From positions 1 through 64,000 of the forward strand of contig NZ_WWER01000001.1 in the NCBI RefSeq assembly GCF_009857885.1: a DNA stretch of 64,000 nt, written 5' to 3'. The notes under the pieces were generated by a model. That model was given only the letters and a program-made list of their open reading frames with translations, made no database searches and was not told the origin of the DNA. The stretch is from Pusillimonas sp. TS35 (GTDB taxonomy: Bacteria; Pseudomonadota; Gammaproteobacteria; Burkholderiales; Burkholderiaceae_B). Position numbers and translations under genes: made by a program. Shown piece by piece: positions 1-64,000 of this stretch (position 1 is its first letter; each line of letters begins with the position of its first letter).

Positions 1-34
1 CATCTCGTCTGTGAAAGTAGGTCATCGTCAGGCT
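1..34 (+). rRNA. rrf: 5S ribosomal RNA, 3' end only
   Basis: The first bases match the conserved 3' tail of betaproteobacterial 5S rRNA (GAAAGTAGGTCATCGTCAGG). A strong intrinsic terminator follows directly, as expected at the end of an rrn operon. The rest of the operon lies to the left of the window. The call rests on recognising the conserved tail; only about 34 nt are visible. Confidence 0.8.
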
Positions 35-46
35 TTTATACCGAAG

Positions 47-81
47 AAAACCCCCGCCAGCAAACCCTGGCGGGGGTTTTT
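47..81 (+). terminator. rrn operon terminator
   Basis: A perfect hairpin: CCCCCGCCAG at 51-60 pairs with CTGGCGGGGG at 67-76, with a short loop. A-rich and T-rich flanks (AAAA at 47-50, TTTTT at 77-81) complete an intrinsic terminator right after the 5S tail. Confidence 0.9.
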
Positions 82-163
82 GTTTGTGCGAATCAAAACC
101 AGGCAAAGCGCCGGCGCACCACCCAGGGTGTGAAAAGAGAACGCCACCGCCGCCTGTGTGCGC

Positions 164-193
164 TGAGCGCTTCTTCCCCGGTGAGCGCTTCTT
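164..193. promoter_or_regulatory. Direct repeat of TGAGCGCTTCTT (2 copies)
   Basis: TGAGCGCTTCTT occurs at 164-175 and again at 182-193, an 18-bp period. Each copy contains the GCGCTT core that reappears in the palindromes at 304-321, 446-458 and 628-637. It may be part of a multi-site operator region; no regulator gene is adjacent to suggest which protein binds. Confidence 0.35.
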
Positions 194-303
194 ATTTGTG
201 CCGGCAGAATGTGTGGGCTGGCGGACTGCTGTCGTGCTGCGTTGCAGCCGACCACGTTTCTCATTGACATTGGAATATAAGGCTGCAACAATCAAACAAT
301 AAC

Positions 304-321
304 ACTTGAAGCGCTTCAAGT
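304..321. promoter_or_regulatory. 18-bp perfect palindrome, LacI-family-like operator
   Basis: ACTTGAAGCGCTTCAAGT is a perfect 18-bp palindrome with a central CpG. That is the usual form of LacI/GalR-family operators. It lies about 350 bp upstream of the gabD start. The family assignment is inference from operator shape only. Confidence 0.5.
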
Positions 322-445
322 TGTAAGGCTGCTAGAGTTAGAATAACCGCTGAAATCAAATGCTTGAACAGAAAACAAGACAGTCTGTTCAGATAAGCAA
401 GATAGGAGTGGAAATTTGATTGGCTGTGTATGCTTGATCGAGGCA

Positions 446-458
446 TGAAGCGTTTCAA
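446..458. promoter_or_regulatory. Second CpG-centred operator-like site
   Basis: TGAAGCGTTTCAA differs by one base from the core of the palindrome at 304-321 and keeps the central CG. Centre-to-centre distance is about 139 bp, compatible with looping between two operators. Function inferred. Confidence 0.4.
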
Positions 459-627
459 ACAGCAACAGGGCATAGCATAGCGTGGTGTGGTCTGGCGTGG
501 TGTGGCGTTGTGCGGTGTAGCAACTCAGTACACGGTACCGACACCTATGTATTGAATACAACGGCAACTATGCTTGGCTGTGCCCAGCCGACTGTACGGA
601 AAAGAGTGCGCTTGGGGTCTGAGCCAC

Positions 628-637
628 AAAGCGCTTT
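628..637. promoter_or_regulatory. AAAGCGCTTT palindrome just upstream of gabD
   Basis: A perfect 10-bp palindrome with a CpG centre, about 35 bp before the gabD start codon. It belongs to the same GCGCTT motif series as the upstream sites. If these are real operators, this one is closest to the translation start. Confidence 0.35.
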
Positions 638-671
638 TGTTTTATTACATGATCTTAAAAACGAGGGATGG

Positions 672-2129
672 ATGATGTTGAAGTTGAATCGGCCGGATCT
701 GCTCCGGCAACAATGTTATATCGATGGTACATGGTGCGATGCGGATGGCGGTGAGAAAATCGCGGTGAACAACCCCGCTACGGGCAAGGAGCTGGGCACC
801 ATTCCCAAGATGGGGGCTGCCGAGACTCGACGCGCGATCGAAGCGGCAAATCGGTCATGGAGAAAGTGGCGGGCCATGACTGCCAAACAACGCGGCGGTA
901 TCCTACGGCGTTGGTTCGACTTGATGATCGCCAATACTGAAGACCTGGCGCTCATCATGACGGCGGAACAGGGCAAGCCGTTGGCCGAGTCGCGCGGTGA
1001 GATCGCCTATGCGGCCTCATATCTGGAATGGTATGGCGAAGAGGGCAAGCGCGCCTATGGCGACACGATTCCCTCGCCGTCCGCGGACAAACGCATTGTC
1101 GTCACCAAAGAACCAATCGGGGTATGTGCGGCGATCACACCCTGGAATTTTCCGTCCGCGATGATCACGCGCAAGGCCGCAGCGGCACTTGCCGCAGGTT
1201 GCCCTATCGTCGTCAAGCCTGCCACGCAAACACCGTTCTCGGCGTTGGCTTTGGCTGTTCTGGCCGAAGAGGCAGGTGTGCCGGCAGGTGTTTTTTCGGT
1301 GCTGACGGGATCGGCGTCGGCTATTGGCGGGGAGATGACCAGCAACGACCTGGTGCGCAAGGTTACGTTTACGGGCTCTACTGAGATCGGACGCTTGCTC
1401 ATGCAACAGAGTGCCGGCACGATCAAGAAGGTGTCGATGGAGCTGGGCGGCAACGCGCCCTTTATCGTATTTGACGATGCTGATCTGGATGCTGCCGTGG
1501 AGGGTGCGATGGCCAGCAAGTATCGCAATGCCGGTCAGACATGCGTGTGTGCAAATCGCATGTATGTGCACGAGAAGGTCTACGATGCCTTCAGCAAGAA
1601 GCTGGTGGCTGCGGTGGCTGACCTGAAGATTGGTAATGGTGAAGAGCCGGGTGTGACGCAAGGCCCGTTGATCGACGGCGCTGCGGTGGAAAAGATCAAG
1701 GAACACATTGCTGATGCTTTGGATAAGGGGGCTACCCTCCTGGCGGGTGGCAAGCCGCACGCGCTGGGCAAAACGTTTTTTGAACCCACTATTCTGGCAG
1801 GTGTCACCAGCGATATGAAGGTGGCGCGCGAGGAAACATTCGGCCCGCTGGCGCCGCTGTTCAAGTTCTCATCCGACGAGGAAGTGATCAAGCTGGCCAA
1901 CGACACAGAGTTCGGGTTGGCTGCATACTTCTATAGCCGCGATATCGGCCGTGTTTGGCGTGTTGCCGAAGCGCTGGAATATGGCATGGTCGGAATCAAC
2001 ACGGGCATCATTTCCAATGAGGCCGCGCCTTTCGGCGGCGTCAAGCAATCCGGCCTGGGTCGCGAAGGCTCGCACTACGGGCTGGACGACTACATGGTGA
2101 TCAAGTATCTGTGCATGGGCGGTATCTGA
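672..2129 (+). CDS. gabD: NADP-dependent succinate-semialdehyde dehydrogenase
   Basis: Aldehyde dehydrogenase that oxidises succinate semialdehyde to succinate, linking GABA/4-hydroxybutyrate breakdown to the TCA cycle. The protein closely follows GabD throughout. The catalytic Glu257 sits in MELGGNAPF and the catalytic Cys291 in GQTCVCANR, the pattern typical of bacterial GabD. At 485 aa it matches the family (about 480). I chose ATG 672 because the frame upstream has no GabD-like sequence, and a purine-rich GAGGGA precedes it; ATG 675 is equally possible. It is monocistronic, with a terminator downstream. The upstream region holds several LacI-like palindromes. Confidence 0.93.
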   Translation: MMLKLNRPDLLRQQCYIDGTWCDADGGEKIAVNNPATGKELGTIPKMGAAETRRAIEAANRSWRKWRAMTAKQRGGILRRWFDLMIANTEDLALIMTAEQGKPLAESRGEIAYAASYLEWYGEEGKRAYGDTIPSPSADKRIVVTKEPIGVCAAITPWNFPSAMITRKAAAALAAGCPIVVKPATQTPFSALALAVLAEEAGVPAGVFSVLTGSASAIGGEMTSNDLVRKVTFTGSTEIGRLLMQQSAGTIKKVSMELGGNAPFIVFDDADLDAAVEGAMASKYRNAGQTCVCANRMYVHEKVYDAFSKKLVAAVADLKIGNGEEPGVTQGPLIDGAAVEKIKEHIADALDKGATLLAGGKPHALGKTFFEPTILAGVTSDMKVAREETFGPLAPLFKFSSDEEVIKLANDTEFGLAAYFYSRDIGRVWRVAEALEYGMVGINTGIISNEAAPFGGVKQSGLGREGSHYGLDDYMVIKYLCMGGI

Positions 2130-2223
2130 TCGCTGGCTCGGCGCGCCCACCCACCTGCGGTGTGCTTAGGCAGGAATGTGCGCGCCGTCGATTGCCGTGG
2201 TACCTAGTATGATGGTTCCAAGG

Positions 2224-2256
2224 AACCCCATCCAGTGTTGGACCGGATGGGGTTTT
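2224..2256 (+). terminator. Intrinsic terminator of gabD
   Basis: AACCCCATCC (2224-2233) pairs with GGATGGGGTT (2245-2254) and is followed by TTTT. It lies about 95 bp past the gabD stop and abuts the stop codon of the convergent TadE-like gene. Confidence 0.85.
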
Positions 2257-3154
2257 ATTTTGTGGTGGCGCGTACAATCGGGCCGCCGCTGCGCATCGGC
2301 CATTCCACGGGATGCGATTGCATCATCAGGCTGATTTCGCATCTGATCGGTAGGTGCCCGCGCGCCATGATGCGGCCGGCTGGTGTGTTCGAGCCCTTGC
2401 CTATGGTGCGCAGAACGCCGGCGATACCTGGCACCAGAGGCTTGAGAGCGTAGGTCAGCCGCAGCGTGAGTGTGTTGGCCTCGTAAATGCTGCGGCGCGC
2501 TTGACGAAGCTCGGTCTCGCCCACCTTATGGTTTCTGTGCATGTGTTTTTGGCCTGCTGCAAGTGAGTTGGCCGCTGCGACCCAGCGCTCTTGGCGCTGC
2601 CCTGCCTGGCGGTGCATATGCTGCTCGTGCAGATAATGGTTATTGATGGCCGCATGCGGTACACCCAGGTGCCGTAGGCCAGGATCAGAGAAGTTGCGAA
2701 AATCGGCGAGTATGGGCGAGTGGATCTCTATCTGCCAGACAGGGAGGGCGCTATGTGCGGTACTTGTTCGCCACGAGGGAGGGCCATGAGGGCTGCCAAA
2801 TGGGTGTGCCTGCCATGCCTGTACGCGTGGATGACCTGATGTTTTAGAGGGCGCGCGCCCGCGGGCAGTGAGCGGGCGCAGCCCCTGCTCGAATGCCGAT
2901 GCAATGGCATCAGGATGGGCATGATGTACGATGCCGGCGCGCCCGGCTTCAAGCAGCGCCAAGCTCAGCATCTGCCGAGTGGAAAACCAGCGCGCGGCCT
3001 CGAAAGCGCCCAAGGCAAGGCTGAATAATATCCCGGCGATGACGGTAAATTCTGCCATGCTTGCGCCGAGCTGGCCGTTGCTGCGCACTGGGGCGAACGA
3101 GGCTAAGGACGAGAGTGATAGGCGGACGTAGACGGGCCGAGTAGAAAGTAACAT
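2255..3154 (-). CDS. TadE-like membrane-anchored protein, orphan
   Basis: A 299-aa protein with the N-terminal signature of TadE/TadG-like pseudopilin-related proteins. An S-M-A-E-F motif at about residues 32-36 runs into one hydrophobic membrane helix (about 36-52), then F-E-A-A-R-W and a Leu-rich stretch ending E-A-G-R-A-G. The remainder is polar, His/Arg-rich and poorly conserved in appearance. TadE-like proteins normally sit in flp/tad pilus clusters, but no other pilus gene is nearby. Function is therefore unassigned. The stop codon overlaps the gabD terminator region of the convergent neighbour. Confidence 0.65.
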   Translation of the reverse strand: MLLSTRPVYVRLSLSSLASFAPVRSNGQLGASMAEFTVIAGILFSLALGAFEAARWFSTRQMLSLALLEAGRAGIVHHAHPDAIASAFEQGLRPLTARGRAPSKTSGHPRVQAWQAHPFGSPHGPPSWRTSTAHSALPVWQIEIHSPILADFRNFSDPGLRHLGVPHAAINNHYLHEQHMHRQAGQRQERWVAAANSLAAGQKHMHRNHKVGETELRQARRSIYEANTLTLRLTYALKPLVPGIAGVLRTIGKGSNTPAGRIMARGHLPIRCEISLMMQSHPVEWPMRSGGPIVRATTK

Positions 3155-3269
3155 TGGGCCAGTGTGCCGTCCGCCCGTTCAGCCGTCGACCCGTGGAAAT
3201 TACGGATCGCTCAGTTTTAGCGCGATTATGCGTTGGACAACCGTGCGCGAGCCGACATGCTCCGTGCGT

Positions 3270-4205
3270 TCAGTGCAGCGCACTGCGCGAACCGTGGGCA
3301 CCAGGGTGTTCGATAAACAATTCGGCGCAGTCGACGTTGTCGAAAGCATAGGGTTTGCCGCAGAAGTTGCAGGTAATATTGACCTGCCCAAATTCCTGCA
3401 AGATGTCTTCGACCTCTTCGCGGCCCAGGGTGCGCAGCATGCCTGCCACGCGTTCTCGCGAACAGGGACAGTGCCAGCGTACGGGCTGCGGATCGAATGC
3501 CGTAAGAGATTCTTGCCAGAAAAGCCGATGCATCAAGGCTGCAGTATCAAGTTCGAGCAGTTCATCGGCCTGGACCGTTTGTGCGAGCTGGGTGAGGCGG
3601 CTCCAGGTTTCATCGGCGCAGGCTTCGAGATCACTTTGTTCGGGGCCGCCACGATGGCCGCCATGCCGAGGCAATTTTTGCAGCAACAGGCCGGCACTGC
3701 GCTGGCCATCTGCCGCCAGCCACAAGCGCGTATCGAGTTGCTCTGAATTGCGCATGTAAGCCTGCAGCACCTCAGCCACTGTATCGCCTTCGAGGGGCAC
3801 CACCCCTTGATAGGGTGACATGCCGGGCATGCGGCTGGTGGGATCCAGGACGACAATGAACTGGCCCTTGCCTTGGGTATTGAGCAGGGATTGCAGCGAC
3901 CCTTCTTCGGGCACCTGCTGGCCTTCGCGCAGCGACGCGGTGGCGCGTATGCTGAGGTCGGCCGTGCATTCGACAACGACCAGGGCGATGGGCCCATCGC
4001 CCTGCAACTGCAGCACCAGAGAACCGTCGAATTTGATGTTGGAGGCAAGCAGGACGGCGGCCGAAACAAGTTCGCCCAACAGGCGCTGCACACAACCGGG
4101 CAACTGTTGGTGGGCCAGCCCGGTTTGCCATGCGGAAGTGACGCGGACAGCCTGGACGCGCGTGCTGTTGTCGGGCGAAAGAAACTTTTGGAGTTGATCG
4201 TTCAT
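3270..4205 (-). CDS. hslO: Redox-regulated chaperone Hsp33
   Basis: Cytosolic holdase activated by oxidative unfolding. The C-terminal zinc switch is intact: C246-x-C248 and C279-x2-C282, the four cysteines that bind Zn(II) when reduced and form disulfides under oxidative stress. The N-terminal two thirds carry the Hsp33 fold hallmarks, such as GDGPIALVVVEC and the MSPYQGVVPLEGDTVAEVL stretch. The length of 311 aa is normal. It starts 9 bp after the stop of the upstream AMP-dependent ligase, so the two are probably cotranscribed. Confidence 0.95.
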   Translation of the reverse strand: MNDQLQKFLSPDNSTRVQAVRVTSAWQTGLAHQQLPGCVQRLLGELVSAAVLLASNIKFDGSLVLQLQGDGPIALVVVECTADLSIRATASLREGQQVPEEGSLQSLLNTQGKGQFIVVLDPTSRMPGMSPYQGVVPLEGDTVAEVLQAYMRNSEQLDTRLWLAADGQRSAGLLLQKLPRHGGHRGGPEQSDLEACADETWSRLTQLAQTVQADELLELDTAALMHRLFWQESLTAFDPQPVRWHCPCSRERVAGMLRTLGREEVEDILQEFGQVNITCNFCGKPYAFDNVDCAELFIEHPGAHGSRSALH

Positions 4206-4214
4206 GGGGCCATT

Positions 4215-5909
4215 TTAGCCCATCGCTTCATCGCCTAAGCTGATTGGATCAATGCTGGGCTGTGCGGTGCGTTGTGATTCGCGCGCCCGCAAGACGTGAC
4301 GCCTCAGGGTGCCGGCACTGGTGCAGGGCAAGCTGTCTACGAACTCGATTTCACGCGGCGTCTGGTAGGCTGGCAGTTGGGTGCGCACGTGCTCGCGTAG
4401 TTGCTGGCGTAGGAGTTCGCTATCGTCGCCGCGAGCATCAGGCCTGAGCACCACATAGGCTTTGACCAAGGCGCCGTGGCCAGGATCGGCCTTGCCGATG
4501 ACGGCCGCCTGGTCGACGGCACTATGGCTCTTGAGACAGGCTTCGATCTCTGCCGGCCCAATGCGATGGCCCGCCGTGTGGATCACGTCATCGCTACGGC
4601 CGGCAAACCAGAAGTAGCCATCGCCATCCACGGACGCCATGTCGCCCGTGAGATACCAGTCGCCGCTGAAGCGTGATTGGGTGCGTGCGTCGTCCTGCCA
4701 GTAACCCAGGAACAGGACAGGGTCTGCATGGCCGTGGATATCGGTGCGCCGCACGGCGATTTCGCCTACCGCGCCAGGCCGGCAAGGCCTCCCGGCGGCA
4801 TCGAGCACCGCAACGCGGTGGCCGGGAAAAGCGCGCCCTATGCTGCCAGGCAGAACTGGCCAGCGGCGATGGCTGTTGCCGATGATGGTGTGCGCTTCAG
4901 TTTGGCCATATGTTTCGTTGACAGTGACCCCCAAAGCCTCTTTTGACCATGCCAGGGTACTGGCGGTAAGGGTTTCGGCGCTGCATGAGAGCGCGCGTAA
5001 CGGGAAATTCTCTGGCCGTATGTAGGTGGGCAGCGTCTGGGCCATCTCGTTCAGCAGGCCAGCGTGGACGTGTGCGTTGCTGACACGATAGCGGCCGATA
5101 ATATCCAATGCCATGGCCGGCGTGGGGCGTGGAGCGGTGGCCACCACTGCGTGCCCAAAGTAGAGCGCTGGCAACAGGCCGCCGAACAGACCCACACCGG
5201 ACCATTCGGTGCTGGTCCAGAAGATATCGTTCTGTTGCGGAAACCAATTCTGTGCGGCAACGAAACCGGGCAAGGTGCCGATAAGGGTTGCATGCGACAG
5301 CAACACGCCTTTGGGTGTGCCGGTACCGCCCGCAGTATAAAGTAGCACGGCAGGGCTAGTGGCACGGGTGTTCAGCGGCTTGAAAATATTATTCTGGCGC
5401 GCCAGCAGCGTACGCCACGACATGACGGTGTCGTGCTGGAAATCGATGGCGATAATCTGGGTAAGGGTAGGGCAGCGCGCCTGGGCCTGGATAATGTCGG
5501 GCCCGCTGGCCGTATCGACTACGGCGATACGGGCGCCGCAATCGCGTAGGCGAGCAATGGCGCCATCGACCCCCAGCGAGCCTGGCAACGGCACGGCGAC
5601 GGCGCCGACACTGAGGATTGCCATGAGGGTGGCGACGCCTTCGGGCCGTTGCCCCAGTGCCAGTGCAATGCGGTCGCCTGGCACGACGCCCATTTTGATG
5701 AAGCCATTGGCCAACTTTTGCGCAATATCGCTGACACGTGTGTATGTCCAGATATCCCGCTGCCCGTCGTCGCGTTCGTAGTAGATGGCGATGCGGCGCC
5801 CTTCCAGTGTGTTTTCCGCCCACCGGTAGACGCAGGCCTGCGCAATACTGAACTGGGTGGGGACTAGCCACTGAAACGACTGGTAAAGCTCCGTGTATTG
5901 ATCGTTCAT
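4215..5909 (-). CDS. AMP-dependent acyl-CoA synthetase-like protein (A10 Lys missing)
   Basis: ANL-superfamily adenylating enzyme, 564 aa, resembling acetyl/acyl-CoA synthetases. The nucleotide-binding loop is YTAGGTGTPKG at 191-201, with NETYGQTEAH (A5) and WYLTGDMASVDGDGYFWFAGRSDD (A7/A8) also present. The A10 motif near the C-terminus reads TSAGTLRR, with Thr534 where the family has the adenylation-catalysing Lys (normally GK). That change would be expected to impair adenylate formation, or may reflect a specialised reaction. The substrate is unknown. It lies 9 bp upstream of hslO in the same direction. Confidence 0.8.
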   Translation of the reverse strand: MNDQYTELYQSFQWLVPTQFSIAQACVYRWAENTLEGRRIAIYYERDDGQRDIWTYTRVSDIAQKLANGFIKMGVVPGDRIALALGQRPEGVATLMAILSVGAVAVPLPGSLGVDGAIARLRDCGARIAVVDTASGPDIIQAQARCPTLTQIIAIDFQHDTVMSWRTLLARQNNIFKPLNTRATSPAVLLYTAGGTGTPKGVLLSHATLIGTLPGFVAAQNWFPQQNDIFWTSTEWSGVGLFGGLLPALYFGHAVVATAPRPTPAMALDIIGRYRVSNAHVHAGLLNEMAQTLPTYIRPENFPLRALSCSAETLTASTLAWSKEALGVTVNETYGQTEAHTIIGNSHRRWPVLPGSIGRAFPGHRVAVLDAAGRPCRPGAVGEIAVRRTDIHGHADPVLFLGYWQDDARTQSRFSGDWYLTGDMASVDGDGYFWFAGRSDDVIHTAGHRIGPAEIEACLKSHSAVDQAAVIGKADPGHGALVKAYVVLRPDARGDDSELLRQQLREHVRTQLPAYQTPREIEFVDSLPCTSAGTLRRHVLRARESQRTAQPSIDPISLGDEAMG

Positions 5910-6018
5910 TATCGTCTTGTTTCAACGGGACGGGGTCGGCGCCGACGTAACGTGAAGCATGAACGACAAGCTGCTTCTGTGCAATCCCTGTCGCTTCGAA
6001 AGAGATTAGGCCTAGGGT

Positions 6019-6552
6019 TTATACGGAGCGGGAAGCGGTGCGAGGCGCTTGTGGCGCCTGGACCAGCCGTGTGCCCAGCACCCGATCATGCAGGAATAGG
6101 CCATCTCGATCGAACCATGTCCAGATGAAGCCGGCGAAAGGCGTGAAGACAATGAGCAAATCGGTGGACGCGTAGCCAGTGAACTGCGACAGGCGCAGGA
6201 CAGCCAGCGCGGCGAGGAGCGGTAGCACCCACGCCAGCAGGTAGCGCAGTATCAGACGAATGACGCCTGGCCTGGCGCCGGCGGTATCGACCAGCCGGAT
6301 GTGCCAGGTTTTCATAGGAAGGGTTTGGCCCTTGAGCCGCCAACAGCCCACAAAGTACACACCCATTGCGATGAATACGACCGCCTGGCGTGTGTGGCGC
6401 AGCATCAACCCACTGCGGCTTTGGGTGAGCGTGTCGAGGACAAGGCTGGCCAGGAATATGACGCCGAACAGCAATACGCCTTCGTACATCATGCATGCAA
6501 AGCGTCGGCGGCGGCTGACGCGGAGAAAATTAGCGGATGGAGTGGGTTGCAT
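6019..6552 (-). CDS. RDD family membrane protein
   Basis: A small integral membrane protein with three to four hydrophobic helices. Its basic entry RRRRFACMMYEG matches the start of the RDD domain, and the C-terminal DRDGLFLHDRVLGTRLV is the usual closing motif (the D-R-x-x-G-T/R type end of RDD proteins). RDD proteins are mostly uncharacterised; some are linked to ion or osmolyte transport. I use ATG 6552 (177 aa); a TTG seven codons upstream is an alternative. The terminator of the upstream small gene separates it from that gene. Confidence 0.8.
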   Translation of the reverse strand: MQPTPSANFLRVSRRRRFACMMYEGVLLFGVIFLASLVLDTLTQSRSGLMLRHTRQAVVFIAMGVYFVGCWRLKGQTLPMKTWHIRLVDTAGARPGVIRLILRYLLAWVLPLLAALAVLRLSQFTGYASTDLLIVFTPFAGFIWTWFDRDGLFLHDRVLGTRLVQAPQAPRTASRSV

Positions 6553-6607
6553 GGCAAAACGCGGTTCGGACAACGACCGCTATTATGCGTCATTTATGCA
6601 ACAGACA

Positions 6608-6640
6608 ATAAAAAAGCCGCCCCATGATGCCGGGCGGCTC
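6608..6640 (-). terminator. Intrinsic terminator of the 61-aa gene
   Basis: GCCGCCC (6616-6622) pairs with GGGCGGC (6632-6638). On the minus strand the hairpin is followed by TTTTTT (A-run 6610-6615 on plus). Confidence 0.85.
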
Positions 6641-6688
6641 ATTGCGCGGAAAACGCGCAGCCAGGAGGAGACAACCTGGAAGGGGAAA

Positions 6689-6874
6689 TCAGCTTGCGTG
6701 GTGCGCGGCTTGACCAACCGAAGCGGCAGGCTTCGTGCTCACGCCAAACACGTTGGCGAACAATTTCTTGAGGGAAACGAGCGGCTTGAAGCGGTACTGC
6801 TCTTCGATGGCTTTCATCATGAGTTGACGCTCAAGTTCGTCGGTAAGACGGATGTCGTGGTTGACGTGGTTCAT
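6689..6874 (-). CDS. Small conserved-looking protein of unknown function, 61 aa
   Basis: A 61-aa polar, basic protein that I do not recognise; it has no signal peptide or membrane helix. The middle (EEQYRFKPLVSLKKLF) could form an amphipathic helix. It is supported as a real gene by context: a near-consensus sigma-70 promoter (6927-6955), an AGAAGG ribosome binding site just before the ATG, and its own intrinsic terminator at 6608-6640, making a monocistronic unit. Palindromes overlap its promoter and leader, suggesting tight regulation. Confidence 0.7.
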   Translation of the reverse strand: MNHVNHDIRLTDELERQLMMKAIEEQYRFKPLVSLKKLFANVFGVSTKPAASVGQAAHHAS

Positions 6875-6898
6875 CGCGGTGCCTTCTTGCAGTGATTG

Positions 6899-6915
6899 CT
6901 GAACGTTTCGTTCAG
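6899..6915. promoter_or_regulatory. Inverted repeat in leader of the 61-aa gene
   Basis: CTGAACG (6899-6905), TTT, CGTTCAG (6909-6915): a perfect 7-bp inverted repeat between the promoter -10 and the start codon. It could be an operator or an mRNA hairpin. Confidence 0.5.
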
Positions 6916-6955
6916 GGTTAACCCGAATTATAGGGGTAAACCCGAGTCATAGCAA
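6915..6955 (-). promoter_or_regulatory. Sigma-70 promoter with overlapping GGGTTAACCC-type palindromes
   Basis: On the minus strand, TTGCTA (-35, plus 6950-6955) and a perfect TATAAT (-10, plus 6927-6932) are separated by 17 bp. Two similar palindromic words overlap it: GGGTTAACCC at 6915-6924, just downstream of -10, and GGGGTAAACCC at 6933-6943, inside the spacer. Their 18-bp centre spacing is what a repressor bound twice on one DNA face would need. The regulator is unknown. Confidence 0.65.
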
Positions 6956-7125
6956 GGATTTTTTGCGGTGCAATATAACTAGCAGGGTACTGTTGCGCAA
7001 AAGGGACGCGGGTCGTGCGGGACGGGCCCCTGTGGATGGCGCGTAGCGCAATGGTGCAACGCACAATCCACACTGCCGTGTAATGCGTACAGGATATCGA
7101 AGGACAGAAACGTGGAAACCGGATG

Positions 7126-8814
7126 CTACGACCCGCTGTGGTCCTTGCGATAGCTGGCCTGCACCATCTCGAAGGTGAACAGCCGGCAGTCCAGCGCACC
7201 ATTGTGCAAGGGGTAGCGGCGCAGCGGTTTAAGGCGCAAGTGGCGCGGCAGATCGTGATCGCTGGAGATGATGTTGACTCGCCAGCCGCTGTAATGCTGC
7301 TTGAGGTTGCTGGCCCAGTCCGCCCAGAGTGTTGTATCGCCGGGCAGTCGTTCTCCGTAGGGCGGGTTAGTGACGATCCAGCCTTCTGGTGCGGGCGGCG
7401 GCACCGTGCGGGCATCACCGGTTTCAAACCGTATGGTGTCGGGGGTGAGCCAGGCGCGCTCTAGGTTGGCACGCGCCGCCTCGATGGCGCGCGGGTCGAT
7501 ATCGTAGCCGACCAGAGGCGTGTCGATCTGTGTAGCGATGCGTGTGCGCGCGTCGTCTTTCAGGTCGCGCCAGTGGCGCGCATCGTGGTGGCGCAGACGT
7601 TCGAAACCGAACGGGCGCCAGATCCCCGGCGGCACGCCCAGGGCGATCCAGGCGGCTTCGATCAAGATGGTACCGCTGCCGCAGAAGGGATCAAGCAGGG
7701 GCGCGGATGGGTCCCAGTCAGAGAGTGCGAGCAGGCCGGCTGCCAGGTTTTCGCGCAGCGGGGCTTCGCCCTTGTCGAGCCGCCAGCCGCGCTTGAATAG
7801 CGATTCGCCTGATGTGTCGAGATACAGCGTGGCACTGGTTTCGTCCAGGAACAGGTGTACGCGCGCGTCGGGGCGTACGGTGTCGATATCGGGCCGAGCG
7901 CCTTCCTGCTCGCGCAGGCGGTCGCAGATGCCATCCTTGACGCGCAGATTGCAGTATTGCAGGCTCTGCATCGGACTGCGGATGGCGGACGTGTCTACAC
8001 GCAGGGTTTGTTGCGGGCCGAACCAGTCTTCCCAGGGCGTCTGGTGTGCCAGATCGAGGATGTCGTCTTCATTGTCGACGGGGCTATGGGCCAATTCAAC
8101 GAGAATGCGCGTGGCAAGACGGGAGTATAAGTTCGCACGCAACACACCCGTCCAGTCAGCACTGAATCGGCAGCCTGCGCGGGCTAGGCTAGCGTCGTCG
8201 AAACCCAGCGCCTGCAGTTCGGCAGCGAGGGCTTCTTCAAGCCCGGTGGGGCACGGGGCAAAGATCTCGAACCGCCGCGCCCGCCCTGGGGCGGGGCGGG
8301 GCCGCCGAGGCGCTGCCTGGCGTGTTTCGACCATCACGCCGTGCGGGTCGCCGGGAAGCGAGACTTCCCGGCGGCTTGGGGCAGCGGCTGCCGGCGTGCG
8401 AGGGGAACGTGCGCCCGTGCTTTTTGGGGCTGCGGGCGAAGTGCGGCTGCTTGTATCGGCGGAGGGCGCGCGCAGCGGGCGGCGAGCCGCCTCGGCGGGT
8501 GCCTTGCGCGGTGTGTATTCAGCCGGTTCGGCGGGCGACGGGCGTGTGCTGCGTCTGGGTGCGGCTGGGGGCCGACCGGCCGGCGCGCTGCCTGCTTGGC
8601 CAGCACGGGCTGGGCGTTCTGCCCGGGCGTCAGCCGTGACGAATTGACGGCCGGAAGCGTCTACCGGCGTGGCTTTACCGTGTTCGCGTTGCCGCTGGGA
8701 AGCCACGCGGGCGCGGGAGCCCGAACGTTTGCGCGGGGCGTCGGCATCGGCCGGCGCCTTGGCGGCGGGCTTTTTCTTGAGCGTCAGCGTTTTGCCGGAT
8801 TTTGTATCGGTCAT
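7126..8814 (-). CDS. THUMP-domain class I SAM-dependent RNA methyltransferase with long disordered N-terminus
   Basis: Predicted 23S rRNA guanine-N2 methyltransferase, related to the N-terminal half of RlmL/YcbY. The catalytic half has the SAM motif DPFCGSGT at 375-382, followed by GYDIDPRAIEAA and the NPPYGERL active-site motif at 483-490. A THUMP-type RNA-binding region begins near residue 185 (FEIFAPCPTGLEEAL). The first 180 or so residues are Ala/Pro/Arg/Ser-rich low complexity and look unstructured, likely a basic RNA-contacting tail. It starts 18 bp after hemJ, so it probably closes the leuS-to-hemJ cluster. Confidence 0.85.
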   Translation of the reverse strand: MTDTKSGKTLTLKKKPAAKAPADADAPRKRSGSRARVASQRQREHGKATPVDASGRQFVTADARAERPARAGQAGSAPAGRPPAAPRRSTRPSPAEPAEYTPRKAPAEAARRPLRAPSADTSSRTSPAAPKSTGARSPRTPAAAAPSRREVSLPGDPHGVMVETRQAAPRRPRPAPGRARRFEIFAPCPTGLEEALAAELQALGFDDASLARAGCRFSADWTGVLRANLYSRLATRILVELAHSPVDNEDDILDLAHQTPWEDWFGPQQTLRVDTSAIRSPMQSLQYCNLRVKDGICDRLREQEGARPDIDTVRPDARVHLFLDETSATLYLDTSGESLFKRGWRLDKGEAPLRENLAAGLLALSDWDPSAPLLDPFCGSGTILIEAAWIALGVPPGIWRPFGFERLRHHDARHWRDLKDDARTRIATQIDTPLVGYDIDPRAIEAARANLERAWLTPDTIRFETGDARTVPPPAPEGWIVTNPPYGERLPGDTTLWADWASNLKQHYSGWRVNIISSDHDLPRHLRLKPLRRYPLHNGALDCRLFTFEMVQASYRKDHSGS

Positions 8815-8832
8815 GAGTAAGTGTATAAGGCC

Positions 8833-9249
8833 TCAGAAGGGCCGGACAATGACGAGAATAAGCACAAGCAGCAGCAGCAGCACTGGGATCTCATTGAACC
8901 ATCGGTAGTAGCGGTGGCTGTGCCGGTTGCTGCCCTGCTCAAATGCCTTGAGCAGGCGGCCGCAGAAAAGATGATAGACGACCAGGAGCAGAACGATGGC
9001 CAGCTTGGCGTGCATCCAACCTTGGCCTGCCCCCAACCCATAGCCGAGAAACAGCCATAGCCCGAGCGCGACGGACAGCACGGCCAGAGGCGTCATGAAG
9101 CGGTACAGGCGGCGAGCCATCCCCAGCAGTGTTTGGACGGATGCCGCGTCTTGCGCTTGAGCGAGGTTGACATAGATACGAGGCAGATAGAACAGCCCCG
9201 CAAACCATGACATGACAAAAAGGATGTGGAAAGTTTTGACCCAGAGCAT
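8833..9249 (-). CDS. hemJ: HemJ-type protoporphyrinogen IX oxidase
   Basis: A 138-aa, four-helix inner-membrane protein of the HemJ (UPF0093/CopD-like) family, which oxidises protoporphyrinogen IX in haem synthesis where HemG/HemY are absent. It shows the family start MLWVKTFHILFVMSWFAG, then YLPRIYVNLA and MHAKLAIVLLLVVYH, with the conserved His and Lys residues. I start at ATG 9249 because the longer frame upstream adds 72 non-conserved residues. It sits 70 bp after proA and 18 bp before the RNA methyltransferase gene. Confidence 0.85.
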   Translation of the reverse strand: MLWVKTFHILFVMSWFAGLFYLPRIYVNLAQAQDAASVQTLLGMARRLYRFMTPLAVLSVALGLWLFLGYGLGAGQGWMHAKLAIVLLLVVYHLFCGRLLKAFEQGSNRHSHRYYRWFNEIPVLLLLLVLILVIVRPF

Positions 9250-9319
9250 GCCTTGCCTTGATTGCGGTGGGATAGCGCCGGCGCAACTGGTGTGCCGGCA
9301 TGTAGATGCTTGCTGCGGA

Positions 9320-10633
9320 TCAGGATTGGCCGCGGAGTTGGCCGTTTCCGGAGAGCACCCATTTGAGCGTGGTAAGGCCCTCGAGGCCCACCGGGCCGCG
9401 CGCATGCAGGCGGTTGGTGGAGATGCCGATTTCGGCGCCCAGGCCGTACTCGAAACCGTCGGCAAAACAGGTGGGCAGGTTTACATACACCGAACTGGAG
9501 TCGACCTCGCGTTGAAAACGCGTGGCGGCCTGGATGTTTTCGGTGATGATGGATTCGGTGTGCTCGGAGCTGTAGCGGGCGATATGGTCAATGGCCTGGT
9601 CTATGTTGTCGACCACCCGAATGGCCAGAATCGGCGCGAGGAACTCGGTTTCCCAGTCGGACTCTGTGGCGGACGAGGCTTGCGGCAGCAGGGCGCGCGT
9701 GCGTTCGCAGCCGCGCAGTTCGACCCCCTTGGCGAGAAGCGTGGCGCCAAGGCGGGGCAACAGCGCCTGGGCGACGGATGCGTGCACCAGCAGGGTTTCC
9801 ATTGCGCCGCAAATGCCATAGCGGTAGGTTTTGGCGTTGACGGCGATGTCGTGCGCCTTGTTGAGATCTGCGTGTTCGTCGACGTAAATATGGCAGTTGC
9901 CGTCCAGGTGCTTGATGAGCGGCACCTTGGCTTCGGCCGACAGGCGTGCGATGAGGCCCTTGCCGCCGCGCGGGATGATGACGTCGATGTAGTCGGTGAG
10001 GGTGATCATTTGCCCTACGGCGGCGCGGTCGGTGGTGCCGACCACTTGTACGGCTTGGGCGGGCAGGCCGGCATCCGCCAGGCCTTGGCTAATGATGGCG
10101 CCGAGTGCGACATTGGAGTGAAACGCTTCGCTGCCGCCGCGCAGTATGGTGGCGTTGCCCGATTTGAGACACAGCGCTGCGGCGTCGATGGTGACGTTGG
10201 GGCGCGATTCGTAGATGATGCCGATGACGCCCAAAGGCACACGCATCTGGGCTACCCTCATGCCATTGGGGCGAATGACCGACGCTGTGGTGCTGCCCAC
10301 TGGATCAGGCATTTCGGCGATCTGCCGCAGGCCTTCCGCCATGGTGTCCAAGGCCTTGTCGGAGAGCTTGAGGCGGTCGAGCAGCGCCGGCTCGAGGCCG
10401 TTGCGTTCGGCCAATGCCAGGTCGCGCGCGTTTTCGGCCTGCAGGGCGGCGCGTTGGTCGGACAGGCGGTTTGCCATGGACCGCAGCGCAAGGGCTTTGG
10501 CCGCGCCCGATGCCGTGCGCATCGCCCGTGCTGCAGTGCGCGCCTGCCGGCCAAGTGTCAGCATGGAGGCGTCGTGCGTTGTGGCGCCAGCCGCGTGGTC
10601 GGAAGAGGCGTGGGTTGCGAGAGTGGTTGTCAT
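9320..10633 (-). CDS. proA: Gamma-glutamyl phosphate reductase
   Basis: Second step of proline synthesis: NADPH-dependent reduction of gamma-glutamyl phosphate to glutamate-5-semialdehyde. At 437 aa it is close to other ProA proteins (about 420), with about 20 extra residues at the N-terminus. Landmarks are [26 protein letters not shown] and the catalytic Cys275 in [13 protein letters not shown]. It lies 38 bp downstream of holA in the same direction, as in related betaproteobacteria. The proB partner is not in the window. Confidence 0.95.
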
Positions 10634-10671
10634 GGCTTTGAATGCGTGTAACCTTGCAAGGCCCCATTATC

Positions 10672-11742
10672 TCACGCCCGCTCGCGGCGTGGCCGGGGCT
10701 TGCCGGCCGCCACGCGTAGCGCCAAGCGTTTAAGCTCTTCCCAGGGATCGTCCAGCCGGCCCGGGGTGCGTAGCCCCTTGATGAGGCGATCGACGTCGTG
10801 CGCATGCTGCACGGCTGCAGGCCAGGAGTTGGGCGCGACGCGCGCCAGCGCTTGGCGCAGCAATTGTTCGCGTTGGCCAAATACGCGCTGGCGGCGCATT
10901 TCCGCCCCCAGGTCGTTACCGGCGGCTTGGGCGGCCGCAAGGCGTGCGAGCACACGGATTTCATCGCCGACCGCCCAGAGCACCAGCGGCAACGCCTCGC
11001 CTTCGGCCCGCAGGCCGTCGAGGATGGTGGCGGCACGCGCAGGGTTGCCCGCCAGCATGGCGTCACGAAGGCCAAACACATCGTAGCGCGCTACATTGAG
11101 CACGGCACGCTCGACATCTTGGGCGCTCAGCGTACCTTCGGGGTAGAGCAGGCCCAGCTTTTGCACCTCTTGGTGGGCGGCCAGCAGGTTGCCCTCTACT
11201 TTGTCCGCCATCCATTCAAGGGTGGCGCGTTCGGCTTGTTGGCGTTGGCGCGCCAGGCGCTGAGCGATCCAGCGAGGCAGCGAAGCGCGATCTATCGTGG
11301 CGACATCGATACTGGTGCCGGCAGCCATAAGCGCCTGTACCCATTTGGCAGTGCGTGCGGTTTTGTCCAGGCGCGGCAGGTTGATGAGTACGACGGTATC
11401 GGACAATGCTCCGCCGGTGACCATATCGGCGAGCCGCACAAGCGTGTCGGCGCCTGTCTTGCCGGGCTTGCCGGAAGGAATGGAGAGGTCGACCAAGCGC
11501 CGGTCGCCGAACAGTGAAACATTTTGTGTGGCGCCGATAACCGAGGACCAGTCTCCGCGCGCGTCGAGCGCGAGGCTGACGCGTTCGCCGTAACCGGCAC
11601 GGGAGGCGGCTGCGCGTAGTGCATCGCTGGCTTCGATAGCCAGCAGGGGCTCGTCGCCCGAGATAATGTATAGCGGGTCGAGCTCAGCCTGGGCCGAAGC
11701 AAGCCTGGTGGCCAGGTCGTCGGCGTCGATGCGGCGCCCCAT
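10672..11742 (-). CDS. holA: DNA polymerase III delta subunit
   Basis: The clamp-loader delta subunit, which opens the beta sliding clamp. The 356-aa protein shows the HolA pattern: an N-terminal PLYIISGDEPLLAIEA segment, SLFGDRRLVDLSIPSGKPGKTGAD, and the C-terminal region with AVGDEIRVLARL. It starts 6 bp after lptE, a common pairing (lptE-holA) in proteobacteria. Its Arg-rich tail is followed directly by proA. Confidence 0.93.
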   Translation of the reverse strand: MGRRIDADDLATRLASAQAELDPLYIISGDEPLLAIEASDALRAAASRAGYGERVSLALDARGDWSSVIGATQNVSLFGDRRLVDLSIPSGKPGKTGADTLVRLADMVTGGALSDTVVLINLPRLDKTARTAKWVQALMAAGTSIDVATIDRASLPRWIAQRLARQRQQAERATLEWMADKVEGNLLAAHQEVQKLGLLYPEGTLSAQDVERAVLNVARYDVFGLRDAMLAGNPARAATILDGLRAEGEALPLVLWAVGDEIRVLARLAAAQAAGNDLGAEMRRQRVFGQREQLLRQALARVAPNSWPAAVQHAHDVDRLIKGLRTPGRLDDPWEELKRLALRVAAGKPRPRRERA

Positions 11743-11748
11743 CGTGTG

Positions 11749-12411
11749 TCAGTACCTGCCCGCGCCAGGCATGGAAGGTGTGTACCAGGGCGAAGGCGTA
11801 GTGGTGCGGGGATGCCCGACCGGCGCGTCTGGGGCTGGCAGTGTGTCGACCGGAAGCTCTGACGGGTTGGAGAATGCCTCGCTGACATCCGGGGCGGATA
11901 AATGCCTCAGGATGCGGTTGATCATGGCGGCACGCATCTGCTTGAAATTGGTTTCGATCTCGCCCTGTTTGGCTTGGACCGTGTCGGGGTCGTAGGGGAT
12001 CTCGCGTGAGTCGCGCAATGTGGTGGGCGGCAACACCACGTGCCCTTTGTCATCGGTGAGCTGGAATACGAACTCGAGGTTGAGTTCGTATTCCTCGACC
12101 AGGCCGCGGGCGTCCAGGGATAGCTCGCGCAGCCATTGCCGGTTGCTGATCTGGGTGAGGCGGGCCTGGGCTTCGGCGGCGGATTCTACAAACCGGGTGT
12201 TGGGTGAACTTGCGACGATTGCTCGCCGCAGATTGGCGCCGAACTCGGTGTTGTTGGGGATGTTGGTGTAGAGAGTGTTGAAGGGCAGCGGCGCCACCCC
12301 CTTGAGCCGGAAGCCGCAGGCGGCTACCAGCGCCAGCAACGCGGCGCAGACGTAAAATCGCAGCGTGCGCCACGGTGCCGTGGTGGCAGGGGAGGGTGTG
12401 GGACGATGCAT
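11749..12411 (-). CDS. lptE: LPS-assembly lipoprotein LptE
   Basis: The outer-membrane lipoprotein that plugs the LptD barrel and helps insert LPS. A signal peptide ends in the lipobox LVAAC-G, with lipidated Cys at about residue 32. The mature part begins GFRLKG, typical of LptE, and includes FNTLYTNIPNN. The C-terminal 45 residues are Pro/Thr-rich and probably unstructured. It lies 21 bp from leuS and 6 bp from holA, the usual leuS-lptE-holA order. Confidence 0.9.
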   Translation of the reverse strand: MHRPTPSPATTAPWRTLRFYVCAALLALVAACGFRLKGVAPLPFNTLYTNIPNNTEFGANLRRAIVASSPNTRFVESAAEAQARLTQISNRQWLRELSLDARGLVEEYELNLEFVFQLTDDKGHVVLPPTTLRDSREIPYDPDTVQAKQGEIETNFKQMRAAMINRILRHLSAPDVSEAFSNPSELPVDTLPAPDAPVGHPRTTTPSPWYTPSMPGAGRY

Positions 12412-12432
12412 GCTTGCTCTCTGAGTTTCTCG

Positions 12433-15090
12433 CTAGCCGACGATGTTGACGAGTTTACCCGGGACCACAATCACCCGCTTGGCCGGACGGCCTTCGAGAA
12501 AACGCAGTGTGGCTTCGTGGCCAGTTGCAGCCTGCTCGATCTGTTCGCGCGTGGCAGCACTGGGCACCTTGAGTGCGCCGCGCAGCTTGCCGTTTACCTG
12601 CAGCATGAGTTCGATTTCGTCGGCGATCAGGGCCTGCTCATCGACTTGCGGCCAGTGGGCATCGAGCAGATCGCCTTCGTGCGCCGCGTAGCCCAGGGTG
12701 CGCCACAACTGCCAGGTGATGTGCGGCACTACGGGGTACAGTACACGAAGCAGTACTGACGTGCATTCGGCCAGCGCACGGGCGTCGGCCGGCGTGTCGG
12801 CTGGTTGGAAGGCCTCGAGTGCATTGAGCATCTTCATGCAGGTGGAGACCACCGTGTTGTACTGGATCCGCTGGTAGTCGTAGTCGGCCATCTTGAGCAG
12901 GCCGTGGATCTCGCGGCGCAGTGACTTGGCCGCGTCGCTGGCCTGCTCGAAACCAGCGCTATTTCCTTGCCCATCGATGATGACGTCTCGATGGCCATGG
13001 CAGAAAGCCCAGACCCGGCGTAGGTAACGATTGGCGCCTTCGACGCCGGAGTCGGACCATTCGAGCGTTTGCTCGGGCGGGCTGGCAAACATGACGAACA
13101 GGCGCGCGGTGTCAGCGCCCAGCGAGTCGATGAGCGATTGCGGATCCACGCCGTTGTTCTTGGACTTGGACATGGTACCGATGCCGCCATATTCAATGGC
13201 TGTGCCATCGGCTTTCAGGCGGGCGCCGGTGATGGAACCCTTGGCGTCGTAGAGGTTGTCGACCTCTTCGGGCCAGAAGTATTCGATGCCGCCCTGCGCG
13301 TTCTTGCGCGAGTAAATGTGGTTCAGCACCATGCCCTGGCAGAGCAGGCGAGTGAAGGGCTCGTCGAACTTGAGCAGCCCGAGATCGCGCATGACACGCG
13401 TCCAGAAGCGCGCGTACAGCAGATGCAGCACGGCGTGTTCGATGCCGCCAATGTACTGGTCCATCGGCATCCAGTAGTCATTGCGTGCATCGACCATGGC
13501 TTGGTCGTTGTCGGGCGAGGTATAGCGCATGAAATACCAGGACGAGTCCACAAAGGTGTCCATGGTGTCGGTTTCACGGCGTGCGTCCTGGCCGCAGGAC
13601 GGGCATTTGCAGGCCAGGAAAGCTTCATCTTTGGTGAGCGGATTGCCGGTGCCGTCCGGGATGAGGTGGTCGGGCAGGACGACAGGTAAGTCTTGCTCGG
13701 GCACGGGTACCGGGCCGCAACTGGGGCAGTGGATGATGGGGATGGGTGTGCCCCAGTAGCGCTGGCGCGAAATGCCCCAGTCACGCAGGCGGTAGGTAAC
13801 CTGTTTTTCGCCCAGGCCCATGGCGGCGAGGTCGGCTGCTACTGCGTCAACCGCTTGTTGCGTGCTGAGGCCATCGTACTTGCCGGAGTTGACGGTGCGG
13901 CCAGCCTGTTTGTCGCCGTACCACTCTTGCCACTGTTCGGTGGAGTAGGCCTGTCCTTCGACTGCGATGACGTCGACAATTGGCAGGCTGTACTTGCGGG
14001 CGAAGGCGAAGTCGCGTTCATCGTGGCCGGGTACGCCCATGACGGCGCCGTCGCCATACGACATAAGCACGTAGTTGCCCACCCATACGTCGATCGGTTT
14101 GCCGGTGAGTGGGTGCGTGACGGTGAGGCCTGTGCGCATGCCTTCTTTTTCGCGCATTGCGAGCTCTGCCTCGGTGGTCCCACCCTGCTTGCAGGCTTCG
14201 ATGAAGGCGGCCAGGTCGGGGTTACGCGCTGCCGCATGCTGCGCCAGCGGATGTTCGGGCGCGACGGCACAGAAGGTGACGCCCATAATGGTGTCGGCAC
14301 GCGTGGTGAATACATACATGCGGCCGTCCTGGATGATCTGGCCGTTGCCGTCACGGATGTCGTGGGTGAAGGCGAAGCGTACACCTTCACTCTTGCCGAT
14401 CCAGTTCTCCTGCATCAGGCGCACGCGTTCGGGCCAGCCGGGCAAGCCGTTCTTGACTTGTTCGAGCAGCTCGTCGGCGTAGTCGGTGATGCGCAGGTAG
14501 TAACCGGGGATCTCACGCTTTTCGACCGGTGCGCCGGAACGCCAGCCGCGACCGTCGATGACCTGCTCGTTGGCGAGCACGGTGTGATCGACCGGATCCC
14601 AGTTGACCACCTGCGTTTTACGGTAGGCGATGCCTTTTTCGAGCATCTTCAGGAACAGCCATTGATTCCATTTGTAGTACTTGGGATCGCAAGCGCACAT
14701 TTCACGCGACCAGTCGATAGCCAGGCCCATGGACTGCATCTGCTTCTTCATGTAAGCGATGTTGTCGTATGTCCATTTGGCGGGTGGCACCTGGGACTTG
14801 ATTGCAGCGTTTTCGGCCGGCATGCCGAAGGCATCCCAGCCCATGGGCATGAGCACGTTATAGCCGCGCATGCGCAGCTGGCGGGCCATCATGTCGTTGA
14901 TGGTGTAATTGCGTACATGCCCCATGTGCAGCTTACCGCTGGGGTAGGGCAGCATCGAACACGCGTAGAACTTGGGCTTGGGAGAACCGTCGGGGTTTGT
15001 GGCGGTTTCGGTGACGCGATAGGCGTCGCGAGCGGCCCAGTCTTGATGGGCGGCTTGTTCGACGTCGGCGGGGCTGTAGCGTTCCTGCAT
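12433..15090 (-). CDS. leuS: Leucyl-tRNA synthetase
   Basis: Class I aminoacyl-tRNA synthetase of 885 aa. The HIGH motif is HMGH at 55-58 and the KMSKS motif is MSKSK at 640-644. The large insertion between them contains the CP1 editing region ([22 protein letters not shown]) and a ZN-1-type CPSCG pair. First gene of the leuS-lptE-holA-proA-hemJ-methyltransferase cluster; all intergenic gaps are under about 75 bp. A large open frame on the opposite strand is a GC-rich shadow. Confidence 0.97.
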
Positions 15091-15303
15091 GGGGAGATGG
15101 GATCAGGTAAAAGATGGGAAATGGTGCAAACCAGCCATTATAGGACGCCTGTGCGAAAGCGGCTTGCGGGCCGCTTTGCGGCGCGCCTTCAGCCGGTACG
15201 TGATCCTAGCGGCTGTGCGTACACACTTTTGGTAGAGCTGCCGGAGCCAGACATCGGGCCAGTGTCGGGAAAGATTCCCGTCGGTACGGGCGGAGGAAAA
15301 GCA

Positions 15304-15327
15304 AAAACCCCGCCAAGGCGGGGTTTT
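15304..15327 (-). terminator. Bidirectional-type terminator after rpmG
   Basis: AAAACCCCGCC (15304-15314) and GGCGGGGTTTT (15317-15327) form an 11-bp stem. On the minus strand it is followed by a T-run, placing it about 27 bp past the rpmG stop. Confidence 0.85.
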
Positions 15328-15353
15328 GCGGGAATCCAGGCAAACAACTGAGC

Positions 15354-15521
15354 TTACTTGAGCTTGGTTTCCTTGTAGTCGACATGCTTGCGGGCGACGG
15401 GATCAAACTTTTTGATCAGCATCTTTTCGGGCATGTTGCGCTTGTTTTTGGTGGTGGTGTAGAAGTGACCCGTACCAGCCGTGGATTCGAGCTTGATTTT
15501 CTCGCGGATACCTTTTGCCAT
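15354..15521 (-). CDS. rpmG: 50S ribosomal protein L33
   Basis: A 55-aa ribosomal protein read directly from the minus strand. It begins [20 protein letters not shown], continues through a [12 protein letters not shown] segment and ends DYKETKLK. This is the L33 type without the zinc-binding CxxC pairs. It lies downstream of rpmB (28-bp gap), the usual rpmB-rpmG pair. Too short to appear among longer reading frames, but unambiguous. Confidence 0.95.
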
Positions 15522-15549
15522 GATAGTTCCTTAATGTGCCGGCGAATGC

Positions 15550-15786
15550 TTAGGCCAGCTCGCCGCGGGCGCGCAGGTCGGCCAGGACAGCGTCGATGCC
15601 GTTCTTGTCGATGGTGCGCAGGGCTTTGGTGGATACGCGCAGGCGAACCCAGCGGTTTTCGCTTTCGACCCAGAAACGGCGCGATTGCAGGTTGGGAAGA
15701 AAACGACGCTTGGTTTTGTTGTTAGCGTGCGAAACGTTGTTGCCCACCATCGGGCCCTTGCCGGTAACTTGGCATACGCGTGCCAT
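15550..15786 (-). CDS. rpmB: 50S ribosomal protein L28
   Basis: The 78-aa L28: [29 protein letters not shown] at the start, with the [10 protein letters not shown] segment and the C-terminal [18 protein letters not shown] typical of betaproteobacterial L28. First gene of the rpmB-rpmG pair. Confidence 0.96.
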
Positions 15787-15970
15787 GGTAACACCCCTTG
15801 AAAATTTGCCTGAAATGCCTGGCCTGTTGGCGCTTGCTGGCGTTTTACCGCCCGCCGCAAGGCGGCCGCGCCGTAAGCTTTGTTGCGCCGGATACCGATG
15901 CGCAGCGCGCCCAAAAAGGCCTTGTTAATGCTGTAAAGCCTAGTATTCTAATACGAAACGCGTTTGTTGA

Positions 15971-17167
15971 TCAAGCTGCCCTGAGGGCGATGCGGCCAAA
16001 CAGCCACGATCCGCATGCGCACACTGCCAGCACACCGGTGAGCGGCAGCGGCGTGTCGGACTGCCAGACGCTTACGGCGAAGCCTGAGAGTGCGCCACAC
16101 AGCATCTGCAGCGTGCCCATCATAGCCGATGCGACGCCGAGGCGGTGGCCCTGCCCGGCAAGGGCCAATGCCGCTGCGTTCGGGTTGACGAACCCCTGGC
16201 TGGCCATGAAACCCATCAGGCACAGCATGAGCAGCGGAAGGTTGATCAGACCGAGCATTGTGAGCGCGACACCCACCAATGTCATGATTGCCAGCGAAAT
16301 CTGGGCGCGCCCCAGCAGGGTTTCCGGAGTATGGCGCGACAGTAGCCGGGCGCTGACCTGCGACGCAAAAATCAGGCAGGCGGCATTCAGGCCGAACAGC
16401 AGGCCGAAGTATTTGGGCTGTACGCCGAATACGTCGATGAAGACGCGGGGCGAGCCCGAGATATAGGCGAACATACCCGCTGAGCCGAAGCCGCCAGCCA
16501 ATGAGTAGCACAAAAATTGTTTGTGGCGTGCCAGCGCCATATAGTTGAGCGCTATTACCGAGGGATGCAGCGGGTTGGCCGAAGCCGGGTCCAGTGTTTC
16601 GCGCATGCGCAGCGCAACGGCGATCAGCAATGCGCCGCTGCCGACCGCCATGATGGCGAAAATACCACGCCAGCTTCCAGTCAACAGTACTTGGCCGCCC
16701 AGTATTGGCGCAAGAATTGGGGTGACGCCCATGACAAGCATCAGGATGGACAGCGCCTTGGCGGCGTCCCGTGTTTCGAAGTTGTCTCGGATGACGGCGC
16801 GGGGTATGACGATGCCTGCTGCACCGCCGAAGGCCTGAGCCACGCGCCAGAAGGTGAGTTGGCCGATGCTGGTACTCAAGGCGCAGCCTATGGCGGCGGT
16901 GGTGTAGAGTGCGAGGCCGACGAGCAGCGGCGCCTTGCGCCCGTAGCGATCGGCAAATGGGCCGTAGAACAATTGTGCACAGGACAACCCCAGCAGGTAG
17001 ATGGCCAATGTGCGCTCGACCTCGCCCCGGGTGGCACCCAAACTGCTGGCAATGGCGGAGAACGCCGGCAGGTACATGTCGATAGCCAATGGACCGAGCG
17101 CGGTCAACAACCCCATTAATACAAGCCAGGCGGGGATAGTGACCAGGGGCGGTTTGGCGTACGGCAT
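15971..17167 (-). CDS. Bcr/CflA family multidrug efflux MFS transporter
   Basis: A 398-aa, 12-helix major facilitator protein of the Bcr/CflA (DHA1) subfamily. The entry GPLAIDMYLPAFSAIA is diagnostic, with the DRYGRKAPLL motif in loop 2-3 and LMLVMGVTPILAPILGG in helix 5 (motif C, antiporters). Relatives export drugs such as bicyclomycin or chloramphenicol, or sulfonamides; the substrate here is unknown. It is transcribed divergently from cfa across a 220-bp gap. Confidence 0.9.
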   Translation of the reverse strand: MPYAKPPLVTIPAWLVLMGLLTALGPLAIDMYLPAFSAIASSLGATRGEVERTLAIYLLGLSCAQLFYGPFADRYGRKAPLLVGLALYTTAAIGCALSTSIGQLTFWRVAQAFGGAAGIVIPRAVIRDNFETRDAAKALSILMLVMGVTPILAPILGGQVLLTGSWRGIFAIMAVGSGALLIAVALRMRETLDPASANPLHPSVIALNYMALARHKQFLCYSLAGGFGSAGMFAYISGSPRVFIDVFGVQPKYFGLLFGLNAACLIFASQVSARLLSRHTPETLLGRAQISLAIMTLVGVALTMLGLINLPLLMLCLMGFMASQGFVNPNAAALALAGQGHRLGVASAMMGTLQMLCGALSGFAVSVWQSDTPLPLTGVLAVCACGSWLFGRIALRAA

Positions 17168-17388
17168 GCGGTCGAGGATTCCGTATTTGTCATTCTGTTT
17201 ATAGATTCAGTATTGTATAAGACAGACGTATAGCGGCTTGTTGCGTCGTTATCGTCATTGACGCGGCCGGGGGGCGGCCCGCGGGTGCTGCGAAGCCTGA
17301 GGGCGGTGCATGGCGGGCGCATTGTTTCGTTCGCTATGTGGATGTGGCACTATTTTCGTCATCGATATCCAAATAAGAGGAGTTCGCC

Positions 17389-18693
17389 TTGAATCCGGTC
17401 TTATCTGCTGTCGAATCCAAGCTGTCATCGCTGCCTTTGTCCGTGCAGATTACCCTGCCAGATGGGCAAACACTGGGGGCTTCCGATCCCGATATACACC
17501 TCTCCGTCAAAGACAGGTCCACACTGGCGCATTTGGCTGCCGGGCAGGTGGGGTTGCTGGGCGAAGCCTATGTCGAAGGCAAGTTTGATGTCGATGGCTC
17601 GATGCGCGATTTGATGCGCCTTGCCGCCGCTATTTTGCCGGGCTCGCCTATCGATGCAGCTCGCGTCGGCAGGCTTACCGAACTGATTCGGCGGCTGGTG
17701 TCGGTATGGCGCCATTCTGTCGAGCGCGATGCGCGCCAGATCCAGTTTCACTACGACCTGTCCGACGACTTTTATGCATTGTGGCTGGATCCGCGTCGGG
17801 TGTATTCATGTGCGTATTTCCGCGAACCGGGCATGACACTCGCCCAGGCGCAGGAAGCCAAGCTTGACCATATATGCCGCAAGCTGCGTTTGCGTGCGGG
17901 CGAGCGCTTCCTCGATGTGGGCGCCGGCTGGGGCGGCCTGCTGCTGTGGGCGGCCGAGCACTACGGCGTGGACGCTACGGGTATCACGCTATCGCATAAT
18001 CAGCACGCATACGTAAATCGCTTGATTGAACAAAAAGGCCTGGCGGGTCGCGTTCGCATGGAGCTGCTCGACTACCGCAAGCTGGACGAGAGCATCCCCT
18101 ACGACAAGATTGCTTCAGTGGGTATGTTTGAGCACGTGGGCCGGGCGCAGCTCGATGCGTACTTCGGGAAACTGAGGCGGCTTGTGCGGCCCGGTGGGCT
18201 GGTGATGAATCACGGCATTACCGCCGGCGGGGTGGACAATGCCGAGTTGGGCGCCGGGATGGGCGAATTCATTGAGAAATACATCTTTCCGGGTGGCGAG
18301 CTTACGCACGTCAGCCATGTGCTTGAGCATCTGGCCAACGGGGGGCTGGAAGATCTGGATATCGAGAACCTGCGGCCGCACTATGCGCGTACCTTGTGGG
18401 CGTGGAGCGATGCGCTCGAAGCCCGACTCGACCAGGCACGCCAGACATTGTCCAGCGAGCAGGGAGAGCGGTCGCTGCGTGCGTACCGCATTTATCTGGC
18501 TGGTTGCGCCATGGGGTTCGAGCATGGGTGGATTGCCCTGCACCAAGTGCTGGCCCAACCGCGCCCGGCGGGTCGGGCTGATGAACTCGACATGCCAAAC
18601 GATCTGAGCTACCCGTGGCGCCGCGGCTATATGTACGAGGAGGAAACCGACGAGGTGCGGGAGCCCGAATCGGCGGTGGCCGCCATGCGCTAG
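17389..18693 (+). CDS. cfa: Cyclopropane-fatty-acyl-phospholipid synthase
   Basis: SAM-dependent methylase that converts cis double bonds of membrane phospholipid acyl chains into cyclopropane rings, usually on entry to stationary phase. The 434-aa protein carries HYDLSDDFY at 121-129, the SAM loop DVGAGWGG at 176-183, and GITLSHNQ and VGMFEHVG. The start is TTG at 17389, supported by a strong AGAGGAG ribosome binding site about 7 bp upstream and by conservation of the following residues. It overlaps the end of the convergent MATE gene by 4 bp. Confidence 0.92.
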   Translation: MNPVLSAVESKLSSLPLSVQITLPDGQTLGASDPDIHLSVKDRSTLAHLAAGQVGLLGEAYVEGKFDVDGSMRDLMRLAAAILPGSPIDAARVGRLTELIRRLVSVWRHSVERDARQIQFHYDLSDDFYALWLDPRRVYSCAYFREPGMTLAQAQEAKLDHICRKLRLRAGERFLDVGAGWGGLLLWAAEHYGVDATGITLSHNQHAYVNRLIEQKGLAGRVRMELLDYRKLDESIPYDKIASVGMFEHVGRAQLDAYFGKLRRLVRPGGLVMNHGITAGGVDNAELGAGMGEFIEKYIFPGGELTHVSHVLEHLANGGLEDLDIENLRPHYARTLWAWSDALEARLDQARQTLSSEQGERSLRAYRIYLAGCAMGFEHGWIALHQVLAQPRPAGRADELDMPNDLSYPWRRGYMYEEETDEVREPESAVAAMR

Positions 18694-20093
18694 ATGGCGC
18701 GGTGCCGGCGCACGATGTACTGGTACCAGCCAAACAGCAAAGTGGCCGACAGCCCCAGGCCCAGCATGGCCATGGTCCACATTGCGCCGGCGCCCGGTGG
18801 GGCGCCTGGCGCGATGAGGCGCAGCATCGGGGCCAGAGCGCCGGCCCCCGGCCCGAAGCCCAGCCACCAGCCGCCCACCAGGCCTATGCCAGTCAAGGCG
18901 AGGATTTGCAGGATCAGGGGCACGACAGCAACTTTATACGCGCGCAACAGATACGAGTTGATGCACTGCATGGCGTCGCATAGGTGGAACCACGGCAATA
19001 ACTGCAGCAGTGCTGCGGCAACCAGTGCCACCTGCACGTCATCCGTATACATACCGAGTATGGGGCGCTTGGCGACCACGAGTACCGCGGCGGTAAGTGC
19101 AGCCCCGGTTATCACGATCACCAGCCCGGCGCGGCCGGTGGCGCGGGCACGCATAAAGTCGCGCGCGCCAATAGCCTGGGCGGTAAGCGAGGCTGAGGCA
19201 ACGCCTACTGCCATCGGCATCATGTAGCAAAGTGCTGCCAGGTTGGCCATGATCTGGTGGCCGCCATTCACGATCATGCCCTCGCGCGCCACCAGCAGCG
19301 CCATGAAGGTAAAGGCGCAGACCTCGATCAGGTAGGAGCCGCCCATGGGCAGGCCCAGGCGCAGCAGCTCTTTTTGCGCCACGGCATTCGGCTGCCCCAC
19401 ACGCAGGTTGAAACGGCGAAAGTAGGGATCGCGGTGCACCGCCCAGAGCCCCGCCGCCAGCATCATCCACCCCACGATGGCGGTGGCGACGCCCGCGCCT
19501 ACGGCGCCCAATGCAGGTGCGCCAAGATTGCCGAAAATGAACACCCAGTTGAGCAGTAGCTTCACCGCCACACTGGCCAGGTTGATGTGCATGACCATTT
19601 TGGGCCGCGAAACCGCCGAACCCAAGGCATGAATGGTGCGAAATAGCAATGTTGCCGGCAGCGCTACGGCGAGCGCCCGCAGATACCAGCTTATGCTGGT
19701 TCGTACCTGCGGCGCGATATCGCCCGAGAAGGCGAGCCAGATGTCCGGAAACAGCATTGCCAGCACGCCTGCGGCAGAAAGCGCGCCCGCAAGCCAAACG
19801 CCCTGACCCCAGGCATGGCCCACGTCGTCATGCCGGCCGGCACCAAAATGTTGCGCAATGATGGGTATAAGTGCATGCACGACGCCCATCAGGCCTACAA
19901 AAACAGTGATGTAGATAGAGCCCGACAGTGCCATGGCTTGCAGATCGGCGGCGCTGGCGTGGCCGGACATGGCAGTGTCCATGACCCCGAAAACGATGCT
20001 GGCCCAGGAGCTGATGAGTACCGGCCAGGCCTGGCGCAGAGTTTCTGCGATATGGCCTGCCAGGCGCGGTGACGAGGGCGAAGAGCGGCTCAC
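18690..20093 (-). CDS. MATE family efflux transporter
   Basis: A 467-aa, 12-helix MATE (NorM-like) cation/drug antiporter. It has the paired MatE-domain pattern: SWASIVFGVMDTAMSGHAS in helix 1-2 and, in the second half, LGLPMGGSYLIEVCAF. It starts with GTG at 20093, 12 bp after the glycosyltransferase gene upstream, so the two probably form one transcript. The substrate cannot be told from sequence. Confidence 0.9.
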   Translation of the reverse strand: MSRSSPSSPRLAGHIAETLRQAWPVLISSWASIVFGVMDTAMSGHASAADLQAMALSGSIYITVFVGLMGVVHALIPIIAQHFGAGRHDDVGHAWGQGVWLAGALSAAGVLAMLFPDIWLAFSGDIAPQVRTSISWYLRALAVALPATLLFRTIHALGSAVSRPKMVMHINLASVAVKLLLNWVFIFGNLGAPALGAVGAGVATAIVGWMMLAAGLWAVHRDPYFRRFNLRVGQPNAVAQKELLRLGLPMGGSYLIEVCAFTFMALLVAREGMIVNGGHQIMANLAALCYMMPMAVGVASASLTAQAIGARDFMRARATGRAGLVIVITGAALTAAVLVVAKRPILGMYTDDVQVALVAAALLQLLPWFHLCDAMQCINSYLLRAYKVAVVPLILQILALTGIGLVGGWWLGFGPGAGALAPMLRLIAPGAPPGAGAMWTMAMLGLGLSATLLFGWYQYIVRRHRAI

Positions 20094-20105
20094 GGAATCT
20101 GGCGT

Positions 20106-21860
20106 TCAGGGCTTGAGGCGCAGCAGATGGAATACCTCGTGGCGATCGGCGCCGCGCTTGCCGGCCCAGAGCAACTGGCCTGTATCCGCATAAGGAGCAG
20201 TGCCGTTGGCCAGCCGTTCGGGCCGGAACTGCAGCAATACCAGCGTACAACGCGAATCGTAGCTGAAGTCGATGTGATTGAATACAAAGAAGGAGGCGCG
20301 CTGCCCCGACCCCAGGCCCTGCGCGCGTACGCACTCACCAGGCCGTAGGTTTTGTTGCAGCGCTTCTGCAAGCTGACCTGATACTGTGCGGTAGCTGCGT
20401 ACGTAGTCGAGCGCCGGCATCCACAGGGTAACCAGCAGCAGCCAGGTGACGATCAGCCCACCGGCGGACAAGGCCGTGCCACGCCAGAGCCCCGCCGGCT
20501 TGGTGTGCAGCCGCCAGCGCAGAAGTATGATCCAGGCGGCCGTGCCCAGCAGGGCAATGATCACCGCTGGCCACGAAATGAAAATGTCGTAGCCGCGCGT
20601 CTGGCGGGCGATGTTGTGCGAGATTTGTTCAGGCCAGCCCGTTTGCAGGGCGATCCACCCCAGCCAGACCGTGGCGGAGGTGAGGGTGTAGCACATCACC
20701 GCGAACCAGTCGAGCGAGTTGACGATGGTGCGGCGCAGTGTGGGTAGCGCGAAGGCGGCCAGTACGGCGCACGGGATGGCCATCAGTGCGTATTCGGGCT
20801 CGAAGGCCTCGCGCAGGAAAAACAGGGAGGCCAACGGCCACGCGGCGAACATCAGTGGGATGTTGATATGGGGCGCAGCGTACCAGCCGCGCCATCGCCA
20901 GGCGGCCAAGATGGCGAGTGGCCAGGTTGGCCACAGAAACCAGGGCAGGTCGCGCAAGGTGCTCAACGCTTCGCGGTAGGCGGGAAAGCCATAGCTGCTG
21001 AAGTTCCAGGTCAGCCAGGCGTGCGTCCAATATTCGCCCAGGCGCCGGGCGGGGATCCACCACAGCAGTATTATCGCAGTGCAAAGCGTGGCGGCCACAA
21101 TGAGCCAGGTTTTGTGGCGCCAGAGTGCGGAGCGGGGGGTGAAAGAGAACAGCACGCCGGCCATAATAGGCAGCGCGCCGATCCAACCCCGTGTAAGAAA
21201 TGCGGCCGCCAGAGCCAGCCCCAGCGTGACAGCGCCCGATGCCGGACGATCCAGCATCCGCGCCGCAGAATAGAACGCGATGCCCTGGATGGCGATGATG
21301 GCGGGCACCTCAGAGGTTTCGTGCATGCGCCAAACAATGCCCACCGTGGCGACGATCAGCAGCAAGGCCGCATCGGCGATCATGCGGCCGTAGTCTTGCG
21401 GCGTGGGCTCACCGCCGAAGGGCAGGGCGAGTGGCTGGGCTTCGGGGCGACGGCCCAAGAGATAGCTGCCGTACCATACGGAGGCCGTCATGAGGCCGAA
21501 CCACAGCAGATTGGGAAGCCGCGATGCAATGATGGCGGCATCCAGGGCGTTATTGGTGAACAGCTCGAACAGTGGCTGGAAAGCCCATATGCACAGTACG
21601 CCGACCCAGATCGACAGGGGCCCGTCCTGGGCGTGTGCCATGGCGCCGATCTGCGGCAGCAGCCAGGTGATCCCGCCCTTGTCCAGCGTGGTCAGCATCG
21701 CCGCCAGGCCCACGACGTCGTCTGTTTTCCAGGGATCCCTGAAAAACAGCCCCGCAAGGATGTACACCAGGCCCACGCTCAGCAGGAACAGGCGCGGCAG
21801 CTTGATGGCAGCCGTTGCGGTGAGGCGGGCGGGCGTGGAGACGGAGTCGCTGAATCGCAC
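20106..21860 (-). CDS. GT39/ArnT-like membrane glycosyltransferase
   Basis: A 584-aa multi-pass membrane protein of the GT-C fold (dolichyl-phosphate-mannosyltransferase/ArnT-like). The N-terminal loop FFRDPWKTDD contains the acidic residues expected of a polyprenyl-phosphate-sugar dependent transferase, followed by about 11-12 hydrophobic segments and a soluble C-terminal domain. Such enzymes move a lipid-linked sugar to lipid A, protein or other periplasmic acceptors; the acceptor is unknown here. It starts with GTG at 21860 and precedes the MATE gene by 12 bp. Confidence 0.75.
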   Translation of the reverse strand: MRFSDSVSTPARLTATAAIKLPRLFLLSVGLVYILAGLFFRDPWKTDDVVGLAAMLTTLDKGGITWLLPQIGAMAHAQDGPLSIWVGVLCIWAFQPLFELFTNNALDAAIIASRLPNLLWFGLMTASVWYGSYLLGRRPEAQPLALPFGGEPTPQDYGRMIADAALLLIVATVGIVWRMHETSEVPAIIAIQGIAFYSAARMLDRPASGAVTLGLALAAAFLTRGWIGALPIMAGVLFSFTPRSALWRHKTWLIVAATLCTAIILLWWIPARRLGEYWTHAWLTWNFSSYGFPAYREALSTLRDLPWFLWPTWPLAILAAWRWRGWYAAPHINIPLMFAAWPLASLFFLREAFEPEYALMAIPCAVLAAFALPTLRRTIVNSLDWFAVMCYTLTSATVWLGWIALQTGWPEQISHNIARQTRGYDIFISWPAVIIALLGTAAWIILLRWRLHTKPAGLWRGTALSAGGLIVTWLLLVTLWMPALDYVRSYRTVSGQLAEALQQNLRPGECVRAQGLGSGQRASFFVFNHIDFSYDSRCTLVLLQFRPERLANGTAPYADTGQLLWAGKRGADRHEVFHLLRLKP

Positions 21861-21907
21861 GGGACGAGGCCGAGAATGGATAATGGACAGGTATAGTAAA
21901 GTAAAAA

Positions 21908-21937
21908 CAAAAAGGCAGCCCGAAGGCTGCCTTTTTG
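21908..21937 (-). terminator. Terminator of rpmE2
   Basis: AAAAAGGCAGCC (21909-21920), CGAA tetraloop, GGCTGCCTTTTT: a strong hairpin usable on both strands. It lies 25 bp past the rpmE2 stop on the minus strand. Confidence 0.85.
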
Positions 21938-21961
21938 TTCGGCCAGGCGGCGCGAGGCCGC

Positions 21962-22225
21962 TTAGCCTTTGCGCACGGTGCCGGCAGTGCGTGCGAAACG
22001 GGCGCGGAATTTTTCGACGCGGCCGGTTTCGACGATGCGTGTCTGGGCGCCCGTGTAGAAGGGGTGCGATTCAGACGTGACGTCGCATTTGAACAGCGGG
22101 TAGGTTACGCCGTCAAGCTCAATGGATTCGCGGCTGTTAAGCGTGGAACGCGAAATGAACTTGTTGCCGGTTTGCTGGTCGAGGAACACCACTTCGCGGT
22201 ATTCGGGGTGCACGCCTTCTTTCAT
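21962..22225 (-). CDS. rpmE2: 50S ribosomal protein L31 type B
   Basis: An 87-aa L31: MKEGVHPEYREVVFLDQQTG followed by the SHPFYTGAQTRIVETGRVEKFRARF segment. The zinc-coordinating cysteines of the type A protein are absent, which marks the zinc-independent type B paralogue, often induced under zinc limitation. It is monocistronic with its own terminator. Confidence 0.95.
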   Translation of the reverse strand: MKEGVHPEYREVVFLDQQTGNKFISRSTLNSRESIELDGVTYPLFKCDVTSESHPFYTGAQTRIVETGRVEKFRARFARTAGTVRKG

Positions 22226-22384
22226 GATTTGATCCTGTGTCGGTTTAAAGGGTCGCCAGCCAGCCGGTATAGACTAGGTAAGCCAGGCCACGTATCCAAG
22301 ATAGCCCTAAATTCTAGCTTATTTATCAGTAGGGTACAAGCCAGTGCGGGGCGCTGCCCGCGCGAATGCCTGTTGCGGCGCTTG

Positions 22385-23950
22385 TCATAGATCGGTACGG
22401 AGCTTCCACAACTCCGGGAACAGGACAATGTCCAGCCGTGTGCGCAGGTAGGCGACTCCAGATGTTCCGCCGGTGCCGCGCTTGAAGCCGATAATCCGCT
22501 CTACCGTGGTGACGTGGCGAAAGCGCCACAGGCGGAAGGCGTCTTCGAGATCCGTGAGTTTTTCGCCGAGCTGGTAGAGATCCCAATAAGTGTCAGGCTG
22601 TCGATACACCGTCAGCCAGGCTTTTTCGACTTCGTCGCTGGCGGTATAGGGCGCGCTCCAGTCTCGACTGAGGCAGTCGGCCGGTATGGGGAGGCCTTGG
22701 CGGTGCAGCGCCCGCAGCGCCTCGTCATAAAGTGAAGGGGCTTGGTAAGCGTGCTGCACCAGGGCATATAGATGCGGCCGATGGGCGTGCGGCGCGAGCA
22801 TTGCGGCGTTTTTGTTGCCTAGCATGAACTCGATCTGGCGATACTGGTAGCTCTGGAAGCCGCTGGATTGCGCCAGATAGGGGCGAAGGGCGGAGTATTC
22901 GGGGGGTGTCATGGTGGCCAATACATCCCAGGCATGCACCAGCTGCTCCATGATCTTGCTGACGCGTGCCAGTTTCTTGAAGCAGGGCTGGAGCCGATCG
23001 GCCGCCAGGTCGGCCCGAGCGGCGGCCAACTCATGCAGCATGAGTTTCATCCATAGCTCGCTCGTCTGATGCTGGATGATGAACAGCATCTCGTTGTGTT
23101 CAGGCGAGCGAGGGTGCTGCGCGCCCAGCAGTTCGTCCAGGTGCAGGTAATCGCCGTAGCTCATGTTGTGTGGGGTGTCTGGCTGCGTAGCTTCGTTCGC
23201 GAGACAAGGGCCCAAGGCGGGCGTGGCCGTACCAGGCGTGGCAATGTCGGCCCTGACATGGGTGGGTTGGGACTGCGAGATGGTTGTGGCGGGCAGGCTG
23301 CGCAAGACGGCCCTGACCGGGCTGGCGTCGGCCTGCGCCAGAGCCAGAGGCAGGGCGATGAGTTCATAGTCGCCGGGTGGGACGTCATCCAGCAGGAGGT
23401 TTTCAAGTACGCGCATGTCGTGCCGCGCGATGGTTTGATGGCTGTCCAGGGTTTTGCTGTGAGCGGGGTCGATGCTGGGGGTGTCCAGCCCAATCAGCAC
23501 AGTGCCCCGAGCAGCCAGCAGATCGATGGTGGCGGGGGCAAAGGCGGCGAAGTCGTCGGTCCACGCATCTGTGCTGGCTCGCGCGCGCGTTCGCACGAGG
23601 ATGCGGGGCGGCGCGTCGTTCAGATAAGGAACAAGATGCTCTGGCAGAATCAGGGGCCCGCCGCTTAGCACATGGATAACGCGGCAGGGGCCGAGGTAGG
23701 GGGCGAGCGGCAGGGCGCCCGTGGGCAGGCCGTCGGCCTGGTAATGCAGAGGGGCGTCGGCGTGCGCGCCCACATGCGGCGATAGCGTGATGGCGCTGAC
23801 ATTGACCGGGTCGTCCGGGCCGAGCGTGGCCGTCCAGCACTGCGAGTATGGCGTATCGCCCGGAAACACGGGCGAGTTGACGGACACCTGCGGAGAGATA
23901 TCCCACAACGCGTCGGCCTGCTGCACTGCGGGGCGGTTTGAGAGATTCAT
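22385..23950 (-). CDS. kynBA: Fused kynurenine formamidase (KynB) - tryptophan 2,3-dioxygenase (KynA)
   Basis: One uninterrupted 521-aa frame contains two enzymes of the kynurenine pathway. Residues 1 to about 222 are a cyclase-family kynurenine formamidase with metal ligands H59-x3-H63-x-D65 and the typical ending [18 protein letters not shown]. Residues 223-262 form a low-complexity linker. Residues 263-521 are tryptophan 2,3-dioxygenase: [13 protein letters not shown] (F290 and H294 match the substrate-pocket F51/H55 of characterised TDO), [10 protein letters not shown], and the haem-His segment [14 protein letters not shown] with GTGGTSG. Tryptophan would be oxidised to N-formylkynurenine by the C-terminal half and hydrolysed to kynurenine by the N-terminal half. 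The internal Met263 (plus 23162-23164) has no Shine-Dalgarno sequence, so separate initiation is not supported. I chose ATG 23950 because the frame upstream is not KynB-like. Confidence 0.9.
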
Positions 23951-24125
23951 GGTGTTACGCTGTTTTGTGAGCTGGCGCTTGGCAATCATGTGCTGGCGCT
24001 GACGTGTCTGCACTGGCGATGTGCCTACACTACCCCACTTCAGCCGGCGTGGGCAATGTGTTTTACAGGCGGTGCGGGCGATCCAGCGGCGCGTTGTCCG
24101 AGTGGGAAACTGGACGGATAAGGTG

Positions 24126-24854
24126 CTACACAAGGCGCTGTTCAGCCATCGATACTGTATTGGCGCCGGCAACGATCAAATGATCGATCAACCTGATATC
24201 CACCAGCGCCAGCGCCTGCTTCAGGCGTGCCGTCAAAGCCCGGTCGGCGTCGCTGGCCTGCGCGCGGCCCGATGGGTGGTTATGCGCCAGGATGAGTGCG
24301 GCAGCGTGCAGGCGCAGGCCGGCTTTGACAATCTCGCGTGGATATACCGAGGCCTGCGCCAGTGTGCCGCGTGCCACTTCTTCCGCGGCGATGAGCCGCA
24401 ACTGGTTATCCAGAAACAGCGCCAGGCAGTGCTCCACGTGTAGATGGCCGAGGCGGGCGGCGCAGTACTGCTTGACCCGCATGGGCGTATCCAGCGTCGG
24501 CCGGGCACTGAGTTGCTCCGCCAGTGCGCGTTGATGCAATTCACTGATCGCGAGAATTTCGCATGCCTTGGCTGCGCCCAGGCCGTGGACGGCGAGCAGA
24601 GCGCCTGTGTCGGCCCCGAGCAGGCCCCGCAACCCGTCGAACTCGCTCAGCAGCTTTTGGCCGAGCTGTACTGCGGGGCAGCCAGCCGTCCCGGTACGCA
24701 GAACGATGGCCAGCAGCTCGGCATTGGTCAGCGCCCCCGGACCATGGGCCAGCAGGCGTTCGCGCGGACGTTCGGCGGCACTGGGCGCGGCCTTGCGCAG
24801 GCGTGCGGGCGGACGATAAGAGGAGGAATCGTGGCTGGAGGTGTGCAGTGTCAT
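24126..24854 (-). CDS. radC: RadC family JAMM-domain protein
   Basis: A 242-aa RadC. The N-terminal helix-hairpin-helix region ([14 protein letters not shown] and [12 protein letters not shown]) is followed by a JAMM/MPN+ metal-binding domain with H191-x-H193-x7-S201-x2-D204 in [14 protein letters not shown]. The historical link to DNA repair is doubtful and the molecular role remains unclear. I start at ATG 24854; the frame upstream of it has no RadC similarity and overlaps the divergent fkpB gene. Confidence 0.92.
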
Positions 24855-24938
24855 AAGAGGCTCTAAAATAAGGACAAATTCAACCCGATTGCGCCAAGCC
24901 GCGAGCGGCCGCGCAGCCATCTTCCACGGTGACAGATT

Positions 24939-25415
24939 TTGACGAGTTTTTCCGATTCCGCGCAGGTTTTTGTCCAGCCCGATTCCTACCTGACGCTGCA
25001 TTACCGCATCGAGCTGCTGACCGGCCCGGCTGCCGGCTCTGTTTTTGCGGATACCTTTACCGGCAACCCCGCCACGCTCCAGCTTGGCATGGGCCAGTGG
25101 GCGCCCGGCATGGAGCAGGCCTTGATCGGGCGCGCCGAAGGTAGCCGCTTCAGCGTCGATCTGCCGGCTGCGCAAGCCTATGGCGAACGCAACCCCGACT
25201 TGCTGCAGTGGGTGTCGCGTACGGTGCTGGATGAAAACACCGAGCCGGGTGTCAACTTCGAGCCAGGTGAAATGGTCGAATTCGCGGCGCCCAACGGGGG
25301 GCGATATTCGGGTGTGCTCAAAGAGATCAACACCGATGCCGCGCTGTTTGACTTCAATCATCCGCTGGCCGGTGCCGATTTGCGTATCGAAGTTTCCTTG
25401 ATGGGGGTACTGTAA
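24939..25415 (+). CDS. FKBP-type peptidyl-prolyl isomerase (SlpA/FkpB-like)
   Basis: A 158-aa FKBP of the SlyD/SlpA type that sits before ispH in many proteobacteria. It shows [14 protein letters not shown], the [29 protein letters not shown] core and the inserted flap domain. No ATG lies at the conserved beginning; TTG 24939 is the best start (ATT 24936 is the only other in-frame option before a stop). The stop overlaps the ispH start in TAATG, so the pair is translationally coupled. Confidence 0.88.
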
Positions 25416-26401
25416 TGTCCGGGAAAGCAGCCGGCGATCCGCAAGTGGCCGCGCGCGCGCCTGAAGTCGTACTTGCGCAGCCACGAGGCTTCTGTGCCGG
25501 GGTTGATCGGGCAATCGATATCGTTGAACGCGCCATCGAGTTGTTCGGCGCGCCTATCTATGTGCGTCACGAAATCGTGCACAACCGTTATGTCGTGGCG
25601 GATTTGCGGGCCAAGGGCGCCATTTTCATCGACGAGCTCGAGCAAGCGCCCAAGGGGGCCATTGTGGTGTTTTCCGCTCACGGTGTATCGCGTGCGGTGC
25701 GAGATGAGGCCGAACGTATGGGCCTGCGTGTGTTCGACGCCACTTGCCCGCTGGTCACCAAGGTGCACATGGAGGTCGCACGCATGCGCAAGGCGGGCCG
25801 CGAGATCATCATGATCGGGCATCGTGGGCATCCCGAGGTTGAGGGTACGCTGGGGCAGTCGGACGGTGGCATGTATCTGGTTGAAACGCCGGACGATGTC
25901 GCCGCGCTACAGGTGAGCAACCCGGAAAATCTGGCGTTTGTTACCCAGACCACCTTGTCGGTCGATGATGCGGCAGCGGTTGCGCGAGCTTTGCGCGAAC
26001 GCTTTCCGAGCATTGTCGAACCCAAGAAAAGCGATATCTGCTATGCAACGCAGAATCGCCAGGATGCCGTCAAAATCATGGCGCCAGAATGCGATCTGGT
26101 ACTTGTGGTAGGCAGCCCCAACAGTTCGAACTCCAACCGGCTGCGTGAAGTGGCCGAGCGCAAGGGCGCGCAAGCGCACCTGGTGGACAGCGCCGACATG
26201 ATAGACCCAGCCTGGCTTGATGGCGCGCGCCGCGTGGGCGTGACAGCGGGCGCATCCGCCCCCGAGGTGCTGGTGCAGCAGGTGATTGATCGCCTGAAAG
26301 CGCTTGGCGCCATTTCGGTGCGTACGCTGGATGGCACGCCGGAAAACGTTGCCTTCCCGCTACCGCGGGAATTGTCGCGTAAACTTGCGGGCGACGCCTG
26401 A
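25415..26401 (+). CDS. ispH: 4-hydroxy-3-methylbut-2-enyl diphosphate reductase
   Basis: Last step of the MEP isoprenoid pathway, an iron-sulfur enzyme giving IPP and DMAPP. The three cluster cysteines are present: C27 ([12 protein letters not shown]), C111 ([12 protein letters not shown]) and C209 ([12 protein letters not shown]). Length is 328 aa, with about 15 extra residues before the conserved start. It overlaps fkpB by 1 nt. The gene is also known as lytB. Confidence 0.96.
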
Positions 26402-26442
26402 TCACTGGCCGCTCGCGGACACTCATGTACGGAGTACGCCCG

Positions 26443-27090
26443 ATGAAACTCTACAGCTATTTTCGCAGTTCCGCCGCCTACCGCGTTCGTATTGCGCTCA
26501 ATCTGAAGGGGCTGGGCTATGAAACGGTGCCGGTGCATTTGCTCAAGGATGGTGGGCAACAGTTTTCGGCCGCCTACCGCGCACTGAACCCGACGCAATT
26601 GGTACCGACGCTGGTGGATGAGGACGTTGTCATCGGGCAATCGCTGGCGATTCTGGAATATCTGGACGAAACCCATCCGCAGCCGCCACTGCTGCCGGCG
26701 GATCCAGCTGGCCGTGCGCGTGTGCGCGCCATTGCCCAGACGATTGCCTGCGACATCCACCCGCTCAACAACCTGAGGGTACTCCGGTATCTCAAGCACG
26801 ACATGGGGCTGGGCGACGAGGCGCGCGACAACTGGTACAAGCATTGGATCGCTGTGGGTCTGGCTTCGGTCGAAGCCTTGTTGGCCGGGCATCCGGATAC
26901 CGGGCGCTTCTGCCATGGCGACGCCCCTGGGCTTGCCGATGCCTGCCTGGTGCCGCAGGTGTTCAACGCCCGGCGCATGGGGTGCGACCTTTCCGCCTTC
27001 CCCGCCATTGTGCGTATAGACGAAGCGTGTGCGGAGCTAGACGCATTTTGCGATGCCGCGCCTGCTGCCCAGCCCGATAGCGAAAGCTAG
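26443..27090 (+). CDS. maiA: Maleylacetoacetate isomerase (zeta-class GST)
   Basis: A 215-aa zeta-class glutathione transferase. The glutathione/catalytic motif SSAAYRVRIALNLKG corresponds to the family SS[CA]xxRVRIAL signature, followed by NPTQLVPTLVDED and GQSLAILEYLDE. The enzyme isomerises maleylacetoacetate to fumarylacetoacetate in tyrosine/homogentisate breakdown, and relatives act on maleylpyruvate from gentisate. No other gene of either pathway is adjacent. ATG 26443 is preferred over an ATG six codons earlier because conservation begins at MKLYSYFRSS. It overlaps the convergent isomerase gene by 4 bp. Confidence 0.85.
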   Translation: MKLYSYFRSSAAYRVRIALNLKGLGYETVPVHLLKDGGQQFSAAYRALNPTQLVPTLVDEDVVIGQSLAILEYLDETHPQPPLLPADPAGRARVRAIAQTIACDIHPLNNLRVLRYLKHDMGLGDEARDNWYKHWIAVGLASVEALLAGHPDTGRFCHGDAPGLADACLVPQVFNARRMGCDLSAFPAIVRIDEACAELDAFCDAAPAAQPDSES

Positions 27091-27695
27091 TTTGTGTGGC
27101 GGCGCGCCGCCATCCATTGCCGGATGTGGGCAAAGCGGTCGAAGCCCCAGAACGGCTCGCCGTCGATGATCACGAATGGGGAGCCGAAGACGCCATGCGC
27201 CATGGCCTGCGCGACGCCGTCCTTGAGTTGCGCCTTGATGCTTTCGTCGGCCATGCCTGCGGCCACATCTGCGCGCTGCAGGCCTGTTTCTTCGGCGACC
27301 TGCAACACCACATCGTTGTCGCCGATGTTGCGGCCATGGGCAAAGAAGGCCTGGTAGAGCGCTCGCGCCAGTTGTGCAGCTTTGGCGGGATCGCTGCGCT
27401 GCACATACAGCATGGCGCGGGCGGCGCCTACGGTGGCGATTGGAAACGGCGTGGGCAGCGTGAACGGGATACCGGCCAGCTCGGCGGTGCGGGCAAAATC
27501 GCGCCTTGCATAGTCACCCTTGATGGGGATTTCCGTCAGTGGGGCGGAACCCATGGACTTGAACATGGGCCCAAGCAAAATGGGGTGCCAATTGACCGTG
27601 CGCCCGATTTCGCGCCCCAGGTCTTCGATCTGCATGCTCGCAAAATAGCCATAGGGCGACGAAAACTCAAAGTAAAAATCGATAGCCTGGGGCAT
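27087..27695 (-). CDS. 2-hydroxychromene-2-carboxylate isomerase family protein
   Basis: A 202-aa DsbA-fold, kappa-GST-like protein. The signature FYFEFSSPYGYFAS holds the catalytic Ser (S12/S13) that replaces the thioredoxin cysteine. VFGSPFVIIDGEPFWGFDR near the C-terminus is the cis-Pro region. HCCA isomerases act in naphthalene/aromatic degradation, but many genomic homologues have unknown glutathione-dependent roles. An AAGGAA ribosome binding site precedes ATG 27695. Confidence 0.85.
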   Translation of the reverse strand: MPQAIDFYFEFSSPYGYFASMQIEDLGREIGRTVNWHPILLGPMFKSMGSAPLTEIPIKGDYARRDFARTAELAGIPFTLPTPFPIATVGAARAMLYVQRSDPAKAAQLARALYQAFFAHGRNIGDNDVVLQVAEETGLQRADVAAGMADESIKAQLKDGVAQAMAHGVFGSPFVIIDGEPFWGFDRFAHIRQWMAARRHTN

Positions 27696-27850
27696 AGTGT
27701 TCCTTGGTGTCGTTGTGGCGGCATGGCCTGGCAATTGCTGATAAACCTTACGGCCGCTGACATCGGCGCGCTTGTTATGGTAGAAAGATTCAAGGCATAC
27801 CGCAATGTCGGCGATAATGGCCGCTGTTTTCGGCGGCGAACGGAGTAAAC

Positions 27851-29296
27851 GTGAAAAAAGCCACTGCGGCAGTTGGGGCGATCGTATTGCTGGGCGCCGC
27901 CTGGCTGGGCGCTACTTGGTATATTGGCAAGCGTACCGAAACGGTGTACGCCGCTGCCTTCAAGCAGGGCAATGCGCGCATCGGGCAGTTGCTCGGCCAC
28001 GTCACGGCCGCCAGGCCCGGCCTGCATCTCGAATCCTATGAGCGCGGGTTTTTCACGTCGTCGGCCGTCTATAACCTGCATATCAAAGATGCTGGCGGTC
28101 GCCCTGTCGAAATCCGGTTGCGCGATCACATTCAGCATGGCCCTTTTCCCGCTGGTTCGCTGGCGTCGGGCTATGTCATGCCGGTCTTGGCACATATCCA
28201 GACAGGCCTGCTGGCTACGCCCTATACGCGTGCTTGGGTCGATAGCCAGCCCGATGGCACGCCCGCGACGGGTAGTACCACAGTGCGCCTGTCTGGCGAC
28301 AGCAGCTCCGCCTGGGCGTTCCGGCCCGCGACATTTGCCACGCGCCACGGCGTACGCATTGCGTTCGGTGGCGGGACGATGCAGCTTGATTTTCGCAACC
28401 AGTTCCGCGACAACGATGCGGCGGGTCTGTTCCAGACACTCTCCGCCACCGACAATGCCTCCGGCGGCACGGTGTCAATGAAAGACATCCGCCTGAACGG
28501 CAATACGCGCACAGGCGAGAACAACGCGATCATTTCCGCCAGCGAGGCGCGCGTCGATACCGTTGTGATCGACGGAGGGGCGGCCGAAACGGGAGATGAC
28601 ATCGTACTTCGGCAGATCGGTGCGCAGGTCGACAGTACGCAGAGTGGCAAGTTGCTCGATACCGTCCATCGCTACGATATCGGCAGTGTGGTGGCGGGTG
28701 GGCTTGACCTGGGCAGCCTGGCGGTGGGCGGTCGTTTGAATCGCCTTGATATTCCCGCCCTAATGGCGCTGGGGACCGAGTACGATGCCATTTTGGCGCG
28801 CCAGGGGGTGACGGATCCGGCCAAAGCGGTGCTGACACCGAGCGACCAGCAGCGGCTGAATGACCGAATACTCGAACTACTCATCTCCAGGCCGTCTCTG
28901 TTGCTTGAGCCCGTGATCTGGAAGAATGCGCAAGGGCAAGCCACGGGAAGCCTGCTTTTTGATTTTGCCGCGCCTGATCCGGCTGCACTGCAGTCCGCCC
29001 AGATCGTACCAGCCTTCGTACGCAAGGCTGGCCTCAAGCTCAGCGTTTCTCGGCCTATGGTGGTCGAGGTGTTCCGGCATCTGCGCCAAGAGGGCGTGGA
29101 CGAAGCCGAACTCAAGCTCATCGGGGGCATGTTGTTCGACCAATATGCCGGCCGCCTGCAGCAAGCGGGGCTGGTCAAGCTCAATGATGGAACAGCGTCC
29201 ACGAATATGGTTTACGAGGCTAACGCCATGCAGGTCAATGGCGTGGTGATGCCGATGCAGGAGTTTCTCATGCGAGCCATGCTCTTGTTCATGTAG
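27851..29296 (+). CDS. DUF945 (YdgA-like) envelope protein
   Basis: A 481-aa protein with a single N-terminal membrane anchor or signal segment (KATAAVGAIVLLGAAWLGATWYIG), followed by a large periplasmic region of the DUF945/YdgA family (WYIGKRTETVY..., LESYERGFFTSSAVYNL). The biochemical role of the family is not known. The start is GTG at 27851. It stands alone, divergent from the HCCA-isomerase gene. Confidence 0.82.
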   Translation: MKKATAAVGAIVLLGAAWLGATWYIGKRTETVYAAAFKQGNARIGQLLGHVTAARPGLHLESYERGFFTSSAVYNLHIKDAGGRPVEIRLRDHIQHGPFPAGSLASGYVMPVLAHIQTGLLATPYTRAWVDSQPDGTPATGSTTVRLSGDSSSAWAFRPATFATRHGVRIAFGGGTMQLDFRNQFRDNDAAGLFQTLSATDNASGGTVSMKDIRLNGNTRTGENNAIISASEARVDTVVIDGGAAETGDDIVLRQIGAQVDSTQSGKLLDTVHRYDIGSVVAGGLDLGSLAVGGRLNRLDIPALMALGTEYDAILARQGVTDPAKAVLTPSDQQRLNDRILELLISRPSLLLEPVIWKNAQGQATGSLLFDFAAPDPAALQSAQIVPAFVRKAGLKLSVSRPMVVEVFRHLRQEGVDEAELKLIGGMLFDQYAGRLQQAGLVKLNDGTASTNMVYEANAMQVNGVVMPMQEFLMRAMLLFM

Positions 29297-29377
29297 GTCT
29301 GGCGCCTCCCCTGCCGCCGATCGGGCTGCGGCGCCACGGAAGCCACGGGAGTACCTGTTTTGATTGGGTTCAAATAT

Positions 29378-29395
29378 AGGACAATCGGTCCTTTT
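29378..29395 (+). promoter_or_regulatory. Short inverted repeat upstream of pirin gene
   Basis: AGGAC, 5-nt loop, GTCCT (29378-29392), followed by TTTT, about 95 bp upstream of the pirin start. It may be a weak terminator of the DUF945 gene or an operator; the sequence alone does not decide. Confidence 0.3.
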
Positions 29396-29485
29396 TATTG
29401 GCACTTATCCCAGGTTTGAGCACTATCTATAATTTCTTCATACGTGACGGAACCGCAACAGCGGTTCGACAACAGAAGGAATGCC

Positions 29486-30373
29486 ATGAATACAGTACAC
29501 ACCATTACGCTCAATGAAACCGAGCGCATTGCGCGTCCGCGCAGTATAGAAAGGCTGGTGCGCGGCGTGCCGACTTCGGACGGCGCCGGCGTACGCCTGA
29601 ATCGAGTATTGACGCAGGATCTGCAGCAGCGCCTGGATCCTTATCTGATGCTGGACAACTTCTCAAGCGATAACCCCGACGACTATATCGCTGGTTTTCC
29701 GGATCACCCGCATCGTGGCTTCGAGACAATCACCTACATGATCGAGGGCCGCATGCGGCATCGCGACAGTGCGGGGCATGAAGGCCTGTTGCAAAATGGC
29801 GGAGTGCAATGGATGACCGCTGGCAGCGGGCTGGTGCATTCGGAACTGCCCGAACAGGAATCGGGGCGGATGGATGGCTTTCAGCTGTGGCTCAATCTGC
29901 CTGCGCGCGACAAGATGACGACGCCAGGCTATCGCGACATCCAGAGTGCCGAGATTCCCGAGTTTACGTTGGGTGAGGCAGTGCGGGTGCGTGTCATTGC
30001 CGGTTCCAGCCATGGCGTGGCAGGGGCGGTACAGCGCCCGGTGACAGCGCCGCTCTATCTCGATGTGCATTTCGATGCCGCCGGCGACTTCACACAGGCT
30101 GTGCCGGAAGGTTTCAACGGCTTTGTGTTTGCGTATCGCGGCGATGTCGAAGTGGGTGAGGTCAAGGTGCCGACGGGCCAGATGGCCATCCTGGCCAACG
30201 ATGGCGACGGTGTCGTGTTGCGCGCCAGCGCGGCCGCGCGTGCGCTACTAATCGCCGGTAAACCGCTGCGCGAACCCATCGCGCAATACGGGCCGTTCGT
30301 CATGAACACGCGTGAGCAGCTCATGCAGGCCGTGGCGGACTTTCAGGCGGGTAAGTTCCATAACCAGGCCTGA
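29486..30373 (+). CDS. Pirin family protein
   Basis: A 295-aa bicupin of the pirin family (YhhW/quercetinase-like). The N-terminal cupin carries the metal motif DHPHRGFETITYMIEG (H74, H76), with the matching HSELPEQE later. Some pirins have quercetin 2,3-dioxygenase activity, others are regulatory. ATG 29486 has an AGAAGGA ribosome binding site 5-6 bp upstream, which decides against the longer frame. No operon partner. Confidence 0.9.
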   Translation: MNTVHTITLNETERIARPRSIERLVRGVPTSDGAGVRLNRVLTQDLQQRLDPYLMLDNFSSDNPDDYIAGFPDHPHRGFETITYMIEGRMRHRDSAGHEGLLQNGGVQWMTAGSGLVHSELPEQESGRMDGFQLWLNLPARDKMTTPGYRDIQSAEIPEFTLGEAVRVRVIAGSSHGVAGAVQRPVTAPLYLDVHFDAAGDFTQAVPEGFNGFVFAYRGDVEVGEVKVPTGQMAILANDGDGVVLRASAAARALLIAGKPLREPIAQYGPFVMNTREQLMQAVADFQAGKFHNQA

Positions 30374-30517
30374 ACGCGGGGCGGCGTGCCAGATGACGCG
30401 TGCGGCGGGCGGGGCAGTAATGCCCCGCCCGCTTTGCATTGGCGGAGGCCCGCCAATGCGTTATCGTAGCATAGGCCCGGCGTTGCGCCGCCTCGCTGCC
30501 ATTCAGGAGCCCACGTT

Positions 30518-31447
30518 TTGCGACAACAGAATATCCCTATGTTTGATGAGCACGGGCAGCCTCTGCCCGATAACGAAGGGGCGATTGCCCGTTCCTCGTT
30601 GCCGCCTGCGGCGGATGCTGGCAACAAGCCTGCCGCCGCACTGGAACCCCAGCCGGGCGTCAACATGAGCGGAAACGGCTTTGATGGCGTGCAGAATGCC
30701 TTCCAGGGTCGGCTCGTCGATCACCTTGCCAGTCTCCCACTCGGCTGGCAAGGTGTGTTTGACGCTTCTCATTGTCAGGAAACGCTGCGGTCGCTCGATG
30801 GATTTTTGTCGGCACGGCTGGCCGAAGGTGTGACCATCTTTCCCTTGCGGCCCTTCCGGGCGCTGCTCGAGGTGGCGCCCGAGGATGTACAGGTGGTGAT
30901 CCTGGGCCAGGATCCTTACCACGGCCCCAACCAGGCTCAGGGGCTGGCGTTTTCGGTACCCGATATCTGCCGTACACCGCCCAGCCTGCGCAATATGTTT
31001 GCCGAACTGGCCCAGGAATACCCTGGCGAATACGTGCGCCAGCGCAACAGCCTGGTGCGTTGGGCACGGCAAGGGGTGTTGTTGCTCAACGCGAGCCTGA
31101 CGGTCGAGGCTCAGCAGGCGGGCTCGCACGCCAAGCGTGGATGGGAAATCCTCACCGATGCCATTTTGCTCCACGTACTGCGTCAGCCGCGGCCCAAGGT
31201 GTTTCTGCTGTGGGGGGCGCATGCGCAATCCAAACAGGCGCTGCTGCGCGAGCATCCGCCTGCCGGGCCCGTGCATATACTGTGCGCCAACCATCCGTCG
31301 CCCCTGTCCGCCACGCGTCCGCCTCGGCCTTTCATGGGCTGCGGCCACTTTCGCGCCGCCAACGACTGGCTGCAGGCCCGAGGGGAGCGTGGGGTGGATT
31401 GGCTGACCAATGATGTTGCGCTGGCGCAGGCGGTGACAACGGCCTGA
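30518..31447 (+). CDS. ung: Uracil-DNA glycosylase, family 1, with N-terminal extension
   Basis: Removes uracil from DNA. The catalytic water-activating motif GQDPYHGPNQAQGLAFSV (Asp132) and the DNA-intercalating loop HPSPLSA are both intact. The protein is about 309 aa against about 229 in E. coli; the first 65 or so residues are a Pro/Ala/Asn-rich extension. TTG 30518 is chosen because AGGAG lies 8 bp upstream; ATG 30539 is the alternative. Confidence 0.94.
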   Translation: MRQQNIPMFDEHGQPLPDNEGAIARSSLPPAADAGNKPAAALEPQPGVNMSGNGFDGVQNAFQGRLVDHLASLPLGWQGVFDASHCQETLRSLDGFLSARLAEGVTIFPLRPFRALLEVAPEDVQVVILGQDPYHGPNQAQGLAFSVPDICRTPPSLRNMFAELAQEYPGEYVRQRNSLVRWARQGVLLLNASLTVEAQQAGSHAKRGWEILTDAILLHVLRQPRPKVFLLWGAHAQSKQALLREHPPAGPVHILCANHPSPLSATRPPRPFMGCGHFRAANDWLQARGERGVDWLTNDVALAQAVTTA

Positions 31448-31480
31448 CGATCGCACCGTTTCCGCAAGCGCATGCGGCCG

Positions 31481-32053
31481 TCAGCGAATCGGCCGCCCTT
31501 GCCGATTGCGCCTGGGCCTTTCCTGCACGACATTGCTTTCCAGCATTGCAGCTGCGCGGGCTTCAATGCGGTCTAGCATGCTGCCCAGCGCCACGATTTC
31601 CGTTGGGCTGAGATCTTGGAACACTTCTTCATTCAGGGACGCGACGATGGGCATGATGTCGTGATAGCGCTGCATGCCGTGCTCCGTGACGGATACGTGC
31701 ACGATACGCGCGTCGCGCTCGTCGCGGGCACGCGCCAACAGGCCTTTTTCGCACAATGACCCCACAGCTCGGGAGGTGCGGGCTGCATCCAGTGATGCGG
31801 CTTCGGCCAGTGCGGTGCTGGTGAGCGTGTGATGCATGCAGGCGATGGCCAGTATGCGCCACTCGCGCCGGGTGATATTGAAGCGGCCTTCACATAGACG
31901 GGTGAAGATCGGGTTGCCAGCCGACCAGGCGCGATACAGCCGGAACATCATCATGCCCGGCAGCGTGGGCGCCCCGGCGCCGGCCGCTGTGAGTGCGGGC
32001 GCGCCTTGCGTACAGGGTGCGGGGGTGGAAGGAGGTATGGGCGTGCTGGCCAT
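31481..32053 (-). CDS. MarR family transcriptional regulator
   Basis: A 190-aa winged-helix regulator. After a Pro/Ala-rich N-terminal segment comes the MarR fold: FRLYRAWSAGNPIF, ITRREWRILAIAC, the recognition region AASLDAARTSRAVGSLCEKGLLAR, and the wing RDERDARIVHVSVTEHG. It is divergent from the Bug receptor-sulfatase pair across about 100 bp and is the likely local regulator of that pair. Confidence 0.9.
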   Translation of the reverse strand: MASTPIPPSTPAPCTQGAPALTAAGAGAPTLPGMMMFRLYRAWSAGNPIFTRLCEGRFNITRREWRILAIACMHHTLTSTALAEAASLDAARTSRAVGSLCEKGLLARARDERDARIVHVSVTEHGMQRYHDIMPIVASLNEEVFQDLSPTEIVALGSMLDRIEARAAAMLESNVVQERPRRNRQGRPIR

Positions 32054-32088
32054 CGGGTGACCTTTGATCGGGACGATATTTGATTAGA

Positions 32089-32099
32089 ACAACTATTGT
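32089..32099. promoter_or_regulatory. Possible MarR operator in the divergent intergenic region
   Basis: ACAACTATTGT is an imperfect inverted repeat (ACAA-n3-TTGT) between the MarR gene and the Bug gene. Size and place fit a MarR operator; binding is inference. Confidence 0.3.
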
Positions 32100-32155
32100 C
32101 TGCCTTGTTAAGCTGTTGCTCAGAACTGATACAGATCAAGAAAAGGAGACAACTC

Positions 32156-33133
32156 ATGGTCCAGAATCCCATTCGCGCCGCAGCGGCGGCCTGCCTGCTG
32201 TCGGGGCTTTTGTTCACGGGCGCGTCGCACGCCGCCGCCCCCGCGGAACCACTTACTGTCGTCGTACCCTATGCGCCGGGCGGTGCCTCTGATCGCGCAG
32301 CGCGCATTGTGTCGGACGGCCTGCAGAAAAAGCTCGGCGTCCCCGTCATCGTCGAGAATAAAACCGGCGCGGGCGGTCGTATTGCCGCCCAGTATGTAAA
32401 AGGTGCGTCAGCTGACAAGAATATTCTGATCCTGGCTAACCCCGCCATCATGGTTGTGGCGCCCATGGTTTTCAGCGAACTCTCTTACGATGCCGCCAAA
32501 GATTTTCAGCCCGTTTCCATGGTGACGCAATATGGTTTTGGCGTTGCGGTGTCGGCAGACAGCAAAATCCAGGACATGAAGCAGCTGATTGGCTGGGCCA
32601 AGGAGCATCCGGGTGCGTTCAATATCGGTGTGCCGGCCACCGGCAGTCTGCCGCATTTCTTTGGCCTCATGCTGTCCCAGCAGATTGGCGCCAAGGGTGA
32701 AATCATCGGCTATCGCGGTTCCGCGCCCGTGATTACCGATCTTATCGGCGGCGCGGTGCCGCTGGCCATCGATACGCTGGATGTGCTGACTGCCCAGCAC
32801 CAAGGCAAGCGCATCCGCATTCTGGCGACATCGGGCGGTGAGCGCGAAACCGCGCTGCCCGACGTGCCCACGTTCAAGCAGGTGGGCGTCGATCTGGAAG
32901 CGTCCGGTTGGAATGCTTTCTTTGCCCCTGCGTCCATGCCGGCCGACAAGGTTGCCCGCCTGGGCGACGCCATCAAGGCAGTCACGGCTGATTCGGCTGT
33001 ACAGCAAACGCTGCTGCAAAATGAATTGATCCCTGTGTCGGCCAGCGCCAAGGAAACTCGTGCGCGCATCGAGCAATTCCGCGAGCAGTGGGCGCCGGTG
33101 ATCAAGGCGTCCGGTTTCGTGGTCACGAAATAG
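32156..33133 (+). CDS. Bug/TctC-type periplasmic solute-binding receptor
   Basis: A 325-aa tripartite tricarboxylate transporter-type receptor. A Sec signal peptide (about residues 1-27, ending SHAAA) precedes LTVVVPYAPGGASDRAAR, the carboxylate-pocket loop of Bug proteins, with VIVENKTGAGG and LPDVPTFKQVG later. No TctA/TctB membrane genes are nearby. An AAAAGGAG ribosome binding site fixes ATG 32156. It is followed 26 bp later by a sulfatase-like hydrolase, so its ligand may relate to that enzyme. Confidence 0.92.
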   Translation: MVQNPIRAAAAACLLSGLLFTGASHAAAPAEPLTVVVPYAPGGASDRAARIVSDGLQKKLGVPVIVENKTGAGGRIAAQYVKGASADKNILILANPAIMVVAPMVFSELSYDAAKDFQPVSMVTQYGFGVAVSADSKIQDMKQLIGWAKEHPGAFNIGVPATGSLPHFFGLMLSQQIGAKGEIIGYRGSAPVITDLIGGAVPLAIDTLDVLTAQHQGKRIRILATSGGERETALPDVPTFKQVGVDLEASGWNAFFAPASMPADKVARLGDAIKAVTADSAVQQTLLQNELIPVSASAKETRARIEQFREQWAPVIKASGFVVTK

Positions 33134-33159
33134 GCGTGCGGCGGAGAGAGGCAGACAGC

Positions 33160-34722
33160 ATGGCGCAGCCCAGAAACGTCCTGTTTATCATGGCCGATCA
33201 GTTGCGGGCGGATCACCTCGCCTGCTATGGCCATCCCCATATCCGCACCCCCAACCTGGATGCGCTGGCCGCGCGGGGTGTGCGCTTTGACCGTGCCTTC
33301 GTCAATTCGGGCGTCTGTGGGCCCTCGCGCATGAGCTACTACACCGGCCGCTACCCCTCTACACATGGCGCCACATGGAACCGCGTGCCGCTGTCGGTGG
33401 GTGAGGTGACCATGGGCGAATATTTGCGTGCCGGTGGACATAGGCTGGTACTGGCCGGCAAAACGCATGTCATGGTCGATCACAAAGGGCTGGAGCGCCT
33501 GGCGCTTGATGGTGGCGGCGAACTTGGCCGTTTGCTCAGCACGGGCGGTTTCGAAGAGATCGATCGCTACGATGGCCACCACGAGCCTGGCGAGGAAAGC
33601 GGATACCCGGCCTATCTTCGCCGGCATGGCTATCAGTCCGACGACCCCTGGACAGACTTTGTCATCTCCGCGCGCGGCCCTGGCGGCCAAGCCGTGAGCG
33701 GCTGGCATATGCGTAATGCGTGCTATCCCTCGCTGGTGGACGAAGCGCATTCGGAAACCGCCTATATGACGAACCAGGCTTTGTCCTTTATGGAGCGCAT
33801 GGGAGACCAGCCCTGGGTACTGCACCTGAGCTACGTGAAACCGCACTGGCCTTATATTGCGCCCGCGCCATATCACAATATGTACAGCCCCGACCAATGC
33901 CTGCCTGTGGTACGCAGCGAGGCGGAACTGGCAGATGCGCACCCCGTGCTGGCGGCCTACCGCCAGCAGGAAGAAAGCGTCAGCTTCTCAAGTGACGCCT
34001 GTGTGCGCACCGTGCGGCCCGCCTATCAGGGGCTGATTACCCAATTGGACGACCACCTGGGCCGGCTGTTCGATGCGATGTCGCGTAGCGGGCTGATGGA
34101 CAACACGCTGATTATCTTCACTGCCGACCATGGTGATTTTCTGGGCGATCACTGGTTCGGAGAGAAAGAGCTGTTCTATGATGCGGTGCAGCGCGTGCCC
34201 TTCATCATGTACGATCCTTCGCCGGAAGCGGATACTACGCGCGGCACTGTCGACGACAGAATGATCGAATCCGTGGATGTTCTGCCGACGATGCTGTCTT
34301 GGCTGGGTTTGCCGCAGGCCTCGCACCGCATCGAGGGGCGCGATCTGCTGCCGCTGTTGCGTGGCGAGCACGGGCCATGGCGCGACTGCGTGTTCTCCGA
34401 ACTGGATTACAGCTACCGGCTGGCGCGCGTGCTGCGAGGTAAATCGCCCGCCAATGCCAGGGCGTGGTCGGTGCGCACTGATCGTTGGCGTTATGTGTAT
34501 TGGCTCGATGAGCCTGAACAGCTTTACGATCTGGAGAATGATCCGCAGCAATTCACGGATCTTGGCCGCTCGCCGGCGCATGCGGACGTGCGGGCCGAAT
34601 GTCGGGGGCGGTTGCTGCAGTGGTTCATGAGCCTCAAGCGCCGCACGACGGTGACGGACGCGGAGGTCGAGCGCGGCACCAATGCCTACAAGAAGGCGGG
34701 GGTGTTTTTCGGCCAGTGGTAA
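33160..34722 (+). CDS. Sulfatase-family hydrolase
   Basis: A 520-aa alkaline-phosphatase-superfamily hydrolase. The formylglycine-generating motif C-x-P-S-R is present as C53-GPSR, with the N-terminal metal site LFIMADQLRADHLACYG and the distal metal site TADHGDFLGDHW. Such enzymes hydrolyse sulfate esters, and some relatives phosphonate monoesters. There is no signal peptide, so it is cytoplasmic. GGAGAGAGG precedes ATG 33160. It is probably cotranscribed with the Bug receptor; a maturation (FGE/AtsB) gene is not in the window. Confidence 0.88.
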   Translation: MAQPRNVLFIMADQLRADHLACYGHPHIRTPNLDALAARGVRFDRAFVNSGVCGPSRMSYYTGRYPSTHGATWNRVPLSVGEVTMGEYLRAGGHRLVLAGKTHVMVDHKGLERLALDGGGELGRLLSTGGFEEIDRYDGHHEPGEESGYPAYLRRHGYQSDDPWTDFVISARGPGGQAVSGWHMRNACYPSLVDEAHSETAYMTNQALSFMERMGDQPWVLHLSYVKPHWPYIAPAPYHNMYSPDQCLPVVRSEAELADAHPVLAAYRQQEESVSFSSDACVRTVRPAYQGLITQLDDHLGRLFDAMSRSGLMDNTLIIFTADHGDFLGDHWFGEKELFYDAVQRVPFIMYDPSPEADTTRGTVDDRMIESVDVLPTMLSWLGLPQASHRIEGRDLLPLLRGEHGPWRDCVFSELDYSYRLARVLRGKSPANARAWSVRTDRWRYVYWLDEPEQLYDLENDPQQFTDLGRSPAHADVRAECRGRLLQWFMSLKRRTTVTDAEVERGTNAYKKAGVFFGQW

Positions 34723-34903
34723 TGGGTGGGTGGGCCGCCCGCGTCCTTGGCGCATCGGCGGCCTTTGGCCTGGCTGAGGCGTTTGTGCGCGAATGTGGCC
34801 ACGCACCGTGCTGCGGGGCGCCGCAGTGCATGCTGCGTGGGGGATATACTGGCAGGCTCACAGCGCGCGCTGCGCGCGGATACCTCCCGTTCGCTGTCTA
34901 TCC

Positions 34904-36148
34904 ATGAAGATCCTGCATACCTCCGACTGGCATTTGGGCCGCGCCTTATATGGCCGCAGGCGCTATGAAGAATTTGAAGCGTTTCTTGAATGGCTGGTCG
35001 GCTGCATAGAGCGTGAGCAGATCGATGTGCTGCTGGTGGCAGGCGACGTGTTCGACACCAGCACGCCCAGCAATCGCGCCCAGGCCCTGTATTACCGTTT
35101 TCTGTGCCGCATTGCGCGTTCGTCCTGCCGGCATGTCGTGGTAATTGCAGGAAACCATGATTCACCTTCGTTTCTGGATGCGCCGCGCGAACTGCTCAAG
35201 GCGCTGGACGTGCACGTGGTGGGAAGTGCCGCTCAAGACCCTGCCGATGAGGTCATTGTGCTTGACGATGCACAGGGCGGCCCCGCGCTGATTGTCTGTG
35301 CTGTTCCCTATCTGCGGGATCGCGATATCCGCGCCGCAGAGGCCGGCGAAAGCATGGAAGACAAAGAACGCAAGCTCACCGAGGGCATACGCGATCATTA
35401 CGCGGCGGTTGCCGCTTCCGCCCAGGCGCGCCGCGAGGTGCTCGGCCAGGCATTGCCCATTGTTGGCATGGGGCATTTGTTCACGGCGGGCGGGCAGACC
35501 ATCGACGGCGATGGCGTTCGCGAGTTGTATGTGGGCACGCTGGCGCATGTGTCGGGCGGTATGTTCCCGGATTGTTTTGATTACCTTGCCCTGGGCCACC
35601 TGCATGTGCCGCAACGCGTGGGCGGTGCCGACACACGGCGTTATTGCGGTTCGCCCATACCCATGGGGTTTGGCGAGGCTGGCCAGCAAAAGCGTGTCTG
35701 TGTGGTCGAGCTGGAGGGCCGCCTTGATCAGGGGGTGAACGTGGCTGTGCGTGAAATCGACGTGCCGGTATTCCAGGAATTGGTGCGCATCACCGGTGAT
35801 TGGGAAGGCATCGCGGCCCGGCTGGCGGCGCTGAAAGCGGCGCAATCACATGCCTGGGTTGAGGTTTTCTACGAAGGCAGCGCTGTGCTGGGCGATCTGC
35901 GCGATCGGCTTGATGCGCTAGTGGCAGGTTCCGCCATCGAGATACTGCGCGTGCGCAACAACCGCGTTGCGGCATTGGCACTGGCGCAGGCCGATAGCGC
36001 CGAAACGCTGGATGACCTGAACCCGGAAGAGGTCTTTCAGCGCTGCTTGGCGGCGCATGATGTACCGCCGGCGCAGCGTGATGCGCTGCTCGACAGCTAC
36101 CGTGCTGTGTTGGCCTCGGTGCTCGAGCATGACGCGCGTGCGGAATAG
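34904..36148 (+). CDS. sbcD: Exonuclease SbcD (Mre11-like nuclease)
   Basis: The nuclease subunit of the SbcCD complex, which opens DNA hairpins and removes DNA-end blocks. All metallophosphoesterase motifs are visible: HTSDWHLGR, VAGDVFDT, AGNHDS, GMGHLF and LGHLHVPQ. The 414-aa protein starts at ATG 34904, where conservation begins (MKILHTSDWHLG). It is followed 12 bp later by sbcC. Confidence 0.95.
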   Translation: MKILHTSDWHLGRALYGRRRYEEFEAFLEWLVGCIEREQIDVLLVAGDVFDTSTPSNRAQALYYRFLCRIARSSCRHVVVIAGNHDSPSFLDAPRELLKALDVHVVGSAAQDPADEVIVLDDAQGGPALIVCAVPYLRDRDIRAAEAGESMEDKERKLTEGIRDHYAAVAASAQARREVLGQALPIVGMGHLFTAGGQTIDGDGVRELYVGTLAHVSGGMFPDCFDYLALGHLHVPQRVGGADTRRYCGSPIPMGFGEAGQQKRVCVVELEGRLDQGVNVAVREIDVPVFQELVRITGDWEGIAARLAALKAAQSHAWVEVFYEGSAVLGDLRDRLDALVAGSAIEILRVRNNRVAALALAQADSAETLDDLNPEEVFQRCLAAHDVPPAQRDALLDSYRAVLASVLEHDARAE

Positions 36149-36160
36149 GCGAGGCGACAC

Positions 36161-39100
36161 ATGCGCATACTGAAGGTGCGGTTCCGCAACCTGAATTCAC
36201 TGGCGGGAGAGTGGGAGATCGATTTCACCCACCCCGATTACGCCGCAGGCGGCATCTTTGCCATTACCGGCCCCACCGGGGCGGGCAAGAGCACAATTCT
36301 CGATGCCATCTGCCTGGCACTCTATGGCAGTACGCCGCGGCTGGGCAAGATCACTAAAAGTGGCAACGACATCATGTCGCGCCAAACGGGCGAGTGTTTT
36401 GCCGAGGTGTGCTTCGAGACCAGCTCTGGCCGCTATCGCTGCCACTGGGGGCATCACCGCGCCAGGCGCAAAGCCACAGGCGAGCTGCAGTTGCCGCGTC
36501 ATGAGATCAGCGAAATCGACACTGGCAAGATCATTGATGCCAGCTTGCGCGGCGTGGCGGAACAGGTAGAAAACCTGACGGGCATGGATTTCGACCGCTT
36601 CACGCGCTCCATGCTGTTGGCGCAAGGCGGATTCGCCGCATTCTTGCAGGCGCCTCCGGACGAACGTGGTCCTGTACTGGAGCAGATCACCGGCACTGAA
36701 ATCTACAGTCGCATTTCGATGGGTGTGCACGAGCGGCGCAGCGACGCGCGTGCACGGCTTGATGTGCTGCAGGCCGAACTGGCCGGTATGCACCTGCTGA
36801 GCGAGGAAGAAGTTGCTGCGCTGGTGTTGCGGCGCGATGAACTGACCATGGGCGATCAGGCGTTGCAGCGCGATGTTGCACATTACGACGGCCTGCTTGC
36901 TTGGTTCGATGAGTTGGCTCGTTTGCAGGAAGACCTTGCCCGAGACAATGCCCGGCAGGGCGAGTTGGCAGTGCAGATGCAGGGCTTCGCACCGCGGCGC
37001 GAAACTTTGGCGCGGGCTGCAGCTGCGCTTGAGTTGCAGGCGGATTACGCCGCCCTTGAGGTCGAGCGCAACGCAAACAGTCAGGATCGCGCTGCGCTCG
37101 GGCAGGCCCATGCAACACTGGATGTGCGGCAGGCAGGGCGCGGCGAAGCGGAAGCCGCGGCACACCGTGCCGCCGCCGCACATGCGGTCGCGCGCAGCGC
37201 CTATGAGGAGGCACTGCCAGTGCTGCGCCGCGTAGCCCAACTGGATGTGCAACTGCGTGAAGCGCAGGCGCACGCGGCCGATGCCATGGATGCGGAGCGG
37301 GGTTTGCGCGAACGGCAGGCGGAACTCGCGGCACAACAGCAGGCCGCGCTCGACAAGCTGGACGCGCAGCGCGGCGAGCGGCGCGAGATCGAGACTTGGC
37401 AAGGCCTGCACGCCGTGGACGGGCAATTGGCTGAACAATTGGCGGGCATAGATAGCGCGCTGGGACGCTTGCAGACGCTGTTTGCGCGCAGCGATGGCAG
37501 GCGGCGGGCGGTTGAGGCGGCGTACGCCCGCTTGACCGTCGCGCAACAGCAGCGCAACGCGCTTGTGCAGGCCCGCGAGCATGCCGAGGCTGAGCTTGCC
37601 CGCCAAGTCGCGCCCCTGGCCGACGCCCGTACGCGCTTGGACGCTACGCTGGCGGGGCGGCCGCTCACCGCCTGGCGTGAGCAGGTTCACACATTGCAGG
37701 AAGCGCGCCGGGTGCTGGATGCGGCATGTGTGGCCCAAGCGGCATTGGGCGAAGCCCATTGCCGGATAGAGGGCGCACAGCGCCGTGAGCAGGCATTGGC
37801 CGAGTGTTTGCAGCAGCGGCGTGCCGAACGCGATGCGGCCCTGGTGGCCGTGGATGCACTGGAGCGCGAGGAAGGCCTGCTGCAGACGCAGTGGGTGCTG
37901 CTGCAGCGCATCGCCTCGCTGGAAGACGCCCGGCACGATCTGCGCGATGGCGATCCCTGCCCCTTGTGTGGCGCCCGCGAACATCCCTTTGCTCACGATA
38001 CAGCAATCCCTGCGCCGGATGATACCCGCCAGCAGCTCGATGCGGCCCGCACTGCTTTGCGTGAGGCCCGTGAGCGGGCCACCGCCGGCCAGGTTGCACT
38101 GACGGGTGCGGAGCACGATATGGGACAGGCGCGTGAGGCCGGGCGACAGGCGCAGGCGCAGGCGGCTACGCAGCATGACGCTTTGTTGGCGCTGCTTCAG
38201 CAACTGGCACAGCTGGCACTGCAGCCGGATGCGCCACTGCCGCTCGCGAGCGAAGGGACGGCGCTCAAATCGCTGTATGGCGGTGATCGCGAAGCGCTGC
38301 GACAGGCGGCATTGTCTGCGCTGCGCGACACACTAGTGGATGCGTTGCGCGAGGCGCAGCGGGTCGTGCGGGAGGCCGACGCCGCCACGCAGGCGTGTCA
38401 AGGGATCCAGTCATCCGCCGAGCATGCGCAAGCGGCACTGGGGAAGGTCATGCAGCAAACACAGGATGCGGTTCACCAGTGCGACATGGCCCGGCAAGCA
38501 CAGGAGCAGGCACGTGCCGAGGCAGACGAGGCTGATACGGAAGTAGGGGAGGCCCGTGTCGCGCTGGATCGGATGCTGGCCACTTATGGGCTGGACACGG
38601 CCGGGGATGACCGCGCTGTTTTTTCTGGCGCCAGGGCGACATTGGCTGCCCGGCGCGATGCATGGCAGGCGCGCCAGCAGCGCCATGCCGAGGTAGAGCG
38701 CGATATTGCGTTGTTAGAAGCTAAGTTGCGCCAGTTTACCGCGCAGGCTGATTCGATTGTGCAGTCGCTGGCGCAGGCGGGCGTGCGTCGCGCAAACCTC
38801 GATGGTCGTTGCGATGCCTTGCGCAGCCAGCGGCGGAGCCTGATCGGCGACGCGGACCCCGCAGTGCGTGAATCGATGCTGGCCGGCGCAGTGCGCGAAG
38901 CTGAGCAGGCGCGCGATCAGGCACGCGCGTCGCATGACACCCTGGTGCGCGAGATACAAGGCCTGTTGGCGCACATTGATGCGTTGGATGCTACGCTCGC
39001 ACGCCGAGCCGTTCGGCTAGCAGAGCAGGAGCCCGCGTTCGCCGTCCGTCTACAGGCCGCAGGTTTCGCGGATGAGCGTTCGTTTGTGGCAGCGCGCCTG

Positions 39101-39913
39101 CCCGATACGACCCGGCGTGAACTGGCCGAGGAAGCGGCCCGGCTGGATCGCGATCATGCCGCGCTGGCGTTGCGCATCGCCAACCACGAAGAGCGTCTGG
39201 TGCAATTGCGTGAACAGGCGCGTACGGATGAGCCACGGGACGCCGTGATGCTGGCCCGCGATAGCCTGCGCGCGCGGCATCAGGCCATGATGCTGGAGCT
39301 CGCTGCGGTGCGCAACCGCCTGGACGATCATGCCGCACTACGGCGCACCCAGGCTGACCGTGTACATGCCATTGCCACGCAGCAGATCGAGTGCGCACGC
39401 TGGGATCACTTGCATGAATTGATCGGTTCCGCAGATGGCAAGAAGTTCCGTAATTTTGCGCAAGGCCTGACGTTTGACATGATGATCGGCCACGCCAACC
39501 GTCAATTGCAGAACATGACCGATCGTTATCTGCTGGTGAGGGATCCGGCGCAGCCGCTGGAGCTGAACGTCATCGACAACTATCAGGCAGGCGAGGTGCG
39601 CACCGCCAAAAACCTATCGGGCGGCGAAAGCTTTATCGTCAGCCTGGCATTGGCGTTGGGGCTGTCCAGCATGGCCAGCCGGAACGTACGGGTGGATTCG
39701 TTGTTTCTGGATGAGGGCTTCGGCACGCTGGATGAGGATGCCCTGGATACCGCGCTCAGCACTCTGGGAAGCCTGCAGCAGGCGGGTAAGTTGATCGGCG
39801 TGATCTCGCACGTGCCGGCGCTGAAAGAGCGCATCGGCACGCAGGTGCGTGTGGCGCCGCAGACGGGCGGGCGTAGTGTACTGGCCGGGCCTGGTTGTCG
39901 GCGTGTAGCCTAG
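36161..39913 (+). CDS. sbcC: Exonuclease SbcC (Rad50-like ATPase)
   Basis: A 1250-aa SMC-like ATPase. Walker A is GPTGAGKS at 37-44, the Rad50 zinc hook is C600-P-L-C603 in the middle of the coiled coil, and the ABC signature is NLSGGES at about 1151-1157, followed by LFLDEGFGTLDED (Walker B). Long Ala/Gln/Arg-rich coiled coils fill the space between. Large open frames on the opposite strand arise from this biased composition and are not genes. Forms an operon with sbcD. Confidence 0.95.
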   Translation: MRILKVRFRNLNSLAGEWEIDFTHPDYAAGGIFAITGPTGAGKSTILDAICLALYGSTPRLGKITKSGNDIMSRQTGECFAEVCFETSSGRYRCHWGHHRARRKATGELQLPRHEISEIDTGKIIDASLRGVAEQVENLTGMDFDRFTRSMLLAQGGFAAFLQAPPDERGPVLEQITGTEIYSRISMGVHERRSDARARLDVLQAELAGMHLLSEEEVAALVLRRDELTMGDQALQRDVAHYDGLLAWFDELARLQEDLARDNARQGELAVQMQGFAPRRETLARAAAALELQADYAALEVERNANSQDRAALGQAHATLDVRQAGRGEAEAAAHRAAAAHAVARSAYEEALPVLRRVAQLDVQLREAQAHAADAMDAERGLRERQAELAAQQQAALDKLDAQRGERREIETWQGLHAVDGQLAEQLAGIDSALGRLQTLFARSDGRRRAVEAAYARLTVAQQQRNALVQAREHAEAELARQVAPLADARTRLDATLAGRPLTAWREQVHTLQEARRVLDAACVAQAALGEAHCRIEGAQRREQALAECLQQRRAERDAALVAVDALEREEGLLQTQWVLLQRIASLEDARHDLRDGDPCPLCGAREHPFAHDTAIPAPDDTRQQLDAARTALREARERATAGQVALTGAEHDMGQAREAGRQAQAQAATQHDALLALLQQLAQLALQPDAPLPLASEGTALKSLYGGDREALRQAALSALRDTLVDALREAQRVVREADAATQACQGIQSSAEHAQAALGKVMQQTQDAVHQCDMARQAQEQARAEADEADTEVGEARVALDRMLATYGLDTAGDDRAVFSGARATLAARRDAWQARQQRHAEVERDIALLEAKLRQFTAQADSIVQSLAQAGVRRANLDGRCDALRSQRRSLIGDADPAVRESMLAGAVREAEQARDQARASHDTLVREIQGLLAHIDALDATLARRAVRLAEQEPAFAVRLQAAGFADERSFVAARLPDTTRRELAEEAARLDRDHAALALRIANHEERLVQLREQARTDEPRDAVMLARDSLRARHQAMMLELAAVRNRLDDHAALRRTQADRVHAIATQQIECARWDHLHELIGSADGKKFRNFAQGLTFDMMIGHANRQLQNMTDRYLLVRDPAQPLELNVIDNYQAGEVRTAKNLSGGESFIVSLALALGLSSMASRNVRVDSLFLDEGFGTLDEDALDTALSTLGSLQQAGKLIGVISHVPALKERIGTQVRVAPQTGGRSVLAGPGCRRVA

Positions 39914-39943
39914 CACGGCACCGTGCGCCTTGACGGGCCCGCG

Positions 39944-40627
39944 TCAGGCCGCCGCGCCTGACGGTGTGGATCCCGGGAAATCATCATTGGCCGCAGGTGG
40001 GGCCGTGCCCAAGTCAATCAGCGCGTCGTCGCTGCGGAACCAGCCGGTGAGGCTCCAGCGGGGCCGCGTGCAGGGCAGCACGGCGTGCGGGATAAGATCA
40101 CTGCGAAACACCACAATACGGCCCAGCCGCGGCTGTACCTTCTTGAGGACGGTGTCTGGAGCCTGCGGGTCGTACAGGCATAGCTCGCCGCCGTTGTCGT
40201 CTTGCCAGACACGGTTCAGGTACAGCACCAGCGAAATCTTGCGGTGCGGCTGGCCTTGGTGCTGATCGATATGGCGCTGGTAGCCCTGGCCCGCACCGTA
40301 GCGGGCAAAATGGAACTCGGCCCGGCGCAGGCCTACATAGAAGGCGCGATTCAACGCAAGCCGCAGGGTGTCTGCCCACTCCAGAAAAGCCTGGCAGCCC
40401 GCAGCGGGGTGGCTGGGTTCGAGCCAGTGAATGGTGTCGCCGCGTATTACAGTATTGCGGATGGGCTGTTTGGGCGAGCCCACATGCGCATCGCGGAAAA
40501 GGCCCTGGCGCCACGCCTGCCTGCCCGCCTGGCGCAGTTGCATGATCAGCGTGTCCGGCAAAAGCTGGTCGGCAACGGCCCAGCCGTCTGTCTCCAGCGC
40601 ATCAAGCAGTGCCTCGAAGTTAGGCAT
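39944..40627 (-). CDS. 2OG-Fe(II) dioxygenase (prolyl-4-hydroxylase-like)
   Basis: A 227-aa double-stranded beta-helix dioxygenase. The Fe ligands H119-x-D121 (YQRHIDQHQG) and distal H181 (LIPHAVLP) are present, with 2-oxoglutarate-binding R190 in RWSLTGWF. It belongs to the SM-20/P4Hc-type group found singly in many betaproteobacteria; the substrate is unknown. It is convergent with sbcC, with 30 bp between stops. Confidence 0.88.
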   Translation of the reverse strand: MPNFEALLDALETDGWAVADQLLPDTLIMQLRQAGRQAWRQGLFRDAHVGSPKQPIRNTVIRGDTIHWLEPSHPAAGCQAFLEWADTLRLALNRAFYVGLRRAEFHFARYGAGQGYQRHIDQHQGQPHRKISLVLYLNRVWQDDNGGELCLYDPQAPDTVLKKVQPRLGRIVVFRSDLIPHAVLPCTRPRWSLTGWFRSDDALIDLGTAPPAANDDFPGSTPSGAAA

Positions 40628-40837
40628 GGAAAGTGATCCGGTTGGGCCGGCAACCGAGTGCGATGCGGCCTTGACAGCCGTGGCACAGGCGTTGATTTGC
40701 AGGCCCGAAAATGTAGGAGGGCAATTTTATTCCATGGCGCAAGCAGGCGCCAGCATTTGATACGGGCTGTTGCGAACGTGCGCGGCCTTCGTCATTTAAC
40801 TTGTTGCCCGCGGCAACTGCGGTGGTGTCGGGGTGGC

Positions 40838-40867
40838 TTGCACGGCCCGGTGCGGCAGGCTCATAAT
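40838..40867 (+). promoter_or_regulatory. Sigma-70 promoter of the acidic small protein
   Basis: TTGCAC (40838-40843), 18-bp spacer, CATAAT (40862-40867), ending 50 bp before the start codon at 40917. Confidence 0.5.
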
Positions 40868-40916
40868 TTGCTATGCATGCAATGAACCGCGCGGACTGTT
40901 TTACCAGGAGAGTGTA

Positions 40917-41213
40917 ATGGGTGAATTTGCCAAGAAGGCCGATGCGAAGTTTGATGCTGGGCTGGTGCGTTTCGATTGGGGTGAAGGCGAAGACAAACGC
41001 ACCTACGAAATTTCCGCTGAGGCGCTGGTGCAGGCGTTCGGCGCCCGCGACGACAGTGGCAGCGAATTGCTCGATGCTTTCGAGCGCGGACGGGTAAGAA
41101 TCATTGCCGCCGCCGAAGATGCCCGCAACACCCCGCTCGTGGATGGTGTCATCGAACTCGGTAGCGGCGACTTCGACGAAGACGATCCCGGCAAGGAAAT
41201 GTCGCCGCCGTGA
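40917..41213 (+). CDS. Small acidic conserved-type protein, possibly DUF1488-like
   Basis: A 98-aa acidic protein (VRFDWGEGEDKRTYEISAEAL, then FGARDDSGSELLDAFERGR and VRIIAAAEDARN). The arrangement, a short strand, I-S-A-E-A-L and then a helix with A-F-E-x-x-R, recalls DUF1488, but I am not certain. CCAGGAGA precedes ATG 40917 and a plausible promoter lies upstream, so expression is likely. Last recognisable core gene before the foreign region. Confidence 0.65.
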   Translation: MGEFAKKADAKFDAGLVRFDWGEGEDKRTYEISAEALVQAFGARDDSGSELLDAFERGRVRIIAAAEDARNTPLVDGVIELGSGDFDEDDPGKEMSPP

Positions 41214-41384
41214 ATGCCTCGCCGAGCGGGGGTGTGCCGGTTTTGAGCGCTTCAGTTGGCCGTTCGCCAGGCATTTTACCCCTTGCTTCGCGAAGGGTAG
41301 GCGCAAACACTGGCAACGCGTCGGTTGCGCTGCAGAGGCGGCCCGAGTCACAGGGTCGCGTCCTGGCTTATCAGCGATACGGGC
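41214..41384. other. Intergenic, no gene seen
   Basis: GC-rich spacer between the small acidic gene and the transposase remnant. I see no gene, RNA or terminator here. Confidence 0.4.
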
Positions 41385-41819
41385 CTAAGCCCGCGTTGGT
41401 GCTACACGGGGCGGTGCGGCCGCCTCCCTAAGCGTAGCAAGCGTGGTCGCGCCTCTTATGGGATTACCGTTATCACTGGGCAGCACAAGCCGACTGGGTT
41501 TGATGTCCTCACACTAAGAAATACCGGGCGCTCATGTGCAATGGCGCTGGCATGTGCCATCCTCGTTGTCGAAGCCTCACCCGCGAATAATCTTGCATAC
41601 GAACAGATCCAGAAGTAGGCATAGACAGCGGAAGCACCCCGTGATGGTAAAGACCAGGTGGGTGATATCCCAAAACGATAGAGTTCGTTGGACGCCTCTG
41701 CTGCCAAGGCCCGAGGTTGAGGGACGCGTTCGTGGCCAACTCGGCAGACTTTGGCGATTCGCTAGCCTGAGGTACTGATCCTGGCAAGCCATGCGGCGCA
41801 CAATCGGCGAAGGCTCCAA
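41385..41819 (-). pseudogene. IS3-family transposase (OrfB) remnant
   Basis: On the minus strand one frame reads SFWDITHL (first catalytic Asp, codon 41667-41669), then LCLLLDLFVCKII, a stop, FDNEDG, two more stops, and LVLPSDNGNPIRGATTLATLR (second catalytic Asp, codon 41472-41474). This matches the DDE core of IS3-family OrfB (W-D-I-T, Y-L-Y-L-V-L-D-x-x-S-R-K-I, H-S-D-N-G-x-P-M-K-x-A-T). At least three in-frame stops and the missing final Glu region show it is dead. It marks the left edge of the AT-rich island. Confidence 0.75.
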
Positions 41820-42133
41820 ACGGCGCGTCGTCTCATGGATGAGCCTGAGCCGCAGGCTGGTCAGCCCATACTTCAGTTAGCCCAGATCCCTGGCATCTGC
41901 GGCTAGCTTGGTCGACACATTGAATACTAACTTCCAAGCGAGGGAAAACTCGACGAATGTTTTGTGCCCATTGCGTTAGGCATTGACCGAACTACTACAT
42001 AAATAAGGAATAAATACATAAATAAAGGTTATTGATTACCATAAAAATAATTAGTTATTATTTATCAATTAAAGCCGATAGACTGATCTGCCGACCCCAA
42101 ATAGGCCCCAAAAAAGGCAACACGAGGATAAGC
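41820..42133. other. AT-rich leader of the island operon
   Basis: Base composition falls sharply across this stretch. ACATAAATAA occurs twice between about 41996 and 42026, and TTGATT (around 42032), 17-18 bp before a TTATTATT tract, is a possible promoter for the operon starting at 42134. No gene seen. Confidence 0.4.
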
Positions 42134-43657
42134 ATGGACGTTATCGGAAACAGAACACTTCGGGATCTTTTGCAAGTGCAGGCGGCCTGTTATGGCGACA
42201 AAATCTTTCTTGTGCATGAGACAGCGCAGGAAGAAATAACAGAATTCAGTTATCGCGAAATTTGTCGTAAAGCATTCGAAATAGCCACATATCTTGAGTC
42301 CAAAGGGCTAAAAAAGGGAGACAAAGTATTTGTCTTCTTACGTAACACACCCAATTTCATTGCGACATGGTTCGGAATTGTCTCAGCTGGACTGGTGATG
42401 GTCCCAGGTAATATTTATCTGACCGAATCAGAAATTGAATATCAGATTCAGCATAGTGATCCAAGTTTAATTGTTACGGAAGATAATTACCTCGAGGTTA
42501 TTAAAAAATCCATTAATTCCAAGAAAATAGAAATAACTCTTGAGAATGATATTGTCGCAGAGAGCGAAGGGATTACCCAAGATTCTCCTCTTCCGAGCAT
42601 CACATCCGACGATTTAGCGCAGGTGCTCTACACTTCTGGCACATCAGCCCGCCCAAAAGGGGTAATGCTTACTCACGCTAATTTTATCTGGTCCGCTATT
42701 TCAAGTGCGCTTCATTCAAACTTTACCCCAAATGATCGAATATTCAACAATAAGCCTTTATTTCACGCTAATTGTCAGGATTCAGTAGTTTCAGGACTGT
42801 TTTCAGGGGCAACCGTTATTATTGGTGAACGCTACAGTGCGAGCCGATATATGACTCAATTAGTAAGGCATAAAGCGACAGTATGCAGTTTGTCCGGCAT
42901 GCTGTGCCGCACTCTATTAAATCAGCCTGCTTCTGCACTGGATACTTCTCACAGTATCCGATTTGCAGGATATGCGATCAATATCTCCGAAGACGAAATT
43001 CAGCGATTTCAAGAGCGGTTCAATATAAAGCTCAGAAATAGCTATGGCCAATCCGAAAGTATGTTGTATGTCACGTTTGAGTCGCTAACCGGCCCTTCCA
43101 CTTATCCTTCGATCGGGCGCCCTGCTATAGGACGAGATGTCTTTATCGTCGACGAAAATGCCCTACCTCTTTCAGCTAATCAAACGGGCGAAATCGTGGT
43201 TAGCGGAATCAGAGGGCGCACTCTCATGCTGGGATATCTTAACGACGAAACTGCAACCAAAGAAACATTAAAAAATGGATGGCTCCATACCGGCGACCTA
43301 GGCTATTTTGATGAGGCTGGTAATTTGTTTTTCTTCGGAAGAAAAAAAGAGATTATTAAACGATCTGGCGAAAACATATCAGCAGCCGAAGTTGAAGAAG
43401 CGCTGATGATGCATCCTTCCGTTCGTGATGTCGCAGTGATCGGCATACCGGATCCCGTAAGAGATCAGGCGGTAATGGCTTGTATTGTAACGCGGAATGA
43501 TACGTCTATAACGCAGGCGGATATAACAGAGCACTGCCAAAAATATTTAGCATATTTCAAGGTGCCTACCTATATTAAGTTTTTTGATGAGCTGCCAAGA
43601 AACGCAAGCGGAAAGGTATTGAAGCGAGAACTGATCGAGAGGTCAAAAAATGGATGA
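42134..43657 (+). CDS. ATP-dependent acyl-CoA ligase (CaiC-like)
   Basis: A 507-aa ANL-superfamily CoA ligase. The nucleotide loop is LYTSGTSARPKGVMLTH, with NSYGQSESM (A5), WLHTGDLGYFDEAGNLFFFGRKKEIIKRSGENI (A7-A8) and an intact A10 lysine in NASGKVLKREL. It resembles crotonobetaine/carnitine and other short polar acid CoA ligases; the substrate is unknown. ATG 42134 follows CGAGGA. Codon use is strongly AT-biased, unlike the flanking core genes. It overlaps the next gene by 8 bp, so it is the first gene of the island operon. Confidence 0.88.
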   Translation: MDVIGNRTLRDLLQVQAACYGDKIFLVHETAQEEITEFSYREICRKAFEIATYLESKGLKKGDKVFVFLRNTPNFIATWFGIVSAGLVMVPGNIYLTESEIEYQIQHSDPSLIVTEDNYLEVIKKSINSKKIEITLENDIVAESEGITQDSPLPSITSDDLAQVLYTSGTSARPKGVMLTHANFIWSAISSALHSNFTPNDRIFNNKPLFHANCQDSVVSGLFSGATVIIGERYSASRYMTQLVRHKATVCSLSGMLCRTLLNQPASALDTSHSIRFAGYAINISEDEIQRFQERFNIKLRNSYGQSESMLYVTFESLTGPSTYPSIGRPAIGRDVFIVDENALPLSANQTGEIVVSGIRGRTLMLGYLNDETATKETLKNGWLHTGDLGYFDEAGNLFFFGRKKEIIKRSGENISAAEVEEALMMHPSVRDVAVIGIPDPVRDQAVMACIVTRNDTSITQADITEHCQKYLAYFKVPTYIKFFDELPRNASGKVLKRELIERSKNG

Positions 43658-44174
43658 TTCAATAATCAACGAATGGCAAGATCGTTTGGTAGGCCATGTA
43701 AAAAGTTTTTATTTAGGTGTGATCGACCCATTGTGGTCCCAGCGTTACGCAATCGCGGTTGATGATCTTGATCCAGTGTATTTTGATGACGATGCAGCGG
43801 CACGGGCTGGGCTCAAGGGCGTGATTGCGCCTCCAAACTATATTGCTACTCTTCGAGCCGCACCCGGCGCAGGGCCTAGCGAAGTTGATCTATTAGAAGA
43901 CGGCACATCTCCTGACGGAAGGCCTGCTATTCCAGGTCTTCAGATAATGGGAGGAGGGCAATCGATTGAATTTCTTGAACCCGTATACTGCGGTGAAAAG
44001 ATATGGGGGGACAAAAAAATAAAATCAATAACCTCTCGTGAAAGCAAGAGTGGAAAATTGATAATTATTGAGGAAGAGATTATCTACAAGGATGAGTCGT
44101 CCGTTACTAAAATAGTTCTTATCAATAAATCGCTGTATCGGATAGTAGAGGGCTTCAATGGAAACGCCGAATGA
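43650..44174 (+). CDS. FAS1-like/MaoC N-terminal hotdog dehydratase protein
   Basis: A 174-aa single-hotdog protein of the FAS1-like dehydratase (MaoC_dehydrat_N) type. It shows an N-terminal helix, RYAIAVDDLDPVYFDDDAAARAGLKGVIAPPNYI and a GGGQSIEFLEPVYCGEKI segment. Such domains normally pair with a catalytic hotdog domain to make enoyl-CoA or mesaconyl-type hydratases. It overlaps the ligase by 8 bp and the next hotdog gene by 17 bp, so the two subunits are probably made together and form a heteromer. Confidence 0.82.
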   Translation: MDDSIINEWQDRLVGHVKSFYLGVIDPLWSQRYAIAVDDLDPVYFDDDAAARAGLKGVIAPPNYIATLRAAPGAGPSEVDLLEDGTSPDGRPAIPGLQIMGGGQSIEFLEPVYCGEKIWGDKKIKSITSRESKSGKLIIIEEEIIYKDESSVTKIVLINKSLYRIVEGFNGNAE

Positions 44175-44622
44175 ATGCCTCCCGTGGAGGTTTGAGAATA
44201 TAGAAGTCGGAATGCAGTTACCGACTTTGATAAAAAAACCTACAACAACCATGTTATTCAGATTTAGTGCTGTTACATGGAATACACATAGAATTCATTA
44301 CGACCAAGCTTATGCTCGGAAGGAAAAACATCCCGACGTGCTGGTGCAAGCAACCATGCATGGTGCTTTTATGCTCCAAATGCTCAAGCGTTGCGTCGGT
44401 CATGCAGGAAAGATTAAGCATTTTGAGTACTCAAATAGGGGTCGGGCCGTTCCCGGAGATTTCTTGTATTGCGGTGGATCAGTAACACATATTCATAAGA
44501 ATAGTAGGGAAATAATCTGTGCGATCAAGGAAACTAATCAAGATGGGCAAATAGTTACATTGGGTAATGCAGTGCTATTTTTTTCTGATACACCAAATCC
44601 ATTATCAAAGGAAAATTCATGA
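44158..44622 (+). CDS. Catalytic MaoC-like hotdog hydratase subunit
   Basis: A 154-aa hotdog protein. WNTHRIHYDQAYAR contains the hydratase-2-like catalytic segment (N/H-x-x-H pattern of the FAS1-like dehydratase partners), followed by LVQATMHGAFMLQML. It is likely the catalytic partner of the preceding protein, hydrating an enoyl-CoA (or dehydrating a hydroxyacyl-CoA). In homologous systems the two halves can be fused; here they are separate overlapping genes. Overlaps the next gene by 4 bp. Confidence 0.82.
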   Translation: METPNECLPWRFENIEVGMQLPTLIKKPTTTMLFRFSAVTWNTHRIHYDQAYARKEKHPDVLVQATMHGAFMLQMLKRCVGHAGKIKHFEYSNRGRAVPGDFLYCGGSVTHIHKNSREIICAIKETNQDGQIVTLGNAVLFFSDTPNPLSKENS

Positions 44623-45752
44623 ACTTTGATGTCCCTAGCGAATACGAACCATTATTAGAGTTAGTTAGAAAGTTTCGTGATCGCGAACTCATGCCTATCG
44701 AGAAGGAGTTTCTCCTTCGAGGCGAGCTGGATATAGATGTTAGACAAGCACTCGAACTAAAAGCAAAAAAGTTGGGCTTATGGGCTCTTGAGGTTCCTGA
44801 GCAGGATGGTGGCAACGGTCTAGGTCTGCTTGCATGTGCGCTAATGAATGCTGAGATAGCGCAGTGTGCCATTCCTTTTGCTTTTCCTGGGTCCCCTGAG
44901 CCTCTTCTAAATTTTGCGACCGATCAGCAGCGGGAAAAATATTATTTTCCGGTAATTAAAGGTGAAAAAAGAGGCGTATATGCCTTCACCGAGCCTGATG
45001 CTGGCTCAGACGTTCAAGGAATCAAAACCCGAGCAGTCAAGGATGGTGACGGCTGGGTGTTGAACGGTACAAAAATATACATCACGGATGCTCATCGCGC
45101 CGACTATTGTTTTGTATTTGCGGTAACAGACCCGGGTAAAGGAGCAAGAGGAGGAATTAGCTGTTTTATTGTCGATTACGATGCTCCTGGTTTCACATTA
45201 GGTAGACGTATTCGGACTATGGGTGACGACCGTGATCCTTACGAGCTTATATTTAACGATTGCAGAGTGCCTGAAGAAAATCTCTTGGGACCATTGGGAT
45301 GTGCATTCAGTCTTGGGGATGACCAGTTAACACATGGGCGAGTCATTTTGGCTTCAGTATGTTTAGGTTTAGCTGAGAGAAGCATTCGCTATGCAACTGA
45401 ATGGGCTAAACAGCGTAAAACCTTTGGCAAATCAATAAGCGAATATCAAGCAATTCAATGGTATTTGGCTGACTCAATTGTTGAACTTGAGGCTGCCAAG
45501 CTCTTAGTTTACAAGGCTGCAGCAATGTACGACGCAGGTCAAAAAATAAGAACTGAAGCGCATATGGCCAAGCTATATGCAACAGAAATGGCACAACGAG
45601 TGACCGACCGCTGTCTACAGGTTTTAGGGGGTTTAGGCTACACGCTTGAAACGCCAATTCAAAGCATGTATCGGCATGTGCGCGTTAAACGTATCGGGCA
45701 CGGAACCACAGAGATCAATCGACTGATGATTTCTCGTGCTATTTTTAAATAA
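44619..45752 (+). CDS. Acyl-CoA dehydrogenase family protein with atypical active site
   Basis: A 377-aa FAD-dependent acyl-CoA dehydrogenase fold. It has YAFTEPDAGSDVQGIKTRA in the flavin region, QRKTFGKSISEYQAIQWYLAD and a C-terminal QVLGGLGYTLETPIQ. The segment that carries the catalytic Glu in medium-chain enzymes (YEGT) reads GHGT, with His361 at that position. The alternative Glu site of isovaleryl-type enzymes is also not obviously Glu. It could therefore use a different base or act as a reductase. It overlaps the hydratase gene by 4 bp. Confidence 0.85.
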   Translation: MNFDVPSEYEPLLELVRKFRDRELMPIEKEFLLRGELDIDVRQALELKAKKLGLWALEVPEQDGGNGLGLLACALMNAEIAQCAIPFAFPGSPEPLLNFATDQQREKYYFPVIKGEKRGVYAFTEPDAGSDVQGIKTRAVKDGDGWVLNGTKIYITDAHRADYCFVFAVTDPGKGARGGISCFIVDYDAPGFTLGRRIRTMGDDRDPYELIFNDCRVPEENLLGPLGCAFSLGDDQLTHGRVILASVCLGLAERSIRYATEWAKQRKTFGKSISEYQAIQWYLADSIVELEAAKLLVYKAAAMYDAGQKIRTEAHMAKLYATEMAQRVTDRCLQVLGGLGYTLETPIQSMYRHVRVKRIGHGTTEINRLMISRAIFK

Positions 45753-45795
45753 TAAATTTAATGTATAAATTTTTCATTTTAAATTGGAGACATTA

Positions 45796-46779
45796 ATGAC
45801 TGTAATTATTAAGAAGGTAGTCTTGGTTATTATAGGGGCATTTCTTATAAGCGGTACCGTATCTGCAGAAGGGAATGATAGTTACCCGAATCGCCCAATT
45901 CGTGTTGTTGTTCCGTATGCCCCTGGGGGCGGAGCGGATTCATTTGCTCGGCTTGCCGCCCCAGAGCTTGCAAAGGCGCTAAAGACTACCGTTATTGTTG
46001 AAAACAGAGCTGGTGGAAATACAGCAATCGGGGCGCAAACCGTCGCCAAAGCAAAACCGGATGGGTACACCGTGCTCTTCACCACCGATACATCTACTGT
46101 TGCTAACGCGGTGTTGTATAAAAACCTTGCATACAACCCCGACGAACTAACACCGGTGGGTACGTTGAATGAGGTCGGTCTTGGATTAGTTGTTCGTAGT
46201 GATCTTCCCGTCAACTCATTTCGCGAACTAGTTAAGTACGTGCAAAATAATAAAAATTTGAACTTTGGCTACGGATCGTACGGTGTGGGAAGTCAGGCAC
46301 ATATGATGGGCGAGGCTTTTAATAAGTTATTCAATACCGATGTTGTCCATGTTCCTTATCAAGGGGCCGCGCCTGCAGTGGCGGATGTTATCGGCGGTCA
46401 GGTGTTATTCACGTTTCCAACATTAATAACCGCGGCTGGTAATGTGAAGGCGGGAAAGTTGAAATTCTTGGCAGTAACGGGCGACAAAAGAATGCCCAGC
46501 CAACCTGACGTCCCTACCCTTAAGGAACTTGGTTACGAAAAAATGTCTGTCGGCGCATGGTACGGCTATTATGTGCCAAAAGATACACCTGACGATATTG
46601 TGAATGTCTTTAACAAGGCTATTTCAACTATTTTGAATGATCCTGCGTTTGTTCAGGAAGTGGTGAATCGTGGCGCGGTGCCAATGGTTTCAACACCTCA
46701 AGAAATGCAACGACTGATTGATGAGAGTCGTATTTTCACGAGAGATTTAGTCGAACTCACGAAAATTAAATTGAACTAA
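45796..46779 (+). CDS. Bug/TctC-type periplasmic receptor (island copy)
   Basis: A 327-aa tripartite tricarboxylate-type receptor. A signal peptide (VIIKKVVLVIIGAFLISGTVSA) precedes IRVVVPYAPGGGADSFARL, the ligand-binding loop, and VIVENRAGGNTAIGAQ. It is placed between the acyl-CoA dehydrogenase and the ThDP enzyme, so it probably captures the substrate of this pathway. No cognate membrane proteins are in the window. GGAGA precedes ATG 45796. AT-rich like its neighbours. Confidence 0.92.
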   Translation: MTVIIKKVVLVIIGAFLISGTVSAEGNDSYPNRPIRVVVPYAPGGGADSFARLAAPELAKALKTTVIVENRAGGNTAIGAQTVAKAKPDGYTVLFTTDTSTVANAVLYKNLAYNPDELTPVGTLNEVGLGLVVRSDLPVNSFRELVKYVQNNKNLNFGYGSYGVGSQAHMMGEAFNKLFNTDVVHVPYQGAAPAVADVIGGQVLFTFPTLITAAGNVKAGKLKFLAVTGDKRMPSQPDVPTLKELGYEKMSVGAWYGYYVPKDTPDDIVNVFNKAISTILNDPAFVQEVVNRGAVPMVSTPQEMQRLIDESRIFTRDLVELTKIKLN

Positions 46780-46789
46780 AGGCATTTCC

Positions 46790-48550
46790 GTGAATATTGA
46801 AAGCAACAACATAAAGCTTGGCACCGACCTGAAAGAAGGGATGACAGGAGCCCAAGCTGTGGCTCGTGTCATCTCTGACATGGAACACCCGGTCGTCTTT
46901 GGCATGCCAGGCGGCTACACGGTTCAGATCTTTGATTCACTGTATCCATATCGCGACAAAGTACAGGTCAATCTGGTCCGCCAAGAATCGATCGCTACGG
47001 TGATGGCCGAGGCGAGAGGACGGCTCACCAACCAGCCGGCATTAGTGATTGGGCAAGGAGCTTGGATTTTAGGCAACGCTGGAATTGGTATTATGGAGGC
47101 GCACTTGGGTGCGTCTCCGATGGTCATACTGGCTGACACCACTGATGGCGGCACTTTTTCGCATCTTGGTCCCTACCAAGCCGGTGGGGGAGGGTACGGT
47201 GCCTACGATCTCACTGCAGCGTTGAGGGCCATTACAAAGCAGGTATTTGTAGCTACCAATCCGACGCAAGCCATGCAAATGACGCAACTGGCAATCAAAC
47301 ACTCGATTACTGGCGAACCGGGGCCGGTTGCTGTCATATTTAACGGGCCAGCCCTGTACAAACGTATAGATGCTACCCGTGAACCACCGGTGTACCCAAA
47401 TGCTTGGTATGGAACGCCTGAGGAGGCCATTGCACCGCAAAGTGCTATCGATAAAGCAGTAGCCTTGATTCGAAGCGCACGCGCGCCGATTATTATTTCC
47501 GGTAACGGAGTGCGGCTGGGCAAAGCGCAGAAAACGCTACAATATTTTGCCGAGAAATTGAATGTACCAGTCGCTACGACACCAGCTGGAAAAGGTACAT
47601 ATCCCGAGAACTCCCAGTTGGCGGTAGGCCTGACCGGAGCGTTCGGGCACGACACGGCTAATAATGCGCTACCGCTTGCGGATGTCATTATTGCTGTAGG
47701 TACAAAACTCGGGGCATCAGACACCGCGAACCAGCATCGGGATCTTATCGATCCAACGCGCCAGAAAATCGTTCAGATCGATGTTGAGTCTTTGAATCTA
47801 TCATGGACATTACCGATAGCGGTCCCTGTGCTTGGTGATGCCACCAATGTATTGAAACGTATCGAGGCTGCGCTTAGCCCTCTTAACTTCGATGGCGTCG
47901 CTCGAGTTCAGGCCTTGCGTGAACAGTATCCATATTTCGATGATGTATCGCTCGATCGCCGAGGTGATTTCAGCGGCAGGGATGCTGCTTCTATATTGAG
48001 TGCGACACTGCCTGATAACGGGATCGTCACCTGCGATGCAGGTGAAAATCGTTTGTTCGTTTTGAGAGAGTTTCAAACTAAGCAAGATGGGGATATTCTT
48101 CAACCCAATGGCGGCGGCGGCATGGGCTACGCAGTACCTGCAGCCATGGCGGCCGCCTACCACTTCAAGACCAGACCTGTTGTAGCTGTTTGCGGAGATG
48201 GCGGAATCTCCATGAGTCTGCACAGTCTCTTGAGCGCAATTGAGCTCAGGCTGAAATTAACAGTGCTGGTTCTGGATAACAATGTTCTGGGTTGGATATA
48301 CAGTTGCCAGCGTGACCGGATCATTGCCTCCGAGATGCAGCCTTTTGATTTTGTGTCGATTGCCAAAGCCATGGGATGTTATGCCGAAAAAGCGTCGTCC
48401 CGCGCGGAGCTGAAGGAGGCACTGAGCCGCGCTTTCGACTATCAGGGAGTCAGTTTGGTCGTTGCCAATATTTCAAGGACTGACCGTTACCAGGACGTCA
48501 TGTCATCGCTGCATAAGTACGATATCTACTCAGTGCCTAAGAGCTCTTGA
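46790..48550 (+). CDS. Thiamine-diphosphate-dependent enzyme (acetolactate synthase/decarboxylase-like)
   Basis: A 586-aa protein with the three-domain ThDP-enzyme layout. The N-terminal PYR domain has FGMPGGYTVQIFD and the cofactor-activating Glu66 in VRQESIATVMAEARGR. The C-terminal PP domain has the Mg-ThDP motif starting GDGG at 469 and ending DNN near 498. It could be a decarboxylase, carboligase or 2-hydroxyacyl-CoA lyase-type enzyme; residues do not decide. It starts with GTG at 46790, 10 bp after the Bug gene. Its composition is less AT-rich than the genes before it, hinting at a separate origin. Confidence 0.85.
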   Translation: MNIESNNIKLGTDLKEGMTGAQAVARVISDMEHPVVFGMPGGYTVQIFDSLYPYRDKVQVNLVRQESIATVMAEARGRLTNQPALVIGQGAWILGNAGIGIMEAHLGASPMVILADTTDGGTFSHLGPYQAGGGGYGAYDLTAALRAITKQVFVATNPTQAMQMTQLAIKHSITGEPGPVAVIFNGPALYKRIDATREPPVYPNAWYGTPEEAIAPQSAIDKAVALIRSARAPIIISGNGVRLGKAQKTLQYFAEKLNVPVATTPAGKGTYPENSQLAVGLTGAFGHDTANNALPLADVIIAVGTKLGASDTANQHRDLIDPTRQKIVQIDVESLNLSWTLPIAVPVLGDATNVLKRIEAALSPLNFDGVARVQALREQYPYFDDVSLDRRGDFSGRDAASILSATLPDNGIVTCDAGENRLFVLREFQTKQDGDILQPNGGGGMGYAVPAAMAAAYHFKTRPVVAVCGDGGISMSLHSLLSAIELRLKLTVLVLDNNVLGWIYSCQRDRIIASEMQPFDFVSIAKAMGCYAEKASSRAELKEALSRAFDYQGVSLVVANISRTDRYQDVMSSLHKYDIYSVPKSS

Positions 48551-48585
48551 CAGTGTGTCAGGGTACTCTGGCTGAAGCGTTCAAT

Positions 48586-48621
48586 AAAAAGGATTGCCAT
48601 CTACCTGGCATTCCTTTTTTT
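48586..48621. terminator. Bidirectional terminator between island operon and LysR gene
   Basis: AAAAAGGATTGCCA and TGGCATTCCTTTTT form a stem with one mismatch, with T-tracts on both strands. It sits between the two convergent stop codons and ends both transcripts. Confidence 0.8.
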
Positions 48622-48636
48622 ATGCTAACGTGGGTA

Positions 48637-49563
48637 TCAGGCCGTCTGGGGTCTAAGCACACTTCGCCCCGACTCCAATACGTTGGTAATTAACCAATCA
48701 AGCGCTGGATTATCCCGATCTTTGTGCGAAACAACAAAAAAATTCAATTCAGAGTCTTCCACACAATCTGACAATGCGGTAAAAGAGCCGTCGCGCAACC
48801 TTTCAGAGATCATGATTTCGGGTAATTGAGCGATACCGCCGCCGTTTTCAACAATGGCTATTAATGATACCAAATGATTGCATGTATTAAAATGTTCAAG
48901 AGTCACGCCATTTTGACGCAACACGTGCTGAGCAGCGGCGGCGTATTCCGAAGGCTTGGAAATTGTCCAAAGAAGTAAAGTATTAAAAAAATCGCTTAGC
49001 GACCAAGACGCATAGGCAGGGTCCTTCAGTACGGAAGATGAAATCACCCATTGCATTTTGGTCATACCGACTGGCTGCGTTAAGAAGCGGCCGTGCTCTA
49101 CAGGCCCTGCAACAATAGCAACATCTAAAGCTCCTTGGCGCAACTTTCGTTTGAGCTGGTACGCAAGATCCAGCTCAATTTCATACGAGATACGAGGCAT
49201 TTTATTTCTGAAGTCCTTGAACAAATGGGCAAACCAACTCATGGTGATTTCACCCATACCAACTCTCAGTGTTCCAGAAGCTTGTAGGGTATCTTGCTCA
49301 GGCGAGTCGATCATGAATGCACTTTCAACGGCCGTGAGCAAAGGCTCTACTCGTTCCACAAAGCGGCGTGCAGCTGGAGTCAACTTCAGATTGCGCCCGC
49401 TTTTCTCAAACAGCGGGACACCCAGGGATGTTTCTAGCTCACGCATACGAGCCGATACGGCAGGCTGAGATGTAAAAAGCTTCTCGGCAGCTGCCCTGAA
49501 CGTCCCTGTTCTTGCAACCCAGACTAGTGTCTCTGCGTTCAGCAAATTTTTTTGCCTAGTCAC
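48637..49563 (-). CDS. LysR family transcriptional regulator
   Basis: A 308-aa LysR regulator. The N-terminal helix-turn-helix is standard (ETLVWVARTGTFRAAAEKLFTSQPAVSARMRELE, then LGVPLFEKSGRNLKLT) and a periplasmic-binding-like effector domain follows. It is the last gene of the island and is convergent, not divergent, with the catabolic operon, so its regulation of that operon is inferred only from linkage. Confidence 0.9.
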   Translation of the reverse strand: MTRQKNLLNAETLVWVARTGTFRAAAEKLFTSQPAVSARMRELETSLGVPLFEKSGRNLKLTPAARRFVERVEPLLTAVESAFMIDSPEQDTLQASGTLRVGMGEITMSWFAHLFKDFRNKMPRISYEIELDLAYQLKRKLRQGALDVAIVAGPVEHGRFLTQPVGMTKMQWVISSSVLKDPAYASWSLSDFFNTLLLWTISKPSEYAAAAQHVLRQNGVTLEHFNTCNHLVSLIAIVENGGGIAQLPEIMISERLRDGSFTALSDCVEDSELNFFVVSHKDRDNPALDWLITNVLESGRSVLRPQTA

Positions 49564-49669
49564 TCTTCAACCTCTCGTCCGATATAGACTCGTCAAATCC
49601 TCGCATTGTTCATGTGGGCCATGTTATCAAGAAAGGATGGATTGTCGACATGCGAAAACAAATTAGCGG

Positions 49670-49834
49670 ATCACGCCGGGCAGGCTAAACACAGTAGGGT
49701 GGTTGCAGTGCTGCCAATCTTTGACACGATGAGATCCATTGCCGCCTACAATCGCCGGCATTCCCGCGATTCTCCTAAACCGGCAGCACTGCGCGCTCCC
49801 GCACTTCAGGGGGAAATGTGTTGCTTTTATTTAT
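49670..49834 (-). pseudogene. IS3-family transposase OrfA N-terminal remnant
   Basis: On the minus strand NKSNTFPPEVRERAV (from about 49833) matches the start of IS3-family OrfA (N-K-S-x-x-F-S-P-E-V-R-E-R-A-V). After a frameshift, AAMDLIVSKIGSTATTLL (about 49745 downwards) matches the A-A-I-E-S-I-A-P-K-I-G-C helix-turn-helix segment. The normal ATG is ATA here, and stops interrupt all frames. It is a dead fragment at the right edge of the island, on the same strand as the OrfB remnant at the left edge. Confidence 0.65.
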
Positions 49835-49977
49835 GGCCCCGCCAATCAAGGATTGGAGCATCTTCAAAATCCGGCAGTATTCAATGTGAGCGATTGATTG
49901 GGAGGTAAAGATTATATTGGGGGCGAGTATGCGGTTATTTCCAAAAAGTATTGGCAAAGCGCTTACGCAAATTAAAA

Positions 49978-50017
49978 AAGCACTTACGCCAACCCCGTGG
50001 AGTTGGTGTAAGTGCTT
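49978..50017 (-). terminator. Long-stem terminator of tRNA-Thr
   Basis: A 16-bp stem: AAGCACTTACGCCAAC at 49978-49993 pairs with GTTGGTGTAAGTGCTT at 50002-50017, with one G-T pair and an 8-nt loop. It is followed on the minus strand by a T-run. A partial copy of the left arm (AGCGCTTACGC) lies just beyond, near 49958. Confidence 0.85.
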
Positions 50018-50025
50018 GAAAACGT

Positions 50026-50101
50026 TGGTGCCGGAGAGAAGATTCGAACTTCCGACCTTCGCATTACGAATGCGCTGCTCTACCAGCTGAGCTACACCGG
50101 C
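50026..50101 (-). tRNA. tRNA-Thr (anticodon CGT)
   Basis: The minus strand folds as a full cloverleaf: 5' GCCGGTG acceptor, D-arm AGCTCAGCTGGTAGAGC, anticodon loop TTCGTAA between GCGCA and TGCGA arms, TTCGAAT T-loop, and encoded 3' CCA. Anticodon CGT reads ACG (Thr). The sequence is close to enterobacterial tRNA-Thr(CGT). Confidence 0.95.
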
Positions 50102-50145
50102 CCGGTGTCACGTTGCCGGCAGGCCCGGCGTCGGTGAAGTCCGCT

Positions 50146-50174
50146 ATTATACATGGTTTTGCCAAGGCTGCCAG
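50146..50174 (-). promoter_or_regulatory. Promoter of tRNA-Thr
   Basis: On the minus strand, CTGGCA (plus 50169-50174), 17-bp spacer, then perfect TATAAT (plus 50146-50151), about 45 bp before the mature tRNA 5' end. Confidence 0.65.
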
Positions 50175-50306
50175 CGGCCGGGCTGTAAGCGCGGCTTGGC
50201 CCAGGCCGCTTGCAGAGTCGGCAATTGTCATGTTGCCGTCGGTGGCTATACGAGGCTCGCCCCTGGTCGCCGATGCGGGCTTGGGGGGCGCTGCGTGATT
50301 TGTGTC

Positions 50307-51284
50307 TCAGTTAGAGGCCTGGATATTGGCTTTGTCGATGACGGTGCGCCATTTGCCTACCTCGGCGTCTATCGCCGCGCGGGCTTGCGCTGGTGCTTCG
50401 TAGCCCACCACCACGCCTTGGTTCAGCAACACTTCCTGCACCGCCTTGCTCTGCAGGCTTTTCTGCACTGCGTCAGTCAGCAGCTTAATGCGGTCCGCTG
50501 GGGTGCCGGCGGGGGCCAGCAGGCCGAACATAGACGTTACTTCAAAGTCATCCAGCCCGGCTTCTTTGGCAGTGGGCACATCGGGGAGTGTGGGTGCGCG
50601 GCTGGCGGACGTGACTGCCAAGGCTTTGATGGCACCCGACTTAATGAAGGCCTGTGCGGCTGGCACGGTATCGATCATGGTGTTGACCTGGCCGCCGACC
50701 AGATCCGTCATGGCGGGGCCGCTGCCGCGATAGGGCACCGATATCATTTTTACGTTTGCGGTGAGGCCGAACAGGGCGCTGGCCATATGCTGGGGCGACC
50801 CGGTGCCCGCCGAGGCGATGGTGTAGCCATCGGGGTTCTTGTGGGAGGCGGTGATCAGTTCGGTCAGCGTGGACACCTTGACGGATGGGTGAGTGACAAA
50901 CACCAAAGGTACCCGGCCGACAATGGCAACAGGGTCGAAATCCTTGCCCAGGTTATAGGTGACGTTCTTGGCGTACAGGTTCTGGTAGATCGAGTGGCTG
51001 GTGAGCGCGCCCAGCAACAGGGTGTAGCCATCCGGCTTTGCGCGTGCGACTTCGGCGGCGCCGATGCTGCCGGATGCGCCGCTGCGGTTATCGATGACAA
51101 CCGAGGTGCCGAGCGTTTCGCCCAATGCTTTGCCGACGACGCGGCCAATGACGTCTGTTGCGCCGCCTGGTGGATAGGGCACGATCAGCTTGATGGGCTG
51201 ATCGGGGTAATTGGCATGAGCGGCCATGCCGGTCAGGGCCAGGCCGGCGGCCAGGCAGGTAGTCAAGGCGTGCTTCAGTATCAC
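50307..51284 (-). CDS. Bug/TctC-type periplasmic receptor
   Basis: A 325-aa receptor with signal peptide (HALTTCLAAGLALTGMAAHA), then IKLIVPYPPGGATDVIGR and VVIDNRSGASGSIGAAEVA. The start is GTG at 51284 with AGGAGA 8 bp upstream. It is divergent from an IlvD/Edd-type dehydratase across 125 bp, implying a shared promoter region and that its ligand may be the sugar acid or hydroxy acid handled by that enzyme. Confidence 0.92.
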   Translation of the reverse strand: MILKHALTTCLAAGLALTGMAAHANYPDQPIKLIVPYPPGGATDVIGRVVGKALGETLGTSVVIDNRSGASGSIGAAEVARAKPDGYTLLLGALTSHSIYQNLYAKNVTYNLGKDFDPVAIVGRVPLVFVTHPSVKVSTLTELITASHKNPDGYTIASAGTGSPQHMASALFGLTANVKMISVPYRGSGPAMTDLVGGQVNTMIDTVPAAQAFIKSGAIKALAVTSASRAPTLPDVPTAKEAGLDDFEVTSMFGLLAPAGTPADRIKLLTDAVQKSLQSKAVQEVLLNQGVVVGYEAPAQARAAIDAEVGKWRTVIDKANIQASN

Positions 51285-51371
51285 GGAACGTCTCCTCTTG
51301 GGTATTCATGCAGCGGTGCCAATTAACGTCTTGCATAAGCAAGGTGCTTGCAGGCATGGCTGTGTTTGATC

Positions 51372-51389
51372 AATAATATTATTAATAAT
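51372..51389. promoter_or_regulatory. A/T palindrome in the divergent Bug/dehydratase region
   Basis: AATAATATTATT (51372-51383) is a perfect palindrome, with a further AATAAT directly after it. TGATC words flank it on both sides in an otherwise GC-rich context. A candidate operator for the GntR regulator encoded at 53174, or a shared promoter core. Confidence 0.45.
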
Positions 51390-51409
51390 CTGATCGGCAA
51401 TGTAGCAAA

Positions 51410-53164
51410 ATGACTCGAAAAGCACAACCTCCGCAATCCAGCGACCCAACCCAGGGCTTTCGCAAGGGGCTCACCAATTATGGGGACACGGGCTTTTCGC
51501 TGTTCCTGCGCAAGGCCTTTATCAAAGGTGCTGGTTATACGGATGACGCGCTGGATCGCCCGGTTATCGGCATCGTCAACACCGGTAGCGCCTATAACCC
51601 CTGCCACGGCAATGCGCCGCAACTGATCGAGGCGGTCAAGCGCGGTGTTCTGATGGCGGGCGGCCTGCCCATGGACTTTCCCACTATCTCTGTCCATGAA
51701 AGTTTTTCCCATCCGACCAGCATGTACCTGCGCAATCTGATGTCCATCGACACAGAAGAAATGGTGCGCGCGCAACCCATGGACGGTGTAGTGCTGATCG
51801 GTGGCTGCGACAAGACTGTGCCGGCCCAGCTCATGGGCGCGGCGTCGGCGGGCGTGCCAGCCATCCAGCTCGTCACGGGCTCAATGCTTACCGGTTCGCA
51901 TCGCGGTGTACGCGTGGGTGCGTGCACTGATTGCCGGCGCTATTGGGGTAGTTATCGCGCGGCAGAGATCGATGATCAGGAGATCGCCGACGTCAACAAC
52001 CAGTTGGTGGCCAGTGTGGGCACCTGCTCAGTGATGGGTACGGCCAGCACCATGGCGTGCATGACAGAAGCATTGGGCATGATGGTGAGTGGCGGTGCCG
52101 CGCCACCCGCTGTGACAGCCGACCGCGCCCGTATTGCGGAGATGACGGGCGCCACTGCTGTGCGCATCGCACGTTCCGGCCTGACACCCGACCTAGTCAT
52201 GACGCAGAAAGCATTCGAGAATGCCCTGCGCGTGCTGTTGGCCATAGGCGGATCGACTAACGGCATCATTCACCTGACGGCAATCGCCGGGCGCCTGGGC
52301 TTTAGCGTGGACCTCGCACGGGTCGATGCACTGAGCCGCGAGACGCCTGTGCTGATCGACCTGAAGCCTTCGGGTCAGTTCTACATGGAAGACTTCCACA
52401 AGGCGGGCGGCGTGCCGGCCCTGTTGCGAGAACTGCGTCCGCTGCTGCACCTGGATGCGATGACGATATCGGGCCAGACGCTGGGCGAAGTGCTGGGCGC
52501 GATGCCCGCGCCGTTCCCGCAATCGGTCATCCGCCCGTCCTCGGACCCCATTTATCCGCAAGGCGGCATCGCCGTGCTGTCGGGCAATCTGGCGCCCGAT
52601 TGCGCCATCATCAAACAGTCTGCCGCGCGCGCGGATTTGATGGAGCATGAGGGGCGGGCGGTGGTGTTTGAAGACGCTGAGGATATGGCGCGCCGCATCG
52701 ACAGCGATGAACTGGATGTGCGGCCCGAGGATGTGCTGGTGCTCAAGAATATCGGCCCCACTGGCGCGCCTGGCATGCCCGAGGCGGGGTATATTCCCAT
52801 CCCCAGAAAACTGGCGCGCCAGGGCGTGAAGGATATGCTGCGGATTTCCGATGGCCGGATGAGCGGCACGGCTGCCGGCACCATTGTGCTGCACGTGGCG
52901 CCCGAAGCTGCCATTGGCGGCCCGCTGGCGGTGGTGCGCAACGGCGACCGCATACGCCTGAGCGTAAAAGGGCGCACGCTGCAATTACTGGTGCCCGACG
53001 AGGAAATTGCAGCACGGCTGGCGACGCAGGCTATCAGCCGGCCCACCGCCGAACGAGGCTATCGCAAGTTGTATCTGGATTCCGTCACCCAGGCGGGGCA
53101 AGGGGTGGATTTCGACTTCCTGATGCCGCAAACTAATAAAGGTATTGTTCCCGGGCCTCGCTGA
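51410..53164 (+). CDS. IlvD/Edd family dehydratase
   Basis: A 584-aa iron-sulfur dehydratase. Cluster cysteines appear in SAYNPCHGN, VLIGGCDKTVPAQLMGAAS and SVGTCSVMGTASTMACM. The family contains dihydroxy-acid dehydratase and sugar-acid dehydratases; the pattern here, with a divergent Bug receptor and a GntR regulator, fits a sugar-acid (for example arabinonate/xylonate-type) dehydratase rather than biosynthetic IlvD. That is inference from context. Followed 9 bp later by the GntR gene. Confidence 0.88.
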   Translation: MTRKAQPPQSSDPTQGFRKGLTNYGDTGFSLFLRKAFIKGAGYTDDALDRPVIGIVNTGSAYNPCHGNAPQLIEAVKRGVLMAGGLPMDFPTISVHESFSHPTSMYLRNLMSIDTEEMVRAQPMDGVVLIGGCDKTVPAQLMGAASAGVPAIQLVTGSMLTGSHRGVRVGACTDCRRYWGSYRAAEIDDQEIADVNNQLVASVGTCSVMGTASTMACMTEALGMMVSGGAAPPAVTADRARIAEMTGATAVRIARSGLTPDLVMTQKAFENALRVLLAIGGSTNGIIHLTAIAGRLGFSVDLARVDALSRETPVLIDLKPSGQFYMEDFHKAGGVPALLRELRPLLHLDAMTISGQTLGEVLGAMPAPFPQSVIRPSSDPIYPQGGIAVLSGNLAPDCAIIKQSAARADLMEHEGRAVVFEDAEDMARRIDSDELDVRPEDVLVLKNIGPTGAPGMPEAGYIPIPRKLARQGVKDMLRISDGRMSGTAAGTIVLHVAPEAAIGGPLAVVRNGDRIRLSVKGRTLQLLVPDEEIAARLATQAISRPTAERGYRKLYLDSVTQAGQGVDFDFLMPQTNKGIVPGPR

Positions 53165-53173
53165 CTTTGCCGT

Positions 53174-53845
53174 ATGAATGCTCCAGACCACCATATATCA
53201 GGCGCGCCAACCCTGGCCGCTATTGTCGGAGAGCTCGAAGAGGACATTGTCCTGGGTTTTCTGCATCCCAAAGAAAGATTGGTCGAAGACGACCTGATGC
53301 AGCGCTTCGGTGTGAAGCGGCACGTCATACGCGCAGCGCTGGCCGAACTGGTGAAGCTAGGCATTGTCGAACATCGCAAGAACGTAGGCGCGGTTGTGCG
53401 GTCCTACAACTACAAGGAAGTCGCCGATCTGTACGAGATGCGCGACTTGCTCGAAGGCGAGGCTGCCCGTCGGATGGCCTGCCCCGCGGATCCAGACGAC
53501 GTTGGGCGTTTGCGCGCGTTGCAGGCCGCGCATGATGCGGCGGTGCAGGCAGGCGATCCGCGCAGGATCTTCAAGACCAACATGGCCTTTCATGCGGCGC
53601 TGTTTGCGCTTTGCCCCAACACAGTGCTGGCTGCGGCGATCCGCTACCATTACACGCAAACGCACGCCATACGGTATGCCTCGGCCACGTCGCCGCAGGC
53701 GCAGCAGCGCTCACGCCAAGAGCATCACGGCATTATCGACGCCCTTGCACAGGGCGATCGCAAAACGCTGGTGCGCCTGTGCCGCGAGCACATCCGCCCC
53801 GCACGCGACGAATATCTATCGATGAACCGGCATTATCTCGGTTAA
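53174..53845 (+). CDS. GntR family (FCD) transcriptional regulator
   Basis: A 223-aa regulator. It has a winged helix at about 15-80 (ERLVEDDLMQRFGVKRHVIRAALAELVKLGIVE), then an all-helical FCD effector domain with its metal-site residues: the RDLLEGEAAR helix, NMAFHAALF, QEHHGIIDAL and CREHIRPA. It is 9 bp downstream of the dehydratase gene, so likely autoregulated with it. Confidence 0.92.
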   Translation: MNAPDHHISGAPTLAAIVGELEEDIVLGFLHPKERLVEDDLMQRFGVKRHVIRAALAELVKLGIVEHRKNVGAVVRSYNYKEVADLYEMRDLLEGEAARRMACPADPDDVGRLRALQAAHDAAVQAGDPRRIFKTNMAFHAALFALCPNTVLAAAIRYHYTQTHAIRYASATSPQAQQRSRQEHHGIIDALAQGDRKTLVRLCREHIRPARDEYLSMNRHYLG

Positions 53846-53997
53846 TGGTGCGTCGGGGCAGGTGTGTGCTTGCGTGCGTTCCTCGCGTCGTGGCGTTCGC
53901 CGTGCACGCGTGCTGGCAAAGGCAGATGGGCGAACGGTACGCGGGTGAACGGCAGATGTTCATTTCAAGTTTGATTGTTTCTTCAGGGTAGAAAACC

Positions 53998-54957
53998 ATG
54001 TCTCAGAAAAAAATCCTCGGCGCGCCCTCCGCGTCGCGCGCGGTGGTGGTCGGTGGCGGCACCATGGGTGCCGATGTGGCGGTGGTACTGCTGCGCGCCA
54101 ATTGTCCGGTCAGTGTGGTCGAGCCGCGCACCGAGGCGCACGAAGCTATCCGTGCGCGTGTGGGCGCCAACCTCGCCGAGATCGGCTGTACGGGCAATGC
54201 CGGTCTGCTCACGTTGGCAGCAAGCGTCGAGGATGTGGACTGGAACCAGATTGATCTGATGATTGAATGCATCCCCGAGCGCTTGGATCTGAAGCAGGCA
54301 CTGTTTGCGCGGCTGGCTGAACTGGCGCCCGAGTCTGTCCTGCTGGCCAGCAACAGCTCCAGCTTCCCCATCAGTGCCATTGCTCAAGGCCTGCCCACGC
54401 GTGCGCGCATGCTGGGCCTTCATTTTTTCATGCCTGCGCACATCGTGCCGCTGGCCGAGGTTGTTCTTGGCCCCGACACCGATGCAGACCAGGCCGAGAG
54501 TGTGGCGGCGTTCATGCGCCGCTGCGGCTCGGTGCCCATCATCGTGCGCAAGGATGTTCCCGGGTTCGTAGGCAATCGCCTGCAGCATGCGCTGGCGCGC
54601 GAAGCCTTCAGTATGATCGAGGCGGGTATCGTATCGCCCGAAGACATCGACAACGCGGTGCGCTTCGGCTTTGGCTTCCGCTATCTGGCGGCGGGTCCAG
54701 TCATGCAGAAAGAGCACGCGGGGCTGGACGTCCACGCCGCCGCAGCAGCAACAATCTATCCCTCGCTGTCTAATGTGGCACAACCGCCCGAGGTGCTGGC
54801 CAGCAAGCCCAAGGAAGGCAAGCTGGGCATGAAGACCGGGCAGGGGTTCTATCCCTGGACGCCTGAAACTATCGCAGCGGAACGCAAGCGTTACGATGAG
54901 GCGCTGCGAGCGGGCTTGAAGATTCTCGCTGCCGATCTGCCCGAGATTCAGCCCTGA
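53998..54957 (+). CDS. 3-hydroxyacyl-CoA dehydrogenase family protein
   Basis: A 319-aa NAD-dependent dehydrogenase of the 3-hydroxyacyl-CoA dehydrogenase family. The Rossmann motif is VVVGGGTMGADVA; catalytic elements are SNSSSFPIS, GLHFFMPAHIVPLAEVV (catalytic His) and VPGFVGNRLQHALAREAF. The C-terminal domain ends KLGMKTGQGFYPW. As a single-domain protein beside sugar-acid-like genes, it may oxidise a hydroxy acid rather than a fatty acyl-CoA (compare L-gulonate or carnitine dehydrogenases). It lies 152 bp after the GntR gene. Confidence 0.87.
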   Translation: MSQKKILGAPSASRAVVVGGGTMGADVAVVLLRANCPVSVVEPRTEAHEAIRARVGANLAEIGCTGNAGLLTLAASVEDVDWNQIDLMIECIPERLDLKQALFARLAELAPESVLLASNSSSFPISAIAQGLPTRARMLGLHFFMPAHIVPLAEVVLGPDTDADQAESVAAFMRRCGSVPIIVRKDVPGFVGNRLQHALAREAFSMIEAGIVSPEDIDNAVRFGFGFRYLAAGPVMQKEHAGLDVHAAAAATIYPSLSNVAQPPEVLASKPKEGKLGMKTGQGFYPWTPETIAAERKRYDEALRAGLKILAADLPEIQP

Positions 54958-55217
54958 TTGGGCATGGGCTTGCGCCAACCCAGGCTTGGGGTGGCGATTA
55001 AGCCGGGCCTGGGCGTGGGTTGGCAGAGGGCTCGAATGGGTTCGGGTCTACGCTCGCGCTGGGAGCGGTTTCCCGACTGCGGTTGGGAAGCGGCCGCTGG
55101 CGCAACGTGTCCGCGTCATGCCGCCACTGGCGCAACGGCGCCCGGCATGGGTACTATGTGGCCCATGATGCGTATTCTTGCCAATGAGCCGCGCCTGCCG
55201 ACGGCCGGGAGAGCCTG

Positions 55218-55607
55218 ATGGGAACCATTGCTACCTTGATGCTACTGGCAGCCCTGCTGCCTTATTGCGCCGCCGTTGCTGCCAAAGCCGGCGGCAAGTC
55301 ATACGATAATGACGACCCACGCGCGTGGCTGGCCCGTCAGGCTGGCTGGCGTGCGCGTGCCAACGCGGCACAAGCCAACCTGTTCGAAGGCCTGCCGTTC
55401 TTTTACGGGGCGGTGTTGTTTGCCCTGTACGGGCAGGCCGTGCGCGGTACTCTGGTCGGCCTGATGGCAGCCTGGGTTGTTGTGCGCATTCTGTATATCG
55501 TCATTTATGTGGCGGGCTACGGCAGCCTGCGCACGGCCGTATGGGGCGTGGCGCTGGTGCTCAATATTGCCATCCTGTTCAGCCCGCAACTGTTCGGGCT
55601 TGCCTGA
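55218..55607 (+). CDS. MAPEG family membrane protein
   Basis: A 129-aa protein with four predicted membrane helices. The RANAAQANLFEGLPFF segment between helices 1 and 2 is the MAPEG hallmark (R-x-x-x-A-x-x-N-x-x-E). Eukaryotic relatives are glutathione-dependent eicosanoid enzymes; bacterial single-copy members are uncharacterised. The upstream 260 bp contain no clear gene. Confidence 0.85.
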   Translation: MGTIATLMLLAALLPYCAAVAAKAGGKSYDNDDPRAWLARQAGWRARANAAQANLFEGLPFFYGAVLFALYGQAVRGTLVGLMAAWVVVRILYIVIYVAGYGSLRTAVWGVALVLNIAILFSPQLFGLA

Positions 55608-55762
55608 ACCAGGCCTTTTTGGGCGGCCCGGCGGGGCATTTGCACGCTGCATATCTGTCGAACACTGCCAGCAGCGCTTTCTGTTGCCTGGCGCTGTGAT
55701 GCAAGGCAAGCGTGTACAGAATCCACGGTGGGATGCGGGCTCAGGATGCCCGCTGTTGACGG

Positions 55763-56161
55763 TCAGATATCCATTTCCTTGAAGACTTCGCTGGCTACAC
55801 GGAAGGCATCGATTGCCGCCGGCACGCCGCAGTAGATGCCCGCCTGTAGAAATACCTCTTTGATCTCGTCCTTGGTCAGGCCGTTATTGATGGCGCCGCG
55901 CACATGCAGTTTCAGTTCATGAGGTCGGTTCAGGGCAGTGATCATCGCCAAGTTGAGAAAAGAGCGTGTCTTGCGGTCCAGCCCGGGACGATTCCAGATG
56001 TCGCCCCAACAGTACTGGGTGACCAATTCCTGCATATCGATGTTGAAGTCGGTTGCGTTCTGGATCGAGGCATCGACGTATTCCGCACCCAGGACAGCGC
56101 GGCGTGTGGCCAAGCCTTGGTCGAAGAGGGCGGGGTTCTTGGGGGCGTACTCGCGTGTCAT
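55763..56161 (-). CDS. pcaC: 4-carboxymuconolactone decarboxylase family protein
   Basis: A 132-aa CMD-fold protein resembling PcaC: FDQGLATRRAVLGAEYVDAS, FVTQYCWGDIWNRPGLDRKTRS-like core, RPHELKLHVRGAINNGLTKDEI and GIYCGVPAAIDAFR. PcaC decarboxylates 4-carboxymuconolactone in the protocatechuate branch of the beta-ketoadipate pathway. No other pca gene is adjacent, so the pathway role is inferred from sequence alone. Confidence 0.82.
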   Translation of the reverse strand: MTREYAPKNPALFDQGLATRRAVLGAEYVDASIQNATDFNIDMQELVTQYCWGDIWNRPGLDRKTRSFLNLAMITALNRPHELKLHVRGAINNGLTKDEIKEVFLQAGIYCGVPAAIDAFRVASEVFKEMDI

Positions 56162-56388
56162 GAGAAGCTTCTCCAGGCGTTGTCGGGATAAGAAACGGAT
56201 TGGATGTGGAAGACGCCGGCAGCGAGATCGCCGGCGCGATGCCGCGGCGGCTGTTCAACCGCGAGCGACGCAGACAGGGTAGCAGAATCATGCGTGCGGC
56301 ACGTTCGCAATTTAACCCCGAACGTGCTGCAGGCGATGCGGCTGCTTACCATTCCCCGCCTGAACGGCGAGGTTTGCTACGCGCAGGC

Positions 56389-57744
56389 TCAGGCCGGTTG
56401 TGGCCGACGCAGGCTTGCAGCCCCCCATGCCAGGCCGATGACGGCGGCGGTAAGTGAGGCGAGCAGTACGCCCAGCTTGGCGGCCCCCAGCAGGTTCTCA
56501 TCTGCGAAGGCCAGCGTCGCGATGAAAATCGACATGGTGAACCCGATACCCGCCAGCAGGCCCACCAAAGCAAGGCCACGCCACGACATACCGTCGGGCA
56601 GCGAAGACCACCCCATGCGAACCGCGAGCCAGCTCGCTGCCAATATGCCGATGGGCTTGCCCGCAACCAGGGCCGCCACGACACCGAGCATAACGTGTAG
56701 CGAACCGTCACTCCCAAGGTCGATGCCGTCGAGCGTGACGCCGGCATTGGCCAACGCAAAAAGCGGCATGACGCCATAGGCGACCCAAGGATGCAGGGCG
56801 ATCTGGACACGCGAAACCGGTGGCAGCAGTTCGCGTTGCGCGCGGCGCAGTTGCTTGATTGGGCCTATCAATTGCTGGGGGGCGAGCCGCTGCGTGCTGG
56901 ATTGTTCGGCGAGCGTGCCTACGGCGCGAGTGGCGATGTCCAGCGGATGAAACAGACTGCGCGTGGCCACCACGGGCGTCATCAACCCGAGCACCACGCC
57001 GGCTAGCGTGGGATGGGCGCCTGTTTGCAGCAGGCCGGCCCACAGCACCATCCCCGGAACTATATACGCATACGCCGAGCCGACGCCCATTTGTTGCAGC
57101 GATAGCACCATGACGATGCCGAGTGCGGCGACGATCAGCCCGGAGTAGTCCAGGCCGCCAGAATAGAACAGCGCAATGATGAGCACCGCGGCGATGTCGT
57201 CGATAATGGCCAGCGCCAGTAGAAAGATGCGAACAGTGCTGGGTATGCGCCGACCCAGCAGTGCGAGCACCCCCACGGCAAAGGCGATATCGGTGGCGGT
57301 GGGCACTGCCCAGCCCTGGCTCTGCATGGGCGCGCCGCCATTGAGCATAAGATAGATGAGCGCCGGCGCGACGACGCCGCCCAGCGCCGCGATAAAGGGT
57401 AATGCGGCCAGCTTCAAACTCGAGAGGGCGCCCTCGTGGATCTCGCGCCGGATCTCCATGCCGACTACCAGGAAGAACACCGTCATCAAGGCATCGTTGA
57501 TCCAGAAATGCAGTGAGCGCGAAAAGACGACATCGCCCAAGCCGATGGATAAGGGCGTGTGCCACAGATGATGATAAGAGTCGGAGAGGGGGGAGTTGGC
57601 CCAGAGTAGGGCGACGGCGGCGGCCAGCAACAGTACGATGCCGCTGACTGCCTCGATGTGCAAGAAGCGTTCGAGGGTTGAGAATGCCTGTTCAGCCAGT
57701 TGCTGTGCGCGCGGCAGCGATTGCCGTGAGGGGTTGCCTTGCAT
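56389..57744 (-). CDS. nhaA: Na+/H+ antiporter NhaA
   Basis: A 451-aa, 12-helix sodium/proton antiporter. The ion-binding aspartates lie in [12 protein letters not shown] and [16 protein letters not shown], as in NhaA, and [20 protein letters not shown] is the conserved N-terminal segment. I use ATG 57744; an upstream in-frame start adds 24 non-conserved residues. Provides pH and sodium homeostasis at the inner membrane. Confidence 0.93.
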
Positions 57745-57906
57745 GGTCGTGCGTGCTCCGCGAGGCGGCCCGACCTTCGCTTGTACCTGCCCTGGGCTGC
57801 ACCATGCAGCTGACACCCGGCGCCATTCTACATGGGGGCGCGCAGGTGATCAAACTCGCGCGCTGCGCGGAGCGTGCAGCCCCGGCAGGCTATGCGAGTA
57901 TGCACA

Positions 57907-59058
57907 TTACTCGGTAGGCTGGTGCTCGCGCGGTGGGTCGCCAGCGCTGATCCGGGCCGCGGCGTTGTATTCGCGCTGAGGCGAGTTTGGGACGGAGTTG
58001 CCCTGCTGGTGCATCTGAATTGCCGACGGGAACAGATCCCAGCAGGCCATAAACAGCGCCGCAAACAGCGGGCCGATAACGAAACCGTTGAGCCCGAATA
58101 CTGCCAGGCCTCCCAGCGTGGAAATCAGGACGATGTAATCGGGCAGCTTGGTATCTTTGCCAACCAGTAGCGGGCGCAGGATGTTGTCGACGAGACCGAT
58201 GACTAATACACCGAACAGGATTAGCGTTACGCCTTCCCAGATGTCTCCGGTGACCAGAGAATAGATAGCTACGGGCAGCCAGATGAGCGCTGCGCCTACG
58301 GCCGGCAGCAGCGATAGAAACGTCATGACCACGCCCCACAGCAGCGCGCCTTGGATGCCCAGCGCCCAGAAGATCAGGCCGCCCAGTATGCCCTGCGTGA
58401 TCGCGACCGCGATGTTGCCTTTGACGGTTGCACGCACGACCGTGGTGAACTTGCGGAACAAATGGTGTTGATGCGATTCGCTAAGCGGGATGAGCCGTTT
58501 GCTGTGTCGCGTCAGTTCGACACCGTCACGCAGCAGAAAGAACAGCAGATACAGCATGATGGCGCCGCTGACCAGGAACTGGAATGTGTTCTGGCCGATG
58601 TTCACGGCTTGCGAAGCCACGAAACGACTGGCTTGCAATGCGCCTTGTGCGAGTTTTTCGCGCAACCCGAAGGGGTTGTCGATGCCCAGGCGTGCCATCC
58701 ACTCATGCGCCCAAGGCGGCAGCGCTGCCGTGATCTGCTCAAGATACCTGCCGAAGTTGACTTCGCCGGACTCGATGCGCTTGTAGATACCCACCCCTTC
58801 TTGAGCCAGCGAGGTGAAGATCAGAATCGTCGGCAGGATGACCATCAGGATGATGAACAGCAGCGTAACCAGCGCCGCAAGATTAGGCCGGCCGTGAAAA
58901 GCAGCCAGAAGCTTCTTGTTGAGCGGGTGGAAGATCACCGCCAGGATGGCGCCCCAGAAAATCGCACCGTAATAGGGCAGCAGCACCCAGATGAAGGCGA
59001 TAGATACCGCCGTCAGCAGCAGCAGAAAGCTGCGAAAAAAAAGACTGGACTGATTCAT
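57907..59058 (-). CDS. AI-2E/PerM family permease
   Basis: A 383-aa membrane protein of the AI-2E family transporter (PerM/TqsA-like) group, about seven to eight helices. It shows LPYYGAIFWGAILAVIFHPLN at the start and the characteristic FLSLLPAVGAALIWLPVAIY and VDNILRPLLVGKDTKLPDYIVLISTLGGL. The ligand is unknown; relatives include quorum-signal exporters and Na+ exchangers. The C-terminal 35 residues are polar and variable. Confidence 0.88.
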   Translation of the reverse strand: MNQSSLFFRSFLLLLTAVSIAFIWVLLPYYGAIFWGAILAVIFHPLNKKLLAAFHGRPNLAALVTLLFIILMVILPTILIFTSLAQEGVGIYKRIESGEVNFGRYLEQITAALPPWAHEWMARLGIDNPFGLREKLAQGALQASRFVASQAVNIGQNTFQFLVSGAIMLYLLFFLLRDGVELTRHSKRLIPLSESHQHHLFRKFTTVVRATVKGNIAVAITQGILGGLIFWALGIQGALLWGVVMTFLSLLPAVGAALIWLPVAIYSLVTGDIWEGVTLILFGVLVIGLVDNILRPLLVGKDTKLPDYIVLISTLGGLAVFGLNGFVIGPLFAALFMACWDLFPSAIQMHQQGNSVPNSPQREYNAAARISAGDPPREHQPTE

Positions 59059-59218
59059 CCTGCGTCCATGTTGGATAGGCTAGGCCGGACAGCCAATTCT
59101 ATGCGAAAACCACGACGGTACGCTGCCCGTTTTAAAGATCTCTGCATGCGTAGCTGCAATAGATTCAGGCAGCAAACAGAACAGCGCGGTACCGCGGCGG
59201 CGGCGAAAAATACCTGGC

Positions 59219-59248
59219 TTGCGCACAAATAAATTTTTATGCTATAGT
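59219..59248 (+). promoter_or_regulatory. Promoter of tRNA-Asn
   Basis: TTGCGC (59219-59224), 18-bp AT-rich spacer, TATAGT (59243-59248), ending 13 bp before the mature tRNA. Confidence 0.6.
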
Positions 59249-59261
59249 TTCGCTTCTCTGG

Positions 59262-59337
59262 TCCCCGATAGCTCAGTCGGTAGAGCGACGGACTGTTAAT
59301 CCGCAGGTCCCTGGTTCGAGCCCAGGTCGGGGAGCCA
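59262..59337 (+). tRNA. tRNA-Asn (anticodon GTT)
   Basis: A full cloverleaf: TCCCCGA acceptor, AGCTCAGTCGGTAGAGC D-arm, anticodon loop CTGTTAA, GGTTCGAGC T-arm, and TCGGGGAGCCA with encoded CCA. GTT reads AAC/AAT (Asn). Confidence 0.96.
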
Positions 59338-59356
59338 CAGAACACATTAAAGCAAG

Positions 59357-59387
59357 CAAGCCAATTCTTCGGGATTGGCTTTTTTGC
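59357..59387 (+). terminator. Terminator of tRNA-Asn
   Basis: AGCCAAT (59359-59365) and ATTGGCT (59374-59380) around an 8-nt loop, followed by TTTTTT; 20 bp past the tRNA 3' end. Confidence 0.9.
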
Positions 59388-59554
59388 TTTCCGGGCCTAC
59401 AGGTGGGATGCTTGAAGTTGGTAGAGGCTGTGTGCCAGCCGGGTATGAGCCGCATGGCGCGTGCATGCTGCTGCACGGCCGTGAAGCGGTTTTTTGTCGG
59501 CTTGGCGCCCCGCGCCGAGATAGAAGTATCGGAACAGGCTGACAGGAGAAGAAA

Positions 59555-60094
59555 ATGAAGCGCGTTGTTGCCGTCTCTTTAGTCGCGTTTGTGGCGGGGT
59601 GCACTGCATCGCATCCTGATTTGCCCACGCAGTCAGGTGTCGATCTCAATAAGTATGTAGGCAGGTGGTATGAGCAAGCGCGTTTGCCCAACCGCTTTCA
59701 AGAAGACTGCGCTGGTGACGTGCGAGCCGATTACGAGTTGCAGCCCGACAACACCATCGGCGTCACCAATCAATGCCGTGCAAAAGATGGCAGCACGAAA
59801 GTAGCAGAGGGCGAAGGAAGGCTGTCAACGTCTGTCGATCCGCGTGACCCCGCGAAACTGGAAGTCAGATTCGCGCCCAAGTGGACTTCCTGGCTGCCTA
59901 TGGTTTGGGGTGATTACTGGATCATGAGGCTGCAGGGTGACTACCAGTACTCACTGGTCGGAACACCTGATCGTAACTATCTTTGGGTGCTTTCCCGTGA
60001 TCAGGAAGCTGACGAGTCTGCGGTCACCGACCTGCTGGACTATGCGGGCACCCTTGGTTTTCCAGTCACGCAGGTGATCCGATCGGGCAACTGA
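59555..60094 (+). CDS. blc: Bacterial lipocalin (Blc-like lipoprotein)
   Basis: A 179-aa outer-membrane lipocalin. The signal peptide ends with lipobox FVAG-C (Cys16). The mature part opens with the lipocalin motif VGRWYEQARLPNRFQ and continues the eight-stranded barrel, with GDYWIMRLQGDYQYSLVGTPDRNYLWVLSR. Blc proteins bind lysophospholipids and fatty acids and are often stress-induced. It precedes queC by 11 bp. Confidence 0.92.
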   Translation: MKRVVAVSLVAFVAGCTASHPDLPTQSGVDLNKYVGRWYEQARLPNRFQEDCAGDVRADYELQPDNTIGVTNQCRAKDGSTKVAEGEGRLSTSVDPRDPAKLEVRFAPKWTSWLPMVWGDYWIMRLQGDYQYSLVGTPDRNYLWVLSRDQEADESAVTDLLDYAGTLGFPVTQVIRSGN

Positions 60095-60105
60095 AGTAAA
60101 TTTCG

Positions 60106-60831
60106 ATGATGAACACCAAAGCGCTGGTTTTATTTTCCGGTGGTCAAGACTCCACGACCTGCCTTGCGTGGGCGCTGGATCGCTACACGCACGTCGAAAC
60201 CATTGGCTTCGACTACGGCCAGCGCCATGCCATCGAGCTTGATTGCAGGCAAACCGTGCTGTCGCGCTTGCGCCAGCGGTTCCCGGCCTGGGGCGCGCGG
60301 CTCGGCGACGACCACATGCTCGATCTTTCCATACTAGGGCAAATCAGCGAAACCTCGCTCACGCGCGAGAAAGCCATTGCTTTTCGCGAAAACGGCCTGC
60401 CGGATACCTTTGTACCGGGCCGCAACCTGCTGTTCTTTACGCTTGCGGCTACGATTGCCTACCGGCGCGGCTTGCAGGTGCTTGTGGGCGGTATGTGCGA
60501 AACCGACTATTCAGGCTACCCTGATTGCCGCGACAACACCCTGAAAGCGACACAGGTGGCGCTGAGCTTGGGCCTGGATGCGCCCATGGTGGTCGAGACG
60601 CCGCTGATGTGGCTGGACAAGCGCGAGACCTGGCAGTTGGCCAGCGATCTGGGCGGCCAGGCATTGGTAGAGCTGATCCGGCACGATACCCATACCTGCT
60701 ATCTGGGCGAGCGCAGCCAGCTGCACGACTGGGGTTACGGCTGCGGCGAGTGCCCGGCATGCGCGCTGCGCCGCAAGGGCTACGAACAGTACGTTTCCGC
60801 CGGCGGTTTGCCGGGCGGGGCTGGCACCTAG
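60106..60831 (+). CDS. queC: 7-cyano-7-deazaguanine synthase
   Basis: ATP-dependent enzyme making preQ0 for queuosine. The PP-loop is [14 protein letters not shown] and the middle motif [14 protein letters not shown]. The zinc site sits in [16 protein letters not shown] together with the preceding HTCYLG. Length 241 aa. ATG 60106 and 60109 are both usable. It overlaps the end of the convergent ferritin-like gene by 4 bp. No other queuosine gene and no preQ1 riboswitch were seen nearby. Confidence 0.95.
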
Positions 60832-61373
60832 AGGCCGAGCAGGTCTTTCATGTCGTCGGCGTGCTCTTCCTCGACCGCCATGATCTCGACCAGCATCTGT
60901 CGGGTTGTGGGGTCGCTATCGCCGATACGCTCGATCATCTGGCGATACGACTCGATCGCAACACGTTCGGCGATCAGGTTGGCCCGGATCATGTCTTTGG
61001 TGTCCGTGCAGTCGTCATATTCGGCATGGCTGCGGGCTGTCAAGGTCGATGGGTTGAAATCAGGCATGCCATTTAATTGCACAATTCGCTCCGCGATTCG
61101 GCTGGCATGCGCTTCTTCTTGTTGGGCATGTTCCAGGAACTCTGCCTTGACAGACTCATTGTTCAGCCCGCTCGCCGTGTAATAGTGGCGCCGGTAGCGC
61201 ATCACACAGACCAATTCCGTCGCCAGTGCATCGTTAAGCATGCCGACGATTTCTTTTCGATTTCCTTTGTAGCCGGAGGCAATGGCCCCTTCCTCCAGAT
61301 TGCGTGCGGCCTCGCGGATGGCCTTGACATCAATGGGGCCGTGCCCGGCCCCGGTACTGGATTTTATGCTCAT
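60828..61373 (-). CDS. Ferritin-like/bacterioferritin-type protein
   Basis: A 181-aa four-helix di-iron protein. The ligand set is visible: [16 protein letters not shown] (Glu), [16 protein letters not shown] (E-x-x-H), [15 protein letters not shown] (Glu) and [15 protein letters not shown] (E-x-x-H). It resembles the bacterioferritin/Dps-type proteins of betaproteobacteria but lacks an obvious haem-binding Met. Likely iron storage or peroxide protection. Confidence 0.85.
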
Positions 61374-61460
61374 GGTGTTCCTTGTCTGGTATTGAACAGG
61401 CGGGCAGCCGATGCTGCGCGGTTGCCCTTGCCCCTTGCAAGCAAGTGACGTGCCACGCCC

Positions 61461-63053
61461 TCAGTGTGCGCCCGCGCTTGCGTCCGGGCCGGCCGTTCGC
61501 TTGTGCGAAGCCGGGCGGCAGATCCAGATGAGGCCGATCATTACCAAAAACAGAATGCCTGAGGCGTAGAAAATATCCAATGCCGACAGCGTATAGGCCT
61601 GCTGGTTGACCAGTCGGTCAAGCAACATGGAAATCTCGTTCAGGCCCATGCCGCGCTGCTGCAGTTGGGCCGACATGGCGTCAAAGGCGGGTTCGCCGGG
61701 CCGCGCCAGTTCGGCCAACTGGGCGTGGTGCAGGCTCGCGCGGTTGTCCCACAGCGTCGTGGTGATCGAGGTGCCGAACGCGCCGAATAATAGCCGTACA
61801 AAGTTGGACAGCCCCGCAGCTGCCGGGATGCGATGCGGATCCAGGCCCGACAGCGTGACTGTGGTCAGCGGGATGAAAAAGGTTGCCATTGCGGCGCCCT
61901 GGATGAAGGTCGGCAGCATGATGGTGTAGATGTCTACATCGGTGCTGAACCGCGCCCGCATAAAGCTGATCAGTGAGAACACCAGGAAAGCGAAAGTGGC
62001 GATATATCGCGGATCGTGCTTGGCCAGCAGCTTGCCCACGATGGGGGAAATGATGATGGCCAGTATGCCCACCGGCGCCGATGCGATGCCGGCGTCGGTG
62101 GCTGTATAGCCGAGGGTGTTTTGCATCCACAGAGGCAGCAGCACCACGGTGCCGAAGAACACCCCGTATCCCACGGATATCGTGACCACGCCGGCGCTGA
62201 AGTTTCGATATTTGAACAGCGTCAGATCCACGATTGGATGGTCGGCCGTCAATTCCCAGATAATGAAGAACACGAAGGCGATCACCGCCACGATGCCCAT
62301 GATGACGATTTCATTACTGGCGAACCAGTCCAGCTCCTTGCCCTTGTCCAACATCAACTGTAGTGCACCGACCCACAGGACCAGCAGCCCCAGGCCAACG
62401 AGGTCAATTGGCAGACGGGCGCGCGTGGACTCGCGGTCCTTGTATACCTGCCAGGTTGCCCAGCCGGCCAGCAACCCGACCGGCACATTGATGTAGAAAA
62501 TCCACGGCCAGCTGTAGTTGTCGGAAATCCAGCCGCCCAGCAGCGGGCCCGCCACCGGCCCGACCAGGATCGTCATTGACCATAGCGCGAGCGCCATCCC
62601 GGCTTTCTCTTTGGGGTAGGAGGCCAACATCAGGGATTGCGAAAGTGGAATCATAGGCCCCGCGACCGCGCCCTGCAGGACGCGGAAGGCCACCAAAGAC
62701 TCAAGCGACCACGAAAACCCGCACAGCCACGACGACACGACGAACAGCAGGACCGACAACACAAACAGCCGTACTTGGCCGAAGCGCTGCGTGAGCCATC
62801 CGGTGAGCGGGACCGTGATGGCGTTAGCCACCGCAAACGAGGTGATGACCCATGTGCCCTGTGTGGCACTGACGCCCAAGTCGCCCGCGATCGTTGGAAT
62901 GGACACGTTGGCGATCGACGAATCCAGCACATTCATGAAGACGGCCGCCGACAGGGCGACGGTGCCAATGGTGCGGGCGCGCCCCTCCAGCGGGGGGTAG
63001 TGTGCTGGCGCGGGGCGTTGGTCGCTGCTGTCGAGCGGATCGGTATCGGCCAT
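61461..63053 (-). CDS. emrB: EmrB-type DHA2 multidrug efflux permease
   Basis: A 530-aa, 14-helix MFS transporter of the EmrB/QacA group. It has FMNVLDSSIANVSIPTIAGDLGVS (helix 1, with the DHA2 L-D-x-T/S-I-x-N-V pattern), TGWLTQRFGQVRLF (motif A), VLQGAVAGPMIPLSQ and GPLLGGWISDNYSWPWIFYINVPVG (motif C region). It works with the membrane-fusion protein encoded 2 bp upstream to export drugs or uncouplers across both membranes. The outer-membrane factor is not in the window. Confidence 0.93.
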   Translation of the reverse strand: MADTDPLDSSDQRPAPAHYPPLEGRARTIGTVALSAAVFMNVLDSSIANVSIPTIAGDLGVSATQGTWVITSFAVANAITVPLTGWLTQRFGQVRLFVLSVLLFVVSSWLCGFSWSLESLVAFRVLQGAVAGPMIPLSQSLMLASYPKEKAGMALALWSMTILVGPVAGPLLGGWISDNYSWPWIFYINVPVGLLAGWATWQVYKDRESTRARLPIDLVGLGLLVLWVGALQLMLDKGKELDWFASNEIVIMGIVAVIAFVFFIIWELTADHPIVDLTLFKYRNFSAGVVTISVGYGVFFGTVVLLPLWMQNTLGYTATDAGIASAPVGILAIIISPIVGKLLAKHDPRYIATFAFLVFSLISFMRARFSTDVDIYTIMLPTFIQGAAMATFFIPLTTVTLSGLDPHRIPAAAGLSNFVRLLFGAFGTSITTTLWDNRASLHHAQLAELARPGEPAFDAMSAQLQQRGMGLNEISMLLDRLVNQQAYTLSALDIFYASGILFLVMIGLIWICRPASHKRTAGPDASAGAH

Positions 63054-63055
63054 GA

Positions 63056-64000
63056 TTAGTACGCGGCGTTTTCCCGGATGATCCGGGCGATTTCGGTGTC
63101 GACCTTGGCGTCCGCGTCGCTGAACACGCTGGTGCTCAGGTGCGACTTAGCGCCTTCGGCAACTTTACGCACGTTCTCCGCTGTCGGCTCACTTAGGTCC
63201 ACCTTTACGTGCATGGAAAGGCCGACGCGAAGCGGATGCTCGGCCAGTTCCTTGGCGTCCAGCAGGATGCGCACCGGCACACGCTGCACCACTTTGATCC
63301 AGTTGCCACTGGCGTTCTGTGCCGGCAGTAGCGCAAACGCTGCACCACTTCCCGCCGCAAGGCCCTGCACATAGCCGTGGTACACAATCTTTCCACCATA
63401 CAGGTCAGCCGTCAGTGTGGCCGACTGCCCGGGCTTCATCTCGCGTAATTGGCCTTCCTTGAAGTTGGCCTCTACCCATAAATGATTCAGCGGCACGATG
63501 GTCATCAGCGGCATTCCCGGCGCTACATGCTGGCCGACCTGTACTGCGCGCTGGGCCACCATGCCATCCACCGGCGCCGGGATGCTGGCGCGACTCGCCG
63601 CCAGCCATGCTTGGCGGAGTTTGTCGGCGGCCAGCTGTACATCAGGGTGCGCGGCAACAGTCGTATTGGCGGTTAACGCCAGATTGGTGTCACGCCGTGC
63701 GCGGGCCACCGCCAGCGCGGCTTCAGCCTGCGCCAGTCCAGAGCGCGCCGCTTTGACGGCAGTCTGTGCATGGAGGATTTCCTCGCCACTCACACCGCCC
63801 GAGCGGGCAAGCGCCTGGCGGCGCTTGAGATCGCTCTGTGCTTTTTCCAGCTCAGCGCGGGCACGTTCGATATCTGCTGTGCGCACGCCGATGTCGGCTT
63901 CCAGTGCCTGGTTCTGCACGAAAATCGTACGCGTCTGGCGTACTGCCTGGCCCAGGGCGGCGCGAGCCTGCTCCAAGGCGATGCGGGTGTCGCTGGGATC
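63056..64000 (-). CDS. emrA: EmrA-type membrane fusion protein (5' end outside window)
   Basis: The periplasmic adaptor (HlyD family) for the EmrB pump; the frame is open to the last base, so the N-terminal part, including the membrane anchor, is missing. Visible features are the paired coiled-coil hairpin (RIALEQARAALGQAVRQTR, then ELEKAQSDLKRRQAL), the beta-barrel/lipoyl part PAPVDGMVAQRAVQVGQHVAPGMPLM, and WVEANFKEGQLREMKPGQ. The stop lies 2 bp before the emrB start, a tight operon. Confidence 0.92.
   Translation of the reverse strand, partial: DPSDTRIALEQARAALGQAVRQTRTIFVQNQALEADIGVRTADIERARAELEKAQSDLKRRQALARSGGVSGEEILHAQTAVKAARSGLAQAEAALAVARARRDTNLALTANTTVAAHPDVQLAADKLRQAWLAASRASIPAPVDGMVAQRAVQVGQHVAPGMPLMTIVPLNHLWVEANFKEGQLREMKPGQSATLTADLYGGKIVYHGYVQGLAAGSGAAFALLPAQNASGNWIKVVQRVPVRILLDAKELAEHPLRVGLSMHVKVDLSEPTAENVRKVAEGAKSHLSTSVFSDADAKVDTEIARIIRENAAY

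Follow-up and report, generated by a model that had tools for sequence, protein, structure and literature searches.

The locus at positions 22385 to 23950 of the window (the entire stretch of 64,000 nucleotides of Pusillimonas sp. TS35 DNA which was analysed) raises the question of whether two enzymes for consecutive steps of tryptophan breakdown, kynurenine formamidase (KynB) and tryptophan 2,3-dioxygenase (TDO; KynA), are encoded here as a single protein and, if so, how such a gene arose and what its product might do. We propose, with a probability of roughly three in four, that adjacent kynB and kynA genes underwent a lineage-specific fusion in situ, thus giving rise to a predicted bifunctional enzyme which would convert tryptophan to kynurenine.

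Extent and domain content of the frame

A single open frame of 521 codons runs on the minus strand from an ATG at 23950 to a TGA at 22385-22387 and contains no internal stops; an alternative TTG start further upstream in the same frame would yield a product of 595 amino acids. The features discussed below are as follows.

22385 to 23950, minus strand: fused kynB-kynA frame, 521 codons plus TGA stop (open reading frame listing; both NCBIfam equivalog models above cut-off)
23285 to 23950, minus strand: KynB (kynurenine formamidase) half, residues 1 to 222 (TIGR03035 over residues 15 to 219; PDB relatives 4cob, 4cog and 4co9)
23165 to 23284, minus strand: linker, residues 223 to 262 (low model confidence; devoid of the kynB stop, the kynA ATG and the AxLDF motif; includes a 45-nt stretch weakly repeating the 3' end of kynB)
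22388 to 23164, minus strand: KynA (tryptophan 2,3-dioxygenase) half, residues 263 to 521 (TIGR03036 over residues 261 to 521; alignment to 2nox and 2nw7)
21962 to 22225, minus strand: downstream neighbor, presumably rpmE (ribosomal protein L31-like), also present in five relatives (open reading frame listing and locus comparison)

The NCBIfam arylformamidase model TIGR03035 matches residues 15 to 219 of the product (model positions 2 to 206 of 206; score of 288.2 bits, cut-off 223.05), while the tryptophan 2,3-dioxygenase model TIGR03036 matches residues 261 to 521 (model positions 4 to 264 of 264; 431.6 bits against a cut-off of 390.7), and both Pfam PF04199 and PF03301 are above their cut-offs on the fused protein. 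One unbroken frame was, therefore, found to carry two complete domains for consecutive steps, and the 521-residue in-frame KynB-KynA fusion described in the sequence-only reading is borne out by the lack of an internal stop and by the near-full-length matches of both equivalog models. The boundaries proposed at that time (residues 1 to 222, a 40-residue linker and residues 263 to 521) are also consistent with the present data, as KynB homology extends to about residues 219 to 222 and Met263 opens the conserved KynA core, which leaves a joint of 40 residues.

The N-terminal half is, by family model, a bacterial kynurenine formamidase, for which the hydrolysis of N-formylkynurenine is predicted. 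Its metal site of H59, H63 and D65 is present as originally claimed: when mapped by offset, the metal ligands His50, His54, Asp56, His161 and Glu173 of BaKynB correspond to H59, H63, D65, H171 and E183, while the BaKynB residues His60 and Ser149 correspond to H69 (a putative base) and S159, the roles of the metal ligands, the proton-accepting histidine and Ser149 being those given in the BaKynB report (PMC4243253). With respect to the bacterial KynB structures (PDB 4cob, 4cog and 4co9), the whole domain is alike by sequence, as is the metal site, and the fold match carries a high rmsd. Bacterial KynB is, according to that report, a free dimer with subunits of approximately 23 kDa (PMC4243253), whereas KynB here makes up the first portion of a chain of 521 residues.

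Among solved structures, the best matches by sequence are TDO from Ralstonia (2nox) and from Xanthomonas (2nw7) and, for KynB, entries 4cob and 4cog. Alignment of the KynA half demonstrated that Y265, Y268, F290, H294, R356, S363, G364, H479 and T493 are kept, equating in that order to Y24, Y27, F51, H55, R117, S124, G125, H240 and T254 of the Xanthomonas TDO, which we take to be haem and substrate positions. The metal-site, haem and substrate positions being present by alignment or offset, the catalytic landmarks are retained in both halves, as had been asserted. Relative to the bacterial TDO structures 2nox and 2nw7, the whole domain and its haem and substrate positions are alike; unlike known KynA, however, its N terminus bears another enzyme, which ends two residues before the Tyr-x-x-Tyr-Leu segment.

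The AlphaFold model of the fused protein (mean pLDDT of 75.2, pTM of 0.51) consists of two folded parts connected by a low-confidence joint, with pLDDT values below 50 for residues 225 to 267 and also for KynB residues 27 to 39 and 47 to 60, the latter including H59. Foldseek matched the model to TDO and KynB crystal structures, with an rmsd of 5.8 to 8.7 Å to the best chains of each. The model suggests that the linker is probably disordered, and it places the two domains relative to each other with low confidence. TDO is a tetramer in which, in the human enzyme, the N-terminal residues Tyr42, Tyr45 and Leu46 lie in the active site of the neighboring subunit (PMC5071832). Mapping by motif indicates that Y265, Y268 and L269 are the likely equivalents of these residues and, because they directly follow the linker, the tether would end close to a dioxygenase site. 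A KynA-type tetramer bearing two KynB dimers is a plausible arrangement.

The kynB-kynA locus and its junction in relatives

The same row of genes surrounds kynB and kynA in all five relatives compared (the genus-mates G073, G075 and G076, and G125 and G211 from other genera), and comprises dsbA-like, maiA, ispH, slpA, radC, kynB, kynA, rpmE, PMT-like and MATE-like genes, where the names of the neighbors are putative assignments from their sequences. The locus is, therefore, considered to be orthologous and the fusion to have arisen in place. In Allopusillimonas and related genera, kynB and kynA are separate genes which share this locus, order and strand and specify two proteins, the kynB stop being followed by an in-frame kynA ATG, whereas the window harbors one frame. 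Identity to four genus-mates and to G125 and G211 (loci L113, L114 and L116 to L119) is 71 to 78% for KynB and 85 to 87% for KynA, and the top-ranking named relatives in the genome collection (among the best 80 of 584) are Allopusillimonas ginsengisoli, Achromobacter and Bordetella species. The domain order, formerly interpreted as reversed with respect to the reactions, is merely the kynB-kynA gene order of the relatives. The kynBAU operon, cited in the sequence-only reading for its separate genes, is not the arrangement at this locus: the kynureninase gene (kynU) is located on the same contig at a distance of approximately 525 kb (G000 contig C11, 548952-550133; L164), and the pathway is thus not encoded as an operon. 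The genome has a single dioxygenase copy, and a search of it with the fused protein returned the fused gene alone; two more cyclase-family genes, neither of which is matched by this query, make another formamidase possible.

Many relatives keep kynB and kynA approximately 1.3 to 1.6 kb apart, as if another gene were located between them; these loci (many of L061 to L111, and also L020, L030 and L065) are mostly of the Rubrivivax and Polaromonas types, with a few of the Bordetella type.

Comparison of 89 distinct adjacent kynB-kynA junctions identified one as fused (that of the window) and 88 as separate. The kynB stop is positioned 0 to 12 codons past the end of KynB homology in all of the separate junctions, with 71 to 285 nt between this stop and the KynA core, and in 35 of the 88 the two genes occupy the same frame, parted by stops. 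An in-frame ATG upstream of the KynA core, which every one of the 88 relatives possesses, is absent from the gene of the window, as is the N-terminal A-x-[LM]-[DENS]-[FY] (AxLDF) stretch, which occurs within the 14 residues before the core in 87 of the 88 (the exception, L203, reads TQLDF). The loss of one stop is consequently insufficient to account for the fusion, because the ATG of kynA has also gone, together with the N-terminal motif conserved in KynA. This stretch is a feature of the relatives compared rather than a defining one for TDO at large, and alignment places a Leu at the Phe/Tyr position of the motif in the Xanthomonas TDO, the residues before that point being outside the alignment. 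Its loss could result in a weaker KynA.

With regard to the source of the linker, E253, Q256 and D258 match the usual motif region in an ungapped reading, and both replacement and erosion of the original stretch are, therefore, possible origins. The kynA-locus matches listed in a search with the junction DNA begin no more than 4 nt from the Met263 codon, with the exception of G004, in which the match begins 23 nt before it, and this search returned no match in three of the four genus-mates. A gapped 45-nt match between the linker and the 3' end of kynB attained a score of 31, which none of 1000 plain shuffles reached; 13 of 5000 dinucleotide shuffles did so, as did 2 out of 1231 control pieces and a single tile (kynB itself) out of 1179 from the window. 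No such similarity to the kynB 3' end was evident at the one relative junction assessed (L113), for which 188 of 300 shuffles performed as well. The match may be a trace of the origin of the fusion; derivation of the linker by tandem duplication from the 3' end of kynB is suggestive only. A 28-column DNA match to the linker (92.9%, one gap) was rejected as a sign of derivation from elsewhere, as it sits in an unrelated gene, presumably glutamate-cysteine ligase-like, and looks like chance; the locus is common to many relatives, three of which loci were inspected.

Predicted function and alternative readings

According to the proposed scheme, replacement or erosion of the stop of kynB, along with the start of kynA and the N-terminal stretch of its product, would have left the 40-residue in-frame linker, and translation from the kynB start would generate one protein of approximately 57 kDa, whose N-terminal metal-dependent formamidase and C-terminal haem dioxygenase would convert tryptophan to kynurenine in two steps. 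We infer that the cell produces this protein and keeps it intact, with both sites active, and that a KynA-type tetramer would carry KynB-type dimers. The likeliest gain is a fixed 1:1 supply and co-localisation of consecutive enzymes, true channelling of N-formylkynurenine being a weaker possibility, and a nearly neutral fusion is also possible. A more ambitious version, by which the linker would be anchored by the TDO segment entering the active site of the neighboring subunit, thus holding the KynB dimers near the TDO sites such that N-formylkynurenine is handed over without release by a bifunctional enzyme under selection, is considered unlikely. Adjacent pathway genes commonly fuse. In the present case, genus-mates still carry the unfused pair among the same neighbors, providing a before-and-after system for the effect of covalent linkage on two consecutive enzymes of tryptophan breakdown. 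The locus also bears on how much of the KynA N terminus is dispensable and, if its product is active, would allow a single gene to take tryptophan to kynurenine.

The alternative which survives best is that the frame is indeed fused, yet free KynA is also, or mainly, produced, either from an internal start (Met263 or a TTG located 17 codons upstream of it) or through cleavage of the linker. We regard this as possible though not favored; it overlaps the proposal of a bifunctional fusion, and the likelihoods assigned to the various readings are not expected to add to one. Proteases could cut the linker if it is disordered as modeled, and the conserved KynA core starts with Met263; furthermore, the ATG of the fused frame is itself preceded by a Shine-Dalgarno-like word of only three bases, and weak initiation is, therefore, already in play. 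Met263, however, has no Shine-Dalgarno-like word of at least three bases, and the upstream TTG has only three, which argues against internal initiation. While the sequence-only reading was correct in that Met263 lacks a ribosome binding site, this hardly discriminates and carries little weight in favor of the fusion, because the frame's own ATG and 5 of the 17 kynA starts of relatives (L032, L046, L048, L060 and L084, with three bases only, the other 12 having four to seven) are equally poor. The lost upstream kynA ATG and the lost KynA N-terminal motif represent better evidence as far as the sequence comparison is concerned.

A sequence or assembly error, in which an indel in the linker conceals an ordinary gene pair with the kynB TGA overlapping the kynA ATG (as ATGA) and a short KynA beginning at Met263, appears very unlikely. 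All three forward frames are open through the linker up to Met263, and a single uncorrected indel would thus alter the frame that is read; shifted to frame +1, kynB would terminate exactly at the TGA overlapping the ATG of Met263. The coding signal of the linker is also weak, frame 0 scoring 0.01 bits per codon against 0.44 ± 0.16 for genes of the window. Frame 0 is nevertheless the best of the six, though only slightly above one reverse frame (the other forward frames scored -0.33 and -0.28, and the reverse frames -0.26, -0.08 and -0.90). The longest homopolymer in codons 216 to 266 is CCCC, so that the stretch is not obviously error-prone, and the assembly comprises 25 contigs, with a genome completeness of 99.98%. 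Moreover, an indel would restore neither the upstream ATG nor the AxLDF stretch, and the junction is, therefore, abnormal under either reading.

With respect to divergence, each half has a dN far lower than its dS in the comparison with every one of nine relatives (dS being saturated in several and infinite for L115), which points to constraint since the relatives split. Mean identity to relatives is 74.7% for the KynB half, against 71.9 to 74.2% among the relatives, and 85.9% for the KynA half, against 86.3 to 88.3%, slightly the lowest of the six compared. Divergence of both halves appears ordinary by these measures, also beside the neighboring genes; the dN/dS and identity values span the whole time since the relatives split, and selection cannot, therefore, be placed after the fusion. 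That the locus is decaying, with the fusion as a damaging mutation en route to pathway loss, would accord with the missing KynA N-terminal stretch, the marginally low KynA identity and the absence of a dioxygenase match in 151 of the 268 family genomes (such absence thus being common), but is highly doubtful given the ordinary divergence, the low dN, the retained catalytic positions, the kynureninase kept in the genome and the reported crystallisation with haem and substrate of a Xanthomonas TDO with Leu at the Phe/Tyr place of the motif.

Distribution of the fusion

The dioxygenase was detected in 117 of the 268 family genomes, including that of the window, and the fused protein served as query against each of these (in sets of 13, 1 [G024] and 103), no stop-free match over both halves being found besides the window's own. 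Nine genomes with long open frames (G094, G023, G194, G196, G001, G005, G017, G043 and G186) yielded either two matches each or a stop, and G012, which seemed open over both halves, has a TGA at its locus (L200). As a separate observation, seven of the eight g4 genomes compared (G055 and G057 to G062) possess the dioxygenase and gave no KynB-like match, and another formamidase may, therefore, serve there.

Beyond the family, no other fusion was identified in overlapping draws of 399 genomes from the order and 369 from the class, as judged by coordinates and open-frame lengths, nor, by the same criteria, among the matches listed for a draw of 398 genomes from the phylum, which overlaps both; a distant fusion aligning as two pieces could be missed in these three draws. 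Among the papers listed by literature searches on the fusion and on a bifunctional enzyme, no KynB-KynA fusion was apparent either. The fusion, known from one assembly of one species, is so far singular, and the KynB-KynA pairing is probably new as far as the genome searches and these literature listings reach.

Matches were also present in 129 plasmid records and, among the 20 of these that were listed, one, from Niveispirillum, covers more than 80% of the query. It is not a fusion, as kynA is followed by kynB in a different, overlapping frame. This plasmid locus (L182, 2402-3909) thus presents overlapping kynA and kynB genes in the order opposite to that of the window, and is unannotated in the collection.
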